Source: Candidatus Rokuibacteriota bacterium
Lineage (GTDB): Bacteria > Methylomirabilota > Methylomirabilia > Rokubacteriales > CSP1-6
Direction: 5' to 3'
Assembly (NCBI GenBank): GCA_003220225.1
Contig: QHRU01000072.1
Span: 1 to 64,000 of the forward strand
Length of the DNA stretch: 64,000 nt
Every line of letters begins with the position of its first letter. The stretch's first letter is position 1. The position numbers were made by a program, and so were the translations under genes. Under the pieces are notes generated by a model. The model saw only the letters and a program-made list of their open reading frames with translations. It was not told the DNA's origin and did not search any database. Positions 1-64,000 of the stretch are shown piece by piece.

Positions 1-355
1 CACGGACCTGGGCGCGCTTCATCTGAAGCTCCCGCTCCGCGACGGCGACACGGCCTTCCTTGCGGCCGTTGAGATCGAGCGGGACGGTGAGTCCGATCGT
101 GACGTTGTTGTCCGGGCTCAGCGCTTTCTGGCCCCCCAGCTCCAGCATCGGGTTGGGACGCAAGCCCGCTTGCTGGAGACGCCCGACGGCCGCGTCGATC
201 TCCGCGCGCGTGGCGCGGAGATCAGGGCTGTCGGCGAGCGCGCGGGCGACGACCTCGTCCACCGTGAGCTCGCTGCCGGGTTGGGCCTGAGCGACGCCGG
301 TGGCGGCGAGAGCCGCCACCAGGAGCAACACGAGCGTTCCGCTTGGCCAAGCCAT
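1..355 (-). CDS. TolC/CusC-family outer-membrane efflux protein (N-terminal part, cut by window edge)
   Basis: Reverse translation from an ATG at 355 gives 118 residues before the sequence ends. A hydrophobic signal peptide ends around AQAQ. The mature start TVDEVVARALADSPDL is typical of TolC/CusC/CzcC outer-membrane factors, followed by the usual Leu/Ala/Arg-rich first helix and a stretch like VTIGLTVPLDLNGRKEGR, where the first beta strand enters the membrane. In the family this protein forms the outer-membrane channel of a tripartite pump. It begins 4 bases after the stop of the FixH/YtkA-like gene and lies downstream of the RND pump gene, so it is probably the last or next-to-last gene of the metal efflux operon. 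The adaptor (CusB type) is not seen and may lie beyond position 1. Confidence 0.85.
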   Translation of the reverse strand, partial: MAWPSGTLVLLLVAALAATGVAQAQPGSELTVDEVVARALADSPDLRATRAEIDAAVGRLQQAGLRPNPMLELGGQKALSPDNNVTIGLTVPLDLNGRKEGRVAVAERELQMKRAQVR

Positions 356-359
356 GGCG

Positions 360-767
360 CTAGCGGACGGGAACCGAGAACTTCGTCGAGCCCTTGCCCG
401 CCGGCCCATCCCAGGCGACCGTCACCTGGCGCGTCCCCGTGTCGGGAAACTCGATCGTGCCCAGGTAGCGCCCCGGCGTCTTGTCGGGCTTCAGGATGGC
501 GCCGGCGATCATCGGTGTCATGCCCGACATCGTCATGCTGGTGCTCAGCGTCACCTTGCCGGCATCCGTCGGCTGCTTGTCCTTGGCCGAGGTGAACTCC
601 AGGACGAAGTCGTTCTTGCCCCGCGTCCACTGGCCGGCCTCGCTCTTCAGCGCGATGACGACGTCCTTGCTCTTCTGGGTGGCGAGCGTCTTCTCTTCGG
701 CCCACACAGCGGTGCCGAATCCGAGCACGACAACGAACGCGGTTAGCATTGCGGTCAGGCGCTTCAT
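360..767 (-). CDS. FixH/YtkA-like secreted protein of a metal efflux operon
   Basis: The 135-residue protein starts MKRLTAMLTAFVVVLGFG and has a clear signal peptide ending near VWAEE, so it is exported. The rest is a small beta-rich domain with LKSEAGQWTRGKNDFVLEF near the start and a Met-rich turn (STSMTMSGMTPM) in the middle, and an ending like GSTKFSVPV. This layout matches the YtkA/FixH-like immunoglobulin-type domain often found beside copper and other heavy-metal RND genes. The Met cluster would suit soft-metal binding in the periplasm, which is inference. It sits between the CusA-like gene (gap 29 bases) and the TolC-like gene (gap 4 bases), all on one strand, so co-transcription is likely. 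Confidence 0.75.
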   Translation of the reverse strand: MKRLTAMLTAFVVVLGFGTAVWAEEKTLATQKSKDVVIALKSEAGQWTRGKNDFVLEFTSAKDKQPTDAGKVTLSTSMTMSGMTPMIAGAILKPDKTPGRYLGTIEFPDTGTRQVTVAWDGPAGKGSTKFSVPVR

Positions 768-796
768 CGGTCGTCTCCTCCTGTGATGTCGTGGCT

Positions 797-3700
797 TTAC
801 TCGTTCGAGTCCAGTACGGGCCGCTCGCCGACCCGATGGCCGGCTCGCTCCTCGGCTTCACTGCGCCGCAGCTCTCGCTCTCGCAGCCAGTAGAAGACCA
901 CCGGCGTCACGATGAGGACGAGGCCGAGCGAGCTCACCATACCGCCGAGCACCGGCGTCGCGAGCGGCTTCATGACCTCGGCGCCGGTCGAATGACTCCA
1001 CATGATCGGCAGCAGGCTCGCCACGATCGTGGAGACCGTCATGACCTTCGGCCGAAGCCGGAGCAGCGCGCCTTCCTTGACCGCCTCCATCAGCGCCTCG
1101 CGCGTCAGTCGCCCGCCGAGATCTTCGCGCTTCTGACTGACGGCCTCTTCCAGATAGATGACCATGACCACCGCCGTCTGCACGGCCGTGCCGAAGAGCG
1201 CGATGAACCCGACCCAGACGGCGACGGAGAAGTTGTAGCCGAGCGCGTAGAGGAGGTAGATCCCGCCGGCGAGGCCGAAGGGGACCGCGAGCAGCACCTG
1301 GGCGGCGTCGAGGAACGAGCGATACGTGAGGTAGAGCAGGACGAAGATCACGATCAGGACGAGCGGGATCACGATCTGCAGCCGCTCCCGCGCGCGCCGC
1401 TCGTTCTCGTACTGCCCGCTCCACTCGACGTAGGACCCCTGAGGCAGCGCGACGCGCTCGGCGATGGCCAGCCGTGCCTCCTCGACGAAGCTGCCGACAT
1501 CCCGACCGCGCACGTTCAGCAGCACGGCGACCACGAGCAGGCCGTTCTCGCTCGAGATCATCGACGGGCCCGAGACGCTGCGGATCTCGGCGACCTGGCC
1601 GAGCGGCACCTGGGTTCCGTTGGGCGCCGTCACCAGCACGCCGCCGAGCGCGGCCGGATCGGCGCGGTACTCCGGCGCGTACCGGACCCTCACCGGGAAG
1701 CGCTGGCGTCCTTCGATCGTGAGCGTGAGATTCGTCTCTCCCACCGCCGTTTCGATGACGTCCTGGACGGCGCCCACAGTGATGCCGTAGCGGGCGGCGG
1801 CCTCCCGGTTCACGCGGACGTCGAGGTAGGGCGCGCCGGTCACCTGCTCCGGGTACACGTCGGCGGCACCGCGGATCGTCCGGAGCACATCCGCGACGGC
1901 TCGCGCGCGCTCCTGCAGCACATTGAGATCGTTCCCGAAGACCTTCACGCCGACCTCCGAGCGGATGCCAGTCGTGAGCATGTTGATCCGATTGATGATC
2001 GGCTGCGTCCAGATGTTCGACACGCCGGGCAGCGTGGTGGCCTCGTCCAGCTCGCCGATGAGCTTCTCGCGCGTCATCCCCGCGCGCCATTCGCGCTCGG
2101 GCTTCAGGCTCACGACCGTTTCCGTCATGTTCACCGGCGCCGGGTCCGTCGAGGTGTCGGCGCGCGCGACCTTCGCCACGACGGAGGCGACCTCGGGGAA
2201 CGTCCGGATCGCCGCGTTCTGCTTGCGCGCGATCTCCACAGCCTGACCGAGACCGATCGACGGATCGGTGACGGGCATGAACATGAGGTCGCCCTCGTTC
2301 AGCGGCGGCATGAACTCTCTGCCGATCCGGGGGACGAGCGCGACGGCCCCCGCGACGACCAGCAGCGCGACACCGAGGGTCGCGAGCCGGTGTCGCAGCG
2401 CGAAGTCGAGCACGGGCCGGTAGAGCCAGACCAGCGGCCGCATCACGGGGTTGTGCTCCTCACCGCGCACCGTGCCGCCGATGAACAGGCTGCAGAGAAC
2501 GGGGACCAGCGTCACCGACAGGATCGTGGCGCCGATCATCGAGAACGTCTTCGTGTACGCCAGCGGGTGGAAGAGCTTGCCCTCCTGACCGGTGAGCGCG
2601 AAGACCGGCAGGAAGGCCAGGATGATGATCGCGAGCGAGAAGAAGATCGGCCGGCCCACCAGGCGCGTCGCCTCGAGCACGGTCTCGGCCACGCGGCCGC
2701 GATTGCGGGTGTTCACGCCGCGCTTCTCCATGAACCGGAACGCGTTTTCCGTCACCACGATGCCGGCGTCCACCAGCACGCCGATGGCGATCGCGATGCC
2801 GGCCAGCGACATGATGTTGGAGCTGATCCCGAGGTAGCGCATGAAGAGGAAGGCGGTGAGGACGGCCAGCGGGAGCGGGATCGTCACGATCAACACCGAG
2901 CGGAGATGCAGCAGGAAGACGACGTTGACGAGCGTGACGACGATCGTCTCTTCGATGAGGGCGCGCTTGAGGGTCTGGACCGCCCGCTGGATGAGCGCCG
3001 AGCGGTCGTAGAAGGACACGATCTTCACGCCGGCCGGGAGGCCCGCCTGGAGCGCGGTGATCTTCTCCTTGACGCGGTTGATGACGTCCACGGTGCTGAC
3101 CCCGTAGCGGGCCACCACCACGCCGCCCACCGCCTCGTCGGTCCCCTTGACGAGCGCCGCCGCCCGAAACGCGTCGCCGACCTTTACCTGGGCCACCTGC
3201 TTGATGAAGATCGGCACACCGCCCTCGGCGCCGACGACGATGTCCTCGACGTCACGTACGCTCTCGATGAGGCCGAGGCCTCGAACGACCGACCAGGTGC
3301 CGCTCGCCTCCACGACGTTGCCGCCGACGTTCCGGTTGCTCCGCATGACCGCGTCGACGACGGCCGAGAGCGGGATCTTGTAGGCGCGCAGCCGGTTGGG
3401 GTCGACGTCGATCTGGTACTGCCGCACCGTGCCGCCGATGCTCGCGACTTCGGCGACGCCGGGCACCGAGTTGAGCTGGTAGCGGATGAACCAGTCCTGG
3501 AGCGATCTTAAATCGCGCAGCGAGTATCCCTTCCCCTCGACGGTGTACCAGTACACGTGGCCGACACCCGTCGCGTCGGGTCCGAGCGTCGGGACGACCC
3601 CGGCCGGCAGTGCCTTGGTCAGCAAGTTCAGCCGCTCCAGCACGCGCGAGCGCGCGAAGTAGAGATCGACCGAGTCCTCGAAGATGACGTTGATCATGGA

Positions 3701-3970
3701 GAATCCGAAGGCGGAGGCCGATCGGACGACGCGCACGCCGGGCAGGCCCTGGAGGCTCACCGTGAGCGGATAGGTGATCTGGTCCTCGACCTCCTGCGGC
3801 GAGCGGCCCGTCCAGTCGGTGAAGACGATGACCTGGTTGTCGCTCAGATCAGGGATCGCGTCGATCGGCGTCGTCAGCAGCGCCCAGTATCCCCAGGCGC
3901 CGACGAGCACGAACAGACCGAGCACCAGGAAACGGTTCCGAAGCGACGCCTCGATCAGCCAGTTGACCAT
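797..3970 (-). CDS. cusA-like: CusA-like heavy-metal efflux RND permease
   Basis: The 1057-residue protein starts [16 protein letters not shown] at an ATG preceded by GGTGGAG; an in-frame ATG 32 codons upstream lacks this context. Length and topology fit the HME-RND family: TM1, large periplasmic loop ([16 protein letters not shown]), six central TMs, second loop, six more TMs. The TM4 motif near residue 400 reads [13 protein letters not shown], with a single Asp before the Glu as in CusA/SilA rather than the two Asp of CzcA. The three methionines of the CusA copper site have counterparts in DLMFMP (about 562), VNMTETV (about 614) and INMLTTG (about 662). Together these point to export of Cu(I)/Ag(I) driven by protons. 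An upstream small Cys-rich gene and downstream FixH-like and TolC-like genes share the strand. Confidence 0.93.
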
Positions 3971-4093
3971 GTCTCCACCTTGCGAAACGCTTGCCGTTCG
4001 CCGGATCGTCCGCGCATCGCTCAATCGGCAGCGCGCCGTCGCGAGACGGACGCGTGCCGCGGCCAAACGCTCCGTACGCGGACAGACTACGAG

Positions 4094-4366
4094 CTACGCG
4101 GAGTGGAGAACGGGTCTGGGAGGCGGGTCAGTGAGCGCGAGAGGAACGCTCGCGAGATCTTCGGGGGCGCGCGGCGACACGATCGCGATGGTCGCGAGGA
4201 TCACGTGACTGACCGGCGCGCTCGTCGTGAGACAGGACGAGGCGCCGCACGGGCCCTCGCACATCGCGCCCATCGCCATGCAATCGCCCGATGCCATGGC
4301 CAGCGGGGCGGAAAGCGCCCACACGACGACGGCGATCACGGCGACGGCTGCACGGCACACTCGCAT
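4094..4366 (-). CDS. Small secreted Cys-rich protein upstream of the Cu/Ag pump
   Basis: The 90-residue protein has an N-terminal hydrophobic segment (VAVIAVVVWALSAPLAMA) ending at a plausible signal-peptidase site. It then has a Cys/Met patch, CMAMGAMCEGPCGASSC, with four Cys and two Met in 17 residues, followed by a second hydrophobic stretch and a Pro-rich tail. I do not recognise a named family. The Cys/Met patch and the place directly before the CusA-like gene (gap 123 bases) and after the UPF0718 permease (gap 25 bases) suggest metal binding or sensing outside the cytoplasm. This is inference; the patch could also form disulfides. Confidence 0.6.
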   Translation of the reverse strand: MRVCRAAVAVIAVVVWALSAPLAMASGDCMAMGAMCEGPCGASSCLTTSAPVSHVILATIAIVSPRAPEDLASVPLALTDPPPRPVLHSA

Positions 4367-4391
4367 GACGCCGGTACTATACCACGCGCAG

Positions 4392-5576
4392 TTAGGACCG
4401 ATCGTGGTGATGCGACGGCCCAGCGTGGCCTGGAGGGGCGGGCTGATTCATCATCCGCAGCATCCGCGGCCCGCCCGTCCGCATGAACTGAACGACGAGC
4501 ACGGCCGCCAGCGCGAAGAAGACGAGATTCAGGACCGTCGTGTAGTTGAACGTCACGTGCGGCTCCATCACGATGGCCTGCCGCTGGGACGGAACGAAAC
4601 CCAGCGCGAGAAACAGCAACTCGACCGCCAGGCCCGCGAGCGCCATCGAGACGTACGAGGTCCACAGCAGAAACCACGTCATGCGCATGCCGTAGTACTT
4701 CCGGTAGATGTTCAGGATCGGTAGCACGATGAGGTCGGCGAAGATGAACGAGATCACGCCGCCGAAGCTGATGCCGCCGTTCCAGAGCACCGCGGCCAGC
4801 GGCACGTTGCCGATCGAGCAGACGAACGAAAGCATTGCGACGAACGGTCCGACCAGCGGCCCCCAGATCATCGCGACGAGAGGATGGCCGACCAGAAAGA
4901 ACGATTGCCAGAAACGTTCGGGCACCCATGCCGCCAGCGCGCCGGCGAGGAGCAGCCCGCCGGCGACGTCCCGCCATACCGCGACCCAGTCCATCACGAA
5001 GTAGTGGCTGATGGCTGTGAAACCACGAGCGGACGTGATGCGCTGCCACAGCGTGCCTTCGGTGACCGACATGTCCATCTCGGCGTGGCCTTCCATCGAG
5101 CCGACGAGACCCCGATCAGCCTGACGGCGCGCCTCTTCGACCAGCTCGCGACGCAGGAACGCGCGGAACAACAGGGCCAGGATCGCGACCATCGATAGTC
5201 CGCCGAAGAACTCCGCGGCCGCGAACGGCCAGCCGAGCACCAGGATCATGATGATACTGAGCTCGACGACGAGGTTCGTGGACGCGAACTCGAAGGCCAT
5301 GGCCGCCGTGAAGTTCGCGCCCTTGCGGAAGATCGACCGCGCGAGCGCGACCGCGGCGTACGAGCACGACGACGACGCGGCGCCGAGCGCGCACGCGATC
5401 GCCAGCGTGCGCGGTGAGTCGTCGGGCAGCAGCCGGCTCATCTGGCGCTTGGAGACCACCGCCTGGACGACGCCGGAGAGCGCGAAGCCGAGGATCAGCG
5501 CCCAGAGGATCTCCCAGAGCATCGCGAAGGCGAAGCCGAGCGCGTGTCCGATGCCGGCAAGCACGGTGGTCATCAC
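4392..5576 (-). CDS. UPF0718/ArsP-type permease
   Basis: This 394-residue protein has about eight to ten hydrophobic segments. Two diagnostic repeats of the permease family PF03773 (YraQ/ArsP group) are visible: GAASSSCSYAAVALARSIF near residue 70 and FVCSIGNVPLAAVLWNGG near residue 255, each with a Cys in the membrane. A soluble loop of about 45 residues separates the halves (VEEARRQADRGLVGSMEG), and the C-terminus is His-rich (PSHHHDRS). Members move organoarsenicals or unknown substrates; for most the substrate is not established. It lies 16 bases downstream of the GNAT gene and 25 bases upstream of the Cys-rich gene, so a role in the same metal-resistance transcription unit is likely. Confidence 0.82.
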   Translation of the reverse strand: MMTTVLAGIGHALGFAFAMLWEILWALILGFALSGVVQAVVSKRQMSRLLPDDSPRTLAIACALGAASSSCSYAAVALARSIFRKGANFTAAMAFEFASTNLVVELSIIMILVLGWPFAAAEFFGGLSMVAILALLFRAFLRRELVEEARRQADRGLVGSMEGHAEMDMSVTEGTLWQRITSARGFTAISHYFVMDWVAVWRDVAGGLLLAGALAAWVPERFWQSFFLVGHPLVAMIWGPLVGPFVAMLSFVCSIGNVPLAAVLWNGGISFGGVISFIFADLIVLPILNIYRKYYGMRMTWFLLWTSYVSMALAGLAVELLFLALGFVPSQRQAIVMEPHVTFNYTTVLNLVFFALAAVLVVQFMRTGGPRMLRMMNQPAPPGHAGPSHHHDRS

Positions 5577-5592
5577 GGTCCCTCCAGTGTCC

Positions 5593-6063
5593 TCACACGT
5601 CGCGCTCGAATCGATATTCGCGCGAGGCGTTGGGGTCGTTCGGCACCGTGCGCTCGCGCAGCTGCGTGAAGCCCAGCCGCCGGTAGAGCCGGTGCGAGTG
5701 CTCGAAGCGGGTGTCCGACCACAGCACCAGCCGTGTGAAGGCGTTGGCGCGGCACCACGCGAGCACCTCCTCCACCAGCGCCCGGCCGAGGCCGCGGCCG
5801 CGCAGGTGCGCGTCGAGATAGAGGCGGTGGATCTCGGCGGTGGTTGCGTCCACCCGCTCCACGCCGATCGAGCCGACCAGCTGCCCGGCGTCGCGCACGA
5901 CCCAGAAGGCGCCGTGGGGCGGCGCGTAGTGCTCGTCGAAGCGGAAGAGATCCGGGAATTCGGTCTCCGGTTCCCAGATGAAGCCGTACTCCTCCCAGAT
6001 GCGAGCCAGGAGCGCGATGACGTCGGGCACGTCGGCGCGTGTGGCGGCGATCGGCTGCGTCAC
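5593..6063 (-). CDS. GNAT-family N-acetyltransferase
   Basis: The 156-residue protein has the GNAT fold signs: beta-strand IHRLYLDAHLRGRGLG with the acetyl-CoA pyrophosphate loop LRGRGLG (R/QxxGxG), then helix ALVEEVLAWCRANA and the motif B end HRLYRRLGF. The N-terminal sequence (AATRADVPDVIALLARIW) also fits. The substrate cannot be told from sequence. It overlaps the end of the broken EamA gene by 4 bases and precedes the permease gene by 16 bases, so it may be transcribed with either neighbour. Confidence 0.85.
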   Translation of the reverse strand: MTQPIAATRADVPDVIALLARIWEEYGFIWEPETEFPDLFRFDEHYAPPHGAFWVVRDAGQLVGSIGVERVDATTAEIHRLYLDAHLRGRGLGRALVEEVLAWCRANAFTRLVLWSDTRFEHSHRLYRRLGFTQLRERTVPNDPNASREYRFERDV

Positions 6064-6846
6064 GCGTGAAGCGTACCCGAGCGGGCGTCACCCACTCGCG
6101 GCCACGGCAGCACGATCACCGCGAGGCCGAGCAGCACCAGCGCCATGCCGATCAGGCGCAGCCCGCCGAAGCGCTCGCCGAACACGAGCGACGAGGCGTA
6201 AGCGGCGACGAACGGCACCAGCAGGGCGAACGGCGTCACCGTCGCCGCCGGGTAGCGCCGCAGCAGATCGCCCCAGATCGCGTAGGCGAGCACGGTGGCC
6301 ACGCCGCCGAGATAGAGGACCGCGACGATCGCCGGCCACGTCAGCGCGCCGACCGCGCGCGCGAAGCCGGAGGGTCCGTCGAGGGCGAGCGAGAGCAGCA
6401 GCGCGGGCAGCGGCGGCACCAGGCTCAGCCACACGACCAGATCACGCATCGACACGGACGGCAGGCGCTTCAGGAGGAGGTTGCCGATCGCCCACGAGAT
6501 GGCCGACAGCAGCGAGAGCCCGAGCCCGACCAGCGTGAGATCGTGGCCCGTCGAAGATCGCCTGCGTCTGGACCACGATCGCCGCGAGACCCGGCGGCAT
6601 GCCCTTGGCCATTCCGAAGAACTGGCAGAGAAACTGTCCGGTGAAGAGCGTGAGGCCCACGGCCACCAGCGCCCGCCACGGCACGGGCGGCCGCGTGAGG
6701 ACGACGGCGGGGACAGCCGCGACGAGGAACCGCGCGGCGGCGAGCTGCGGCGCCGACAGCGCCTCGAGGCCGAGCTTCGTCGCGACGAACGCGAGGCCCC
6801 AGATGACGGCGACGAGCAGCGCCCGGCCGACGTCGCGCGGGCTCAG
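6060..6846 (-). pseudogene. EamA/DMT-type transporter broken by an internal deletion and frameshift
   Basis: Two reading frames together make most of an EamA (drug/metabolite transporter) protein. The first half, from about 6846, reads VGRALLVAVIWGLAFVATK and ends in the family element AAIVVQTQAIF near 6550. The second half continues in another frame with GHDLTLVGLGLSLLSAISWA, through five TMs, to the stop at 6060. The roughly 30-35 residues that normally follow VVQTQ (one TM plus the LRERPT loop) are missing, so about 100 bases appear deleted and the frame is shifted. No ATG or GTG exists at the 5' end; the reading would have to begin at CTG 6846, overlapping the TGA of the CaiB-like gene. 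The alternative is an assembly error at 6545-6555. Confidence 0.75.
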
Positions 6847-7994
6847 CGCGGTCGCGCGCCTCCTCCGCCCCGCTCCCGCCGCACCTCGTCGGTGTGCTCG
6901 CCCGGCTTCGGCGGCGCGCGGCGGATCTGCGGGCGCGCGCCGTCGAAGGAGAGCGGCAGGCCGATCAGCGTGTAGCCGGCGCCGGGCGGCGTCTGCACGA
7001 TGCCGAGCGCGTCCGCCTGTTTCGTGGTCGCCGCGTCCGGCAGCGTGTTGATCACCGCGCACGGCACGCCCTCGGCCTCGAGGCGCGCGACCCACTCGTC
7101 GCGACTCGCCGTCGCGAAGATCTTCGCGATCTCCGCGAGCAGCGCCGGCTTGTTGGCGACGCGCTCGGCGTTCGTCGCGTACCTCGGGTCGGCCGCCCAC
7201 TCCGGATGGCCGAGCACGCCGGCGAGCTTGGCGAAGAGCCGGTCGTTGCCCGCGGCGACGATGATCGGGCCGGTGGAGGTCTCGAACGACTCGAACGGCA
7301 CCACGCGGTGGCTGCCGGTGCGGTGGCGCTCGGGGACGATGCCCGAGGTGCTGAACGAGGCGTGATGGCCCTTGAGCCACGCGAGGCCCGTCTCGTAGAG
7401 CGAGGCGTCCACGACGCAGCCTCGCCCGGTGACGCCGCGGCGCACGAGTGCAGCGAGGATGCCGATGGCTGCCCACATGCCGGTGCCGTAGTCGAGGATC
7501 GAAGTGCCCACGCGCGTCGGCGGACCGCCCTCGTCGCCATTCATCATCATGAGCCCGGAGTACGCCTGGAGCAGCGGCTCGTAGCCGGGCAGCAGGCGCA
7601 TCGGGCCGGTGGCGCCAAACGCCCACACCGAGGCGTAGATCAGCAGCGGGAAGCGCACCGTCAGCGTCCTGGCGCCAAGCCCCAGCTCATCGATCGAGCC
7701 CGGGCGCAAGTTCTGGAGCACGACGTCCGAGTCGCCGATCAGCGTCGTGAGCCACTCGACGGCCTCGCGGTCCTTGAGGTCCACGATGATCGAGCGCTTG
7801 TTGGCGTTGACGGCGAGGAAGCCCGGCGACGTGCCCTTCCAGAACGGCGGGCCCCACTTGCGCGCGTCGTCGCCCTCGGGGCGCTCGACCTTGATGACGT
7901 CGGCACCGAGGTGCGCGAGGATCTCGCCGGCCATCGGCCCGGCCAGCGCCTGCCCGATCTCGACGACACGGACGCCGTCCAGCATCATGCTCAT
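6843..7994 (-). CDS. CaiB/BaiF-family CoA transferase (family III)
   Basis: Starting at ATG 7994 the protein is 383 residues, normal for class III CoA transferases. Family signs are GVRVVEIGQALAGPMAGEIL, LGADVIKVERPEGDDARKW and the catalytic Asp in CVVDASLYETGLAWL (equivalent to Asp169 of formyl-CoA transferase). The open frame extends to 8297 but that part is the other-frame shadow of the acyl-CoA dehydrogenase end, and the dispersed repeat lies just before the start. It moves CoA between an acyl-CoA donor and a carboxylic acid; substrates are not predictable. It follows enoyl-CoA hydratase, CitE-like lyase and acyl-CoA dehydrogenase genes on the same strand, which suggests activation of an organic acid for beta-oxidation-like breakdown. 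Confidence 0.9.
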   Translation of the reverse strand: MSMMLDGVRVVEIGQALAGPMAGEILAHLGADVIKVERPEGDDARKWGPPFWKGTSPGFLAVNANKRSIIVDLKDREAVEWLTTLIGDSDVVLQNLRPGSIDELGLGARTLTVRFPLLIYASVWAFGATGPMRLLPGYEPLLQAYSGLMMMNGDEGGPPTRVGTSILDYGTGMWAAIGILAALVRRGVTGRGCVVDASLYETGLAWLKGHHASFSTSGIVPERHRTGSHRVVPFESFETSTGPIIVAAGNDRLFAKLAGVLGHPEWAADPRYATNAERVANKPALLAEIAKIFATASRDEWVARLEAEGVPCAVINTLPDAATTKQADALGIVQTPPGAGYTLIGLPLSFDGARPQIRRAPPKPGEHTDEVRRERGGGGARPR

Positions 7995-8002
7995 CTTGTC
8001 AC

Positions 8003-8095
8003 GTGGGGGGCCCCGATATGGCCCCCCACGCCCCCCAACGCTCGGAGCGCCCCGGGGAACCCGTGGCGCTCCTCGGCCACGCGCGCGCTCATCGG
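8003..8095 (+). repeat. Dispersed structured repeat, copy A
   Basis: This 90-base segment between the CaiB-like start and the acyl-CoA dehydrogenase stop begins GTGGGGGGCCCCGATATGG and recurs at 51808-51903 (inverted) and 54857-54933. It has two hairpins: GGGGGGCC/GGCCCCCC around 8005-8027 and GGAGCGCC/GGCGCTCC around 8044-8073. The 3' part runs a few codons into the dehydrogenase gene. It sits in a transcribed gap within one operon. Confidence 0.75.
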
Positions 8096-9252
8096 AAGAG
8101 CGAGCGCGCGATGACCATGCGGTGCACCTCCGAGGGCCCCTCGCCGATGCGGCGCACGCGCGCCTCGCGATACCAGCGCTCCAGCGGGAACTCCTTGGAG
8201 ACGCCGTAGCCGCCGTGGATCTGCACGGCGGCGTCGACCACGCGGCCGAGCACCTCGCTCGAGTACAGCTTGGCGATCGACGCCTCCACCCGCGCATCCT
8301 CGCCGCGATCGGCCTTCCACGCGCCCTCCCAGATCAGCCAGCGGCACGCGCGCAGCTCCACCTCCGCGTCGGCGAGCATCCACTGGATCGCCTGGCGTTG
8401 GCTCAGCTTCTGGCCGAACGTCTCGCGCTGCTTGGCGTGCTCGATGGCCATGCGATGCGCGGCGACGGCGACCCCGAGGTTCGTCGCGGAGTACGGGAAG
8501 CGATTCTTCACGAGGAGGTCGAACGCCAGGTCGAGCCCCTGCCCTTCCTGGCCAATCAGCGCGTCGGCGGGCAGCACGCAGTCCTCGAACACGACGTCGT
8601 TGGGGATCGCGGCGGTGCGGATCGTGCGGATGTTCTTCCACGCGAAGCCCGGCGTGCCCGGCTCGATGATGAAGCACGAGATGCCGCCGCGGCCCTTCTC
8701 CTTGTTGCTGCGCGCGAAGACGATCCCCCACCTGGCGCCGTCGATGTTGGAGATGAAGACCTTGCGCCCGTTCAGCACCCATTTGTCGCCGCGCTTCTCC
8801 GCGCGCGTCTGGATGGCGCCGGCGGGATCGGAGCCGCCCGACGGCTCGGTGATGGCGAAGAACGTGCGCCAGCCCTCGCGGATCGTCGGCACCGCGTACT
8901 TCTCGATCTGCGCCTTGCTGCCGGCCCAGATCGCGGGCGGCGGATAGCGGCCGAACACGCCGCAGCCGACGTTGTAGAGACCCATGCGGTGCTGCGCCAT
9001 CTCCTCGAGGATCACCGACGTGCTGAACGTGTCCATCCCACCGCCGCCGTACTGCTCCGGCGCGGCGAGGGCCCAGAGGCCCGCGGCCTTGGTCTTCTCC
9101 GACAGGCGCTTGAAGTCCTCGTCGGGAATGCCCGGCGCGTCGGGATCGAGCCGCTGCTCGAGCGGGATGATCTCCTCGCGGATGAAGCGCCGGACCTGCT
9201 CGCGGATGAGCCGCAGCTCGTCGGGCAGCGTGAAGCCGGGGAAGGTCGTCAT
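8089..9252 (-). CDS. Acyl-CoA dehydrogenase
   Basis: The 387-residue protein has the full acyl-CoA dehydrogenase pattern: N-terminal helical domain (LPDELRLIREQVRRFIREE), the beta-domain FAD and substrate motif FFAITEPSGGSDPAG, the loop WVLNGRKVFISNID, and a C-terminal helical domain with QIHGGYGVSKEFPLERWYR. The catalytic base is probably the Glu in RIGEGPSEVHR near residue 375. It oxidises an acyl-CoA to a trans-2-enoyl-CoA and passes electrons to electron-transfer flavoprotein. It starts 4 bases after the stop of the CitE-like gene and is followed by the dispersed repeat and the CoA-transferase gene, in a likely single transcript. Confidence 0.93.
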   Translation of the reverse strand: MTTFPGFTLPDELRLIREQVRRFIREEIIPLEQRLDPDAPGIPDEDFKRLSEKTKAAGLWALAAPEQYGGGGMDTFSTSVILEEMAQHRMGLYNVGCGVFGRYPPPAIWAGSKAQIEKYAVPTIREGWRTFFAITEPSGGSDPAGAIQTRAEKRGDKWVLNGRKVFISNIDGARWGIVFARSNKEKGRGGISCFIIEPGTPGFAWKNIRTIRTAAIPNDVVFEDCVLPADALIGQEGQGLDLAFDLLVKNRFPYSATNLGVAVAAHRMAIEHAKQRETFGQKLSQRQAIQWMLADAEVELRACRWLIWEGAWKADRGEDARVEASIAKLYSSEVLGRVVDAAVQIHGGYGVSKEFPLERWYREARVRRIGEGPSEVHRMVIARSLFR

Positions 9253-9256
9253 GGCG

Positions 9257-10147
9257 TCACACCTTCACGCCGATCGAGCGGGCGAAGTCGAGCAGCTCGC
9301 GGGACGTCTTCAGCATGGCCTCGTCCACCATGTCTCCTTTATATGTGACGGCAGCGATTCCCTTGCGCTGCGCGTCCTGCATCGCCTCGATCAGCCCCTT
9401 GTGGAAGGCGATCTCCTCTTCCGACGGCGTGAACACGGCGTTGACGATCGGCACGTGCGAGGGATGCATGACCGTCTGGCCGCGGTAGCCGAGCTGGCGG
9501 TTCCACTTCGCGTCGCGCTCGAGGCCCTCGAGGTCCTTGATGTTCCACCAGGACGAGATGGTCGGATACTGCACGCCGGCCGCGCGCGCGTCGAGCAGCA
9601 CCTTGGCCCTCAGATAGAGCGTCTCCGTGCCTTCCCTGGACCACGCGTAGCCGATGGCGCGCGCGGCGTCGCCGCCGGGGCCGGCGGCGAGCGTCACCTG
9701 CGTCACGCGCCGACACTGGGTGACGATCTCGTAGACGTTGCGCATGGCCTTGGCCGTCTCGCAGCCGAGCGGCGTCGCGATCGTACCGACGGGGATGCCG
9801 AGCCGCCGCTCGAGGTGCGTGAGCAGCGCGTCCAGCTCGTGCATGTCGGCGGGCGTCTCGACCTTGGGCAGCGTGATGCTCGGCAGCTCGGGGCAGAGCA
9901 CGCCTTCCAGGTCGTCGAGCGTCAGCCCCGTCGCGAAGCCGTTGACCCTCACGCTGACGCCCTGGCCCTTCTTCGCGAGCGCCTTGATGCCGGCCTTCAC
10001 GATCGGCCGCGCGGCGGCCTTCTCCTGGTCGGGCACGGAGTCCTCGAGGTCGAGGATCAGCGTATCGGCGCCGTAGCCGGCGGCCTTCTCGATCCACGCG
10101 GCGCGGTTGCCGGGGACGAACAGCGACGAGCGCGACGGCCGTAGCAT
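9257..10147 (-). CDS. HpcH/HpaI aldolase/citrate lyase family (CitE-like CoA-ester lyase)
   Basis: The 296 residues match the CitE/malyl-CoA lyase group: RSSLFVPGNRAAWIEKA at the N-terminus, the Mg-binding strand DTLILDLEDSVP, the active-site strand SITLPKVETP, and IATPLGCETAKAMRN. The C-terminal GQTVMHPSHVPIVNAVF is also typical. Members split or form beta-hydroxyacyl-CoA esters such as malyl-CoA or citramalyl-CoA. The start codon follows directly after the stop of the enoyl-CoA hydratase gene, and the stop is 4 bases before the dehydrogenase gene, so all three should be translated from one mRNA. Confidence 0.9.
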   Translation of the reverse strand: MLRPSRSSLFVPGNRAAWIEKAAGYGADTLILDLEDSVPDQEKAAARPIVKAGIKALAKKGQGVSVRVNGFATGLTLDDLEGVLCPELPSITLPKVETPADMHELDALLTHLERRLGIPVGTIATPLGCETAKAMRNVYEIVTQCRRVTQVTLAAGPGGDAARAIGYAWSREGTETLYLRAKVLLDARAAGVQYPTISSWWNIKDLEGLERDAKWNRQLGYRGQTVMHPSHVPIVNAVFTPSEEEIAFHKGLIEAMQDAQRKGIAAVTYKGDMVDEAMLKTSRELLDFARSIGVKV

Positions 10148-10921
10148 CTACTGCGCCTTGTACGCCGGCTTGCGCTTCTCGGCGAACGCGCGCGGACCTT
10201 CCTTCGCGTCCTCCGTCGTGCGCAGAAACTCCTGGAACGACTCCTCCAGGCGCAGGCCGTGCTCGAGCGGCACGCTCTGGCTGCGGATGGCCAGCTCCTT
10301 GACCGCGCGCAGCGCGAGCGGCCCGTTGTCGCAGAGGCGCCGCGCGTACTCCTCGGCGGTCGCCACGAGATCCTTCAGCGGGACCATTTTATTGATGAGG
10401 CCGTAGCTCAGCGCTTCGTGCGCGGTGAGGCGGCGGCCGAGCAGCAGCATCTCCATGGCGATCGCGTACGGCAGCTGGCGCAGCGCGCGCTGGGTGCCGC
10501 CGTTGCCCGGCAGGATGCCGCGCTTCACCTCCGAGATCTCGAACACGGCGTGCTCGGCGGCGATCCGGATGTCGGTGGCGAACAACAGTGTCATGCCGCC
10601 GGCCAGGCAGTAGCCGTTCACCGCGGCGATGATCGGCTTCCAGACCTCCAGGCCGCGGTTGAGGATCATGTTCTTCTGCGTGAGCCAGAAGTCCGCCTTG
10701 CCGCGAGTCCCGGGGATGAACGATTTCAGGTCGGCGCCGGCCGTGAAGGCCTTGTCGCCCGCCCCGGTGACGATGGCGATCCACACCTCGGGGTTGTCAC
10801 GTACGTCGATCCAGGCCCTCGACAGCTCGGCGTAGACATCGGCGTCCATCGCGTTCATGGCCTCGGGCCGGTTGATCGTGATGCGGGCGATCCGGTCTTT
10901 GACTTCGTAGATGAGCTTCAT
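10148..10921 (-). CDS. Enoyl-CoA hydratase/isomerase (crotonase family)
   Basis: The 257-residue crotonase has both oxyanion-hole segments, KAFTAGADLKSF and NGYCLAGGMTLLFATDI. A catalytic Glu is present in the usual place (FEISEVKRGILPGNGGTQR), and a second Glu lies in AMEMLLLGR. It would hydrate a 2-enoyl-CoA to 3-hydroxyacyl-CoA. It is the first gene of the minus-strand acyl-CoA cluster and starts 41 bases from a divergent second crotonase gene, so the short 10922-10962 gap must hold promoters for both directions. Confidence 0.92.
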   Translation of the reverse strand: MKLIYEVKDRIARITINRPEAMNAMDADVYAELSRAWIDVRDNPEVWIAIVTGAGDKAFTAGADLKSFIPGTRGKADFWLTQKNMILNRGLEVWKPIIAAVNGYCLAGGMTLLFATDIRIAAEHAVFEISEVKRGILPGNGGTQRALRQLPYAIAMEMLLLGRRLTAHEALSYGLINKMVPLKDLVATAEEYARRLCDNGPLALRAVKELAIRSQSVPLEHGLRLEESFQEFLRTTEDAKEGPRAFAEKRKPAYKAQ

Positions 10922-10962
10922 GCGCTCTCCCTGATCAGCGCCCGGATGATACCATTCGCCCC

Positions 10963-11721
10963 ATGTCCGACGAGATCCTGATCGGGGTCGCCGACGACGT
11001 GGCCACCGTCACCCTCAACCGTCCCGACAAGCGCAACGCCATGAACGCCGCGCTGCTGCGCGCGCTGGCCGCCGCCTTCGACGATCTCGACGCGCGGCGC
11101 GACGTGCGCGTGATCGTGGTGCGCGGCGCCGGCCCCGCGTTCTGCTCGGGCCGCGACCTGCGCGACATGGAGCGCGGCGAGCCGCAGGTGGAGATCGTGC
11201 CAGTCCTGCGCAAAGTCGAGGGCTCGCGCCACCCCACCATCGCGATGATCCACGGTGACGCCATCGCCGGCGGCTGCGAGCTGGCCCTGCACTGCGACCT
11301 GCGCGTCGCCGCCGAGGGCGCCCGCCTCGGCATGCCGCTGGCGCGCCTTGGCCTCGTGCCCGGCTTCGCGCTCGGCCAGAAGCTGATCGAGATCATCGGG
11401 CCCGCGCACACGCGGCACCTGCTGCTCACGGGCCGGCCGATCGAGGCGCGGCGCGCGCGCGAGATCGGGATGGTGCACGAGGTCGTGCCGGCGGCGGACC
11501 TCGACACCGCGACGGCGAAGCTCGCGCGCACCATCGCCGACAACGCGCCGCTCTCGCTGGCCGGCATCAAGGCCCTCATCCAGCGGGCGCTCGCGGCGCG
11601 CGAGACGGTCTCGCACGACGATATCGACGCGCTCATCCAGGCGTCGCGGCGCAGTCAGGACGCGAGCGAGGGCCGCCGCGCGATGCTGGAGAAGCGCAAG
11701 CCCGTCTTCCGCGGCGAATGA
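10963..11721 (+). CDS. Crotonase-family protein lacking the usual catalytic Glu
   Basis: The 252 residues show the crotonase fold: NRPDKRNAMNAALLRAL, FCSGRDLRDM (first oxyanion hole) and IHGDAIAGGCELALHCDLR (second). At the position of the first catalytic Glu of enoyl-CoA hydratases the sequence is LGMPLARLGLVPGFAL, so Glu is absent there. The protein may therefore be an isomerase, hydrolase or other crotonase rather than a hydratase. It opens a plus-strand set (epimerase, LLM enzyme, cupin-like protein, alcohol dehydrogenase) and is transcribed away from the other crotonase gene. Confidence 0.88.
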   Translation: MSDEILIGVADDVATVTLNRPDKRNAMNAALLRALAAAFDDLDARRDVRVIVVRGAGPAFCSGRDLRDMERGEPQVEIVPVLRKVEGSRHPTIAMIHGDAIAGGCELALHCDLRVAAEGARLGMPLARLGLVPGFALGQKLIEIIGPAHTRHLLLTGRPIEARRAREIGMVHEVVPAADLDTATAKLARTIADNAPLSLAGIKALIQRALAARETVSHDDIDALIQASRRSQDASEGRRAMLEKRKPVFRGE

Positions 11722-11806
11722 TGTGGCCGTGCGGCCATTCGGATTCCGCGGGGCTGGGGTCCCCGCCGTCCGAGGCGAGCCTATGAATGAGCGTGGAGGG
11801 AACGTG

Positions 11807-12670
11807 ATGGCGAAGCGTCGCGTGGTGCTGACCGGGGCGGCGGGCTACGTCGCCCAGCGGATGTTCAAGGCGCTGGACGCGCGATGGGACGTGGTGCCCA
11901 TCGACATCAAGGACAAGACGCGAGACGGCAAGCCGGTGCCGCGCCTCGTCGTGTCCGATCTCACGCAGCCCGATCGCAACGCCTATCGCCAGCACTTCCG
12001 GGGCGCCGACGCCGTCATTCACTGCGGCTTCGTCCGCGCGCCGGGCCTGACGGCGGACAGCTGGCAGGACAACAGCGACGCCAAGTTCCAGGCCGAGCAC
12101 GCCAACGTCGCGCTCGCCTACAACGTCTACCGCGTGGCGCTGGAGGAAGGCGTGCGGCGCGTCGTCGTCTGCAGCTCCAACCATGCCGCCGACTACTACG
12201 AGCGGCTCGTGTGGGAGGGCCGGGTGGACATGGTGACGCCCGAGATGCCGCCGCGCTCGGACAACTGGTACGGCTGGTCGAAGGCGTCCTACGAGCTGCT
12301 CGGCTTCGTGTTCGCGACGGGCAAGGTCGACGGGCGCAAGCTCGAGGTCGTGCAGTGGCGCATCGGCGGGCCGCGCGACGACGACATCGATCACGTCAAG
12401 CCGGGCGATATTCCGACGATGCACCGGGCGCTCGGCGCGTATCTCTCGGCGCGCGACCAGACGCAGCAGGCGATCCGGATGGTGGAGACCGAGGACATCA
12501 CCGACGACAACGGCATCCCGTTCCTGATCGTCTACGGCATCAGCGGCAACACGCACCGCTTCTGGAGCCTGGCCAGCGCGAGGCGGAAGCTCGGCTACCA
12601 GCCGGAGGACGACAGCCAGGTGAACTTCGCCGACAAGATCGCCGCCATCGCGCGCGCCGCCAAACGATGA
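11807..12670 (+). CDS. NAD(P)-dependent epimerase/extended SDR
   Basis: The start at ATG 11807 is preceded by GGAGGG at good spacing, giving 287 residues; in-frame starts at 11723 and 11783 lack this. The Rossmann motif is VVLTGAAGYVAQRM (variant of GxxGxxG), the catalytic Tyr-Lys pair is in WYGWSKASYELLG, and SSNHAADYYE carries the preceding Ser/Asn. This is an extended short-chain dehydrogenase of the sugar epimerase type, though the substrate is unknown. It is 85 bases after the crotonase-like gene and 43 bases before the LLM gene. Confidence 0.88.
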   Translation: MAKRRVVLTGAAGYVAQRMFKALDARWDVVPIDIKDKTRDGKPVPRLVVSDLTQPDRNAYRQHFRGADAVIHCGFVRAPGLTADSWQDNSDAKFQAEHANVALAYNVYRVALEEGVRRVVVCSSNHAADYYERLVWEGRVDMVTPEMPPRSDNWYGWSKASYELLGFVFATGKVDGRKLEVVQWRIGGPRDDDIDHVKPGDIPTMHRALGAYLSARDQTQQAIRMVETEDITDDNGIPFLIVYGISGNTHRFWSLASARRKLGYQPEDDSQVNFADKIAAIARAAKR

Positions 12671-12713
12671 CGCCTGTGAAGGTCGTCCTCACCGAGGGAG
12701 TGACCAGGCCGCG

Positions 12714-13937
12714 ATGAAATTCGGAATCTTCTACGAGGCGCAGCTGCCGCGGCCGTGGACGCCCGAGAGCGAGCACCGCCTGTTCCAGGACATGCTCGCG
12801 CAGATCGAGCTGGCGGACCGGCTCGGCTACGACTACGCGTGGGTGGTGGAGCACCACTTCCTCGAGGAGTACTCGCACATGTCGGCGCCCGAGGTCTTCC
12901 TCGGCGCCGCCAGCCAGCGCACGAAGAAGATCCGCCTCGGTCACGGCATCTTGCAGCTGCCGACGAGCCACCCGATCCGCGTGGCCGAGCGCGCGGCGGT
13001 GCTCGATCTCCTCTCGAGCGGTCGCGTGGAGCTGGGGCTCGGCGAGGCGCAGGGCCCGATCGAGCTACACCCGTTCGGCGCGCGCGTGCGCGACAAGCGC
13101 GAGCAGTGGGAGGAAGCGGTGCGCGCGCTGGTGCCGATGTTCACCCGCACCTCGGTCGAGCACGAGGGGCGCTTCTGGCAGTTTCCCGCGCGCAACGTCG
13201 TGCCCAAGCCCTACCAGAAGCCGCACCCGCCGCTCTGGGTCGCGTGCTCGAACATCCTCACCATCGCGAGCGCCGGCCGCTGGGGCCTGGGCGCGCTCGG
13301 CTTCCAGTTCGTCTCGCCGGAGGCGGCGCGCGCGTGGGTGAACCGCTACTACATCGAGCTCACGAAGCACCCGGACAAGCTCGGCGACTATCCGGCGAAT
13401 CCGAACATCGCGATGGTGTCGGGCTTCATGTGCGCGGACACGGACGAGAGAGCGCGCGAGAAAGCGGCGGGCTGGACGTTCTTCGTCTTCTGCCTCTCCC
13501 ACTATGGCCGTCACGGCATCCCGAATCCCGGCCAGGGCAACATGTGGGAGGCCTACCAGGAGTGGCGCACGACGCCGAAGGCCCAGGAGACGCTCACGAG
13601 CGGGCTCATCGGCTCGCCGGAGACGATCCGCCGGCGGCTGCGCGAGTTCGAGGCGGCGGGCGTGGACCAGGTGATCTTGCTGAATCAGGCGGGCCGCACG
13701 ACCCACGCCGACATCTGCACGAGCCTCGAGATGTTCGCACGGGAGGTCATGCCGGAATTCCACGCGCGCGAGCCCGAGCACCAGCGCTGGAAGGCCGACG
13801 TGCTCGCGGGTCGCGTCGAGCTCCCCGAGCTGGACACGGACACCTACAAGGTCTACGCGCACCAGAACGAGGACATCGTGCGCCTCACGCCCGAGGAGCT
13901 GAAAGCCAAGATGGCCGCCAAGGAGGGACGCGGATGA
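12714..13937 (+). CDS. LLM-class (luciferase-like) flavin-dependent oxidoreductase
   Basis: The 407-residue protein is a bacterial luciferase-like TIM barrel: MKFGIFYEAQLPRPW, YDYAWVVEHHFLEEY, KIRLGHGILQLPTSHP and the phosphate-binding region SSGRVELGLGEAQGP, then KPYQKPHPPLWVACS. The C-terminal 50 residues are charged and Glu-rich. Such enzymes use FMNH2 or F420 for monooxygenation or hydride transfer. The stop overlaps the start of the next gene (ATGA), showing tight coupling with the cupin-like protein. Confidence 0.9.
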   Translation: MKFGIFYEAQLPRPWTPESEHRLFQDMLAQIELADRLGYDYAWVVEHHFLEEYSHMSAPEVFLGAASQRTKKIRLGHGILQLPTSHPIRVAERAAVLDLLSSGRVELGLGEAQGPIELHPFGARVRDKREQWEEAVRALVPMFTRTSVEHEGRFWQFPARNVVPKPYQKPHPPLWVACSNILTIASAGRWGLGALGFQFVSPEAARAWVNRYYIELTKHPDKLGDYPANPNIAMVSGFMCADTDERAREKAAGWTFFVFCLSHYGRHGIPNPGQGNMWEAYQEWRTTPKAQETLTSGLIGSPETIRRRLREFEAAGVDQVILLNQAGRTTHADICTSLEMFAREVMPEFHAREPEHQRWKADVLAGRVELPELDTDTYKVYAHQNEDIVRLTPEELKAKMAAKEGRG

Positions 13938-14290
13938 GGATCCACAATCTCTACGTCGACGCGAAGGGCGAGACGCATTTCCGGGACATCGAGGTCGAGT
14001 TCACCGAGAGCGGGCGCGCGGGCAAGACGTCCAAGCGTCTGCCGGCGACCGGGATCATCTTCCGCCAGGTCCAGCCCGACTACGATCTGGACTGGCACCC
14101 CGCGCCGCGGCGCCAGTACATCATCAACCTCGACGCGGGCGTGCAGATCACCGCGAGCGATGGCGAGTCGCGCAAGATCGGCGCGGGCGAGGTCATCCTC
14201 GTCGAGGACACCTCCGGCAAGGGCCATCTCTCCAAGGCGCTCGACGGCCGCCTGCGCCACTGCATCTTCGTCACGCTCGACGACAAGTAG
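13934..14290 (+). CDS. Small cupin-like protein
   Basis: The 118-residue protein starts at an ATG overlapping the LLM stop by 4 bases, with AAGGAGGGAC upstream. It reads as one beta barrel: YDLDWHPAPRRQYIINLDAG, then VQITASDGESRKIGAGEVIL and DTSGKGHLSKALDGR, the order of cupin motifs 1 and 2 but with few His ligands. It may bind metal weakly or act as a non-catalytic barrel. It is 5 bases before the Zn-alcohol dehydrogenase gene, so a partner role in one pathway with the LLM enzyme is likely. Confidence 0.75.
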   Translation: MRIHNLYVDAKGETHFRDIEVEFTESGRAGKTSKRLPATGIIFRQVQPDYDLDWHPAPRRQYIINLDAGVQITASDGESRKIGAGEVILVEDTSGKGHLSKALDGRLRHCIFVTLDDK

Positions 14291-14295
14291 CAGCC

Positions 14296-15297
14296 ATGAA
14301 GGTCGCCACCTGGCACGGCGGCACCCGCTTCACGCTCGACGAGGTCCCCGAGCCCGTCGCAGGCCCGGGCCAGGTCGTCGTCGCCGTCGAGACGGCCGGC
14401 ATCTGCGGCACCGATGTCCATGCCACGCAGGGCCTCTTTCCCTACAAGCCGCCGCTCGTGCTCGGCCACGAGTACACCGGCGTCGTGCGGGCGGTCGGCC
14501 GCGGCGTGAGCAAGCGGCTGATCGGCCGCGCGGTCGCGTGCGAGCCGTCCTACGGCTGCGGGAGGTGCGCGGAGTGCGAGGCCGGACGCGTGAGCCAGTG
14601 CCCGAACCTCACGCGCGTCGGCGGCTTTGCCCAGCGCGTGGCGATGCCCGCGCCCTGCGTGCATCCCCTGCCCCGCGGGCTCGATCCGGTCGCGGGCGCT
14701 CTCACCGAGCCCGCCGCGTGCTGTCTGGCCGGGCTCGAGTCGTTCCCGATGCCGCGTGATGCGACGGTGCTCGTGATCGGCGGCGGGATCATGGGCCTGC
14801 TGACGATGGCGCTGGCCAGGCGCCGCGGCGCCAAGCGGCTGATCCTGTCGGATCCGCTCGAGGAGCGCCGCGGCTTCGCCAGGCGTCTTGGCGCCGGCGT
14901 CGTGGTGGATCCGACGAAGGAAAAGCTCCGCGAGCGCGTGATGATGCTGACGCGCGACCGCGGCGCCGACGTCGTCGCGGAGGCGGTCGGCAAGCCCGAG
15001 CTGGTGGCCGAGGCCATGACGCTGGTCAAGCCCGGCGGCGTCCTCCAGTTGGTGGGCGTGAGCCCCAAGGGCAGCGAGATCCCGCTGAGCCTCTGGGACG
15101 TGCACTACCGCGAGATCAAGATCGTCGGCGCCTTCGGCCGCGGCACCGCGTTCCGACGCGCGCTCGCGCTGATGCCGACGCTGCGCGTGGGCCGGCTCAT
15201 CACGGCGCGCTTCCCGCTCGAGCGCATCGGCGAGGCCTTCGCCCACGCGACGGCGGGGCGCGGCGCGAAGACCGTGATCACGCCGAACGCCCGCTGA
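14296..15297 (+). CDS. Zinc-dependent alcohol dehydrogenase (MDR family)
   Basis: The 333 residues follow the medium-chain dehydrogenase plan. Catalytic zinc ligands are in AGICGTDVHA and LVLGHEYTG. The structural-zinc Cys cluster is CGRCAECEAGRVSQC near residue 90. The cofactor loop is VLVIGGGIMGLLTMALA. It resembles threonine/sorbitol dehydrogenases, though the substrate is unknown. It is the last gene of the plus-strand set, and its 3' end overlaps the convergent zeta-like gene by 20 bases. Confidence 0.9.
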   Translation: MKVATWHGGTRFTLDEVPEPVAGPGQVVVAVETAGICGTDVHATQGLFPYKPPLVLGHEYTGVVRAVGRGVSKRLIGRAVACEPSYGCGRCAECEAGRVSQCPNLTRVGGFAQRVAMPAPCVHPLPRGLDPVAGALTEPAACCLAGLESFPMPRDATVLVIGGGIMGLLTMALARRRGAKRLILSDPLEERRGFARRLGAGVVVDPTKEKLRERVMMLTRDRGADVVAEAVGKPELVAEAMTLVKPGGVLQLVGVSPKGSEIPLSLWDVHYREIKIVGAFGRGTAFRRALALMPTLRVGRLITARFPLERIGEAFAHATAGRGAKTVITPNAR

Positions 15298-15925
15298 CGG
15301 CCGCCGCCACGATCGGCTTGGCCCACTCCGGAGTGCGCGTCAGATCACAGGAGCCGACGACTCTGCCTCGAACGACATGGAGGACGAGCATGGGTTCCGG
15401 CGCGGCCCCGGTGTGCGGGTCGGCCTCCTCGCTGTTGTCGTAGACGCGCAGCTCGGTCAGTCTCGGCATGAGCCGAATGAGGTTCAGCCGGCCGCGATCA
15501 TAGCGATCGCGAATCGTGGCCTCGGGGATATCGTGCCCGCCCTTCGCGACTCGGGCACGGACCCGCGCGATGTGGAGCTCGGGGCTCCTCAGGCCCACAT
15601 ACCAGACGCGGACTTCGATGCCCGACGCCAGCGCCTTCTCGAGAAGAGCCGCGATCGTGTTCCCGCCGAGCGTCGTCTCGAACGCGAAATCCAATCGCTC
15701 CGCGATCGCGCGCTCCAGCAGGCGCCGGCCCTGCTGCCACGCGGCGGCATTGGCTTCCACCTGCGCGATGCCGGGGTTGGCCGACCGGATCCGACGGGCC
15801 GCCTCGTCGGGGTTGAAGTACTCTCCGCCCTGTTGCCGGAGCATCGCCCCCGCGATGCTGCTCTTTCCGGCTCCATTGGTTCCTGCGAGGACATAGATCC
15901 GGGGGGTCTGGCCCGCCCTAGCCAC
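15278..15925 (-). CDS. Zeta-toxin-like P-loop kinase
   Basis: The 215-residue protein begins RIYVLAGTNGAGKSSIA, a Walker A loop as in zeta/PezT toxins and related kinases. NPDEAARRIR near residue 40 and the FETTLGG strand near residue 83 match the substrate Asp/Arg and Glu motifs of zeta enzymes, and RYDRGRLNLIRLMPRL carries the expected basic residues. Zeta toxins phosphorylate UDP-N-acetylglucosamine. It overlaps the Phd-like gene by 8 bases, so the two form an operon in antitoxin-first order. Some chromosomal zeta-like proteins are not toxic, so activity is unproven. Confidence 0.85.
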   Translation of the reverse strand: MARAGQTPRIYVLAGTNGAGKSSIAGAMLRQQGGEYFNPDEAARRIRSANPGIAQVEANAAAWQQGRRLLERAIAERLDFAFETTLGGNTIAALLEKALASGIEVRVWYVGLRSPELHIARVRARVAKGGHDIPEATIRDRYDRGRLNLIRLMPRLTELRVYDNSEEADPHTGAAPEPMLVLHVVRGRVVGSCDLTRTPEWAKPIVAAAVSGRSA

Positions 15926-16295
15926 GCTTGCGCGCAGCCGCGACCGCCGCTTTGCCGAATTGCCTGGGCGTGGCGTCGAACGCCGCCCTCATGCCGGCGC
16001 GGGCCCTGGGCGTCTGCATCCGGGCGAGCAGCGCATCGAACTCGCCGCTGAGCGTGTCGAGCTTGCTCTCGGCCGCCCGCGCCAGAGCGTTGAATTCGTC
16101 GAGGGAAACGAGGACGGCCTTCGGCGCATCGTGCTTGGTGATGACGACGACTCGACCCCGGATGACCATCTCGAGAAGACGGCCGAACTCGTTCTTGGCC
16201 ACCGTCGACGTGAACGAGGCGGCGTCGACGCGCTCGCCCCGATGATTGCGGAAGGCGGCGAGCGCCCCGGGTCGGCTTCGCGGGCGAGCGTTCAT
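15918..16295 (-). CDS. Phd/YefM-family antitoxin
   Basis: The 125-residue protein carries a Phd/YefM fold at residues 25-70: SFTSTVAKNEFGRLLEMV, then RVVVITKHDAPKAVLVSLDEF. The C-terminal half, rich in Ala/Arg with a Leu-heptad-like stretch (SKLDTLSGEFDALLARMQ), would wrap the toxin. Phd proteins bind DNA and repress their own promoter. A clear promoter with an imperfect inverted repeat lies just upstream. RBS is AGAGGAGGCC about 8 bases before the ATG. Zeta-like toxins are usually paired with epsilon or PezA, so this pairing is less common. Confidence 0.85.
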   Translation of the reverse strand: MNARPRSRPGALAAFRNHRGERVDAASFTSTVAKNEFGRLLEMVIRGRVVVITKHDAPKAVLVSLDEFNALARAAESKLDTLSGEFDALLARMQTPRARAGMRAAFDATPRQFGKAAVAAARKRG

Positions 16296-16311
16296 GGTGA
16301 TGGCCTCCTCT

Positions 16312-16347
16312 AAGAGCCATTTTAGCCATAATGCTCAAAGTAGGCAA
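16312..16347 (-). promoter_or_regulatory. Promoter and possible operator of the Phd/zeta pair
   Basis: Read on the minus strand, TTGCCT (16347-16342) and TAAAAT (16324-16319) are separated by exactly 17 bases, a near-ideal sigma-70 promoter in unusually AT-rich DNA. The imperfect inverted repeat GAGCATTAT/GAGCCATTT overlaps the -10 box and is a plausible Phd operator. Transcription would start near 16312, 17 bases before the ATG. Confidence 0.7.
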
Positions 16348-16364
16348 TATGCCGCCGCCCGCCG

Positions 16365-17174
16365 TCACCAGGCCAGCGCGCGCACGAAGGCGAGGTCCCC
16401 GATCTTGCGCAGCGGCAGCACGCAGGTCTCGCGCTTCTCGTCCACGGTGTTCTCGTTCGTGATGATGGCCACCGTCGCGGTGATCAGCGGCCGCTCGCGG
16501 CGGCTGCCGTCGAAATTGTAGCCGGCGGCATCGAAGTTGCCCCAGTAATTCACGTAGACCAGGTACGTCCCGCGCAGCGGCGCCGCCACCGAGAAGATCT
16601 CCGGCCCGCCGCCGTCCACGCTGTCCACGTCGAGCCCGCCGCCCGTCGTGAGCACCGGGCGCGCCCAGAACGCGTGCTGGCCGTCGGGCGTGATGATGTG
16701 CAGGTCCACCTCGGCCTTGCCGTCGTCCCAGCCGAGGATGATGCGGATGCGCGCCGGCGTCTTGCCCGCGTGGCTCTCGTAGAACTGCAGCCGCCGCCGC
16801 TCGGTGCCGTCGGGGCTGCGGACCTCGACACTGTTGGAGCCGCGGCCGAACGCCCACGGCTTGGAGAAATAGCCGGCCTCGTCCGTGTAGAGCAGCATCG
16901 GGTTGCCGTTCACGATGAATGTGTACGGCGGCCGGCGTGCGGTGCCGGCCGCCCGGATGCGCCCCTGGATCAGCGCGCGATGACGCTGGCCGCCGCGATC
17001 CACCGGCGGCTTCGGGTACGCGGCGTGCACCTCGTCCGTGTCCGCGAGGCCGCTGTCGATCCAGCCGCCGCGCGGGGTCTGCAGCTCGATGGTGTCGGCG
17101 GCGAACACGTACGCGGCGGCGGCCATGACGATGGCCAGGCTTCCGGCCAGAACGACGCGCAGAAGGAAGTTCAT
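16365..17174 (-). CDS. yfaP-like: DUF2135 protein, YfaP/MagF type
   Basis: The 269-residue exported protein (signal segment LAGSLAIVMAAAAYVFAA) ends in a DUF2135 domain: IRIILGWDDGKAEVDLHIIT, HAFWARP, then GTYLVYVNYWGNFD. This domain defines YfaP of Escherichia coli and the last gene of the Pseudomonas mag operon. Its role is unknown; it is probably periplasmic with a beta-sandwich that binds a partner of the macroglobulin. Its ATG overlaps the TGA of the YfaQ-like gene, and it is the last gene of the operon. Confidence 0.88.
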   Translation of the reverse strand: MNFLLRVVLAGSLAIVMAAAAYVFAADTIELQTPRGGWIDSGLADTDEVHAAYPKPPVDRGGQRHRALIQGRIRAAGTARRPPYTFIVNGNPMLLYTDEAGYFSKPWAFGRGSNSVEVRSPDGTERRRLQFYESHAGKTPARIRIILGWDDGKAEVDLHIITPDGQHAFWARPVLTTGGGLDVDSVDGGGPEIFSVAAPLRGTYLVYVNYWGNFDAAGYNFDGSRRERPLITATVAIITNENTVDEKRETCVLPLRKIGDLAFVRALAW

Positions 17175-18883
17175 GGCTCCCTCGCGAGCTCGCGCGCCAG
17201 CCGCTCGACGAAGTCCTCGTCGAGCCCGCGCGGGTGGAAGCGAAACGCCAGGTGCAGGTACTCGTGGACGACGGTGATCCGGTCATCGGTGGTGGCGATG
17301 CCTCGCACGTGGATGCGATTGTTCTCGGCGTCGGCGAACGGCCGGCCGTGCGCGAGCCGACACGCCGCGACCGGGCGCCGCGGCGGCTCGAAGCCGCCCT
17401 CGGCGTGCAGACGCGGGCCCCAGCCACCGGCGCGCTCCGCCAGCCAGCGCTCGACGGCGCCCAGCCGCTCGCAGCCGGCGCGCCCCGCGCCGTGCAGCGT
17501 GGCCAGGCGCCCGTCGGGATACGCGGCGGCGAGAATCTGGTCGAACGCGACGCCGGAGGCGGCGAGCTCCACCGCGTCGATCCACGCGAGCGTGTTGCGG
17601 CTGCCCTGCGAGCGGTGGTACGTCACCGGCGCGCCGGCTACGACGAGGCCGTCGGTCCAGCCCGCGACGCGCCGCGCGGCCTCCGACGGCGGATTCGGCG
17701 ACACGCGCTGGGCGCGGCTGTCGTCGGCGATGTGCCAGCAGCCCTGGCGGCGGTTCGCGTTCTGCACCAGCCACGCGCGCGCGGCGATCGCGAGCGCGCG
17801 CGCGGCCTCCATGGGCCTCGCGGCCGCCTCGCGGTCCAGCACGCGGGCGACGTAGTCGTTGAGACCGAGCCGCGCGCTCAGCGTCGGCGCGCCCGTGTCG
17901 CGCGCCAGGCGCAGCGTGCCGCGGCTCGTGACGTCGAGGCTCCGCCCGTTCTGGAACTCGACGCGGTACGTGCCGTCGAGCAGCCCGGCGGTGGCGGGCA
18001 CGCCGGACGCTCGCTCCACGACCTGGCGGATCGGATAGCGGGCAAAGAAATCGACGCTGACGCACTCGCTCTCGTCGGGCGGCCGGACGTCGGCGAAGTG
18101 TCGGGCCAGCGCGGGCGCCCAGCGCTGGAGCACCTGCATGCCGCCTCCCTCGCCACGCGCCCAGACCGGCGTGCCGTCGGCGAGCCAGCCGGCGAACCCG
18201 CCCGCGTGGGTCCCGGCGCGCGTCGGATCATCCCAGGTCCACGTCTTCACCCGGAGCGTCGCGCCGAGATGGCGCGCGGGTAGCGGCTGAGCGGCGACGA
18301 CGACGTCGAGCAGCGCGCGCTCCGCCCGCTGGCGCCCGCGCGGCGGCACGGCCGCGAGCGCCGCGAGCAGCGATGCGACGGACACCCGAGTGTCCGGCAC
18401 CACGCGCGAGAGATCGAGCAGCCAGGCTGCGTCCCGTGGCAGCGTCCGCCCGCCCCAGAACACACGCCAGTCCTCGGCGGTCACGTTGAGGCGCGACGGC
18501 GCGAAGAAGAGCCCGCACGAGCAGGCGAGCGCCTGATCGACGCCGACGGTGCTGCCGGGAGCGCAGCAGAACGCCTCGTCCTTGGGCGCCGAGCCATCGC
18601 ACGTATAGTCCGGCGCCGCCAGGTCGCGCTCGGAGAGGTAGACGTAGACGAACAGCTTCCAGATGCTGCCGAGCGACGTCTCGAGCCGCCGATCGAGCGG
18701 CGTCGCCGCGGGCGGCGCCGCCAGGATCTCCCCCGGCGCCGGGCCGACGAGCCGGATGTACTCGGCCACGCCCCCGCGCAGCCACGCGACGTCGAGCGAC
18801 TCGCTGGCCACCGCCGGCGCGGCGAAGAGCAGCGTCGCCGCGATGACCGTCGCCTGGAGAGCGCGCCGACCCGCCCGTCTCAT
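17171..18883 (-). CDS. yfaQ-like: DUF2300 protein, YfaQ/MagE type, with PBP-like, SpoIID-like and HExxH parts
   Basis: The ATG at 18883 overlaps the macroglobulin stop (ATGA) and gives 570 residues, close to E. coli YfaQ; a longer open frame to 19135 is only the shadow of the previous gene. After a signal peptide (ATLLFAAPAVA), residues 70-270 look like a degenerate penicillin-binding domain: GSIWKLF (SxxK, Ser73), ACSCGLFFAPS in place of SxN, and RVKTWTWD in place of KTGT. Residues about 320-480 resemble SpoIID: LGLNDYVARVLDREAA and ALAIAARAWLV. The C-terminus has HEYLH (540-544), a zincin motif. All three parts point to peptidoglycan or peptide bond chemistry in the periplasm; activity is inferred. 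Confidence 0.85.
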   Translation of the reverse strand: MRRAGRRALQATVIAATLLFAAPAVASESLDVAWLRGGVAEYIRLVGPAPGEILAAPPAATPLDRRLETSLGSIWKLFVYVYLSERDLAAPDYTCDGSAPKDEAFCCAPGSTVGVDQALACSCGLFFAPSRLNVTAEDWRVFWGGRTLPRDAAWLLDLSRVVPDTRVSVASLLAALAAVPPRGRQRAERALLDVVVAAQPLPARHLGATLRVKTWTWDDPTRAGTHAGGFAGWLADGTPVWARGEGGGMQVLQRWAPALARHFADVRPPDESECVSVDFFARYPIRQVVERASGVPATAGLLDGTYRVEFQNGRSLDVTSRGTLRLARDTGAPTLSARLGLNDYVARVLDREAAARPMEAARALAIAARAWLVQNANRRQGCWHIADDSRAQRVSPNPPSEAARRVAGWTDGLVVAGAPVTYHRSQGSRNTLAWIDAVELAASGVAFDQILAAAYPDGRLATLHGAGRAGCERLGAVERWLAERAGGWGPRLHAEGGFEPPRRPVAACRLAHGRPFADAENNRIHVRGIATTDDRITVVHEYLHLAFRFHPRGLDEDFVERLARELAREP

Positions 18884-21800
18884 CGCACGTCCACCACGCG
18901 CGCCGTCCTGCCCTCGGCCTCGAACGCCTTCTCCTCCGGCTCGTACATCCGGAACAGCCGCGCGGGCGGCAGGACGAACCGCCCGCGCTGGGAGAAGCGC
19001 ACGAGGTGGCGCACGGTCAGCGGCGCGTCGAGCGTGCCGACCGGGACGACGTAGCGCAGATCGCCGGGCTCGTGGCGCGCGCTCTCCATGGCGCGCCGCG
19101 TCGCTGCTCCTGGCGCGCTGATCCGCATGCCCCACGTCGTCCGCTCGACGTCGGCGCCCGGCGGCAGCGGGACTTCCAGCGCGGCAAAGCGGACGCGCGT
19201 GCCGGGCTGAGGCGTCATCGTCACTTCCTCTATATAGAGGTCGCGGGCGTTCAGGCCGCGCGCTTCGTCCACCGGCGTGGCGGCCATCTCCCCTAGCTTG
19301 CCATCAGGCGCCAGCCGGTAGAGCCGGCGCTCGATCATCACGGGGAGGCGATGCGCCTCCGGCTCGGCGCTCTCATAGCGGACGATCGCGGTGACCGGCG
19401 TCGCGGGCGCGGCGCCCAGCTCGAGAGCGCCCGGTCGTCCCTGACCGGTGAAGCGCCAGACGCGGTCGCCCATCCACGAGGTCGTGAGCATCCAGTCCGT
19501 TCCCAGTGACAGCGTCGCAGGCGGCGGAGCCGGGAATGAGCCCAGAGCCTTCTGCACCCAGACCAGCGTGAGCGCGCGGTCGAACGTCGGCATCTCGTGG
19601 CTCACGCTCTCGAGAATCGCGTCGGCGTCACGCGAGGCCGCCGCGCGGTCGCCCAGCAGCAGCAGGGCGCGCGCGACGGGCAGCCCGCTCGCGGTCAGCG
19701 CGGCGCGCGCGGCATCGCGTCGTGTGGCCACCGCGGGACGCAGCGTCTGCCCATGACGCGACGCCATCTCGGCGACCAGCACGACCGCGATGTCGCGCGC
19801 GAGCGACGACGTCGGGTCGGCCAGCAGTGGACTCGTGCCCGGACGGCGCCACGGCGCAGCGGCCTCATCGCCGCCGATCGCGTCGTCCTGCAAGCCATCG
19901 ACGAGCGTCTTCGTCGGCAGCCCGATCTCCCCCATGAACCAGACGGCGAGCGCGCGATGCAGGAGCGGCTCGCCGCCGCCGCGCGCGCGGTAGACCTCCA
20001 GCAGCCGGGTCCAGTGCTCGGGCGGCAGCGTCACGCCGAGCACGCGCCCGGCGTGCCAGTCGGCGTAGTACGCGTACGCCGTCATCAAGGCGCTGTCCGT
20101 CGTGGCCGGGCCCCACCACGCGAAGACGGCGTCGGGACCCGCCATGTGCACGAGGCGAAGGCGGTTCGTCTGCAGCCGCATGGTGAGCGCGTCGCGCAGT
20201 GACGCCGGCGCCCCCGCGAAGCGCGGGTACGCGAGGCTCAGCGGAATGAGCCGGCTCGCCGTCTGCTCGGCGCAGCCCCACGGGTACTCGACGAGGCCGT
20301 CCACGATCCGGTTGAACGCGCCGGCGCCCGGCGCGGCGAACGCGACGCTGACGTTGAGCGCGTCCGGCGGCAGCGTGAGCGGCGTCCGCTGGGCCGTGAT
20401 CGGGACCGTCAGCGCGCGCGACGCCGTCCACCCGAGCGGACTGATACCGAGCTTCGTCGCCAGCGCGTCGGCGAGGACACCGCCCTGCTTGACCTCCAGC
20501 GTCACGGCGCCATCGGCAACGCGTGGCAGCGGCAACGCCACGTGGTTCGGTCCGGGGACCAGACGCAGCGGCCGGGTCGTGTCGACGCCGCCCCCCGAGA
20601 TCACGAGGTCGCCCGTCGTCTCGGCGGTCGTGCGGTTGAAGACGACGATGTCGGCGATGGGCGCGTCGCCGGTCCGGAAGCGCGTCGGCCCCGCCCACTT
20701 CAGATAGAGCGGCTTGTCCGACGCAACCCAGGCGGCGCGCTGGCCGACGACGCCGGCCTCGGTCAGCGCGCGGCCCGTGATGCGCCAGCGCCCGAGCGCG
20801 TCCGGCATCCGGAACGTGAACATCGCGCGGCCGCTGGCATCGGTGCGCAGCTCGGGAATCCAGAGCGCGGTGTCCGCCACGTCACGCCGCGGTCGCTCCA
20901 GCACCTTGACGGCGCGTGGGTTGGCGCCGCTGCGCGCCGGCGGGCTCGGCAATGACGACAACGCCATGTCGTAGGAGATGAACGAGAGGCTGGACGACGT
21001 CCGCACGTTGTTGCGCCGCGAGTGGTAGAAGAACTCGAGGATGTCGGGCGCGATCTCCGGCTGGAGCACGTAGATCATCTCGTCCACGACGGAGACCGTC
21101 AGCCGCGCGGCGACCGGCTTGCCGGCGATCGTGCTGGTGACCTCGACCCTCACCTCGTCCCCCGGTCGATAGGTCTCCCGCGCGGTCTTGAACTCCAGCG
21201 CCACCGAGTCCTGCTCGACGCGCAGCCCGCGATTCTGGAACACGTAATCGCCGCCGCGCGCGTAGAGCACGGAGAAGGTCACGTTGGGCGCGTGCTCGGG
21301 TCGCACCGGGATCTCAGCGCGCCATTGCGCCGCGCCGAGCCGCTCGAGTCTCAGCCACGGCCCTCCCGCGGTCAGCCGCGCATGGCGCTCGACGCGATCC
21401 CGCTCGAGCGTCAGCAGGGCCTCGTCCACCGGCTCGGAGAACGTGATCAGCGCGCGGGCCACGTCGCCCGGCTTGTAGCGCTCGCGGTCGAGCACGATCT
21501 CGATCGTCCCTGGCGCGACGGCGAGCCCCGGGCCGGCGACCCAGTGCGTTGTCGCCCCGACGAGCCGGCGCGACGCGTCGAGTAGCGAGACGGTGTAGGA
21601 CCCGGGCTCGGCGAACGCCATGGCGAGCGGCCCGCTGGCGTCCAGCTGGCCGGTGTCCCGTGCGCGGTTCTCCAGGCGCACGCGCTCCCAGCGGACGGGC
21701 CGGTCGGGGCCGCCGCGCGCCGGCGAGATCGTGAAGCTCACCGTCTCGCCGGGCGCGCTGAAGCGGCGCGGCGCGGTCAGCGTGTAGAGGGTGGCGCCGC

Positions 21801-23451
21801 GCTCGATCAGGATCTCCCTGGTCGTGCGCACCCGGTAGGCGGCCGCGTCGCTCGCGAGGAGCGTCAGCACATAGCGGCTCGGCTGCTCGGCGGCGGGCAG
21901 CGTGAAGGCCGCCGCACCCGTATCGTCCGTGGTCAGCTCGTCGGCCTCGAGCTTCACCGGCGAGCGATCGGCGTAGCGCAGCTCGCCCTCGACCGTGGTC
22001 AGCGCCTGCGACTTCACGACGAGCTGCACGGCGGCGCCCGTCACCGGGCTGCCGTCGGGATAGAGGAGCACGACGCGTCCCGTGATCGCCTCGCGCGTCC
22101 TGGATTCCGGCCGGTCCAGGCGCACGTCGATCTCGAAGTGCGGCTTCACGTAGTCCGCGACGCGAAAGGCGGCGCCGTGGACCTGCTTGCCGTACTCGAG
22201 GCGGATATCGTAACCGCCCGCCGGGCTGTTCGCCGGCAGCTCGACGCTGGTATTCGCGCCGGACGTCGGCGACAGGGTGAGCGCGCGCGTCGCCACCGGC
22301 GTGCCGGTCGGGTCGAGCACCGTCAGCGCGAGCGGTCCCGCCACCACCGGCTGAGAGCGTCTGGCGTCCTTGAACTCGCGGCCGAGGACTTTCACGTGCA
22401 CGGTGTCGCCGGGCCGGTAGAGTGGCCGATCGGTCACCGCGTAGAGCTTCGTGTCGTAGATCTCGCTGTCGTAGTAGAAGTTCTCGGAGACGAACACGCC
22501 GCCGTCGCCGTCGCGGCCGATCACGTAGGTGCGCTCGGGGCTGGCGTGGCGGAAGACGGCGACGCCGTCGGCACCCGTCGTCGCGCTCTGCAGCGTGCCG
22601 AGACCGTCGGTCCACGCGACGTCCACGCCGCCGACGGCCCGACCCGTCCGGCGATCGACCGTCCACACGAGCAGCTCGCCGGCCGAGACCTTCGTGAGCG
22701 CCACCGTGTCGGAGACGAAGACGAGCGTGGTCGCGCGGTACGCGCCGATGATGGCCTCGACCAGATAGAGGCCGGGCGCGCGCTTGCCGATCGGCACCAG
22801 CACGTTGCCACGCGACGAGCGCGCCCAGTCCCACTCGCTGCTGCTGCCGGCCAGCGTCACCTGCTTGGGCGGCTCGATCGGCCTGGCCTGCCACACCGGA
22901 TAGCGGAAGCGATCGACCAGCTCGAAGCCCTTCAACGGCGCGAACTGCGGGGCGCTCTCGTACTCCACGGTCCAGTTGCCGCGGGGCGCCCTGGTCTCGG
23001 GGGCGCGCATGGTGACGGCCTTGCGCGCGCCCGACACGAACAGCCGCTGCCAGCTCTGGCGCGCCTGGCGGTTCCACTGGCTCCACAGATGGCTCAGCGT
23101 GTTCGCGAGCCCCTCGCCCTCGTACGCGCCCTTGACCTCCACGCGATGCAGGTTCGGCTGGCGCTTGAGGAACGCGATGGGATCCGGCACGCGATAGACC
23201 ACGATGTCGGCGCCGCCGTAGCCCTCGACGTGGCCGTACGGCGCGCCGGCGGGCGTCTCCAGCCGCACGACCGCGACGCCGTCGGCGCCGACGCTGGCGT
23301 CCGAGAGCAGGAAGAACTGGTCCCCGCGTGCAGGCTCGTAGCCGCTCGCCTCGGACGCGAGCGCGCCCGCGAGCGCGGCCACGATCAGCGCGACAAGAAC
23401 GCCAGCCGGAAGACGCCGACGAAGTTGGGGTTGCCGGGCTCTGGACGCCAT
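18880..23451 (-). CDS. yfaS-like: Bacterial alpha-2-macroglobulin, YfaS/MagD operon type, with CAEQ thioester motif
   Basis: The 1523-residue protein is near the length of E. coli YfaS. It starts with a signal anchor (LPAGVLVALIVAALAGALAS) without a lipobox Cys. The MG2-type domain starts near residue 340 (LYRPGDTVHVKVLG), the MG7/bait-neighbouring domain near 745-800 (YRPGDEVRVEVTS, SVVDEMIYVLQP), and the A2M domain near 880 (FRMPDALGRWRITGRAL). The thioester domain has YPWGCAEQTASR, Cys1060, fitting CxEQ. C-terminal domains follow to TARVVDVR. Macroglobulins trap proteases after bait cleavage. From memory, YfaS/MagD-type proteins were described as lacking CxEQ, so this copy is unusual. The gene overlaps yfaT by 67 bases and yfaQ by 4. 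Confidence 0.95.
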   Translation of the reverse strand: MASRARQPQLRRRLPAGVLVALIVAALAGALASEASGYEPARGDQFFLLSDASVGADGVAVVRLETPAGAPYGHVEGYGGADIVVYRVPDPIAFLKRQPNLHRVEVKGAYEGEGLANTLSHLWSQWNRQARQSWQRLFVSGARKAVTMRAPETRAPRGNWTVEYESAPQFAPLKGFELVDRFRYPVWQARPIEPPKQVTLAGSSSEWDWARSSRGNVLVPIGKRAPGLYLVEAIIGAYRATTLVFVSDTVALTKVSAGELLVWTVDRRTGRAVGGVDVAWTDGLGTLQSATTGADGVAVFRHASPERTYVIGRDGDGGVFVSENFYYDSEIYDTKLYAVTDRPLYRPGDTVHVKVLGREFKDARRSQPVVAGPLALTVLDPTGTPVATRALTLSPTSGANTSVELPANSPAGGYDIRLEYGKQVHGAAFRVADYVKPHFEIDVRLDRPESRTREAITGRVVLLYPDGSPVTGAAVQLVVKSQALTTVEGELRYADRSPVKLEADELTTDDTGAAAFTLPAAEQPSRYVLTLLASDAAAYRVRTTREILIERGATLYTLTAPRRFSAPGETVSFTISPARGGPDRPVRWERVRLENRARDTGQLDASGPLAMAFAEPGSYTVSLLDASRRLVGATTHWVAGPGLAVAPGTIEIVLDRERYKPGDVARALITFSEPVDEALLTLERDRVERHARLTAGGPWLRLERLGAAQWRAEIPVRPEHAPNVTFSVLYARGGDYVFQNRGLRVEQDSVALEFKTARETYRPGDEVRVEVTSTIAGKPVAARLTVSVVDEMIYVLQPEIAPDILEFFYHSRRNNVRTSSSLSFISYDMALSSLPSPPARSGANPRAVKVLERPRRDVADTALWIPELRTDASGRAMFTFRMPDALGRWRITGRALTEAGVVGQRAAWVASDKPLYLKWAGPTRFRTGDAPIADIVVFNRTTAETTGDLVISGGGVDTTRPLRLVPGPNHVALPLPRVADGAVTLEVKQGGVLADALATKLGISPLGWTASRALTVPITAQRTPLTLPPDALNVSVAFAAPGAGAFNRIVDGLVEYPWGCAEQTASRLIPLSLAYPRFAGAPASLRDALTMRLQTNRLRLVHMAGPDAVFAWWGPATTDSALMTAYAYYADWHAGRVLGVTLPPEHWTRLLEVYRARGGGEPLLHRALAVWFMGEIGLPTKTLVDGLQDDAIGGDEAAAPWRRPGTSPLLADPTSSLARDIAVVLVAEMASRHGQTLRPAVATRRDAARAALTASGLPVARALLLLGDRAAASRDADAILESVSHEMPTFDRALTLVWVQKALGSFPAPPPATLSLGTDWMLTTSWMGDRVWRFTGQGRPGALELGAAPATPVTAIVRYESAEPEAHRLPVMIERRLYRLAPDGKLGEMAATPVDEARGLNARDLYIEEVTMTPQPGTRVRFAALEVPLPPGADVERTTWGMRISAPGAATRRAMESARHEPGDLRYVVPVGTLDAPLTVRHLVRFSQRGRFVLPPARLFRMYEPEEKAFEAEGRTARVVDVR

Positions 23452-24038
23452 CGCGTGTCCTTGTCGCGCATGAGCTGGTCGAGGGTGACGGCGCGGAGCC
23501 CGTTATCGGACGGCGTCTCCACGCCGGTGTGATAGGCGACGTAACGCCCCATCCACACCATGAGGTGCTGATCGTCGCCCTGGTCGAAGAAGAGGAGGTC
23601 GCCGGGCTCGGCCGTGTTCACGTCGCGCCCGATGGAGCGGCTGTTGCGCCGCACCAGCATCTCCGCGGTGACGAACGGCCCGCGCGTGCCGTCGTCGCGC
23701 ACCCACCCGCCGAGCGCGCGCCGCTCGGCGTCGCTCAGCTCGACGTCCGGCGGCAGCGCGCGGCTCGAGAGCCCGTTGGCGGCCAGCCACCTCGCGTCGT
23801 GCGACCGCAGCGCCTCGCTGACCGCGAAGCGCACCAGCCCGGCGCAGTCACGATGGAACCAGCGTGGCGTCGGGCCCTGGCGCAATTGCTCGTTCACCAC
23901 GCGCACCATCCAGGCGCGCACGATCATCGAGCGATGCGCGTCGAGGCGAAGCACCGGGTCGGGCTCCGCCGCCGTCAGCGCATCGGCGCTCTCCGTCCAG
24001 AGCACGAGCGCGAGCGCGACGAGCCTACGGCCGGCCAA
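23385..24038 (-). CDS. yfaT-like: DUF1175 protein, YfaT/MagC type, NlpC/P60-like
   Basis: The 217-residue protein matches the length of E. coli YfaT. It has a short signal-like N-terminus. FHRDCAGLVRFAVSEAL (Cys65) resembles the catalytic Cys motif DCSGLV of NlpC/P60 amidases, and EPGDLLFFDQGDDQHLMVWM (His158) followed by YVAYHTG (His170) resembles their PGDLVFF and His motifs. A Cys-His peptidase or amidase acting on peptidoglycan peptides is plausible but unproven. It overlaps the DUF2138 gene by 14 bases and the macroglobulin gene by 67, so translation is coupled. Confidence 0.88.
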   Translation of the reverse strand: MAGRRLVALALVLWTESADALTAAEPDPVLRLDAHRSMIVRAWMVRVVNEQLRQGPTPRWFHRDCAGLVRFAVSEALRSHDARWLAANGLSSRALPPDVELSDAERRALGGWVRDDGTRGPFVTAEMLVRRNSRSIGRDVNTAEPGDLLFFDQGDDQHLMVWMGRYVAYHTGVETPSDNGLRAVTLDQLMRDKDTRWRPEPGNPNFVGVFRLAFLSR

Positions 24039-25683
24039 GGCGCCTCCAGTCCACGGCGAGCCAGCGGTCGGCGCGTGGCGTGGCGTCGCTCGGCAGCACG
24101 AGCGCGTACGCCGGGTAACGCTTCAGCGTGGCGAGCCGTGGCACGAGCCGAGTGGACGCCGCGTTGCGGAAGACGGGCTCCTGGCCGGCGGGCAGGCTGG
24201 CGAACGCCTCCGCCTCGGCGAGCGTGCCGAGCGAGCGCGGCACGAGGACCGCGAGCACCGTCGCCTCGTCGGGCAGCACGTCGGCGAGCGACGGGTACTG
24301 GCGATTCGCCACCGCGAGCGCCTCGCCGACCAGCCGATCGTCGGGCGAGAACGCGACGGCGTGGCGGTGGCGCGCGAGACTCACCTGGAAGAACGTCTCG
24401 GCCTGCGGCCCGACGCCCCGCCGGCGGACGCCGTCGCGCGCCGTCACGTGCCGCTGCCAGAGCGCGGCGTCGGCAGCCTCGGCACGCGCCACCGCGTAAC
24501 GTGGATCGTCGGCGCCCTCGAGCGAGCGCTCCCACGCACCGACGGCCGCCGTGAACAACCGCTCGAGCACCGCCGCCTCCGCCGGCTCGAGCGGTCGCCG
24601 CGTCGGCACCAGGAAGAGCGGCGTGTAGAGCCGAGACCTCGGGTACCAGCAGACGGCGGCGGGGCCGTCGAGCGCCTCGACAACCGGCTGCGTCGCCGCC
24701 GTCTCGACGCCGACCGTCTCCGCCAGCGTCGCGGCCTCCGGCCACTGCACGGGCAGCGCGACGCACGCGCCGGGCTCGGCGGGCACGAGGGCCCACAGCG
24801 CTCGCGTGGAGAGCGCGCGCTCGGGCAGCGCAGCGGGATCGAGCAGCACGCGCGTCGCCCAGCCGTCGCGCGCGAAGTCGAAGCGCAGCGCGCTCACGCC
24901 GGGAAAGAAGCGCTGGTAGCCGAACGACAGGTAGCGGGCGCTCACGGCCAGCGTGTGACGCCGCTCGCCAGGCTCGAGCGCGAAGTGGTCGCGGTAGATC
25001 CGCCGCGGCTCGTCGCGTCCGCTCAGCAGCCCGGCGACGACCGAGCGGCCGGCGCCGCGCAGTCGCCCCTGGCGATCGGTGAGCATCGCGGCGTCCGACA
25101 GGATCACCAGGCGGTCGCCGTGGCCGGCGAAGAGCAGGACACGGCGGCGCGCGTAGGCGAGCGCGTAGACCGGCACCGCGCCGCCGTCGACCTCGAGGTC
25201 GCCCTCGACGCGCGTGAGCTGCGCGTCCTTCAGCGCGACCTTCGCGGCCATCTCGAGGATACGCGTGAGCCCGGTGCGGCTGACGACGACCAGCGAGTGG
25301 CCGAGCCGGCCGTCGCCCGCCTTCCACAGCGCGATCTCGGCCGGCTGATCGATGACCGCGTGGATCACCCGGTCACCGAGGTCGAGATCGTGCTCGTAGG
25401 CCAGCCGCCGCAGCGTGCCGCCCAGGCTCAAGCGTCCTTCGGTCTGCTCGTAGTACGTGACGAAGTCCTCGGTGAGGACGTCGCGGAACATCGGAACGGT
25501 CAGGAGATCGCGCGGCAGATCCGCGAGGCTCGCGGTCTGCACCAGCGCGTCGGGGCGGGCGAGGTCGAGCGCGATCGCGGGCGCGTCGAGGACCAGCGCC
25601 CCGCCCCGGCGGACGGCGAGGACGCCGCCCACCAGAACGAGGATGACCACCGCCGCGACGCCGAGCTTAAGGCTTCTGGACAT
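24025..25683 (-). CDS. yfaA-like: DUF2138 protein, YfaA/MagB type
   Basis: The 552-residue protein has one N-terminal membrane anchor (LGVAAVVILVLVGGVLAV) and a large periplasmic part, as in E. coli YfaA. Recognisable segments are DALVQTASLADLPRDLLTVP, HAVIDQPAEIALWKAGDGRL and LSFGYQRFFPGVSALRFDF. The C-terminus (PAYALVLPSDATPRADRW) fits the family. Function is unknown; the conserved link with the macroglobulin suggests a structural or regulatory partner. The start overlaps the OmpA-like gene's end by 17 bases. Confidence 0.87.
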   Translation of the reverse strand: MSRSLKLGVAAVVILVLVGGVLAVRRGGALVLDAPAIALDLARPDALVQTASLADLPRDLLTVPMFRDVLTEDFVTYYEQTEGRLSLGGTLRRLAYEHDLDLGDRVIHAVIDQPAEIALWKAGDGRLGHSLVVVSRTGLTRILEMAAKVALKDAQLTRVEGDLEVDGGAVPVYALAYARRRVLLFAGHGDRLVILSDAAMLTDRQGRLRGAGRSVVAGLLSGRDEPRRIYRDHFALEPGERRHTLAVSARYLSFGYQRFFPGVSALRFDFARDGWATRVLLDPAALPERALSTRALWALVPAEPGACVALPVQWPEAATLAETVGVETAATQPVVEALDGPAAVCWYPRSRLYTPLFLVPTRRPLEPAEAAVLERLFTAAVGAWERSLEGADDPRYAVARAEAADAALWQRHVTARDGVRRRGVGPQAETFFQVSLARHRHAVAFSPDDRLVGEALAVANRQYPSLADVLPDEATVLAVLVPRSLGTLAEAEAFASLPAGQEPVFRNAASTRLVPRLATLKRYPAYALVLPSDATPRADRWLAVDWRRLGRP

Positions 25684-26326
25684 CGACGTTCGTGGGCACG
25701 ATCGGAGCGGGAGCGGCCGCGGGGGTCGACATCGTGGACACCGAGGCCACGGGGCCCAGGCGGCGAATCTCCAGATGCACGCGGCGGTTGAGCTGCTGGC
25801 ACTCCTTGCCCGGGTCGTCGCAGAGCGCCGCCTCTGGACCGAGCGCCACGACCTTCACCGAGGACTCCGGGACGCCCAGCTCGACGAGGAACTGCTTGAC
25901 CGTGTCCGCGCGCCGCTGCGCGAGGACCTTGTTGTAGACGGCCGGCCCCTGGATGTCCGCGTAGCCCGTGACCAGCACCGCCCAGGTCTCAGTGCGCGCC
26001 ATGCCCGCCGCCTTGTCCTGGAGCATCTTCGCGCCGTCGGCGCGGAGGCGCGCGCTCTTGAAGTCGAAGTAGACGTCGGCGTGGACGACGACCCCGTCGG
26101 GCGTCGGCACGGTCAGCGTCGGCCGCGGTGTCTCGAGAGGCTTGGCGTTGGCCGGCTTGCCGGCGGCGGCGACGGCCATCCCCGCGGAGGCCTCGTCCGG
26201 CCGCGCCTGCATCCAGTAGAGCGCCCCCACCCCGCTCAGCAGCATCGCGAGGCACCCGATCGCGATCACCAGCCCCCGCAGGAGCTCGTTCTTCGTGTGT
26301 GTCGACTGCACGTTCGTCGTCGTCAT
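25667..26326 (-). CDS. OmpA-domain inner-membrane-anchored protein, first gene of the macroglobulin operon
   Basis: The 219-residue protein has one TM (GLVIAIGCLAMLLSGVGALY, residues 18-38), a short linker, and an OmpA/MotB C-terminal domain at about 75-190. Marks of the peptidoglycan-binding fold are VYFDFKSARLRADGAKML, VTGYADIQGP, NKVLAQRRADTVKQFLVELG and QLNRRVHLEI. It would fix the complex to peptidoglycan from the inner membrane. A Pro/Ala tail follows. A sigma-54-like promoter lies 80 bases upstream. Confidence 0.88.
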   Translation of the reverse strand: MTTTNVQSTHTKNELLRGLVIAIGCLAMLLSGVGALYWMQARPDEASAGMAVAAAGKPANAKPLETPRPTLTVPTPDGVVVHADVYFDFKSARLRADGAKMLQDKAAGMARTETWAVLVTGYADIQGPAVYNKVLAQRRADTVKQFLVELGVPESSVKVVALGPEAALCDDPGKECQQLNRRVHLEIRRLGPVASVSTMSTPAAAPAPIVPTNVDVQKP

Positions 26327-26403
26327 GGCCTTCTCCGTGGCTTGGTTTCGTACCCCGCGCCGGCCGGCCCGCCCACGCGGCGGCCGCGCACGCCAGGCTC
26401 ATA

Positions 26404-26420
26404 TCGCAACGCCCGGGCCA
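26404..26420 (-). promoter_or_regulatory. Sigma-54-type promoter candidate for the macroglobulin operon
   Basis: On the minus strand the sequence TGGCCCGGGCGTTGCGA (26420-26404) fits the -24/-12 consensus TGGCACG-N4-TTGCW: GG and GC are at the required spacing. Transcription would start near 26394, leaving a leader of about 68 bases before the OmpA-like ATG. The gene for a sigma-54 activator is the next intact gene upstream. Confidence 0.6.
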
Positions 26421-26473
26421 GACCCTGAACGACGCAACGACGCGCACTTGGCTCACGCGGGGCGCCGCGCGAC

Positions 26474-26489
26474 GCGGGGACGTCCCCGC
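26474..26489. promoter_or_regulatory. Perfect 16-bp palindrome, possible activator site
   Basis: GCGGGGACGTCCCCGC is a perfect palindrome centred about 88 bases upstream of the predicted start of the sigma-54 promoter, the usual distance for an enhancer-type activator site. A related half (TCCCCGCG) follows at once. GC-rich DNA gives such palindromes by chance more often, so this is a candidate only. Confidence 0.4.
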
Positions 26490-26554
26490 ATCCCCGCGTG
26501 GCCCCGCGGGCGCAGTGCGAGCCTCAGGACGTCGCGGGGCCGCAATGGGTTCAC

Positions 26555-27109
26555 GGCCCGAAGCGCCGGCGGAATTGCCCGCGTCCGCGCGCCGACCTCC
26601 GTTACCTGACCGTCTGCGTCGTGCCTCATCACTACCCGGGTCGCGTCGCAGGCCAGACGGCGAGAGGTCTCTGCGGAAACGTGCGCGCCGGCCTCGAGCA
26701 GTGACTGGCCGGAGGCGGCGGGATCCGCCAGCGCGTCAGACTCAGCCAAGACCGGCGCATCGACGTGGACGACGACCTGATACCGCTCGCCCGGTGTTTC
26801 CCGGATCGATCCCGTGGTGCAGGGCGGTCTCGGCGAGCAAGGCCAGCGCGTCGGCCGGCTGCTGGCCGAACGCGGGTGGCTCCGCGGCCGGGTCCTGGAA
26901 CGTTCCCGCGGGAACGTTTTTGTTTATCAGGCCGGTGTCCGGGTGTGCGACCTGCGTACGCCGTCTTCGTCTTGATACACATGGAGCGTGCGGCTCCGGT
27001 GGCGCTGCGTGCTCTGCTTCGCTTCGGCGATGCGATCCACCCGTCGCCAGCCCCGGACGATGCGCTCGACATGCTCCGCAGTGCCGGCGTCATCAAACAC
27101 GGTCGTCAT
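26555..27109 (-). pseudogene. Decayed DUF222/HNH endonuclease (13E12-repeat) gene
   Basis: Three frames carry pieces of one protein. From 27109: TAEHVERIVRGWRRVDRIAE and RTLHVYQDEDG, then a stop in the shifted frame. Around 26920-26815: FQDPAAEPPAFGQQPADALA and LLAETALHHGIDPG. Around 26795-26555: ERYQVVVHVDAPVLAESDAL, ETSRRLACDATRVVMRHDAD and EVGARTRAIPPALR. This is the typical order of DUF222 proteins that end in an HNH nuclease, but the N-terminal half and the HNH Cys/His part are missing. The remnant fills most of the 938-base gap between the activator gene and the macroglobulin operon; 27110-27264 shows nothing further. Confidence 0.8.
26899..26918. other. Perfect 20-bp palindrome followed by a T-run
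   Basis: AACGTTCCCGCGGGAACGTT reads the same on both strands and is followed on the plus strand by TTTGTTT. It sits inside the DUF222 remnant, where coding continuity is already lost. It could be a regulator site or, on the plus strand, a terminator-like hairpin, but no plus-strand gene ends nearby. Confidence 0.5.
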
Positions 27110-27264
27110 CGGCGACTCTCCTCTCGCTCTGCGCCGACTCTACACCGTGATTTTCGAGGGCTCGTGGCGCCACCAAGACGCGCGATCAGCGCGCGATCTC
27201 AAATTACTCGGGGGACGCTTGGCACTGCGCGACAGAGAAACCTTCCCCCTCATCCGAGACGAGC

Positions 27265-29816
<2,552 letters not shown>

Positions 29817-29820
<4 letters not shown>

Positions 29821-30980
29821 GGACGCGGGCGCGAGCGCCCCTCGGCGGCGGCGCTCTTGAGGTAGGCGAGGATTCGCGCGTCGTGCGCGGGCAGCTGGCC
29901 GTCGATTCCCTGGTCGTAGAGCGTCTCGAGAATGCGCTGGGCGGGCTCGCTGAGCGCGGCGGCTTCCCGGATGAGGATGGCGACCGCCTCGCCCGTGCGG
30001 CCCTGGCGCAGGAGCGCGGCGCCCAGCGGCTCGTCGCCCTCGCGCGTCAGCCCCGGGTAGTCCTTCCAGAGTCGCGCGCGGTACTCGCCGAACGCCTGCT
30101 CGACGGCCTGGCGCTCGGCCGGCGTCCGGCGTGAGCGCCCGGACGCCGCCTGGCGCAATTGCACGAGGCTCTCGTCCGCCTGCGCCACGCCCTGCTCGGC
30201 CGCGCGCGTCCACCAGGTGATCGCGGCCACGAGATCGCGCTCGACGCCGGCCCCGGTCGCGTACGCCGCGCCGGCGAAGTACTGCGCGCGCGGCAGCCCG
30301 GCCTCGGCGGCGGCGAGGAACTCGGGGGTCGCCTCCGCGTCGCGTCGCGCGAGCTTCAGCACGAGCGCGAGGTTGTAGCGCGCGTCGTGGGCGCTCGGCG
30401 CGCGGGCGAGCACGCGGCGATAGGCGTCGATGGCGCCGGCGAGATCGCCCTGGGCGTAGCGCACGACGCCGAGCGTGTAGCTCGCCTGAACGAGATCGGG
30501 CCGGGCGGCCAGCGCGGCCTCCAGCTCGGCGCGTGCGGCTGGCCAGTCCTGGCGCGCGACGAGCACCGCCGCCAGCGTCAGCCGCGCCTCGGCGAAATCG
30601 GCGCGGACGCGCAGCAGGCCGCGCAGCTCGTCGGCGGCGCCGTCGAGGTCGCCCATCGCGTACAGCGCCAGGCCCAGGCTCGCGCGCGCTTCGGCGAGGT
30701 CGGGGCGCAGCCGCAACGCCTCGCGCAGGGCGACGGCGGCCGCCGCCACCTCACCGCGCGCGATCAGTGCCCGGCCCTCGTCCAGCCGCGCGCGCGCCGG
30801 GTCGGTCGCCGACACCGGGCCCGGGACGGCGACCGTGCGCGGCGCGGGCGTCGTCGGCGCGGACGCAGTCGACGGCGGCGTGGAGGCGGTCGGCGACTGA
30901 GACGGCCGCAGGGTTGCGCATCCGCTGGCGAGGACGAGAAGCGCGAGCGACAGGATGACCGGGCGCGCGGTGCCGTTCAT
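29817..30980 (-). CDS. TPR/Sel1-repeat lipoprotein
   Basis: The 387-residue protein has a lipoprotein signal with lipobox LASGC (Cys21) and a Thr/Pro/Ala-rich linker to about residue 60. Five or so TPR units follow (ALREALRLRPDLAEARASLG, GAIDAYRRVLARAPSAHDAR), then a Sel1-like repeat (YFAGAAYATGAGVERD, ITWWTRAAEQG). It is likely outer-membrane bound and makes protein contacts. Its stop overlaps the CHASE2 activator start, so it may be a periplasmic partner or signal input of that regulator (inference). Confidence 0.88.
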
Positions 30981-31034
30981 CAGACACTTCGATGATAGCA
31001 GAGCGGGTTACACTCCCCGGCACGGAGGCAGCCG

Positions 31035-31832
31035 ATGCGATATCTGGTGACGGGCGCGGCGAGCGGGATCGGGCGGGCGACGGTGCTGAGGCTGGCGCGC
31101 GACGCGCGCTCGGCCGGACGCGCCGCAAAGATTACCATCGTCGACGTGGCGCAGGCGAAGGCCAAGCTCGACGCCGTCGCGGAAGAGCTGCGCAAGCTCG
31201 ACGCCGAGCCGCTGGCGCTCCACGCCGACATGGCGACCGCCGACGCGCCCGCGCGCGCCGTCGGCGAGGCCGTCGCGCGCTTCGGCGGGCTCGACGGTCT
31301 CGTGAGCAACGCCGGCATCAACCGCCCCGGCGCGCTCCTCACCTATACCGTCGAGGACTGGGACGCGCTCTTCAACGTCAACACGCGCGCGACGTGGCTG
31401 CTGGCGAAGGCGGCGCACGACGCGCTGGCCACCGCGAAGGGCGCCATCGTGGTCACCGCCTCGATGTCGGGCAGCAACGCGCACGCGAACCTCGGGGCCT
31501 ACGCGCCGAGCAAGGCGGCGGTCATCATGCTGATGCGCGTGCTCGCCCAGGAGTTCGGCCGCGACGGCGTCCGCGTGAACTCCGTGTCGCCGGGGATGGT
31601 GCGTACCGGCATGAGCGAGAAGGCCTACCAGGACGCGTCGGTCGCCGCCGAGCGCGCCGCGCTGGTGCCGCTCGGCCGGGTGGCCGCGCCCGAGGACATC
31701 GCCGACGCCGTGGCGTTCCTGCTCGGCCCCGACGCGCGCTACATCAACGGGCACGACCTCGTCGTGGACGGCGCGGTGAGCGGGAACTTCCTGGGCCGGC
31801 TGCCCGGGATCTCGAAGATCTCGCGCGGCTGA
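31035..31832 (+). CDS. Short-chain dehydrogenase/reductase
   Basis: The 265-residue SDR has the cofactor motif VTGAASGIGRATVLRLA, the NAG segment LVSNAGINRPG, catalytic Ser in TASMSGSNAH and the YxxxK pair in YAPSKAAVIM. PGMVRTGMSEK and the C-terminal INGHDLVVDGAVSG are also typical. It is an NAD(P)-dependent oxidoreductase of unknown substrate. Its last 89 bases overlap the convergent LLM gene. A possible RBS (CACGGAGGCAGCCG) precedes the ATG. Confidence 0.92.
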   Translation: MRYLVTGAASGIGRATVLRLARDARSAGRAAKITIVDVAQAKAKLDAVAEELRKLDAEPLALHADMATADAPARAVGEAVARFGGLDGLVSNAGINRPGALLTYTVEDWDALFNVNTRATWLLAKAAHDALATAKGAIVVTASMSGSNAHANLGAYAPSKAAVIMLMRVLAQEFGRDGVRVNSVSPGMVRTGMSEKAYQDASVAAERAALVPLGRVAAPEDIADAVAFLLGPDARYINGHDLVVDGAVSGNFLGRLPGISKISRG

Positions 31833-32904
31833 GCCGAGGGACGACCTCCTCTTTCAGGAGGCGCATCGAGCGCTCCCACGCCCCGCGCGGCGTCCACTCG
31901 TGCGCGATGACGAGCAGCGTGCCGAAGCCGCCCACGTCCTCAGCCAGCCGCGCGAGCTTCGTCGCGACCGTGTCGGGGCTGCCGACGATCCAGATGTTGT
32001 CGCAGAGGTACTCGAGCGTGACCTCCGGATCCGCCATGGCGGGATCGACCTTGAGCATGTCGAAGCCGCGGAGCTTCGGGAGCAATTTCAGGAAATAGTC
32101 GCGGTAGTCGCGCCCGAGCGTGCCCCCGATCGCCTCGCGTCGCGCCTTGGCGTCGGTGTCGGCGACGAAGACGTCGCGCGCGATGCGCCACGTCTTCCGA
32201 TCGGCGATGCGGCCGGCGCGCTTCGCCCCCGTCTCCACGGCCTCCCAGTGCGTCTTCAGAATGCGCGGCGGCACGAAGTTGATGGACATCGGGATGTAGC
32301 CGCGCTCGCCCGCGAGCACGAGCGTCTCCGAGTTCGCGGTCACGCCGGCCACGCCGATCGGCGGGTGCGGCTTCTGGTAGGGCCGCAGATGCAGGCGCAG
32401 GCCGATGTCCGGCTGCGGCTGCGGCACGGTGAAGCGCCAGCGCCGGCCCTCGCCCTCGTAGGCTCCGGGCTTGGCGTCCTGCCAGAGCGCCAGCACGGTG
32501 TCGAGGATCTCGCGGGTGATCACGCGATGCTCGCCGCTCTTGGGATCGACGCCGAACATCTCGAAGTCACCGGGGAAGCCGCCGGAGCCGACGCCCCAGT
32601 AGAAGCGTCCGCGCGCCATCTGGTCCAGCTGCGCGATGCGCTGGGCCAGCATGAGCGGGTCGTGGTTGGGCAGGCACGAGACGCCGGTGGCGAGCGTCAT
32701 CCGCGTCGTCATGCCGAGCGCCCGCGCGATGAAGAGATCGGGGCACGGGATGTTCTCCCACTGCGCCGTGAAGTGCTCGCCGATCCACGCCTCTTCGTAG
32801 CCGAGCCGGTCCAGCGTCGCCAGCTGGACGAGGTCGTCGTCCATCGTCCGCGCCGGGTCGGCCCCCGGCGGATGCAGCGGCATCGCAAAATAGCCGAGTC
32901 GCAT
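31744..32904 (-). CDS. LLM-class flavin-dependent oxidoreductase
   Basis: The start MRLGYFAMPLHPPGADP at ATG 32904 follows GGTGGAGG, giving 386 residues; an upstream in-frame start at 32928 is less likely. It has luciferase-like features: EAWIGEHFTAQWENIPCPDL, MTLATGVSCLPNHDPLMLA, ARGRFYWGVGSGGFPGD and YQKPHPPIGVAGVT. It resembles alkanal-monooxygenase-like enzymes. The start lies 66 bases from the divergent LigB gene, so the two could share regulation. The last 30 residues are Arg/Ser-rich and lie opposite the SDR end, so the true family C-terminus may be shorter. Confidence 0.9.
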   Translation of the reverse strand: MRLGYFAMPLHPPGADPARTMDDDLVQLATLDRLGYEEAWIGEHFTAQWENIPCPDLFIARALGMTTRMTLATGVSCLPNHDPLMLAQRIAQLDQMARGRFYWGVGSGGFPGDFEMFGVDPKSGEHRVITREILDTVLALWQDAKPGAYEGEGRRWRFTVPQPQPDIGLRLHLRPYQKPHPPIGVAGVTANSETLVLAGERGYIPMSINFVPPRILKTHWEAVETGAKRAGRIADRKTWRIARDVFVADTDAKARREAIGGTLGRDYRDYFLKLLPKLRGFDMLKVDPAMADPEVTLEYLCDNIWIVGSPDTVATKLARLAEDVGGFGTLLVIAHEWTPRGAWERSMRLLKEEVVPRLSRARSSRSRAAGPGSSRSPRRPRRGRAR

Positions 32905-32970
32905 CGGGATCCTCCACCTTGACAGCATCGCTTCGCGGTGATGCCATTAGGGCCCACCGGAGGCCGAATT

Positions 32971-33804
32971 ATGGCAGAGATCGTCGCGGCAGCGCTGGCG
33001 GCCCACGCGCCCCTCATCACGGGCAAGCCGGAGATCGCGCGCCCCGAGCAGCGCGAGCGCCTGTACGCCGGCTTCCACGAGATGCGGCGGCGGCTGGCGG
33101 CGGCGCGGCCCGATCTCCTCGTGATGTTCGTGAACGATCACCTGCAGAACTTTCCCTACAGCAACCTGCCGGCGTTCTGCGTCGGCCTCGTCGACGCCTA
33201 CGACGCGCCGAGCCCCGGGGGCAGCACGCTCATGCGCATCCCGCCGCGCAAGATCCCCGGCGCGCCGACGTGGGGCATGGCGCTGCTGGAGGCGGGGCTG
33301 GCGGGCGGCTTCGACTTCGCCTACTCGTACGAGATCGAGTCGTGGGACGAGCTGTCGGTGCCGCTGCACTTCCTCAACCCCGACGGTGACATTCCCGTGG
33401 CGACCGTGTACACGAACTGCGCGGCGCCGCCGCTGCCCACGCTGCGCCGCTGCCACGAGATGGGCGCCTTCGTGGGACGGTTCGCGAGATCACATCGCGG
33501 CGCGTCGCGCGTCGCGTTCGTCGCCACGGGCGGGATCTCGCACTGGGTCGGCACGCCCGAGACGGGGCGCATCAACCCGGAGTGGGACCACTGGGTGATC
33601 GATCACATCGAGCGCGGCGACGTCGAGCCGCTGCTGCGGCTGACGTGGGACGAGATCGAGCGCGACGGCGGCAACGGCGGCCAGGAGATCCGCAACTGGG
33701 TGGCGCTGATGGGCGCCGTACCGGGCTGGAAGGGCGAGTCGCTGGCCTACGAGCCGGTGCCCGAGTGGATCACCGGCTGCGGCACGGTGTGGGTGCACGC
33801 GTGA
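32971..33804 (+). CDS. LigB-type class III extradiol ring-cleavage dioxygenase (catalytic subunit)
   Basis: From ATG 32971 the protein has 277 residues. Fe(II)-binding signs of the LigB fold are AAHAPLI near residue 12 and VMFVNDHLQNF near residue 50, with IESWDELSVPLHFLNPDGDI and ATGGISHWVG later. Class III dioxygenases open catechol-like rings next to the diol using O2. The GTGA overlap with a LigA-like gene shows a two-subunit protocatechuate-4,5-dioxygenase-like enzyme. The natural substrate is unknown. Confidence 0.88.
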   Translation: MAEIVAAALAAHAPLITGKPEIARPEQRERLYAGFHEMRRRLAAARPDLLVMFVNDHLQNFPYSNLPAFCVGLVDAYDAPSPGGSTLMRIPPRKIPGAPTWGMALLEAGLAGGFDFAYSYEIESWDELSVPLHFLNPDGDIPVATVYTNCAAPPLPTLRRCHEMGAFVGRFARSHRGASRVAFVATGGISHWVGTPETGRINPEWDHWVIDHIERGDVEPLLRLTWDEIERDGGNGGQEIRNWVALMGAVPGWKGESLAYEPVPEWITGCGTVWVHA

Positions 33805-34016
33805 TCGCCGTCTCGTACCCGCTGAACAAGATCCTGACGGGCCTCGCCCGCGCCCACGTCACCCGCGAGAAGCTGAGCGACGCCGAGCTGGCCGGCCACG
33901 ATCTGAGCGACGCCGAGCGGTCGGCGCTCCTGGCCGGCGACATCCGCCGGCTCTACGACCTCGGCGCCAACCCCTACCTGATCCGGCGAGTCTTTCGGCC
34001 CCGATTCCCCATCTAA
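33801..34016 (+). CDS. LigA-like small dioxygenase subunit
   Basis: A GTG start at 33801 overlaps the LigB stop by 4 bases and gives 71 residues: SYPLNKILTGLARAHVTREK, then LSDAERSALLAGDIRRLYDL and GANPYLIRRVF. This helical pattern matches the LigA (alpha) subunit that caps the active site of LigAB enzymes. It is much shorter than usual LigA, keeping only the core helices. Coupled translation supports equal amounts of both subunits. Confidence 0.82.
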   Translation: MIAVSYPLNKILTGLARAHVTREKLSDAELAGHDLSDAERSALLAGDIRRLYDLGANPYLIRRVFRPRFPI

Positions 34017-34035
34017 GCGAGGGAGACCCTTCGTG

Positions 34036-34992
34036 ATGCGTCGCCTGCTCCTTGCGTTGTCCCTCGTCGTCCTCGCCCTGCCCGTCGGGGCCGAGGTCAC
34101 GTCGCGGCCCTACGCCCTGCCGTCGGGCGGCGGCTCGCCGCACGACGTGGCGGTGAGCGCGGACGGCGTCGTCTGGTACACGGCGCAGCGCGACGGCAAG
34201 CTGGGGCGCCTCGATCCCGCGAGCGGCAAGGTCGAGCTGATCCCCCTCGGCCAGGGGGCGGCGCCGCACGGCGTGATCATCGGCCCCGACGGCGCGCCGT
34301 GGGTGACCGAGGGCGGCACGAACTCGATCGTGCGCGTCGATCCGAAGACGCGAGAGGTCAGGCGCTGGCCGCTGCCGGAGACGCGCAAGTGGGCCAACCT
34401 CAACACCGCGACGTTCGACAAGCGCGGGCGCATCTGGTTCACGGGCCAGAGCGGCGTGTACGGCCGCCTCGACCCCGCGACCGGCGACATGAAGGTCTGG
34501 GACGCGCCGCGCGGCCGCGGCCCCTACGGGATCGCGACGACGCCCGAGGGCGACGTCTACTACGCCTCGCTGGCCGGCAGCCACATCGCGCGCGTCGATC
34601 TCGACACGGGCGCGGCGACCGTCATCGAGCCGCCGACGAAGGATCAGGGCGCGCGGCGCGTGTGGTCCGACAGCAAGGGCCGGATCTGGGTCAGCGAGTG
34701 GAACTCCGGCAACGTGAGCGTGTACGATCCGAGGGCGCAGACGTGGAAGATGTGGCGGCTGCCCGGCGAGAGCCCGCGCGCGTACGCCGTGTACGTGGAC
34801 GAGCAGGACGTCGTGTGGCTCAGCGACTTCGGCGCCAACGCGATCGTCCGCTTCGAGCCGGCCACCGAGAAGTTCCAGGTGTTCCCGAGCGACAGGCGGG
34901 GCGCGAACGTCCGGCAGATCCTCGGCCGGCCGGGCGAGGTCTGGGCCCCGGAGTCGGGCAACGACCGCCTCGTGGTCTATCGCACGAAGTGA
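34036..34992 (+). CDS. Vgb/SMP-30-like secreted beta-propeller
   Basis: A 318-residue protein with signal peptide (LLLALSLVVLALPVGA). The rest is a beta-propeller with repeats such as GSPHDVAVSADGVVWYTAQR, GKLGRLDPASGKVE, GIATTPEGDVYYASLAGSHI and GRIWVSEWNSGNVSVYD, as in virginiamycin B lyase and related Vgb proteins. Most such proteins have no known lyase role. It follows the LigAB genes by 20 bases and precedes the MBL-fold gene by 11, so it probably belongs to the same unit. A GTG directly before the ATG is an alternative start. Confidence 0.85.
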   Translation: MRRLLLALSLVVLALPVGAEVTSRPYALPSGGGSPHDVAVSADGVVWYTAQRDGKLGRLDPASGKVELIPLGQGAAPHGVIIGPDGAPWVTEGGTNSIVRVDPKTREVRRWPLPETRKWANLNTATFDKRGRIWFTGQSGVYGRLDPATGDMKVWDAPRGRGPYGIATTPEGDVYYASLAGSHIARVDLDTGAATVIEPPTKDQGARRVWSDSKGRIWVSEWNSGNVSVYDPRAQTWKMWRLPGESPRAYAVYVDEQDVVWLSDFGANAIVRFEPATEKFQVFPSDRRGANVRQILGRPGEVWAPESGNDRLVVYRTK

Positions 34993-35003
34993 GGAGGACG
35001 AGG

Positions 35004-36386
35004 ATGCGCATCATCCTGAGAGCGACGCTGACGGTGCTGCTGCTGCTCTCGTCCGCACCGGCGGACGCGCAGGACGCGCGCGCGACGCTGGACGCCGCGA
35101 CCAAAGCGCTCGGGGCGGCCAATCTGAAGTCCTACGAAATGACGGCCAGCGGCGTGAGCTGGGCGACGGGCCAGAGCCCCGCGCCGGGGAGCCCGTGGCC
35201 GCGGTTCGTCGTGAAGAACCTCACGCGCTCGGTCAACTACGAGACCGCGTCGCTGCGCGACGTCTGGGTGCGCACGCAGGGCGAGGACCCGCCGCGCGGC
35301 GGCGGCGTCCAGCCCGTCCGCGGTGAGCAGCGCCAGGTCTTCGTCGTCGCGGGCGATCTCGCCTGGAACGTCGTGAACGACGCGGCCATTCCGGCGCCGA
35401 TCACGCTGGCCGCCCGGCAGCTCGAGCTGTGGGCAACGCCCCACGGCGTCGTGAAGGCGGCAAGGGCCAACAACGCCACCGTGCAGGGCCGCACGCTCGC
35501 CTTCGCGGTTCCCGGCAGGTTCACGGTGCGCGCGACGCTCAACCGCGCCAACCTCGTGGAGCGCGTCGAGGCGGTCATCCCGAACCCGGTGCTGGGCGAC
35601 ATTCCCGTCACCGTCGAGTACGCGGACTACAAGGATGTGGGGGGCGTGAAGTTCCCCATGAGGATCACGCAGACGGCCGGCGGGTTCCCCACGCTCGACC
35701 TCACGGTGGCCGAGGTGCGGCCGAGCGCCGCCGTGGACGTCGCCGTGCCCGACAACGTGCGCGCGGCCACCGCGCCGTACGCCGTGGTGACCACGCAGAT
35801 GGTCGCCGAGGGCGTGTGGTACCTGACGGGCGGCACCCATCACAGCGTGGCGATCGAGATGGCCGATCACCTGATCGTCGTGGAGGCCCCGCTCAACGAC
35901 GAGCGCGCGCTCGCCGTGCTCAAGGAAGCGCGGGGGCTGGCGCCGGGCAAGCCCGTCCGCTACGTGATCAACAGCCATCATCACTTCGACCACTCGGGCG
36001 GCCTTCGCGCGTTCGCCGCGCGCTCGACGATCAGTCCCGACCATCTCGCCAGGTCCGGGAAGAAGGCGGCCGCCACCGAGGGCGTGCGCGACAAGCGTGT
36101 CCTCACCGACGGCACGCGCAGCGTCGAGATCCACCACGTCGCCGGCATCCTGCACGACGACGGCATGCTCTTGGTGTACCTGCCGAAGGAGAAGCTGCTC
36201 ATCGAGGCGGACGCGTATACGCCGACGCCTCCGAACACGCCACCTCCGAGCCCGCCAAGCCCGTTCAACGTGGCCCTGGTGGACAACATCGCGAGGCTCG
36301 GATTGACTGTCGACCGGCTGCTGCCGCTGCACGGACGGATCGTGCCGCTCGCCGATCTGCTCCAGGCCGCCGGCCGCGCCAACTAG
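35004..36386 (+). CDS. Secreted MBL-fold hydrolase
   Basis: The 460-residue protein has a signal peptide (ATLTVLLLLSSAPADAQ), an N-terminal region of about 270 residues with a lipoprotein-carrier-like beta fold, and a C-terminal metallo-beta-lactamase domain. The zinc motif is NSHHHFDHSGGL near residue 323, and YLPKEKLLIEADAYTPTPPN gives the later Asp ligand. RBS GGAGGACGAGG precedes the ATG. Substrate unknown; it is likely periplasmic. It sits between the Vgb-like and thioredoxin-like genes on one strand. Confidence 0.87.
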   Translation: MRIILRATLTVLLLLSSAPADAQDARATLDAATKALGAANLKSYEMTASGVSWATGQSPAPGSPWPRFVVKNLTRSVNYETASLRDVWVRTQGEDPPRGGGVQPVRGEQRQVFVVAGDLAWNVVNDAAIPAPITLAARQLELWATPHGVVKAARANNATVQGRTLAFAVPGRFTVRATLNRANLVERVEAVIPNPVLGDIPVTVEYADYKDVGGVKFPMRITQTAGGFPTLDLTVAEVRPSAAVDVAVPDNVRAATAPYAVVTTQMVAEGVWYLTGGTHHSVAIEMADHLIVVEAPLNDERALAVLKEARGLAPGKPVRYVINSHHHFDHSGGLRAFAARSTISPDHLARSGKKAAATEGVRDKRVLTDGTRSVEIHHVAGILHDDGMLLVYLPKEKLLIEADAYTPTPPNTPPPSPPSPFNVALVDNIARLGLTVDRLLPLHGRIVPLADLLQAAGRAN

Positions 36387-36402
36387 AGAGAGGAGAGAGG
36401 AC

Positions 36403-37005
36403 ATGGCCCAGCTGACCGTTCCCGTGGATTCGGCGCGCTTCTCGAAGGGTATGACCTGGAAGGACTACATGGCCCAGATGGGCGAGACCCAGAAGCGGAC
36501 CGAGGACAACTACAACAAGGCATCGCTGAGCGCCGACGACAAGAAGTTCTTCTCGGGCGTCAAGGGCGTGAAGTACGTGCTCATGCTCGCCGAGAACTGG
36601 TGCGGCGACGTCCACCGCAACTCCCCGCTGATCGCGCGGATCGTCGAGTCGATCCCGGGGGCGGAGCTGCGGGTCTTCCTGCGCGACCAGAACCTCGACA
36701 TCACCGACTGCTACCTCAACAACGGCTTCCGTTCGATCCCGGTCGTCGTCTTCTTCGACGCGAGCTGGAACGAGATCGGCCGCTGGATCGAGCGCAGCCA
36801 CCCCGCCACCGCGAAGGCGGCGATGATTCGGAGCAAGACGCTCGACATGGCGCCCAAGGACGACAAGGCCAAGCAGGACGCGGCCATGAACGACTTCCGC
36901 GCGCAGGTCAACGCCGAGTACGCGGCGCCGGACAACGCGCTGTGGCGCGCGGCGGCCGGTGAAGTGCGGACGCTGCTCGAGACGAAGCTGGGCCCGAAGA
37001 AGTAG
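36403..37005 (+). CDS. Thioredoxin-fold protein with a single active-site Cys
   Basis: The 200-residue protein has a helical N-terminus, then a thioredoxin fold: VLMLAENWCGDVHRNSPLI in the active-site position and SIPVVVFFDAS with the cis-Pro. The active site reads WCGD, so the second Cys of CxxC is missing; disulfide exchange would need another thiol. It resembles the Thioredoxin_9 group. A GAGAGGAGAGAGG RBS precedes the ATG. It ends the plus-strand unit just before a hairpin. Confidence 0.82.
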   Translation: MAQLTVPVDSARFSKGMTWKDYMAQMGETQKRTEDNYNKASLSADDKKFFSGVKGVKYVLMLAENWCGDVHRNSPLIARIVESIPGAELRVFLRDQNLDITDCYLNNGFRSIPVVVFFDASWNEIGRWIERSHPATAKAAMIRSKTLDMAPKDDKAKQDAAMNDFRAQVNAEYAAPDNALWRAAAGEVRTLLETKLGPKK

Positions 37006-37020
37006 CGAGGCGCGGCGCGC

Positions 37021-37043
37021 GGGGCCGGCGCTCGGCCGGCCCC
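37021..37043. terminator. Strong hairpin between convergent genes
   Basis: GGGGCCGGC-GCTCG-GCCGGCCCC forms a perfect 9-bp stem with a 5-base loop, 16 bases after the thioredoxin-like stop and 22 bases after the convergent SMP-30 stop. No T-run follows, so it may pause or protect transcripts in both directions rather than be a classic terminator. Confidence 0.6.
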
Positions 37044-37064
37044 GCCGCCCGTGGCCGTCCACCC

Positions 37065-37996
<932 letters not shown>

Positions 37997-38000
<4 letters not shown>

Positions 38001-38644
38001 GTCACCTCCCAGGTCGCCACCCAGAAGCCGCGCAGCCCCTCGAACACCAGGTCGCGCGCGCGCCGTCCGAGCGCGTCGCGCAGTGCGGCGGCGTCGAAGA
38101 AGTTCTTGACGATCTCGAAGCGCTCGCCACTCGCCAGGGTGCGCGCCTCGTAGCGATTGCCGGCGGCGTCCGTCCGGCTCGCCGGCAGCGGCCGGTTGCG
38201 GTGATCCCGCTCGTCGAACATCATCACCGCCGCGCCCTGCACGAGATGCGAGTGGAACGCGTCGAGGAACTCGCCCATGCGCGCGAGGTCCACGTGCGAC
38301 AGCCAGCCCGCCGCGAAGCCCGCGTCGCAGCGCGGCGGCGCCGCGCTCGTGGCGTAGGCGTCGCGTCGCTCGAACGTCACGTTGCCGCGCGGCCACGGGC
38401 GCGCGCGCGCCAGGGCCAGCGTCTCCTCGTTGACGTCGGTGGCGTGCACGCCGAGCGCGGTGGTCGCGACGTGCGCCGTCCAGTAGCCGGTGCCGCACGC
38501 GACCTCGAAGACGCTGCGGCCCGCGAAGAAGGCCGGCACCCGCCGGCGCAATTCCGCCAGCGCCGGCTGCCAGGCGGGGATCTCGTACACGCGCTCGTAC
38601 TCGGCGGCGCGCCGCGCGTAGTAGCGCGTCATCTCCTCGGTCAC
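37997..38644 (-). CDS. Class I SAM-dependent methyltransferase
   Basis: The SAM motif I is VFEVACGTGYWTAH, followed by HATDVNEETLALARARP and FERRDAYATS (motif II region) and GWLSHVDLARMGEFL. The start is uncertain: GTG 38644 (TEEMTRYYARRAAEYER) gives 215 residues and lies 16 bases after the LLM stop; ATG 38632 is four codons later. Substrate unknown. It is sandwiched between LLM and SMP-30 genes on one strand. Confidence 0.87.
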
Positions 38645-38660
38645 GACGCGCGTGCCCGCG

Positions 38661-39434
38661 CTACGGTTTGGCCGCGCGCACGAGCGCCAGCGTCGACGCC
38701 ACGCCATCGTCCGCGGGGAGCGCGCGCAGGATGACCTCGTCGATCACGCCCTCCCAGCTCGCCAGCGCGCGCGCGACGTCCGCCGGCGTGTCCGCGACGA
38801 TCGCCGTCGCCTCCGGCTTCACACCCATGCGGTCGAAGTTCGCCTTGTAGGCGGGGATGGCCGCGTAGCGGCCGCCTTCCTTGGCGACGCGGTCGGCGGC
38901 GCCCGGACCCATGGCGAGCCGCACGTAGCCGAACAGCCGCGGCGCCAGGCGGCCGGCCGCCCTGGCGCCCTCGCGCACGAGCGCGGCGGAGGCCTTCGCG
39001 TGCTCGGGCGTGAGCCAGTTGAAGAGCACGCCGTCGGCGATCTCGCCGGCCAGCCGGCACATCTTGGGACCGAGCGCGGCGACGACGAGCTTCGTGCGCA
39101 GCTCCTTGCGCAGCGCGGCGACGCCGTCGCGCACGCGGTCGAGCGACTTCGGATTGGGGCTGCCGACGCCGAGCCAGAGCCGGTCGAGCGGCAGCGCGTG
39201 CGCGCGCACGCCCTCGACGATCGACTGCGGTCCGCGCGTGTGCAGCGGGATCACGCCGATCCCCAGGCCGAGCCGCCGCGTCTCCCTGGCGGCGGTCGCC
39301 AGCGCGCCGAGCCCGTCGAAGGGACCGGGATGATTCACCCAGAACGACGTGTAGCCCGCGCCCTCCGCCTCGCGCGCGGCGGCGGCGACGACCTCGGCCT
39401 TGACGTTGGCGGCGACGGCGAATCCCCGGCTCAT
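38661..39434 (-). CDS. Short LLM-class oxidoreductase
   Basis: The 257-residue protein is a compact luciferase-like enzyme: EAEGAGYTSFWVNHPGPFDG, RLGLGIGVIPLHTRGP, LDRLWLGVGSPNPKSLD and ADGVLFNWLTPEHA. It is shorter than most (300-400 residues), lacking part of the C-terminal insertion. It could use F420 or FMN. It lies 9 bases after the HEAT-repeat gene on the same strand. Confidence 0.85.
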   Translation of the reverse strand: MSRGFAVAANVKAEVVAAAAREAEGAGYTSFWVNHPGPFDGLGALATAARETRRLGLGIGVIPLHTRGPQSIVEGVRAHALPLDRLWLGVGSPNPKSLDRVRDGVAALRKELRTKLVVAALGPKMCRLAGEIADGVLFNWLTPEHAKASAALVREGARAAGRLAPRLFGYVRLAMGPGAADRVAKEGGRYAAIPAYKANFDRMGVKPEATAIVADTPADVARALASWEGVIDEVILRALPADDGVASTLALVRAAKP

Positions 39435-39443
39435 ATGTCCTCC

Positions 39444-40289
39444 CTATTCCGTGAGGGCCTGTTGGAGCGTCTCGCGCAGATCGAACACGGTGAGGCCGTA
39501 GCGCTGGCGCAGCGACTCCTCGCTCTCGCCGCGCTGCTTGCGCGCCTCGAGCTGCGCCTCGTACGCGAGGGCGTCCTGCGCGGCGGCGCGCAGCTCGGTC
39601 GCCGCGGCCGCGCCGGCGATCCGGCCGAGCGCGTAGATGGCGGTCGCGCGCACGGCGAGGCTGTCGTCCTTCAGCCGGCGGCGCACGACGTCCGCGCCGC
39701 CCTTGTCGGGCAGGGTGCCGAGCGCGAGCACGGCCTCCTGGCGCGTGCCGCTCTCGGCATGGGTGGTCAGCTCTTGCAGCTTCGTGACGCCGCGGGCGTC
39801 ACCGAGCGCCGCGAGCGCGCGCGCGGCGAGCGCCACCGTCAGCCCGTCGGGCTCGCCGAGCAAGCCCGCCAGGCGCGGGCGCACGGCGTCGCCGCCCGGA
39901 CGCTTGCCGACCTTCACCAGCGACTCCGAGGCCTCCCATTTCACGCCGGAGGCCTCCGACCCTTTGCCGCGCGCGAGCAGCTGGACGAGCACGGGAATCG
40001 TGATGCTCGGGTTGTCGATGAGCCCGAGCGCGCTCGCCACGCTGCGCCGGACCTCCGGCTCGGAATCCTCGCGCCAGCGGCCGATGAAGTTCGCGTAGCG
40101 CGGCGGACCGATCCGCCCGAGCGTCAGGATCAGCCGGTCCTTGGCCTTGCTGTTGTCGCTGATGAGGTCTGCGATCGCCTTGGAGTGGGAGAAGTCCGCC
40201 AGCTCGTTGATCGCCCCGAGCACGGCGCTGCCGCAGAACGGGTCGGCCGCTCGCGCGCCGAGCTCATCCGCTGGCGTCACGGCCAGCAA
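39444..40289 (-). CDS. HEAT-repeat protein, C-terminal part after an in-frame TGA
   Basis: From TTG 40289 or GTG 40280, about 280 residues with HEAT-like helix pairs: EPEVRRSVASALGLIDNPS, LTVALAARALAALGDARG, TRQEAVLALGTLPDKGG and LAVRATAIYALGRIAG. It is in exactly the same frame as the upstream 119-residue gene and only a TGA separates them, followed by GGGTGTTGC. Neither possible start has a good RBS. The two parts are likely one protein in relatives; readthrough, selenocysteine or a mutation are the options. HEAT proteins are scaffolds. Confidence 0.75.
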   Translation of the reverse strand: MLAVTPADELGARAADPFCGSAVLGAINELADFSHSKAIADLISDNSKAKDRLILTLGRIGPPRYANFIGRWREDSEPEVRRSVASALGLIDNPSITIPVLVQLLARGKGSEASGVKWEASESLVKVGKRPGGDAVRPRLAGLLGEPDGLTVALAARALAALGDARGVTKLQELTTHAESGTRQEAVLALGTLPDKGGADVVRRRLKDDSLAVRATAIYALGRIAGAAAATELRAAAQDALAYEAQLEARKQRGESEESLRQRYGLTVFDLRETLQQALTE

Positions 40290-40301
40290 GCAACACCCTC
40301 A
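40262..40301 (-). other. In-frame TGA with SECIS-like hairpin
   Basis: The TGA codon (40301-40299) splits one HEAT-repeat frame. Beginning 9 bases after it, TTGCTGGC (40289-40282) pairs with GCCAGCGG (40275-40268) around the 6-base loop CGTGAC; two of the eight pairs are G-U. The loop begins 17 or so bases after TGA and has G as second base, within published rules for bacterial SECIS elements as I recall them. Residues around TGA would read CVE-U-GCC. Confidence 0.35.
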
Positions 40302-40658
40302 CTCGACGCACTCGTGGTCGAGCGGCTTGCCGCTCTTCACGAGCTCGAGGAGCGGGACGACCGCTTCCTTCGCCTTGAGCTGCGCCAGGCTGCGCGCGAT
40401 GGCGTCGCGCACGTCGCCGCTGCAGGTCGCCCACTCGCGATTGCGCAGGGCGTCGATCAGCGCCGGCACGACCTGCGCGCGCTGGCTCGCAAAGCCGCCC
40501 AGCCGGTCGGCGGCGCCGACCGCCTCGGTGAACTCGCGACCCTGCAGCGTGCGGATGAGCTCGGCCGCGGTGGGCTGGCCGGCGGGCTTCTGGCCGGCGG
40601 CCGGGGTGGCGAGAGCCAGGCAAAGGCACAGGGTGAGCACGCTGGATCGATGGCTCAT
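40299..40658 (-). CDS. Secreted HEAT-repeat protein, N-terminal part
   Basis: The 119-residue product starts with a signal peptide (VLTLCLCLALATPAAG). Two HEAT-like repeats follow: FASQRAQVVPALIDALRNRE and DVRDAIARSLAQLKAKEAVV. It ends LVKSGKPLDHECVE at an in-frame TGA; the next codons in the same frame continue into the 39444-40289 part. As it stands, it would be a short exported protein. Confidence 0.75.
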   Translation of the reverse strand: MSHRSSVLTLCLCLALATPAAGQKPAGQPTAAELIRTLQGREFTEAVGAADRLGGFASQRAQVVPALIDALRNREWATCSGDVRDAIARSLAQLKAKEAVVPLLELVKSGKPLDHECVE

Positions 40659-40710
40659 GGGTGCATACTATGCCCCACGCCCGGAATGGACGGGCAAGAG
40701 GAGGCAGCGC

Positions 40711-42351
40711 ATGAAGGCAGCGGCCGTGGTGGCGGACATTCTCAAGCGCGAAGGCGTGAAATTCCTGATCGGCTACCCGGTCAATCAGATCATCGAGGCG
40801 GCGGCCGAGGCCGACATCCGCACGATCATCGTGCGCCAGGAGCGCGTGGGCCTGCACATGGCCGACGCGCTCAGCCGCGTGACCTCCGGGGACCGCATCG
40901 GCGTCTTCGCGATGCAGCACGGGCCCGGCACCGAGAACTCGTTCGGTGGCGTCGCCCAGGCGTTCGGCGACTCCGTGCCGATCGTCGTCCTGCCCGGCGG
41001 CTACCCGCGCCACCTGCTCAACATCACGCCCAATTTCTCCTCGTGGCTCAACTACCAGCACGTGACCAAGTGGGCCGAGCAGGTCATCCTGCCGCAGCAC
41101 GTGCCGGACGCGATGCGCCGCGCGTTCACGCAGGTGAAGAACGGCCGGCCGCGCCCGGTGCTCGTCGAGATCCCGGTCGACGTCATGCGCGAGGAGGTGC
41201 CGGACGGCTGGACGTACACGCCGGCGCCGCGCCTGCGCGTGGCGCCCGATCCCAAGTCCGTGAGCGAGGTCGCCGCCGCGCTGGTGGCGGCCGAGCGTCC
41301 GGTGATCTACGCCGGCCAGGGCGTGCACTATGCGAAAGCCTGGACGCAGCTGCGCGAGCTGGCCGAGCTGCTCGAGGCGCCGGTGACGACGAGCCTGCAA
41401 GGCAAAAGCGCGTTCCCCGAGACGCACGCGCTCTCGCTCGGCTCGGGCGGCCGCTCGATCAGCAAGCAGCTGCACCACTTCCTGACCAACGCCGACCTGA
41501 TCTTCGGCATCGGCTGCTCGTTCGCCTCGACCAACTACGGCGTGCCGATGCCCAAGGGCAAGAAGCTCGTGCACGCCACCCTCGACCCGCTCGACATCAA
41601 CAAGGACGTGCGCGCGGAGATGGCGCTGGTCGGCGACGCCGCGCTCACCCTGGACGCGCTGCTGGGCGAGGTGCGCGACCGGCTGAAGGGCAAGCCGCGC
41701 GGCCGCATGCCCGCCGTCACCGCCGAGATCAGCCGGCTCAAGACGGAGTGGATGGCGCAGTGGATGCCGCGCCTCACCGCGAAGACCACGCCGCTCTCGC
41801 CCTACCGCGTGATCTACGACCTCCTGCACACGGTGGACGTGCCCAACACGATCATCACCCACGACGCGGGCAGCCCGCGCGACCAGATCTCGCCGTTCTG
41901 GGAGCCGATTGCGCCCCTCACCTACATCGGTTGGGGCAAGACGACCCAGCTCGGGTACGGCCTCGGCCTGGCCATGGGCGCCAAGCTCGCCCAGCCCGAC
42001 AAGCTCTGCGTCAACGTCTGGGGCGACGCGGCCATCGGCTTCACGGGCATGGACTTCGAGACGGCGGTGCGCGAGCGGATCCCGATCCTCTCGGTGCTGC
42101 TCAACAACTTCTCGATGGCCATCGAGCTGAAGGTCATGGCCACGGCCACCGAGAAGTACCGCTCGACCGACATCAGCGGCAACTACGCCGACATGGCCAA
42201 GGCCTTCGGCGGCTGGGGCGAGCGCGTGACCGCGCCCGACGACATCGTGCCCGCCATCAAGCGCGCGATCGCCAAGACGCGCGAGGGCACGCCGGCGCTG
42301 CTCGAATTCATCACCGAGAAGGCGGTGGACTTCTCGATGTACCCGGCATGA
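40711..42351 (+). CDS. Thiamine-diphosphate-dependent enzyme (acetolactate synthase-like)
   Basis: The ATG at 40711 follows AAGAGGAGGC and gives 546 residues. The ThDP family layout is complete: N-terminal Pyr domain with catalytic Glu in IIVRQERVGLHMADAL, middle domain (AERPVIYAGQGVHYAKAW), and C-terminal PP domain with the GDG-N motif as WGDAAIGFTGMDFETAV and LNNFSMAIELK. It lacks markers for a specific reaction; acetolactate synthase, oxalyl-CoA decarboxylase or related lyases are possible. The stop overlaps the ModA-like start (ATGA). Confidence 0.9.
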   Translation: MKAAAVVADILKREGVKFLIGYPVNQIIEAAAEADIRTIIVRQERVGLHMADALSRVTSGDRIGVFAMQHGPGTENSFGGVAQAFGDSVPIVVLPGGYPRHLLNITPNFSSWLNYQHVTKWAEQVILPQHVPDAMRRAFTQVKNGRPRPVLVEIPVDVMREEVPDGWTYTPAPRLRVAPDPKSVSEVAAALVAAERPVIYAGQGVHYAKAWTQLRELAELLEAPVTTSLQGKSAFPETHALSLGSGGRSISKQLHHFLTNADLIFGIGCSFASTNYGVPMPKGKKLVHATLDPLDINKDVRAEMALVGDAALTLDALLGEVRDRLKGKPRGRMPAVTAEISRLKTEWMAQWMPRLTAKTTPLSPYRVIYDLLHTVDVPNTIITHDAGSPRDQISPFWEPIAPLTYIGWGKTTQLGYGLGLAMGAKLAQPDKLCVNVWGDAAIGFTGMDFETAVRERIPILSVLLNNFSMAIELKVMATATEKYRSTDISGNYADMAKAFGGWGERVTAPDDIVPAIKRAIAKTREGTPALLEFITEKAVDFSMYPA

Positions 42352-43109
42352 GCGCGCTCGCGTTCGCCGTCGCGCTGCTGGCGTCCTGCGTGTTCGGCGT
42401 CGCGGCGGCCGCCGCCGCGGAGGTCCGCGTGCTCAGCGCGGGCGCCATGAAAGCGATGGTCACCGAGCTGAGCGGCGGTTTCCAGAAGGAGACCGGCCAC
42501 ACCGTCACCATCACGTCCGACACCGGCGGTGGATTGAGGCGCAGGATCGAGGGGGGCGAGGTCGCCGACGTCCTCATCGCCCCCGATGCCGCGATGGATG
42601 CGCTGACGAAGTCGAGCCTCGCCGTCGCCGGCACCCGCGCCGACCTCGCGAAGACGGCGATCGGCGTCGCCGTACGCCAGGGCGCGCCGCAGCCCGACAT
42701 CTCCACGGTGGACGCCTTCAAGCGCGCGCTGCTCGAGGCGCGCTCGATCGTCTACAACGACCCGGCCATCGGCGCCACGAGCGGCATCCACTTCGCGGCC
42801 GTGCTCCAGCGACTGGGCATCGCGGAGGCCGTGAAGGCGAAAACCGTGCTGTGGAAGGGCGGCTACGCGGCGGAGGCGCTCGTCAACGGCCAGGCCGAGC
42901 TGTGCGTTCACCAGATCAGCGAGATCCTGCCGGTGAAGGGCGTGGTGCTGGTGGGGCCGCTGCCCGCGGAGGTGAACAAGGTCACCGTCTATGCGGGCGC
43001 GATGCTCGCGTCGAGCCCTTCGCCCGACGCCGGGCGCGCGTTCCTCACGTACCTCGCGCGGCCGGAGTTCCGCGCGAAGTTCGCGGCGGCGGGGCTGGAC
43101 TATCGGTAG
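42348..43109 (+). CDS. ModA-like extracellular solute-binding protein
   Basis: The 253-residue protein has a signal peptide (LALLASCVFGVAAAAAA region) and the molybdate-binding-type pattern: EVRVLSAGAMKAMVTELSGG, VTITSDTGGGLRRRIEGGEV, ADVLIAPDAAMDALTK and NDPAIGATSGIHFAAVL. No permease or ATPase follows, so it is an orphan binding protein coupled to the TPP enzyme, perhaps binding an organic acid rather than molybdate (inference). Confidence 0.85.
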   Translation: MSALAFAVALLASCVFGVAAAAAAEVRVLSAGAMKAMVTELSGGFQKETGHTVTITSDTGGGLRRRIEGGEVADVLIAPDAAMDALTKSSLAVAGTRADLAKTAIGVAVRQGAPQPDISTVDAFKRALLEARSIVYNDPAIGATSGIHFAAVLQRLGIAEAVKAKTVLWKGGYAAEALVNGQAELCVHQISEILPVKGVVLVGPLPAEVNKVTVYAGAMLASSPSPDAGRAFLTYLARPEFRAKFAAAGLDYR

Positions 43110-43112
43110 GCG

Positions 43113-43451
43113 CTACGTCGCTGGCCGATGGGGGCGGGCACTACGAGCGGCCCGGTGCATCCGGGCGTTAGAGGTCCGCCCCGCCCCGTAGGACGCGAGC
43201 TCTTCGCGCACAACCTGCCTCACGACGTCGAGGGTCGACCGCCGGTGGACGTGCTCGAGCAGCGCGTCATTGATCAGCGTCTGGTAGTTGCCGCCGCCAG
43301 CCTTGTCGACCACGTCCCGAAAATACTGAAGTACACCGTTGTCGAGGCGAATCGAGATCTTCGTTTTCCCCGGCTCAGGCTTGATGACGGGGCCGCGCCT
43401 CGCGCGAGAGAAATCTATGTTGCGATATCTCTCAGCCACGGCCTTCTTCAT
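43113..43451 (-). CDS. brnA-like: BrnA-like ribbon-helix-helix antitoxin (orphan)
   Basis: From ATG 43451 the protein has 112 residues. The core KTKISIRLDNGVLQYFRDVV and GGGNYQTLINDALLEHV is the RHH domain of BrnA/DUF4415 antitoxins. The C-terminal 25 residues (GAGRTSNARMHRAARSARPH) look like a run-on and are Arg-rich. The toxin partner BrnT would normally lie directly upstream, overlapping this ATG; only a 40-base remnant is found. It may still regulate its promoter. Confidence 0.82.
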   Translation of the reverse strand: MKKAVAERYRNIDFSRARRGPVIKPEPGKTKISIRLDNGVLQYFRDVVDKAGGGNYQTLINDALLEHVHRRSTLDVVRQVVREELASYGAGRTSNARMHRAARSARPHRPAT

Positions 43452-43492
43452 AGAGCTCCCTCTGCTGCCGCCTTCCGCGGATGCCACTCGAA
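43448..43492 (-). pseudogene. brnT toxin remnant
   Basis: The minus-strand frame ending at 43448 reads FEWHPRKAAAEGAL, matching the conserved N-terminus of BrnT (FEWDPxKA). The same bases in another frame read RELYEEGRG and end at 43432, matching the usual BrnT C-terminus that overlaps the brnA ATG. A large internal deletion that joined the two ends of brnT explains both. Confidence 0.55.
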
Positions 43493-43504
43493 CCGCCCGA
43501 GGAT

Positions 43505-43533
43505 AGTGTATGGACGTTTGTCCTCCGAGGCAA
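43505..43533 (-). promoter_or_regulatory. Promoter candidate before brnA
   Basis: On the minus strand TTGCCT (43533-43528) and TACACT (43510-43505) are 17 bases apart, with the inverted repeat GGAC-AAAC-GTCC in the spacer. This would start transcription near 43498, just before the brnT remnant, and suits a self-regulated toxin-antitoxin operon. Confidence 0.5.
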
Positions 43534-43555
43534 GCGGTATCGCCTCGGAGCAGCG

Positions 43556-43822
43556 TCAGGACTTCGGGGGCCGGATCGTCGCGCCCTTATCGGCCGCGGC
43601 GCTCTTGCGCGCGGCGGCGATCTCCTGCTTGACGGCGTCGCGTCCGGGGAACTCGCGCTTGGCCTTCGTGTACCAGCCGCGCGCGTTGTCGAGGTCGCCC
43701 TCGAGTATGTGCACGACGCCGTGCAGCCACGCGGCCAGCGTCGAGGACTCCTTCTGGACGATCTCGTGGGCGGCCTTCCAGTCGCCGGCTTCCAGCAGGT
43801 CGAGCACGCGGGTCGTGTCCAT
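43556..43822 (-). CDS. Small conserved tetratricopeptide-like protein
   Basis: From ATG 43822, 88 residues: TTRVLDLLEAGDWKAAHEIV, STLAAWLHGVVHILEGDLDN and ARGWYTKAKREFPGRDAV. These form two TPR-like helix pairs. Similar short proteins are common hypotheticals in many bacteria. It starts 73 bases from the divergent hydroxyacid dehydrogenase gene; no function can be assigned. Confidence 0.75.
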   Translation of the reverse strand: MDTTRVLDLLEAGDWKAAHEIVQKESSTLAAWLHGVVHILEGDLDNARGWYTKAKREFPGRDAVKQEIAAARKSAAADKGATIRPPKS

Positions 43823-43895
43823 GGCGCGAGTATAATGCCGCCACGCTTGCGCCGCAGAGGCCGAATGTGCTGCACCCATAACGAAGGAGGCTCCC

Positions 43896-44939
43896 GTGGC
43901 GAAATTCAAGGTGGTGACCCCGGCCGGACCGACGTACGGCGCCAAGACCGACTACGCGCTCGAGCTGGAGGCGCTGCGCCCGCTCGGCGCCGAGATCGTG
44001 GAGGTCGACGCCAAGAGCGAGGAGGACTTCGTCGCCTCCGCGCGCGACGCGGACGCGCTCTACGCCAAGGGCCGCAAGATCACCAAGAAGATCGTCGACG
44101 GCCTCGAGCGCTGTCGCGTGATCTCGCTCGGCTCCGTCGGCGTGGACTCCGTGGACGTGGCCGCCGCCACCGCGCGCGGCATCCCCGTCACCAACGTTCC
44201 CGACACATTCATCGAAGAAGTCGCCGACCACGCGATGACGCTGATCCTCGCGACCTTTCGCCGGCTCATCACGATGGACCGCATGGTGCGCGAGGGCCGC
44301 TGGCGCGAAGGCCGGCCGCTGCTCTACCAGTTCCCGCGGCTCATGGGCCAGACGCTCGGCTTCGTCGCCTTCGGCCACGTCGCGCGCGCGGTGGCGGTGC
44401 GGGCGCGACCGTTCGGCCTGCGCCTGATCGCCTACGACCCGTTCGTCGAGGAGCTGATGATGAGCCGCTACGGCGTCGAGCCGGTGAGCCTGCCCGAGCT
44501 GCTCGTGCAGGCCGACATCATCTCGATGCACGCGCCGTCCACGCCGAGCGCGCACCACATGCTGCGGGAGGAGCACTTCCGGGCGATGAAGCGCACCGCG
44601 CTCTTCGTCAACACGGGGCGCGGTCCGACCGTCGACGAGCCGGCGCTGATCAAGGCGCTCCAGGAGGGCTGGATCGCCGGCGCCGGGCTCGACGTGCTCG
44701 AGGAAGAGCCCGTCACGCCGTCGAATCCGCTGCTCAAGATGGACAACGTCACCCTGACGCCGCACGTCGCCTCAGCCTCCGCGCGCTTCGATCCCGTGCG
44801 GCTGCGCCGCGTGGGCCAGGAGATCGCGCTCGTGCTGAGCGGGCGATGGCCGATGAGCTGCGTGAACCCGGCGGTGCTCGACAAGAGCGGCCTCGCCCGC
44901 TGGCAGCCCCACTCGATGGAGCGCGGCCCCGGAGCGTAA
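43896..44939 (+). CDS. D-2-hydroxyacid dehydrogenase (CtBP/SerA-like)
   Basis: GTG start at 43896 after AAGGAGG; 347 residues. Substrate-binding domain with VISLGSVGVDSVDVAAA, then the cofactor loop LGFVAFGHVARAVAVRA (GxGxxA variant), catalytic Arg in VNTGRGPTVDE, Glu in DVLEEEPV and His in TPHVASASARF. It reduces or oxidises 2-hydroxy acids with NAD(H). The C-terminus SMERGPGA is nearly repeated at the end of the next gene. Confidence 0.92.
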   Translation: MAKFKVVTPAGPTYGAKTDYALELEALRPLGAEIVEVDAKSEEDFVASARDADALYAKGRKITKKIVDGLERCRVISLGSVGVDSVDVAAATARGIPVTNVPDTFIEEVADHAMTLILATFRRLITMDRMVREGRWREGRPLLYQFPRLMGQTLGFVAFGHVARAVAVRARPFGLRLIAYDPFVEELMMSRYGVEPVSLPELLVQADIISMHAPSTPSAHHMLREEHFRAMKRTALFVNTGRGPTVDEPALIKALQEGWIAGAGLDVLEEEPVTPSNPLLKMDNVTLTPHVASASARFDPVRLRRVGQEIALVLSGRWPMSCVNPAVLDKSGLARWQPHSMERGPGA

Positions 44940-44952
44940 ACTCGGGAGCGGG

Positions 44953-47862
<2,910 letters not shown>

Positions 47863-47889
47863 CCCGAGTTCTGGTAGCCTGGAGGCGTC

Positions 47890-48165
47890 ATGGTGCACCA
47901 CGACTGGCGCGAACGCGCAGCCCGCATGGGGCGGACGACCGCCCGGCTGCGCGATGGTCACATGCCGGAGGTTCAGATCTGGTCGATGCGCGTCGTCCGG
48001 CCGACGCGCGACCCCTGCATCACCTGCGGCGACGCCCTGGACACCGGCGCGGAGGCCGTGGAGGTCTTCTCGGTCGACGGCGTTCGGCTGCTCTTCCACG
48101 TCGAGTGTCACGACATGTGGGTCGCCTTCCGGGAGCGCTCGAGCCGCCCTGATCCGCCGCCCTGA
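47890..48165 (+). CDS. Small protein with possible Zn-binding CxxC/HxxC
   Basis: The 91-residue protein has an N-terminal basic helix (DWRERAARMGRTTARLR) and a CITCG ... LFHVEC pattern at residues 43-73 that could bind one zinc. I do not recognise a family. It lies 27 bases after the histidine kinase gene, on the same strand, so may be an accessory of that sensor. Confidence 0.55.
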   Translation: MVHHDWRERAARMGRTTARLRDGHMPEVQIWSMRVVRPTRDPCITCGDALDTGAEAVEVFSVDGVRLLFHVECHDMWVAFRERSSRPDPPP

Positions 48166-48328
48166 GCGCCGCCGCAGCGCTGCGCCGCGTGTGATGGCAC
48201 GCGGTTTGGAGTATCGTTGGCGGCGGCGGATGGTCGGCTGGAGCAGTTTCTGCCGCTTCCTGCTCCTTCATGCGCGTCCGAAGCACAGCGGCGACAGGAC
48301 GCGTGACGACCCTCCGCCCTGCTGCCTC

Positions 48329-48361
48329 GGGGCCCCGCGGGCGTGTCGCCCGCGGAGCCCC
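48329..48361 (-). terminator. Strong hairpin after the DUF1344 gene
   Basis: A 15-bp stem with one mismatch (GGGGCCCCGCGGGCG against CGCCCGCGGAGCCCC) and a 3-base loop lies 10 bases downstream of the DUF1344 stop. There is no clear T-run. The rest of 48166-48371 shows no gene. Confidence 0.6.
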
Positions 48362-48371
48362 GCCGGACACG

Positions 48372-48623
48372 CTACTTCATCTGGACGCTGGTCGCCTCGT
48401 TCTTGCCGTCGCGCTCCTCGTACGACACGGTGATCTCCGCGCCCTCCGTCAGCCCGTCGAGGGCGATGCCGTCGGGAATCGAGATCCGCGTGCCGTCCTC
48501 GAGTGTGACGACACGGTCGCCGGAGTCGATCGCCTTCACCTTGCCCTGGATCTCGGCGCCCAGCGCGATAGCGGGAACGGCGAGCAGCACGATCACGAGC
48601 GCGAAACGCAGTAGACGAGTCAT
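48372..48623 (-). CDS. DUF1344 periplasmic protein
   Basis: The 83-residue protein has a signal peptide (FALVIVLLAVPAIALGA) and a small beta barrel: EIQGKVKAIDSGDRVVTLED and ITVSYEERDGKNEATSVQM. This is the DUF1344 pattern, common in alpha- and betaproteobacteria and soil phyla, with no known role. Confidence 0.8.
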   Translation of the reverse strand: MTRLLRFALVIVLLAVPAIALGAEIQGKVKAIDSGDRVVTLEDGTRISIPDGIALDGLTEGAEITVSYEERDGKNEATSVQMK

Positions 48624-48674
48624 GGATGGAGTCCTCCCGTTCGTGTGGTTGACGTCCGAACGCGCGTCGTCGAG

Positions 48675-48998
48675 TCAGACGGCCTGACGCGGACGCGGAG
48701 GACTGCGGGACGACGACCACCGGGCTGGCGGCGCCAGAACGGTGACGGCAGCTGGCGCCGGCACGCGCTCCCACGCCACGCCCAGCACGCTGCTGAGATC
48801 CGGTTCACGGACGTCCTCGACGACCAGGGCGAGCCGGATGCGGATCTCGTCACCGTCGAGGAGGTCGTCGTTCTCGAACGCCGGCGACGACGACAGCCGG
48901 TTGAGGTGCGCCTCGGCCAGACGCCGCTCGGCACTCGCCATGAGGACGAGCAGGCAGAAGCACCCGACGGCCACGACGCGGTGACGTCGGAGATCCAC
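48675..48998 (-). CDS. Hypothetical secreted protein
   Basis: This 107-residue frame starts with a plausible signal peptide (VVAVGCFCLLVLMASA) and has an acidic middle (FENDDLLDGDEIRIRLALVV) and a Pro/Arg-rich end. No family is recognised. It lies 51 bases upstream of the DUF1344 gene on the same strand. The tail composition suggests that only the first 80 residues may be real coding sequence. Confidence 0.4.
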   Translation of the reverse strand: MDLRRHRVVAVGCFCLLVLMASAERRLAEAHLNRLSSSPAFENDDLLDGDEIRIRLALVVEDVREPDLSSVLGVAWERVPAPAAVTVLAPPARWSSSRSPPRPRQAV

Positions 48999-49074
48999 GC
49001 GATCAGGGTACCTCGCCTTTCAAGCCCCGGGTGGCTATACTCCAGCCACTTCGCCTCGGAGGTGTGAATCTCCC

Positions 49075-50106
49075 ATGACGGCTCGCATCCTGAACATGAC
49101 GCTCGTCTTGCTGCTGGCGCTGGCCGGCGGCGCCGCGGCGTTCGACGGCGAGGCCGCCCTGCACGAGGCGGCCAAGAAGGAGAAGGAGTTCACCTGGTAC
49201 ACCGCCCACTATGACTCCGAGACCGCCGCCGCCGTTTGCAACGGGTTCGAGAAGAAGTATGCCGGCGTGAAGTGCAACTACGTCCGCGCCACCGCCCAGG
49301 TCGCCTACCAGCGCCTGTCGCAGGACATGAAGGGCGGGCTCGCGATCGCCTCCGTGATCTCGTCCACCGACACGAGCCACCACGGGAAGATGAAGAAGGA
49401 CGGCTGGCTGCAGCCGTACCGTCCGAAGAACCTGGGCGAGCAGATCGGCGCCTTCAAGCCGTTCAACGATGCCGACGACCAGTTCGTCGCCACCGCCGCC
49501 GGCCTCGTGCTGATCAACTACAACTCGAGCCTGGTGGCCGACAAAGACGCGCCGAAGAAGTGGACGGACCTGCTCGATTCCAGGTGGAAGGGCAAGGTCT
49601 CCATCGGCCATCCGAGCTTCAGCGGCTACGTCGGAACGTGGGTCGTGCAGATGCGCAAGATGTACGGCTGGGACTACTTCAAGAAGCTCGAGCTGAACAA
49701 GCCGCGCATCGGCCGCTCGATCAACGACACGGTCACCATGCTGAACGCCAAGGAGAGCTGGGTCGGCGCCGGGCCCCTGGCGACCACGCTCCAGAGCAAA
49801 GACAAGGGCAACCCGGTCGCGGTCGCCTATCCCGAGGACGGCGCCATCCTCATGATCTCGCCCTCCAGCATCCTCAAGAACGCGCCCGCGCCGAATACCG
49901 CGAAGCTGTTCATCGAGTACCTCTTGTCCAAGGACGCCAACGAGATCATGGTGAAGTTCCGCCAGGATCCCGTGAACGTTCACGTCAAGCCGCTGCCCGG
50001 CGGCCGCTCGATCGCCGACGTCAAGACGGTGCGTCCGACGTACGACGAGATCGACAAGGGCATCCCCGAGGTCAAGGAGCTGTTCCGGGACACCTTCGGG
50101 ATCTGA
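49075..50106 (+). CDS. FbpA-like ABC transporter substrate-binding protein
   Basis: A 343-residue exported protein (signal VLLLALAGGAAAF) of the iron/putrescine type: EFTWYTAHYDSETAAAVCNG, KWTDLLDSRWKGKVSIGHPS and AKLFIEYLLSKDANEIM. GAILMISPSSILKNAP near the hinge is typical. It likely binds Fe3+ complexes or a similar anion-metal ligand. The permease and ATPase genes follow, so the importer is complete. Confidence 0.9.
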   Translation: MTARILNMTLVLLLALAGGAAAFDGEAALHEAAKKEKEFTWYTAHYDSETAAAVCNGFEKKYAGVKCNYVRATAQVAYQRLSQDMKGGLAIASVISSTDTSHHGKMKKDGWLQPYRPKNLGEQIGAFKPFNDADDQFVATAAGLVLINYNSSLVADKDAPKKWTDLLDSRWKGKVSIGHPSFSGYVGTWVVQMRKMYGWDYFKKLELNKPRIGRSINDTVTMLNAKESWVGAGPLATTLQSKDKGNPVAVAYPEDGAILMISPSSILKNAPAPNTAKLFIEYLLSKDANEIMVKFRQDPVNVHVKPLPGGRSIADVKTVRPTYDEIDKGIPEVKELFRDTFGI

Positions 50107-50110
50107 GGGC

Positions 50111-51796
50111 GTGGATCGCTCGCGCCTCGTCTGGCTGTTGTTCGTCGCTCTGCTGCTCGTGCTGGTGGTGAATCCATTGGCGCGGCTGTTCTGGGTCTCC
50201 TTCCAGGACCCGGACAGCGGCGCGCTGACGCTCACGAATTACCTCACCGCGTTCGGCCGCTGGCGCTACATCGAGGCGCTCGTCAACTCGCTCGTCGTCG
50301 GCCTCGCCGTGGGCGCGCTCTGTGTCGTCTTCGGCGTGCCGATGGCGTGGGCGGTGTCGCGGACCGACATGCCGGGCAAGGGCCTCGTGTGGGCCGCCAT
50401 CCTGGGCACCTTCATCGTCCCCAACTACCTCGGCGCCGTCGCGTGGATCCTGCTGGCCGGGCCGAACGCCGGCTGGCTCAATCGCGTATGGATGGCGCTG
50501 ACGGGCGCCGCCGCCGGGCCGTTCAACATCTACAGCATGGCGGGGCTGGTGCTCGTCATCGCGACCTACTCCTATCCCTACGTCTTCGTCTTCACGCGCG
50601 GAGCACTCGACCTGATCTCCTCCGAGATGGACGACGCCGCCACCACGCTCGGCGCCGGCGTCGTGCGCCGCACGCTGCGCATCACGCTGCCCCTCACGCT
50701 GCCCGCGATCCTGGCCGCCTTCATCGTCGCCTTCCTCGAGGCCATCGCGCTGTTCGGCGTGCCCGCCCTCATCGCGCTGCCCGGTCGCTTCCAGGTGATG
50801 ACGACGATGCTCTGGCAGTTCTTCGAGTTCCCGCCGAAGGTCGAGGTGGCCGCGGCGTACTCGATGCCGCTGCTGGCCATCACGGTGGCGCTCTTCTGGC
50901 TCCAGCGCCGGATCATCGCGCGCAAGGGCTACGTGGCGCTCACCGGCAAGGGCGGCGAGCGCCGGTTGATCCGGCTCGGCCGCTGGCGCTGGCCGATGCT
51001 CGCCTGGTGCCTGGTCGTGACCGCGCTGTCCTTCTTCATGCCGATGGTGGTCGTGCTCCAGGCCGCCTTCGCCAAGGCGTGGGGGCGCGGGTTCTCGCTC
51101 GACAACCTCACCCTGCGCAACGTGTCCTTCGTGCTCTTCGACCAGCGCGCGACGCAGACGGCCGCCTGGCACACGTTCGTGTACGGCGGCGCCGCCGCGC
51201 TCATCGCGCTCGCGGTGGCGCTGGCCATCGCCTACGTCGCCCACCGGCGGCTGGTGCCGTTCTCGAGCGGCCTGACCTACGTGGCCATGGCGCCGTTCGT
51301 GATCCCGGGGATCGTGCTGGCCATCGGCTTCTACGCCGCCTACACGCGGCAGCCGCTCGTGCTCTACGGCACGGCGTGGATCCTCATCCTCGCGTTCGCC
51401 ACGCGCTTTCTGCCGATCGCCTACGCCAACAGCGACGCCGCCATCCGGGCGATCAACCCCGAGCTGGAGGATGCCGTGCGCATCCTCGGCGGCAGCCGGG
51501 CGCTCGCGCTGCGCCGCGTGGTGACGCCGCTGCTGCAGCGCGGCCTCGCCGGCGCCTTCATCCTCGTGTTCATCCCGGCCACGCGCGAGCTGTCGTCGGC
51601 GATCTTCCTCTACACGACGGGCACCCAGGTGCTGTCGGTGCTGCTCTTCGACAAGAGCGACGAGGGCAACTTCGAGCTGCTCTCCTCGATCGGCCTCGTC
51701 CTCGTCGTGGTCACCGTCGCCCTGGTGATGGTGGGCTTCCGCGTGATCGGGCGCGACTTCATGCTCCGCCGGACGAGCACGGGCGTGGGCGCGTAG
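50111..51796 (+). CDS. FbpB-like ABC permease with two membrane domains
   Basis: GTG start 4 bases after the binding-protein stop; 561 residues with about 12 TMs. Two EAA-type loops are visible: EMDDAATTLGAGVVRRTLRI near residue 173 and LEDAVRILGGSRALALRRVV near residue 455, so it is a fused pair of permease halves, as in FbpB. It follows the binding protein and precedes a dispersed repeat and the ATPase gene. Confidence 0.92.
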   Translation: MDRSRLVWLLFVALLLVLVVNPLARLFWVSFQDPDSGALTLTNYLTAFGRWRYIEALVNSLVVGLAVGALCVVFGVPMAWAVSRTDMPGKGLVWAAILGTFIVPNYLGAVAWILLAGPNAGWLNRVWMALTGAAAGPFNIYSMAGLVLVIATYSYPYVFVFTRGALDLISSEMDDAATTLGAGVVRRTLRITLPLTLPAILAAFIVAFLEAIALFGVPALIALPGRFQVMTTMLWQFFEFPPKVEVAAAYSMPLLAITVALFWLQRRIIARKGYVALTGKGGERRLIRLGRWRWPMLAWCLVVTALSFFMPMVVVLQAAFAKAWGRGFSLDNLTLRNVSFVLFDQRATQTAAWHTFVYGGAAALIALAVALAIAYVAHRRLVPFSSGLTYVAMAPFVIPGIVLAIGFYAAYTRQPLVLYGTAWILILAFATRFLPIAYANSDAAIRAINPELEDAVRILGGSRALALRRVVTPLLQRGLAGAFILVFIPATRELSSAIFLYTTGTQVLSVLLFDKSDEGNFELLSSIGLVLVVVTVALVMVGFRVIGRDFMLRRTSTGVGA

Positions 51797-51807
51797 CCCG
51801 TCGGAGG

Positions 51808-51903
51808 CCATCGGTGAGCGCACGCGTGACCGAGGAGCACCACGATTCATTCGGGGCGCGACGAGCGCTGGGGGATGTGGGGGGCCATGTCGGGGCCCCC
51901 CAC
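51808..51903 (-). repeat. Dispersed structured repeat, copy B (inverted)
   Basis: The minus strand of this segment reads GTGGGGGGCCCCGACATGG and continues along copy A to the end (TGCTCCTCGGTCACGCGTGC). It sits between the permease stop (51796) and the ATPase start (51915) inside one operon. The first hairpin (51879-51901) is intact; the second is degenerate. Confidence 0.75.
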
Positions 51904-51914
51904 GATGGTAGCGA

Positions 51915-52988
51915 GTGAGCAAGCTGGCGCTGCGCGAAGTCACCTGCCGCTTCGGCGCCTTCACCGCGGTGGATCGCGCGACGCTGGCGCTGGCCCGCGG
52001 CGAGTTCGTCTCGCTGCTCGGCCCCTCGGGCTGCGGCAAGACCACGACGCTGCGGATGATCGCCGGCTTCCTCGACCCCACGGAAGGCACCATCGAGCTG
52101 GACGGGCGCGCGATCTCGGCGCCCGGCCATTCGCTGCCGCCCGAGAAGCGCGGCATGTCGATGATCTTCCAGTCATACGCGATCTGGCCGAACATGACGG
52201 TGGCCGAGAACGTCGGCTTCGGCCTCGAGGTGCGCCGCCTGCCGCGCCTGGAGATCCGCGACAAGGTCGACCGCATCCTGGACGTGGTGCGCATGCGCCA
52301 CCTCCGCGACCGCTACCCGGCCGAGCTGTCGGGCGGCCAGCAGCAGCGCGTGGCGCTGGCGCGGGCCATCGTGGTGCAGCCCGACGTCCTGCTGCTCGAC
52401 GAGCCGCTCAGCAACCTCGACGCCAACCTCCGCGAGGAGATGCGCTACGAGATCCGTCGCCTGCACGACGAGTTCCACATCACGACCGTCTACGTGACCC
52501 ACGACCAGGCGGAGGCCATGGTGACCTCCGACCGCATCGCGGTGATGAACGCCGGGCGCATCGAACAGGTGGACGAGCCACGCGCGCTCTACGCGCGGCC
52601 GCGTACGCGCTTCGTCGCCGGCTTCATCGGCCGCACGAACTTCCTCGAGGCCGAGGTGCGCGGCGACGACGTCACCTTCGACGGCTTCGCGATCCCGCGC
52701 GCGCGCTTCGCGGACGGCGCCGCGCTGGGCGGCCGCCTGACGTTCTCGCTCCGGCCGCAGAGCGTCCACCTGCACCGCCAGCCGCCGCCGGCCTCCGATC
52801 GCGCGGCGCTGCTGCCGGGCCGCGTCGTGCAGCGCGCGTACCTCGGCGAGCACTGGGACTATGCGGTGCGCCCCAAGGACGGGGCGCTCCTGCTGCGCGT
52901 CACCGCGCGGCCGCACGAGGTCTTCGAAGTCGACGAGAGCGTCTGGCTGGAGCTCGACGCCCGGCAGATGGCGCCCATCGCGGACTGA
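51915..52988 (+). CDS. ABC transporter ATP-binding protein (FbpC-like)
   Basis: GTG start at 51915; 357 residues. Walker A LLGPSGCGKTTTLR, Q-loop MIFQSYAIWPNMT, signature LSGGQQQRVALARA, Walker B LLLDEPLSNLD and the switch VYVTHDQAEAM are all present. The C-terminal 120 residues are a TOBE-like domain. It drives the importer encoded by the two upstream genes, despite the 118-base gap with the repeat. The solo copy of the inverted-repeat element begins one base after the stop. Confidence 0.93.
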   Translation: MSKLALREVTCRFGAFTAVDRATLALARGEFVSLLGPSGCGKTTTLRMIAGFLDPTEGTIELDGRAISAPGHSLPPEKRGMSMIFQSYAIWPNMTVAENVGFGLEVRRLPRLEIRDKVDRILDVVRMRHLRDRYPAELSGGQQQRVALARAIVVQPDVLLLDEPLSNLDANLREEMRYEIRRLHDEFHITTVYVTHDQAEAMVTSDRIAVMNAGRIEQVDEPRALYARPRTRFVAGFIGRTNFLEAEVRGDDVTFDGFAIPRARFADGAALGGRLTFSLRPQSVHLHRQPPPASDRAALLPGRVVQRAYLGEHWDYAVRPKDGALLLRVTARPHEVFEVDESVWLELDARQMAPIAD

Positions 52989-52989
52989 C

Positions 52990-53142
52990 GTCGCGGGCGG
53001 CCGGGGTGGCGCGGCCCCGTTCGAGCACGCAAATCGACAGTACCGGGACGCCTGTCAAGGTGCCACGATTAATTGCCGGGGCCGACGCAGTACCCAGAAG
53101 ACACGGCTCTCACGGGGCCGCGCCACCCCGGCCGCCCGCGAC
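52990..53142. repeat. Solo element with perfect 30-bp inverted arms
   Basis: The left arm 52990-53019 (starts GTCGCGGGCGGCCGGGGTGG) and right arm 53113-53142 are exact reverse complements over 30 bases and enclose a 93-base core. Read on the minus strand, the core shares long blocks with the 130-bp array at 55928: TGAGAGCCGTGT, GGGTACTGCGTCGG, GACAGGCG/TACAGGCG and TCGATT. It lies directly 3' of the ABC ATPase gene and could fold in RNA or act as a mobile or structural element. Confidence 0.85.
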
Positions 53143-53219
53143 GCCAGCCGTGCCGGGTACTCTCCGGCCCTTGCGGACACCACACGCGTGGGTGATATGC
53201 TCCCGGGACGGAGGTGGTC

Positions 53220-54854
53220 ATGGTCAGTACGCGGACGCTCGCTGTTGGAACTGGAATCGTGATTCTCGGCGCCTGGCTCGGAGCCTCGACCCTGCGCGCG
53301 GGCGCGCAGGCGCCGGAGCGCCTGGGCAAGGTCAACTTCCCGACCTCGTGCAGTCCCGCCGTGCAGGCGCAGTTCGAGCGCGCCGTCGCGCTGCAGCACT
53401 CGTTCTGGTTCGCCGAGTCGATCAAGGGCTTCAACGCCGTCGCGCAGGCCGACCCGTCGTGCGGCATCGCCCACTGGGGCGCCGCCGTCGCGTTCCTCGG
53501 CAACCCGCTGGCGGGGCCGCCGGTCGCCCGCGGGCTGCAGGAAGGCACCGCGGCCGTCGCGCGCGCCAAGGCCGCCGGCGCCAAGACCCAGCGCGAGCAG
53601 GATTACATCGCGGCCATCGCGACGTTCTACACGGACGCCGACAAGGTCGATCACAAGACGCGCGCGGTCGCCTACGAGAAGGCGATGGAGGCGCTCGCGC
53701 AGAAATACCCGAGCGACCTCGAGGCGTCGATCTTCTACGCGCTCGCGCTGAACACGACGCTGAACCCGAGCGACAAGACGTACGCCAATCAGCTCAAGGC
53801 AGCCGGGATCCTCGAGAAGGTCTTCGCCGTCCAGCCCGAGCACCCGGGCGTGGCGCACTACCTGATCCACTCTTACGACTTCCCGCCCATCGCCCAGAAG
53901 GGCCTGCCCGCCGCGCGACGCTACGCGTCCATCGCGCCCTCGGCGCCGCACGCCCAGCACATGCCCTCGCACATCTTCACGCGGCTGGGCTACTGGCAGG
54001 ACTCCATCAACAGCAACCGCGTCTCGGCGGAGGTCGCCAAGGCCGAGCTGAAGCAGACCAACCTCGAGGCGGGCTCGTACAACGCGCTGCACGCGATGGA
54101 CTACATCACCTACGCCGCCCTGCAGCTCGGCCGAGACAAGGAGGCGCGCGCCGTCCTCGACGAGATCCGCGGCCTCACCAGGATCGACTCCGAGCAGTTC
54201 GCGGCCGCCTTCGCCTTCGCGGCCATCCCGGCGCGCTACGCGCTCGAGCGCCGCGCATGGACGGAGGCGGTGGACCTGCCGCTTCACCCGCAGAGCCTGT
54301 CGTGGTCGAAGTTCCCCCAGGCCGAGTCGATCAACGCATTCGCGCGCGGGCTCGGCGCCGCGCGCAGCGGCAACGTGGCGGCCGCGAAGAAGGAAGCGAC
54401 CCGGCTCGAGTCGCTCGCCTACGCGCTGACGACCGCGAAGAATGCCTACTGGGCCGAGCAGGCCGAGATCCAGAAGCTCGCGGTGAACGCGTGGATCGCG
54501 CGCGCCGAGGGCCGAAACGACGAGGCGCTGGCGTTGATACGCCAGGCCGCCGACCGCGAGGATGCGACGGAGAAGCATCCGGTCACGCCGGGGGCCATCC
54601 AGCCCGCGCGCGAGATGCTGGCCGAGCTGCTGCTCGACACCGGGCAGGCCGCGAAGGCGCTCGCGGAGTTCGAGGCCTCGCAGAAGACGGATCCCAATCG
54701 CCTGCACGGCCTGGCCGGCGCCGCGCGCGCCGCCGAGGCCTCGGGCGACAAGACCAAGGCGAAGGCGTACTACGTCAAGCTGATCGAGCTGACGAAGACG
54801 GCCGACAGCGAGCGGCCGGAGATCGCCAAGGCCAAGGCCTTCGTTAACAATTGA
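53220..54854 (+). CDS. Secreted TPR-containing protein
   Basis: The ATG at 53220 follows ACGGAGGT at good spacing; 544 residues with a signal peptide (AVGTGIVILGAWLGAST). The N-terminal part has FPTSCSPAVQAQFERAVALQ and HSFWFAESIKGFNAVAQADP, and the middle has the conserved VAHYLIHSYDFPPIAQ and HMPSHIFTRLGYWQDSI, then a TPR tail (LAELLLDTGQAAKALAEFEA). This family is widespread and uncharacterised; conserved His may bind metal or heme (inference). Confidence 0.85.
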   Translation: MVSTRTLAVGTGIVILGAWLGASTLRAGAQAPERLGKVNFPTSCSPAVQAQFERAVALQHSFWFAESIKGFNAVAQADPSCGIAHWGAAVAFLGNPLAGPPVARGLQEGTAAVARAKAAGAKTQREQDYIAAIATFYTDADKVDHKTRAVAYEKAMEALAQKYPSDLEASIFYALALNTTLNPSDKTYANQLKAAGILEKVFAVQPEHPGVAHYLIHSYDFPPIAQKGLPAARRYASIAPSAPHAQHMPSHIFTRLGYWQDSINSNRVSAEVAKAELKQTNLEAGSYNALHAMDYITYAALQLGRDKEARAVLDEIRGLTRIDSEQFAAAFAFAAIPARYALERRAWTEAVDLPLHPQSLSWSKFPQAESINAFARGLGAARSGNVAAAKKEATRLESLAYALTTAKNAYWAEQAEIQKLAVNAWIARAEGRNDEALALIRQAADREDATEKHPVTPGAIQPAREMLAELLLDTGQAAKALAEFEASQKTDPNRLHGLAGAARAAEASGDKTKAKAYYVKLIELTKTADSERPEIAKAKAFVNN

Positions 54855-54856
54855 AG

Positions 54857-54933
54857 GTGGGGGCCCCGACATGGCCCCCACACCCCCAACGCTCGGGGCG
54901 CCCCGGGAAACCCGGGGCGCCCCTCGGGAACCC
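54857..54933 (+). repeat. Dispersed structured repeat, copy C
   Basis: This copy begins 2 bases after the TPR stop with GTGGGGGCCCCGACATGG and ends just before the ATG of the dehydrogenase gene. The second hairpin reads GGGGCGCC/GGCGCCCC where copy A has GGAGCGCC/GGCGCTCC, so the A-T pair became G-C on both sides. It forms the whole leader of the next gene. Confidence 0.75.
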
Positions 54934-55899
54934 ATGCCCAAGCTCCTGATGCTCCCGCCACAGAGCCCGAAGACGCGCGAGTGGGCCGCGCGCGTGAAGG
55001 CCGGCGTTCCGGGGCTCGAGGTCGTCGTGGCCGAGGACGCGGCGGCCGCGCGCGCCGCCATCGCGGACGCCGACTGCGCGTTCGGCACGCTGCCCGCGGA
55101 TCTGCTCGGGCAGGCCAAGCGGCTGCGGTGGCTCCAGGCGCCGCAGGCCGCGCCGCCCGCCGGCTACTACTATCCGGCGCTGGTCCAGCACCCGGTCGTG
55201 GTCACCAACTTCCGCGAGATCTACAACGACCACATCGGCGCGCACATCATGGCGTTCGTGCTCGCCTTCGCCCGCGACTTCCATCGTTACCTGCCGCAGC
55301 AGGCGCGGCGCGAGTGGAAGCCGGCGCCGCTCGACACCGGCGTGGTGCACCTGCCGGAGGCGACGGCGCTGATCGTCGGCGTGGGCGGCATCGGCGCCGA
55401 GGCGGCACGACTGGCGGCGGCGTTCGGGATGAAGGTGCTCGGCGTCGACGCGCGCCGCAAGGACGTACCGCCCGGCGTGGCCGAGCTGCACCCGCCCGAG
55501 GCGCTCGATACGCTGCTGCCGCGGGCTGACTTCGTGATCCTCACCGTGCCGCACACGCCGGCCACCGAGGGCTTCATGAACCGCGCGCGCTTTTCGAAGA
55601 TGAAGCGCAGCGCGTTCTTCATCAACATCGGGCGCGGCAAGACGACGCGGCTCGACGACCTCGGGGCCGCGCTGCGCGCGGGCGAGATCGCGGGCGCCGG
55701 GCTCGACGTCTTCGAGCAGGAGCCGCTGCCCGCCGACCATCCGCTGTGGAGCACGCCCGGCGTGCTGATCACGCCGCACACGGCCGGCTTCGGCCCCTAC
55801 CTGGACGAGCGCCGCTTCGAGATCCTGCTCGACAACTGCCGGCGCTTCACCGCCGGCCAACCCCTCCGCAACGTCGTCGACAAGCCCGCCTGGTTCTAG
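54934..55899 (+). CDS. D-2-hydroxyacid dehydrogenase
   Basis: From ATG 54934, 321 residues. TALIVGVGGIGAEAARLAAA is the NAD loop (GxGxxG), with catalytic Arg in FINIGRGKTTRLDD, Glu in DVFEQEPLPADHPLW and His in ITPHTAGF. The frame is open through the repeat to 54871, but that part (PTPPTLGAPRETRGAPRE) is repeat sequence, not protein. It is followed 28 bases later by the tandem array. Confidence 0.92.
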   Translation: MPKLLMLPPQSPKTREWAARVKAGVPGLEVVVAEDAAAARAAIADADCAFGTLPADLLGQAKRLRWLQAPQAAPPAGYYYPALVQHPVVVTNFREIYNDHIGAHIMAFVLAFARDFHRYLPQQARREWKPAPLDTGVVHLPEATALIVGVGGIGAEAARLAAAFGMKVLGVDARRKDVPPGVAELHPPEALDTLLPRADFVILTVPHTPATEGFMNRARFSKMKRSAFFINIGRGKTTRLDDLGAALRAGEIAGAGLDVFEQEPLPADHPLWSTPGVLITPHTAGFGPYLDERRFEILLDNCRRFTAGQPLRNVVDKPAWF

Positions 55900-55914
55900 C
55901 GAGACGTGCGAGCC

Positions 55915-56712
55915 GCGGTGGGGTCCCGTGAGAGCCGTGTTTCGGGTACCGCGTCGGATCCGGCGACGTCAGCGGTGCCCGCTTACAGGCGCGACCCGTC
56001 GTCGATTGGCGTGGTCGAACACGGCCCCGCCGCGGGCGCGGGGCGCGGCGGGGCCGTGTGAGACCCGTGTGTCGGGTACCGCGTCGGGTCCGGCGCCGTC
56101 AGCGGTGCCCGCTTACAGGCGCGACCCGTCGTCGATTGGCGTGGTCGAACACGGCCCCGCCGCGGGCGCGGGGCGCGGCGGGGCCGTGTGAGAGCCGTGT
56201 TTCGGGTACTGCGTCGGGTCCGGCGCCGTCAGCGGTGCCCGCTTACAGGCGCGACCCGTCGTCGATTGGCGTGGTCGAACACGGCCCCGCCGCGGGCGCG
56301 GGGCGCGGCGGGGCCGTGTGAGACCCGTGTTTCGGGTACTGCGTCGGATCCGGCGACGTCAGCGGTGCCCGCTTACAGGCGCGACCCGTCGTCGATTGGC
56401 GTGGTCGAACACGGCCCCGCCGCGGGCGCGGGGCGCGGCGGGGCCGTGTGAGACCCGTGTTTCGGGTACCGCGTCGGGTCCGGCGACGTCAGCGGTGCCC
56501 GCTTACAGGCGCGACCCGTCGTCGATTGGCGTGGTCGAACACGGCCCCGCCGCGGGCGCGGGGCGCGGCGGGGCCGTGTGAGACCCGTGTTTCGGGTACT
56601 GCGTCGGGTCCGGCGCCGTCAGCGGTGCCCGCTTACAGGCGCGACCCATCGTCGATTTGCGCGGTCGAACACGGCCCCGCCGCGCCCCGCGCCCGCGGCG
56701 AGGCCCTGTTCA
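55915..56712. repeat. Tandem array of six 130-bp units, each with a hairpin
   Basis: Units begin at 55928, 56058, 56188, 56318, 56448 and 56578, each near GTGAGA(G/C)CCGTGTTTCGGG. Each has a core of about 93 bases and a 15-bp perfect stem CACGGCCCCGCCGCG/CGCGGCGGGGCCGTG around a 9-base loop. Units differ at a few sites (ACC/ACT, GATCC/GGTCC, CGACG/CGCCG). In the sixth unit the loop and following arm are inverted (GCCGCGCCCCGCGCCCGCGG). Small frames inside it are repeat-made and not counted as genes. Confidence 0.95.
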
Positions 56713-56719
56713 GCCAGCG

Positions 56720-57127
56720 TCAGGGATTCACGATGTCGACGCCGACCAGCACGACCTTGGCGCCGCCGCGGTTCTCCGCCCAGTGCTCGACGTCGCGCGA
56801 CTCGGTGATGATGCCGCCGGGGCCGAGCGTCTTGCTGTAGCCGCCCTGCCGCAGCTCGGTCAGGCTGCCCTGCAGGATGTACGCGAAGGCCGGCCGCTCC
56901 TTGTGGCTGTGGAAGCCCGCCACGCCGCCCGGCTCGAAGGTGATCGTGCGGATGCGCAGCTGGTAGCCGGGCATGTCGGGCGCGAGGTCGATCGTGCTCT
57001 CGACCTTGGCGTCGAGCCCCTTGTTGTCCATGGGCGGGCTCTGCTGTCCCACCGCAGAGCCGAGTTCGAAGCCCACGCCCAGCGCGAGCACGCCGACGAG
57101 CGCGACGATCCAGCGCGATCCGTTCAT
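56720..57127 (-). CDS. Secreted cupin-domain protein
   Basis: The 135-residue protein has an N-terminal hydrophobic anchor (WIVALVGVLALGVGFELG) and a cupin: TFEPGGVAGFHSHKERPAFA with the His pair and Glu of motif 1, and GPGGIITESRDVEHWAEN with the His of motif 2. It probably binds a metal in the periplasm; reaction unknown. It converges on the tandem array, with its stop at about 8 bases from the array end. Confidence 0.85.
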   Translation of the reverse strand: MNGSRWIVALVGVLALGVGFELGSAVGQQSPPMDNKGLDAKVESTIDLAPDMPGYQLRIRTITFEPGGVAGFHSHKERPAFAYILQGSLTELRQGGYSKTLGPGGIITESRDVEHWAENRGGAKVVLVGVDIVNP

Positions 57128-57222
57128 GACGGCCTCCTTTTAGATGACCACCCCCGGCGACTGACGACCCGTGCGACGCAGATAGTAGGACGCTGCACGC
57201 GGTTGCACAACGACCACGGGGT

Positions 57223-58455
57223 TCAGGTGGCCGCCGACGCGGCGGCGGGGCGTGGCCGCGTCACCCACCACGCGATCGCGAGCGCGGCGACCTGAAGACC
57301 GGCCGCGAGCAGGAACGGCGCGCCGGGCAGATCGCCGTTGCCCTGCGCGCGGATGAAGTGCGCGAACGTCAGCGTGAAGAGGCCCGGTCCCACGAGGTCC
57401 GCGATGCCGCGCAGGCCGCCGTCCATGCCTTGCAGGCGGCCCTGCTCCGACGGTCCCACGTTGCGCGTCATCAAGCCTTGCGACGCCGCCCACGAGAGTC
57501 CCCAGAGCGAGAGCAGCACGATACCGACGCAGAAAACCGCGCCCGTCGCGGCCAGCCCGTAGACGGCGAAGCCGACCGCGCCGAAGCCGAGCCCCCAGAG
57601 CAGCGTGGCGACGTCGCCGAAGCGACGGACGAACGGCGCCACCACCGCGCCCTGCACGATCAGCGAGCCGACGCCGACACCGGCGAGCGCCAGTCCCACC
57701 GCGCGCTGGTTCCACCCGTAGCGATACGTCGCGTAGAGCACGAACGTGCTCGGCAGCGCCGCGTGAGCGACGTGGCGCAGGAACATCATCGAGGCGAGGC
57801 CGCGCAATACCGGGCGCCCTCTCAAGATGACAAGCGCGCCGACGGGATTCGCACGGCGCCACGCGAAGCCGGCGCGACGCTCGGGCGGCAGCGACTCCGG
57901 GAGCACGAAGAACCCGTAGGCCGCGTTGACGAGGCTGAGCGCGGCGGCCACCCAGAACGGCACGCGCGGGCCGAGCGAGCCGAGCAAGCCGCCCAGCGCG
58001 GGCCCGAGCACGAAGCCGAGGCCAAACGCGGCGCCGATCATCCCGAACCCCGCCGCGCGCCGCTCCTCGGGCGTGACGTCGGCGACGTACGCGCCGGCAG
58101 CCGTGATGCTGGCGGAGGTCACGCCTGACAGCACGCGCCCGACGAGGAGCCAGCCGACGTTCGGCGCCAGCGCCATCAGCACGTAGTCCAGCCCCAGCCC
58201 CAGGTTCGACAGCAGCACGATCGGGCGGCGGCCGAAGCGGTCGGACAGCGCGCCCAGCACCGGCGAGGCGACGAACTGCATCGCCGCGAACAGCGTGAAC
58301 GCCACGCCGTAGATCTCGGCGGCGCGCGCGGTGTCGCCGCCGTAGAAGCTCACCACGAGGGGCGCCAGCACCGGCGCGATGAGCCCGAGCGCGAGCATGT
58401 CGAGCAGGACGGTGACGAAGATGAAGGCGAGCGCGGCCTGGCGCCGGGCCGTCAC
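57223..58455 (-). CDS. MFS transporter, TetA-like
   Basis: GTG start at 58455 overlapping the upstream stop (GTGA); 410 residues with 12 predicted TMs. Motifs: LDMLALGLIAPVLAPLV in TM1, the MFS loop GALSDRFGRRPIVLLS after TM2 and AYVADVTPEERRAAGFG before TM5, as in Tet efflux pumps and relatives. Substrate unknown. The larger open frame upstream belongs to the neighbour's shadow. Confidence 0.9.
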   Translation of the reverse strand: MTARRQAALAFIFVTVLLDMLALGLIAPVLAPLVVSFYGGDTARAAEIYGVAFTLFAAMQFVASPVLGALSDRFGRRPIVLLSNLGLGLDYVLMALAPNVGWLLVGRVLSGVTSASITAAGAYVADVTPEERRAAGFGMIGAAFGLGFVLGPALGGLLGSLGPRVPFWVAAALSLVNAAYGFFVLPESLPPERRAGFAWRRANPVGALVILRGRPVLRGLASMMFLRHVAHAALPSTFVLYATYRYGWNQRAVGLALAGVGVGSLIVQGAVVAPFVRRFGDVATLLWGLGFGAVGFAVYGLAATGAVFCVGIVLLSLWGLSWAASQGLMTRNVGPSEQGRLQGMDGGLRGIADLVGPGLFTLTFAHFIRAQGNGDLPGAPFLLAAGLQVAALAIAWWVTRPRPAAASAAT

Positions 58456-59093
58456 CGTGACTCGCTGGCGGCGTCGAGGCGGCGGAACAAGAGGCCGGAG
58501 GTCGACACCCGGAGCTCGAGCTCGGTGGGCTGGCGCGCCGACACGAAGGTCGCCGAGCCGTATTCCGCGTCGACCACCGGACCGAACCGCGCCAGGAACC
58601 GCGCGAGCTGGAACATGTCCACGGGGTTCGGTGGCGAGAGCGGAAAGACGCGCCGCGGGCGCGTCTGCTCGTCCTGCAGCCGGTCGTAGCGGCCGCCGAC
58701 GCGGTCCAGCTGGTACGCCGTGTGGAGTCCGACGAGGTTGGCGAGCGGGTGCCACTTCACGACGTGCGCGTCCACGTACAAACCGTCGCCGGTGAGGTCG
58801 AAGCTCGCCCGCCGCCCGTCGGGGAAGATGAACGTCGCGACGAACTGCTGCGGGCCCGTCATGCGGGTCATGACCTTCGCGGCAACGACCTCGCGGGTCA
58901 GCGCCTGGTAGCCGCGCGTGGCCAGGCTCACCGATCCGGCGAGCGCCGCGAGGGCCAGGCAGAGCAGCCCGAGCAGCATCGCGGTCGCGGTGCCGACGAG
59001 GCGTCGCCGGCGGACGGCGACGAGGGCCGTCACGACGAAGACGGCGCCGACCAGGGCGAACGCCGCCATGACCACCGTCAGTCGGTCCACCAT
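58452..59093 (-). CDS. Conserved membrane protein of unknown function
   Basis: The 213-residue protein has two N-terminal TMs (MAAFALVGAVFVVTALVAV and TAMLLGLLCLALAALAGSV) and a soluble part with FVATFIFPDGRRASFDLTGD, LYVDAHVVKWHPLANLVGLH and YRLxxVGGRY-like segments. Similar proteins are annotated in proteobacteria as unknown or multidrug-related. It is coupled to the MFS gene by a 4-base overlap, so it may be its partner. Confidence 0.75.
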   Translation of the reverse strand: MVDRLTVVMAAFALVGAVFVVTALVAVRRRRLVGTATAMLLGLLCLALAALAGSVSLATRGYQALTREVVAAKVMTRMTGPQQFVATFIFPDGRRASFDLTGDGLYVDAHVVKWHPLANLVGLHTAYQLDRVGGRYDRLQDEQTRPRRVFPLSPPNPVDMFQLARFLARFGPVVDAEYGSATFVSARQPTELELRVSTSGLLFRRLDAASESR

Positions 59094-59141
59094 CGCATCG
59101 GCAGACTAGCGGCCGCGCGGCACCGGCGCAAGACCGGCCGC

Positions 59142-59966
59142 TCAGCCCTTCAACCCGCTCATGACCACGCCGCGCACGATCCACTTCTGGCAGGCGAGGA
59201 AGACGGCGAGGATCGGCAGCACGCTCACGACGGCGGCGGCCGTCACGAGGTTGTACTCGATGAAGTACATGTTGGTGAAGCTCACCAGCCCGAGCGTCAC
59301 CACTTTCATCGTCGGCGAGTTCACGACGACGAGGGGCCAGAACAGCTCGTTCCACGTCCACATGAACTTCACGATGACGAGGGTGGCGATGGCCGGCTTC
59401 ACGGCGGGCAGGATCACGCGCCAGAAGATCCCGAACTCGCTCGCGCCGTCGATGCGCGCGGCGTCGACGTAGTCGCTCGGCACCACCTCGATGGCCTGAC
59501 GCATGAGGAACACGCCGAACACGCTGACGAGGTCGGGGGCGAGGATCCCCGGATACGTGTCGAGCAGCCCGAGCCGGTTGATCCAGAGATAGAGCGGCAC
59601 CACCACGGACTGGAACGGCACCATGAGGATCCCCACGATGCCGAAGAAGAAGACGGCGTGGCCGGGGAAGCGGAACTTCGCAAAGCCGTAGCCGGCCAGC
59701 GACGACACGACCGCGCTCGACAGCGCGGCCACCGAGGCGACCAGCGCGCTGTTGAGGAGGAAGCGGCCGAACGGCTGACGCTGAAAGACCTCGCGGTAGT
59801 TGTCGAGGTTGCTCCAGCGGTCGGGGAACACCTGGAGCGGCAGCCGCTGGATCTCCGGCACCGTCTTGAGCGACGTCACGGCCATCCAGAACAACGGAAA
59901 CACCACGCAGAGCGCGCCCGCCGCCACCAGCGCCGCCGTCAGCCAGCCGAACCGGGCCGTCTTCAA
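59142..59966 (-). CDS. Carbohydrate ABC permease, MalG type
   Basis: TTG start at 59966 overlapping the stop of the MalF-like gene (TTGA); 274 residues with six TMs. The EAA loop EVVPSDYVDAARIDGASEFG and the C-terminal QKWIVRGVVMSGLKG are typical of MalG/UgpE. It pairs with the MalF-like subunit and the binding protein; no ATPase gene is in the cluster. Confidence 0.9.
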   Translation of the reverse strand: MKTARFGWLTAALVAAGALCVVFPLFWMAVTSLKTVPEIQRLPLQVFPDRWSNLDNYREVFQRQPFGRFLLNSALVASVAALSSAVVSSLAGYGFAKFRFPGHAVFFFGIVGILMVPFQSVVVPLYLWINRLGLLDTYPGILAPDLVSVFGVFLMRQAIEVVPSDYVDAARIDGASEFGIFWRVILPAVKPAIATLVIVKFMWTWNELFWPLVVVNSPTMKVVTLGLVSFTNMYFIEYNLVTAAAVVSVLPILAVFLACQKWIVRGVVMSGLKG

Positions 59967-60832
59967 TACTCGACCTGGCGGCGGAAGAGCCGCCACTGCA
60001 GCAGCGTGACGAGCAGCAGCGAGACGAACACGAACACCGCCATGACCGAGGCGTCGCCGAGCCGGAAGTACTTGAAGGCGGTGTCGTACAGCAGCATGAT
60101 CACCGTTTGGCTGGCGCCCGCGGGCCCGCCTTGCGTCGTCGCGTACACGGTGTCGAAGATCTTGAAGTTGAAGATCAGCTCGAGGATCGCCACCATCACG
60201 ATCTGCGGATTGAGCAGCGGCAGCGTGATCCGCCGCAGGGCCTGCCACGCGCTGGCGCCGTCGATGGCGGCCGCTTCGTAATACTCCGCGGGGATGGCCT
60301 GGAGCGCGGCCAGGAAGATCATCGTGTCGAAGCCGAGCCGCGCCCAGACGTTCACCGCCGCCAGCGACGGGCGGACGAGGTCGAGGCTCTGGAGCCACTT
60401 GAGCGGCGGCACCCCGAGCCCGGCCAGGGCGTGATTGAGCACGCCGTACACCGGGTCGTAGATCCACTGCCACACCAGCGCCGCCGCCACCAGCGAGACG
60501 GAAAACGGCAGGAAGTACATGGCGGCCCACGCGCTGCGCGCCTCGAGGCTCCGCAGCCGGTGCAGGCCGAGCGCGACCGCGAGGGCCACCACCACCGTCA
60601 CCGGCACCGACATCACGAGCAGGCTCAGGGTGTTGCCGACGGCCTGCCAGAAGGTGGGATCGGTCAGCACCTTCACGTAGAGCCGCGTGCCGACGAACTG
60701 GCTGAGGCCGCCGGGCACCGTGCGGTAGAACGAGCCGATCACCGACTCGACGAGCGGGACGAGGAAGACGCCGCCGAAATAGACGACGGCGGGCAGGACG
60801 AACAGCAGTCCCGCCCGCCGCTGGCGGTCCAT
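59963..60832 (-). CDS. Carbohydrate ABC permease, MalF/UgpA type
   Basis: From ATG 60832, 289 residues with six TMs. The EAA loop is AIPAEYYEAAAIDGASAWQA, and N-terminal LLFVLPAVVYFGGVFLVPLV and GGPAGASQTVIMLLYDTAFK fit the UgpA group. It starts 26 bases after the binding-protein stop and overlaps the second permease gene by 4 bases. Confidence 0.9.
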   Translation of the reverse strand: MDRQRRAGLLFVLPAVVYFGGVFLVPLVESVIGSFYRTVPGGLSQFVGTRLYVKVLTDPTFWQAVGNTLSLLVMSVPVTVVVALAVALGLHRLRSLEARSAWAAMYFLPFSVSLVAAALVWQWIYDPVYGVLNHALAGLGVPPLKWLQSLDLVRPSLAAVNVWARLGFDTMIFLAALQAIPAEYYEAAAIDGASAWQALRRITLPLLNPQIVMVAILELIFNFKIFDTVYATTQGGPAGASQTVIMLLYDTAFKYFRLGDASVMAVFVFVSLLLVTLLQWRLFRRQVEY

Positions 60833-60858
60833 GTACGAGCGCGGCGCCCCCCACCTTC

Positions 60859-62121
60859 TCAATCCCTGAGTATGCGGTCCATCTTCGCTGCTGCTTCGTC
60901 CAGCAGCGGCTTGGGTTGCCCCTTGCCGTAGAGCGCGGCCACCACCGCCTCGCCGAACGCCGTCGCCAGCTCGTTCGACTTCGGGTGGTAGTACTCCGGC
61001 GGCACCGGCTGCCTGAGCATCTCCTGCGTGGACTGGTAGTCGGGGCGGCTCTTCACGTACGCGGAGTCGAGGTTCGCCGTCCACACGGGCAGGATCCCCT
61101 GCGCCTGGTGCTGGTCCAGATCGTCCTTGGCGTTGCTGATGAACTTCATGAAGTCCCACGCCGCCTGCTTGTGGGGGCTGCTCTTGGCGACCATGTTGGT
61201 CCACGGGAACAGGTTGCCCGCGCCCGGGCACGTCTTGCCGCACGGCAGGGCGTACACCTTGAAGGCGACGTCGGGCGCGTTCTTCTTCACCCAGCCGAAG
61301 AACCACGACTCGCGGAAGATCGTGGCCGCGCGCTTCTGGCCGAAGGCGTCCTCCGGCGTCGGGAACGCGGTCGACGCGACCTTGTGCTTGTTCACGAGAT
61401 CGGAATAGAACTGGAGCGCCGCGACCATCTCCGCGCTGTTGGCGAAGCCGGTGGCCTTCTCGAGGTTGGGCGACAGCATGCGCGCGCCGAAGGCGTGGGC
61501 GAACGGCAGGAACTTGTCGGTGATGCCGACGGGATGGCCCTTGTGGCGGAGCGCGAAGCCGACCTGGGTCGGCTCGCCCTTGGCGTCCAGCACGGTCAGC
61601 TTCTTCATGGCGGCCAGCCAGTCGTCGAGGGTCTTCGGAGGCTTGTCGGGATCGAGGCCGGCCTTCTTGAAGAGCTCGGCGTCGATGTACATCTGCTGGA
61701 AGTTGCCGTGCTCGATCGGGATGCCGTAGCGCGTACCCTTCCACTTGCCGACGTTGAGCATGTACTTCGGCAGGTTCTCGCCCCACGTCCTGGCGAGATC
61801 CGCCGGCATCTTGTCGCAGAAGTCGTACTGGCCGCACCAGTGGTGCGTCATGCCCATGAAGATGTCGGGCGCGCCGCTCTTGCCCATGAGGGCGGCAAGA
61901 TACTTGGCTTCATAGCCTTGATACGGGACCGTGACGACCTGCACCTCGTAGCCGGTTTTCTGGCCGAAGTCCTTGCCGCGGGTCTCGTAGAACTTGTTGA
62001 ACTCGGGGTTCTGCTCCCAGTGCGTCCAGAACACGAGCTTCTTGGGCTGGGCCCAGCTCGACGGCGCCGCCAGCGCCATCGCCACCACGGCCGTGACCGC
62101 GACCGTTCGCACTCCACGCAT
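60859..62121 (-). CDS. Sugar-type extracellular solute-binding protein
   Basis: The 420-residue protein has a signal peptide (VTAVVAMALAAPSSWAQ) and the family 1 pattern: KLVFWTHWEQNPEFNKF, YEAKYLAALMGKSGAPDIFM, NVGKWKGTRYGIPIEHGNFQ and AAWDFMKFISNAKDDLDQ. CHHWC-like residues (THHWCGQYDFC) are unusual and might form a disulfide. It heads the ABC importer cluster on this strand. Confidence 0.92.
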   Translation of the reverse strand: MRGVRTVAVTAVVAMALAAPSSWAQPKKLVFWTHWEQNPEFNKFYETRGKDFGQKTGYEVQVVTVPYQGYEAKYLAALMGKSGAPDIFMGMTHHWCGQYDFCDKMPADLARTWGENLPKYMLNVGKWKGTRYGIPIEHGNFQQMYIDAELFKKAGLDPDKPPKTLDDWLAAMKKLTVLDAKGEPTQVGFALRHKGHPVGITDKFLPFAHAFGARMLSPNLEKATGFANSAEMVAALQFYSDLVNKHKVASTAFPTPEDAFGQKRAATIFRESWFFGWVKKNAPDVAFKVYALPCGKTCPGAGNLFPWTNMVAKSSPHKQAAWDFMKFISNAKDDLDQHQAQGILPVWTANLDSAYVKSRPDYQSTQEMLRQPVPPEYYHPKSNELATAFGEAVVAALYGKGQPKPLLDEAAAKMDRILRD

Positions 62122-62189
62122 GCGCCCGCTCCTTTCGTCGGCGACGCGTCACGTCGCCGACGAGAGGATGGGCGAAGCCGCCGGTCGCG

Positions 62190-62663
62190 TCAAGCGGGAC
62201 GCATGGCGACCTCCGCCGGCAAGCGCGCGCCGCCGGCGCCCTCGAGCACGAGCAGCCGCACGGGGGAGGCCGCGAAGCGCCGGCGGACCCGCCACGCGCG
62301 CCACCGCGCCCGGAGACCCGGGCCCGGGGCGAACGCGACGGCATCCGCCGCGAACGCCTCCGCCTCGCGCTCCACCTCGACCACGGGCGTGCCGAAGCGG
62401 ACCACACACTCGACGGGCGCGCGGCCCGCCGCGCGCAGCACGCCCGTCACCGCCTCCCGCATCGCCTCCTCGATGCGGAGCATCTCGCGGAAACGGTCCG
62501 ACACGATGCGGTCGTGGCGGTCGGTGCGGTCGCGCGGGATCGGATGGAAGTACGCGACGCGCACGGCGGCATTCTGAAGACGCCCGAGCCCGATCAGCCG
62601 CGTCACCTGCACGAGGCCGCGGCCTTCGTCCCCCTCGAAGATCGCGATCAGCATCCGCGTCAT
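62190..62663 (-). CDS. UspA-like protein
   Basis: From ATG 62663, 157 residues; ATG 62690 would add nine residues. It begins TRMLIAIFEGDEGRGLVQVT like UspA strands, with VECVVRFGTPVVEVEREAEA and VRLLVLEGAGG as in the usual second half, but lacks the full ATP loop GxxGxxxxG(S/T). The RBS for either start is weak. Possibly a stress protein or a domain of a regulator; it lies 68 bases upstream of the binding-protein gene. Confidence 0.65.
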   Translation of the reverse strand: MTRMLIAIFEGDEGRGLVQVTRLIGLGRLQNAAVRVAYFHPIPRDRTDRHDRIVSDRFREMLRIEEAMREAVTGVLRAAGRAPVECVVRFGTPVVEVEREAEAFAADAVAFAPGPGLRARWRAWRVRRRFAASPVRLLVLEGAGGARLPAEVAMRPA

Positions 62664-62679
62664 GGCCCGGCCCTTCGCC

Positions 62680-62832
62680 TCAGCAGCCATGGATCACCAG
62701 GTCGTACGCGAGCGGCAGCCGCTGCGCGACGTCCAGGCGCGCTTCGTCCACGAGCTGCCGGCAGCCGTCGGGCGCCGTGAGCGCCAGGATGACCGGCGCC
62801 GTGCCGAAGATCAGCGTCAGGATTTCACTCAC
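62680..62832 (-). CDS. Small protein with strong RBS
   Basis: GTG start at 62832 is preceded by AGGAGGAGAGCTTC, a strong RBS, and gives 50 residues: SEILTLIFGTAPVILALTAP, DGCRQLVDEARLDVAQRLPL and AYDLVIHGC. The N-terminal half is hydrophobic enough for one membrane segment. No family known. It lies directly upstream of the UspA-like gene, overlapping its longer start. Confidence 0.6.
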   Translation of the reverse strand: MSEILTLIFGTAPVILALTAPDGCRQLVDEARLDVAQRLPLAYDLVIHGC

Positions 62833-63156
62833 GAAGCTCTCCTCCTCTGAGGGTTCATGCGCCGAACGCGCAGAAAGCGCCGTGACGAAAGCCACAGCGC
62901 TCTCTGTGGGCGGCCGGCGCGCCGCCGCCCGTCGCGTGACGTAGCAGGCTCCGTGCCACATGCGCGCGGCGGCGCACCGCGACGTTGTGCCACGGCGAGT
63001 TACGAGCGGTGCTGCGCGCGGGGGAAGCAGTCGTGCGCGTCAGAAAAGCGGGCCGGCGGAGGGCCTGCGCCGTCAGAAAGGGCAACGACGGCGCGATTGC
63101 CCCGCGTTTGAGCGGCGGTTGACCACGACCGTCACCACGGCGTAACGTCGAGCGCC
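62833..63156. other. Non-coding stretch between divergent genes
   Basis: No convincing gene is seen in this 324-base gap. The 8-mer GTCAGAAA occurs at 63039 and 63072 and as its complement at 63172, which could be binding sites but is short. The gap should hold the promoters of the small protein (minus) and amidase (plus) genes. Confidence 0.5.
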
Positions 63157-64000
63157 ATGAGCGACCTCTGTTTTCTGACCGCCGTCGAATTGGCCGACCG
63201 CATCCGCCGACGCCAGGTGTCCGTCACCGAGGTCGTGCGCGCGCACCTGGCGCAGATCGAGCGCGTGAACCCGAGGGTGAACGCGATCGTCACCCTCACG
63301 GCCGAGCGCGCGCTGGACGACGCGGCGGGGAAGGACACGGCGCTGGCGCGCGGCGACGCGCCGGGGCCGCTCTTCGGCCTGCCGATCGCCCACAAGGACC
63401 TGGTCCCGACGAAGGGCATCCGCACGACGCTCGGCTCGCCGATCTACCGCGACCACGTGCCGACCGTCGACGGGCTGATCATCGAGCGGCTGCGCGCCGC
63501 CGGCGCCGTCACGCTCGGCAAGACCAACACGCCGGAGTTCGGCGCGGGCTCGCAGACCTTCAACGAGGTCTTCGGCCGCACGCTGAACCCGTACGACGTC
63601 ACGAAGACCTGCGGCGGGAGCAGCGGGGGCGCGGCCGTCGCGCTCGCGTGCGGCATGGTGCCCATCGCCGACGGCAGCGACACGGGCGGCTCGCTGCGCA
63701 ACCCCGCCGCCTTTTGCAATGTCGTCGGCCTGCGCACCGCGCCCGGGCGCGTGCCCGCGTGGCCGCGCGAGGCCGCATGGTCGTCGCTGAGCGTGCAGGG
63801 GCCGATGGCGCGCACGGTCGCGGACGCGGCCCTGCTGCTGAGCGCGATGGCCGGGCCCGATCCGCGCTCACCGATCGCGATCACCCAGCCGGGCGAGATG
63901 TTTCGCCGCCCGCTCGAGCGCGACTTCCGCGGCGTGCGCGTGGCGTGGAGCCGCGACCTCGGTGGCCTGCCGATCGACCGGCGGGTGACGGCGGCGCTCG
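63157..64000 (+). CDS. Amidase signature-family enzyme (C-terminal part beyond window)
   Basis: From ATG 63157, 281 residues are visible. N-terminal SVTEVVRAHLAQIERVNPRV, Lys of the triad in LFGLPIAHKDLVPT, and the Ser pair in TKTCGGSSGGAAVALACG and DGSDTGGSLRNPA match the Ser-cisSer-Lys amidases (GatA type). The Gly-rich loop is intact. It hydrolyses an amide of unknown identity; length suggests roughly 60% of the protein is here. Confidence 0.93.
   Translation, partial: MSDLCFLTAVELADRIRRRQVSVTEVVRAHLAQIERVNPRVNAIVTLTAERALDDAAGKDTALARGDAPGPLFGLPIAHKDLVPTKGIRTTLGSPIYRDHVPTVDGLIIERLRAAGAVTLGKTNTPEFGAGSQTFNEVFGRTLNPYDVTKTCGGSSGGAAVALACGMVPIADGSDTGGSLRNPAAFCNVVGLRTAPGRVPAWPREAAWSSLSVQGPMARTVADAALLLSAMAGPDPRSPIAITQPGEMFRRPLERDFRGVRVAWSRDLGGLPIDRRVTAAL

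Follow-up and report, generated by a model that had tools for sequence, protein, structure and literature searches.

The closest described systems are short intergenic repeats, folded recombination sites and structured RNAs. In repeats of the ERIC type, arms and ends are conserved between copies. ERIC, IRU and RU-1 are MITE-like repeats of about 100-200 bp, dispersed and intergenic, which form a long stem-loop as RNA, have empty sites in relatives and possibly affect neighbouring mRNA; bacterial MITEs are typically A+T-rich, with 5'TA3' ends in most families (PMC2229807). REPs are hairpins of 20-40 bp that carry the tag GTAG or CGTC and, like REPINs with their RAYT, form abundant palindromes near gene 3' ends and between convergent genes (PMC3733652). 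Integron attC sites keep structure over sequence and lie directly behind a stop codon, with the folded strand opposite the gene. Lastly, candidate structured RNAs from comparative genomics, such as a survey of 104 motifs (PMC2864571), were found by covariation, have a conserved apical domain and have no function assigned to them.

We describe here an element that shares each of these likenesses and departs from each system in other ways. Unlike ERIC, it has different arms at every site, the apical core, or head, being all that copies have in common; unlike ERICs and MITEs in general, it is G+C-rich, without TA ends (none among the arm ends listed), occupies a fixed antisense position behind stop codons and is under purifying selection in place. 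In contrast to REPs, it measures 130-190 bp, about 90 nt of which form a conserved head, and it has no conserved flanking tag. It differs from attC in having no R boxes, in conserving the head instead of the base, and in lying outside cassette arrays and away from the integrase. From candidates such as those of the 104-motif survey it is set apart by its absence from Rfam 15, by a copy number of about 50 per genome, by stems that differ from copy to copy and by presence/absence variation. Because the features that define ERICs and REPs (shared terminal repeats, tags, a dedicated transposase) and the attC boxes are missing, we file it as a candidate new family of dispersed structured RNA.

A solo element and a tandem array in one window

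The window, that is, the whole 64,000-nucleotide stretch of contig QHRU01000072.1 that was analysed, holds a solo element and an array of six (Table 1). The first-pass annotation had described the solo copy as having perfect 30-bp arms and a core aligned opposite to that of the array, with both copies starting just after a stop codon, and all of this was confirmed. The solo element spans 52985-53147, with arms that are perfect over 32 bp on either side of a 91-nt core. Counting one outer mismatch and the G-A step, the arms extend to 42 nt with 93% complementarity (52985-53026 with 53106-53147). The tandem G-A step lies at 53110-53111, between stems P1 and P2, with the second G-A at 53021-53022, and the core follows the pattern GA.GAGC.CGTG.TCTTCTGGGTA...GTCGATTTGCGTGCTC.GA. 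In RNA-energy folding the element reaches -116.6 kcal/mol versus -71.8 in shuffles (z = -10.3); the opposite strand also folds far below its shuffles (z = -10.1). The array core (55912-56700) matches the solo core in opposite orientation (nhmmer E about 1e-20). The solo copy stands directly after the TGA at 52986-52988, and the array is bounded on one side by a TAG whose last base is 55899 and on the other by a convergent cupin gene, the stop codon of which is at 56720.

Table 1. Coordinates of the solo element, the tandem array and their adjacent genes, numbered from the first position of the window
Feature	Position	Strand	Basis
ABC transporter ATP-binding gene, stop codon abuts solo element	51915..52988	+	Pfam PF00005, PF08402 (ABC_tran)
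P1 stem 3' arm, solo element	52989..53020	-	Perfect 32 bp; outer end abuts ABC ATPase TGA (52986-52988)
P2 inner helix 3' side, GCTC (most copies GGTC)	53023..53026	-	Covarying pairs
Conserved 91-nt core (head), subtype A	53021..53111	-	nhmmer core profile and alignment A1
P2 inner helix 5' side, GAGC (most copies GACC)	53106..53109	-	Covarying pairs, alignment columns 25-28 with 111-114
P1 stem 5' arm, solo element	53112..53143	- (RNA strand = minus)	Perfect 32-bp complement of 52989-53020; helix covaries in 54 copies
Six tandem subtype-B elements, 130-bp period	55908..56690	+	TRF, covariance models
Array units	55908-56039, 56044-56164, 56174-56294, 56304-56424, 56434-56554, 56558-56690	+	Covariance-model matches
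Cupin-domain gene, stop codon abuts array 3' end	56720..57127	-	Pfam PF07883 and gene call

The two loci represent two subtypes. Subtype A, that of the solo element, carries the signature GTGTCTTCTGGGTA ... ATCGTGGC, and subtype B, that of the array, GTGTTTCGGGTA ... ATCGGTGC; the diagnostic positions are perfectly linked across 54 aligned copies. Other tandem arrays in the genome are found at C96:96920-97592 (six units) and C124:1228-1597 (three units). In all three arrays, neighbouring units have shortened arms of 8-16 bp in common, and because of this the spacer of the window array is itself palindromic; its last unit has perfect 32-bp arms (56548-56579 / 56669-56700). Elsewhere in the window, a CyVA-1 RNA (RF02965) scores above gathering at 48231-48312 on the plus strand (45.5 bits).

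Family size and distribution

Whole-genome blastn (6.03 Mb) returned dozens of matches to the element. Collecting copies genome-wide and checking the covariation of their arms, as the first-pass annotation had proposed, gave about 49 copies (nhmmer core profile plus covariance model) and showed that arms do covary across copies. The core match is not confined to the two copies first noticed, and neither outcome named as a refutation in the first-pass annotation occurred. Two genomes of the same genus have about 12-15 copies each. A broader model built from distant copies detected the element in 37 of the 57 genomes searched from its bacterial family, Candidatus Rokuibacteriota, and in none of 38 other genomes of the phylum. 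Copy numbers are patchy among genomes, and the core is present in the named Candidatus Rokuibacteriota MAGs AR29 and AR40. The elements have a G+C content of 63-81%, and the head is shorter in distant copies, at 77-80 nt. Contigs filed as 'Acidobacteria bacterium AA35' (QHVJ01; L131, L135, L150) carry copies identical to loci of this genome (L135, C96); they are probably mis-binned Rokubacterial sequence and no sign of a wider distribution. In Rfam 15 no family matched at its gathering score, the one match, to a microRNA hairpin, being far below gathering, which rules out a known RNA family. Searches of phage, plasmid and viral collections gave no match, and a phage or plasmid origin was rejected.

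Covariation of the stems and the selected strand

The copies share a P1 stem of 30-50 bp, the tandem G-A step, P2 (made up of GACC/GGUC and CGU/GCG, one U being bulged) and the head. In an alignment of 54 copies (A1), the 32 P1/P2 pairs are formed in 93.4% of cells, and 357 cells are changed on both sides. The observed values were reached by 0 of 500 shuffles, and slid controls pair in 35-52% of cells only. An alignment of 63 sequences, mostly from other genera (A3), has 98.1% of cells paired. The GACC/GGTC of P2 changes in concert to GGGC/GCCC, GAGC/GCTC or GGCC/GGCC, and the P1/P2 junction, which carries tandem G-A on both sides in most copies, has Watson-Crick pairs instead in a minority. 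The head contains the near-invariant motifs CCGUR, [U]CUUCUGGG or UUUCAGGG, and AGCGUGGUC; about 30-40 of its positions are near-invariant and kept in orthologs. Beyond P1/P2, the only covarying pairs were the linked subtype positions 37/38 with 70/71, and we therefore claim no internal structure for the head.

Among the arm cells that are not Watson-Crick, G-T outnumbers A-C by 67 to 13 under symmetric scoring. The bias is present both within the genus (GT/TG 64 versus AC/CA 12, P = 1e-9) and in other genera (44 versus 12, P = 2e-5). Since G-T on one strand is A-C on the other, pairing is selected on one strand only: the minus strand for the solo copy and the plus strand for the array. It is natural to read this selected strand as RNA, while folding of single-stranded DNA could also give an excess of G-T.

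Gain, loss and selection in place

Several loci that are filled in this genome (G000) have, in sister species, short or different spacers with neither core nor arms. Such empty sites were found for the array and for loci L018, L025, L011 and L004, in a comparison that covered part of the loci (without the flanks of L016, L028, L030 and L040). The array site in G001 is just TTCTGAGCCCGCTCAGGG, and the L025 site in G002 is TGACCCTCA. Several G000-specific copies face empty sites in both G001 and G002, and with G001 the more distant genome, these differences are most simply gains. No target-site duplication is visible at the compared sites, where the intergenic flanks are short and diverged.

Other small repeats occur in the same places. 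The solo site in G002 is occupied by a double-hairpin repeat unrelated to the element, in three tandem copies (L220 about 1939-2218), and other hairpins likewise occupy the element's spots in sister species. The double-hairpin repeat, the second dispersed repeat here, is 76-93 bp long, its two hairpins are G+C-rich, and in the window it is found at 51812-51904, 54848-54927 and, inverted, 8002-8094; two of these three copies are close behind stop codons. A third tiny repeat, the palindrome GTGCGAAGCCGCAGGCCGTTCGACGGCCGAGGCGAGCC, forms an insert of about 45 bp near the element 3' end in L062 and L052, landing inside different copies in two species.

Copies present in two species show no decay. 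In 11 pairs of orthologs, the family-invariant core positions differ at 9 of 463 (2%) and the variable core positions at 110 of 264 (42%). Both the pairing and the invariant head are kept by selection while the copy is present. The first-pass annotation had offered two readings of the changed but complementary arms, selection for structure or the terminal inverted repeats of a tiny mobile element. The former is strongly upheld by the covariation, seen independently in the 54 copies and the 63 mostly more distant ones, by the G-T excess and by the invariant core kept in orthologs. The latter gains from the empty sites, which had been suggested as a check together with target-site duplications, and loses from the unshared arms and from the absence of RAYT/Y1, the single family of enzymes linked to small palindromic repeats that was searched for; duplications would be hard to see in the short, diverged flanks, and none was visible.

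In the fuller form of the mobile reading, the element would be non-autonomous DNA of the ERIC/MITE kind, a selfish palindrome with a transposase acting in trans, its arms serving as terminal inverted repeats and any RNA effect being incidental. Dispersed, multi-copy intergenic palindromes with G000-specific copies, tandem arrays and patchy copy numbers speak for it. We nevertheless judge it unlikely. The arms are unshared between copies even when cores are 90-95% identical, and for this reason they cannot be inverted repeats recognised by a transposase; the TA termini and A+T richness typical of bacterial MITEs (PMC2229807) are missing, and orthologous copies are under purifying selection where they stand. 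The Y1 transposase associated with REPs (PF01797) had no match in the element's own genome in a search that detected its controls, which rules out a RAYT/REP identity. Group II introns were also considered as mobilisers and rejected: the three reverse transcriptase loci all have a recognised group II intron domain and show no sequence link to the element.

Separate histories of arms and cores

In the set of 33 full copies from this genome, more closely matching cores do not go with more similar arms: even where two cores are 90-95% identical, the arms differ as much as in any other pair. Similarity between copies breaks at GAGACC...GGTCGA. The arms instead follow the locus, with a similarity of 0.52 between orthologs versus 0.35 between paralogs (P = 2.5e-6; shuffled arms, 0.28). 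The variable core positions carry no such locus signal (0.449 against 0.455), and three loci hold subtype A in one species and subtype B in another (L003/L031, L021/L066, L023/L054). The simplest explanation would be that cores are exchanged or converted between loci while the arms stay; saturation of the variable core positions is a weaker alternative.

These separate histories could also be read as a way of spreading, in which only the core of about 92 nt would move, reaching the tip of a palindrome by insertion or exchange, and arms of 30-50 bp would be made or remade locally, for instance by snap-back copying primed by the GACC/GGTC ends. We regard this as improbable, and we know of no class of mobile or converting element with such self-made private stems. 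Its simple form, insertion of the core into pre-existing long terminator hairpins, was rejected: the empty sites lack arms, and no core-less hairpin with a stem of at least 18 bp was found in the sampled genome sequence except the array spacers.

Position and orientation at gene ends

Genes were called by a gene finder whose codon-usage model was trained on the window, and the positions of 114 deduplicated loci were compared. The gene on the element's 3' side is convergent at 95 loci (P = 2e-13) and has the same orientation as the element at the other 19. Measured from the outer end of the 3' arm, the adjacent stop codon mostly lies between -10 and +30 nt. On the 5' side the orientation of the gene is not fixed (62 to 47), and both neighbours are antisense to the element in nearly half of loci, so that transcription in the element's sense would need an antisense promoter. 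Where convergent genes meet, two elements may stand back to back, one per stop codon (L011). Base composition is flat, with no U-tract or AT-rich stretch on either flank of the arms. Since the 5' arm is not preceded by an AT-rich stretch resembling a promoter, nor the element followed by a U-tract, it is no obvious sRNA gene of its own and no intrinsic terminator. Two group II introns with a reverse transcriptase (L245 1303-1380, L247 1354-1428) end near the stop codon of a convergent gene, both sharing the element's antisense post-stop position.

Directly behind the stop codon is also where the adjacent gene would be expected to have a 3' hairpin of its own, read in the gene's sense and acting as a terminator or as a stabiliser of the mRNA. 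The long G+C-rich stem can form from either strand, REPs are placed likewise (PMC3733652), and the hairpins at the same spots in sister species would fit. The wobble bias, though, is on the opposite strand, neither side offers a U-tract, and a conserved, strand-specific head is unnecessary for a terminator, which makes this reading a rather poor prospect.

The same topology recalls attC, with variable sequence, conserved structure and a folded strand opposite the gene behind whose stop codon it lies. As an attC-like recombination site of single-stranded DNA, the element would offer its folded bottom strand to a recombinase; DNA tolerates G-T mismatches well, and the genome has a bona fide integron integrase (G000:C156:1603-2547, L264; 457 bits to TIGR02249), with fragments on C13 and C122. 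Against this, RYYYAAC/GTTRRRY boxes occur in 0 of 117 element sequences, no element lies on the three stretches of contig that carry the integrase or fragments of it, the copies are scattered among ordinary genes and not cassettes, and the conserved part is the head, not the stem base. The integrase's 8.2-kb contig has no recognisable attC pattern. An identity with integron attC was rejected on the missing boxes and the lack of elements near the integrase, and an attC-like site seems to us very unlikely. Equally doubtful is a trans-acting small RNA or catalytic RNA in many copies, with the head as active or protein-binding site, the stem as scaffold and the gene end as a safe landing place: the near-invariant head positions and the tandem arrays, as in processed RNA arrays, speak for it, but there is no promoter-like composition and no Rfam match, and so strict a post-stop position is unexpected for an RNA acting in trans.

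Discussion

Structure, selected strand, position, turnover and selection in place are shown by the results above. Our best explanation of them, which we hold tentatively, is that the element belongs to a new, lineage-restricted family of dispersed structured RNA, probably a cis-acting insulator of gene 3' ends against antisense transcription. Transcripts that reach a gene from its 3' side, by convergent read-through or as antisense, would form the hairpin just before entering the gene; the head might then recruit a putative host factor, and the stem would stop or process the incoming transcript. The 3' end of the gene would thereby be insulated. Several results speak against this reading: the 19 loci whose downstream gene runs in the element's own direction, the loci where both neighbours are antisense to it, the missing promoter-like region and U-tract, and a G-T excess that folded single-stranded DNA could also give. 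Gene conversion would homogenise the cores and be limited to them because the arms are not homologous.

Small dispersed palindromes that lie behind genes tend to be classed as selfish DNA or as terminators, and selection on their structure can rarely be separated from mere copying. Here the two are cleanly separated by about 50 copies per genome that combine private, covarying stems with a conserved head. The family also gives empty and filled orthologous sites to compare, and a folded strand that is antisense to the adjacent gene. If the insulator reading is true, this uncultured soil lineage would have an RNA device dedicated to shielding its genes from antisense transcription; if the exchange of cores is true, it would represent a new way for a repeat to spread.

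Follow-up and report, generated by a model that had tools for sequence, protein, structure and literature searches.

Small palindromic repeats at gene ends are common in bacteria, and it is an unsettled question how their stems arise and stay matched. The REP/BIME sequences with their RAYT transposases share several features with the locus considered here: they are short, intergenic, located mostly 3' of genes or between convergent genes, and are thought to be RNA elements (PMC3733652, PMC2817692). REP units are of 20–40 bp, carry GTAG/CGTC tags and have arms common within a family, whereas the present element has a core of about 89 nt with the ends GAGACC..GGTCGA and locus-specific stems of 25–48 bp. 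Its membership in the REP/RAYT group was rejected on unit size, on tags and because no Y1 transposase was found; matches to PF01797 were absent from the genomes G000–G003, while control genomes were positive.

Bacterial MITEs, of which Correia and ERIC are examples, are similar in being 100–200 bp long, dispersed and intergenic, in needing no ORF and in forming a hairpin once transcribed. RNase III cleaves the transcripts of Correia elements, and ERIC elements are found at the 3' ends of genes in Yersinia (PMC10969869). The terminal inverted repeats of MITEs are conserved and move with the element, whereas here the terminal arms do not accompany the core. As in MITEs, the element is short, dispersed (49 copies of an 89-nt core), apparently without protein-coding capacity and polymorphic in its insertions, with empty orthologous sites in the genomes G001 and G002; shared terminal inverted repeats were not detected, arm identity being about 0.46 whatever the identity of the cores. 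The element resembles the REP, ERIC and Correia interspersed repeats but lacks their tags, transposase or shared terminal repeats.

Integron attC sites likewise fold as single strands in which short conserved boxes accompany a variable portion. Their conservation lies in the outer boxes and their variability in the loop, the reverse of the present element, with its conserved loop and variable outer arms. This candidate was rejected, the boxes of the element, GTCGAAC and GTGAGAC, not fitting RYYYAAC and GTTRRRY. Finally, quasipalindromes are known in which perfect inverted repeats are made and mended by fold-back copying, and template switching of this kind predicts multi-base compensatory changes together with a G-C/U-A asymmetry (PMC8794818, PMC8604942). 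Quasipalindrome switching is a mutational process and not an element, whereas in our case it would act around one conserved mobile core and copy the ends of host coding sequences.

The window, i.e. the whole stretch of 64,000 nucleotides that was analysed, contains one tandem array, detected by TRF at 55914–56684 (period 130, 5.9 copies, 96% matches, score 1416); the same 130-bp period was obtained in a separate repeat search. Together with its outer arms, as delimited by repeat and hairpin searches, the array occupies 55914–56716 on the forward strand, and the six-unit array of 130-bp hairpins described in the first-pass annotation was confirmed. Six 89-nt cores, GAG..CGA, are located on the same strand at 55930–56018, 56060–56148, 56190–56278, 56320–56408, 56450–56538 and 56580–56668. 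By sequence comparison, the first of them belongs to subtype 1, and its 5' arm (55914–55929, forward strand) is diverged from those of the other units. Adjacent units are joined via a perfect stem of 16 bp, not 15 bp as initially proposed, with a 9-nt loop; this strand-neutral junction palindrome consists of a shortened 3' arm and the next 5' arm, reads ACACGGCCCCGCCGCG-GGCGCGGGG-CGCGGCGGGGCCGTGT, and is situated at 56019–56059 and again from 56149, 56279, 56409 and 56539, i.e. every 130 nt. No hairpin of the array's score was found in first-order Markov controls of the window. Single-base variants differ between the units and occur in mixed combinations. Since the units carry different point variants, the array is not one sequence printed six times; the units are evidently separate copies that have exchanged sequence, their exact number being uncertain in a metagenome-assembled genome.

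Upstream of the array lies a D-2-hydroxyacid dehydrogenase gene (PF02826; 54934–55899, forward strand), convergent with a cupin gene (56720–57127, reverse strand) that has its stop codon towards the array's 3' end. The array was earlier said to lie directly 3' of a dehydrogenase gene, which is true of this site, but the association recurring throughout the family is that with the gene lying antisense on the opposite side, in this case the cupin gene. Terminator-like sites, consisting of a hairpin followed by a T run, were absent from 55700–56900, so that the array does not qualify as an intrinsic terminator. The window also contains a second, single copy of subtype 2 at 52985–53147 on the reverse strand (core 53021–53111, stem of 36 bp), whose stem takes in the stop codon of an ABC-transporter gene (51915–52988). 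In addition, a short repeat, GGGGGCCCCGAAATGGCCCCC, with a chance expectation of none, is present three times in intergenic gaps of the window, at 8006–8026, 51880–51900 and 54859–54879; it is frequent in G001 and G002 and occupies the place of the missing 5' arm at the locus L128.

The internal loops of the array read GGGCGCGGG, and the arm past the last core reads CCGCGCCCCGCGCCCGCGG, the reverse complement. This last segment had been regarded as reversed by template switching or by inversion within the hairpin. The sequence is real and template switching is relevant, but inversion is not needed to explain it: the sequence past unit 6, ACACGGCCCCGCCGCGCCCCGCGCCCGCGG, is the reverse complement of the 30 nt preceding the core, and the 3' arm is a plain complement of the 5' arm. 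Unit 6 is the sole unit with a full-length 3' arm (56669–56716, forward strand), which ends 4 nt short of the cupin stop codon and pairs with the 5' side of the stem (56532–56579, forward strand) over 45 of 48 nt. Two other arrays, C96 (5 units, period 136) and C124 (3 units, period 126), have the same ending, their last 3' arms likewise complementing the 5' arms, and inversion within the last hairpin was dropped. In a single element, a long 5' arm is matched by a 3' arm complementary to it throughout. On tandem duplication, a 3' arm that has been shortened becomes joined to the following 5' arm, and the whole 3' arm is left in the last unit only.

The genome-wide search for the unit led to a finding much larger than the array. 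One array unit, used as a BLAST query, matched about 30 further places in the genome, and a covariance model built on 43 copies revealed 49 copies, most of them single, in the Rokubacteria genome G000 at E ≤5e-10. The congeners G001 and G002 contain 14 and 13 copies, respectively. Within the family, matches at E ≤0.001 were obtained in 24 of 57 genomes; 38 genomes belonging to other families in the phylum gave none. Phages and plasmids gave no copies, and an origin from either was rejected. The covariance models of Rfam 15 gave chance-level matches only in the window array and none for the loci L015, L017 and L022; no Rfam family or tRNA-like element was found. These negative results agree with the initial impression that no known repeat family is involved. 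The named records carrying the core belong to Candidatus Rokuibacteriota. Two contigs filed under the Acidobacteria MAG AA35 (L050, QHVJ01000235.1, and L062, QHVJ01000615.1) also match; since their cores and inner arms are identical to those of G000 copies, they are most likely misbinned. A search for a longer autonomous version with the same ends, using the 3'-end motif with ≤2 mismatches, gave 52 sites, nearly all of them known copies, and this candidate was discarded. A literature search for a published description of the element in Rokubacteria gave nothing relevant. The window array belongs to a hitherto unrecorded family of mobile hairpin elements, small in size and dispersed in these soil bacteria.

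Among 43 loci, 34 of the 88 columns of the core are invariant and eight are highly variable. Two subtypes were distinguished, in which TTTCGGGT occurs together with ATCGGTGC and TCTTCTGGGT with ATCGTGGC. What more distant members retain is the pair of ends, GAGACCCGTR..GCGTGGTCGA, and a stem that is long and GC-rich; they differ in their interiors and vary from 30 to 95 nt overall. In a minimal relative, L117 (G013:C133), the conserved ends GAGACCCGTG and CGTGGTCGA enclose a core of just 30 nt, and the stem is long. In most intact copies, the closing stem is 25–48 bp long, and it is different at every locus. The pairing with the next unit, noticed first in the array, is present but is a by-product of the array; the pairing that matters is that of the core closed by its own two arms, which pair in register in 97.9% of cells over 43 loci, compared with 74.4% after shuffling and 35–50% when slid by 1–3 columns. 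Of 23 stem pairs, 18 vary on both sides, a value attained in 0 of 500 shuffles. A covarying helix of this kind is expected of a structured RNA, but the covariation was set aside as a proof of RNA function because fold-back copying would also cause it; the balance of G-T and A-C mismatches, given below, serves in its place. A second helix, small and with one bulged U, closes the core itself (GACCCGU/GCGUGGUC; GACC-CGU with GCG-U-GGUC), and compensatory variants occur at two of its pairs, in two sequences each. For helices inside the core beyond this one, covariation was too weak to support a fold.

The genomic position of the copies was established using a simple codon-usage gene caller trained on the window, the loci being counted by hand. 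Of 60 independent loci, about 45 have the core antisense to the gene beyond the 3' arm, with the stop codon 30–92 nt away; in distant subfamilies, a similar antisense placement at gene ends was observed in 14 of 19. As a rule, the end of the 3' arm is separated from the stop codon of the antisense gene by 0–25 nt. At L137, where the rpoA and aminotransferase genes are convergent, there are two elements, each facing its own gene.

The gene ends beside 13 copies were searched for in G001 and G002, whose orthologues are 85–95% identical. L010, L015, L130, the rpoA/dapL site and the window array are empty in both sister species; in G001, the site of the array is reduced to 6 nt between the stop codons of the dehydrogenase and cupin genes. 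All three species have a copy at L017, the outer arms of which have diverged strongly; L025 carries different subtypes in two species, and L020 in G002 is a remnant from which the core is deleted. No clean target-site duplication was recognised among orthologous sites, where the boundaries are masked by the arms. Downstream of a peptide ABC gene in G001 (L169), a GC-rich hairpin is present that is long, has a short loop and lacks the core; the counterpart site in G000 holds L014, and the arms of the two look unlike each other.

Comparison of 1914 pairs of copies demonstrated that arm identity is independent of core identity, the outer arms being about 0.46–0.50 identical at core identities of 0.7–0.95. 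For example, the cores of L015 and L022 are 95% identical, their arms about 30%. In orthologous copies such as L020_1018 and L140_1499, the arms are still recognisable. Since arm identity ignores core identity while orthologous copies keep their arms, the arms are evidently not carried along with the core. A common consensus, though weak, is present in the inner 12 nt of the arms.

Some arms are apparently copies of sequence from the adjoining gene. The far flank of a copy is more similar to the inverted coding end of the adjacent gene than are the far flanks of other loci, z being 4.8 in the initial 30 nt, 4.6 in the following 30 and 2.0 for positions 60–90. Individually, 10 of 43 loci matched at p ≤0.05, 2.2 being expected (Fisher p 9e-4 against other loci and 1.4e-5 against shuffles). 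On the far side of about a quarter of the testable loci there is an inverted, decayed copy of the end of the adjacent coding sequence; at the rpoA locus, the far side reads GCAGGACGAGCGCCTACGGAGGTAG and the true gene end GCAGTACGAGCGCGCGTACGAGAGCTAG. The far copy is the derived one because the coding sequence was there first, which is in keeping with fold-back template switching. In arm pairs, G-C exceeds C-G by 601:387 and U-A exceeds A-U by 95:20, an asymmetry that has been ascribed to intrastrand template switching (PMC8794818), a process which both creates and mends inverted-repeat arms (PMC8794818, PMC8604942).

Locus-specific arms that are not inherited with the core could also be expected if the core inserted into the loop of ready-made long palindromes, such as transcription terminators, the arms simply being the differing targets. 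We consider this rather unlikely. The copies do sit at terminator positions and native hairpins at gene ends do exist, but besides the elements the 64-kb window has only two stems of such a score, both of 17 bp, and its native gene-end stems measure about 11–17 bp versus 25–48 bp in the elements. Furthermore, the orthologous empty sites contain no palindrome, one of them being only 6 nt in length, and some element stems extend into coding sequence.

An ordinary MITE-like or REP-like element, moving with its inverted-repeat arms which then undergo fast compensatory divergence, would be consistent with the size, the intergenic 3' location, the copy number, the empty sites and the consensus in the inner part of the arms. 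Such an element is unlikely, however: arm identity is at background even between cores that are 90–95% identical, orthologous copies retain their arms, and REP tags and a Y1/RAYT transposase are missing.

On the element strand, G-T mismatches in the stem outnumber A-C mismatches by 42:6, whereas the ratio is 34:33 in the decayed outer copies, whose alignments include chance columns (Fisher p 5e-5 versus the stems). With G-T and A-C equally frequent in those outer copies, the wobble excess is hard to attribute to a simple mutational bias; part of it could nevertheless be mutational, as the core has an excess of C-to-T changes on the element strand (16/817 versus 6/1118). Of 52 copies, 48 form a more stable fold from the element strand than from its complement. 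The wobble bias and the fold stability point to selection on a single-stranded form, most likely RNA, although single-stranded DNA is possible. As to function, it may be guessed that the element is a 3'-end structure limiting convergent or antisense transcripts.

Strong covariation, strand-biased pairing and a fixed gene-end position would also suit a non-mobile, vertically inherited cis-regulatory RNA of the 3'-UTR or terminator class with occasional duplications. We think this improbable in view of the lineage-specific copy numbers (49, 14 and 13), the many empty sites between genomes with genes 85–95% identical, the differing subtypes at one site (L025), the tandem arrays and the broken copies. 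An artefact of the metagenome-assembled genome, i.e. snap-back palindromes or collapsed repeats, is conceivable in that palindromes are hard for short-read assemblers, but it is very improbable, since several genomes assembled independently show the same anatomy at dozens of loci, the arms are complementary and not identical, and the units differ by point variants.

Summarizing these data, the explanation we favour, with some reserve, is a small mobile structured element whose arms are made locally by fold-back template switching, the pairing being maintained afterwards, probably in the RNA form of the element strand. The moving part of this non-autonomous element would be the core of about 90 nt, GAGACC..GGTCGA, presumably mobilised in trans. 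A copy would settle antisense, 30–60 nt beyond the stop codon of a gene, where its self-folding core may let replication switch template, so that the gene-side flank is copied inverted onto the far side. Fold-back copying would thus build a long locus-specific stem and keep its inner 25–45 bp matched, older outer copies of the coding end being left to decay. Each copy would then be kept foldable on the element strand, where the stem, the second helix and the conserved apical domain may form one hairpin at the gene end; at the window site, one copy would have been tandemly duplicated to six. Of these points, the dispersal of the copies, their gain and loss, their fixed orientation, the independence of arms and core and the strand bias of the wobble pairs are demonstrated; the template-switch route, the role as RNA and the mobilisation in trans are inferred. 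More tentatively, the family may represent a new class of mobile elements that carry only a conserved loop of about 90 nt and have the stem built at each site by fold-back copying of the 3' end of a host gene, the product being subsequently selected as an RNA hairpin.

Several observations stand against the favoured explanation. No mobilising enzyme was found in the searches for Y1 in four genomes and for the reverse transcriptase RVT_1, which has three matches in G000 (C141, C75 and C132) and none in G001 and G002; a group II intron or reverse transcriptase partner was rejected on the absence of RVT_1 from both congeners. The orientation of the core is nearly fixed, although template switching also inverts loops (PMC8604942), and only about one locus in four has a significant inverted coding-end signal.

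That hairpins originate by template switching is usually deduced from ancestral reconstruction. In the family described here, one conserved core is combined with dozens of independent stems, empty sites in sister species and gene-end remnants, which makes such an origin testable on many natural replicates. If the copies are kept as RNA, they would represent an unrecorded structure in an uncultured soil lineage.
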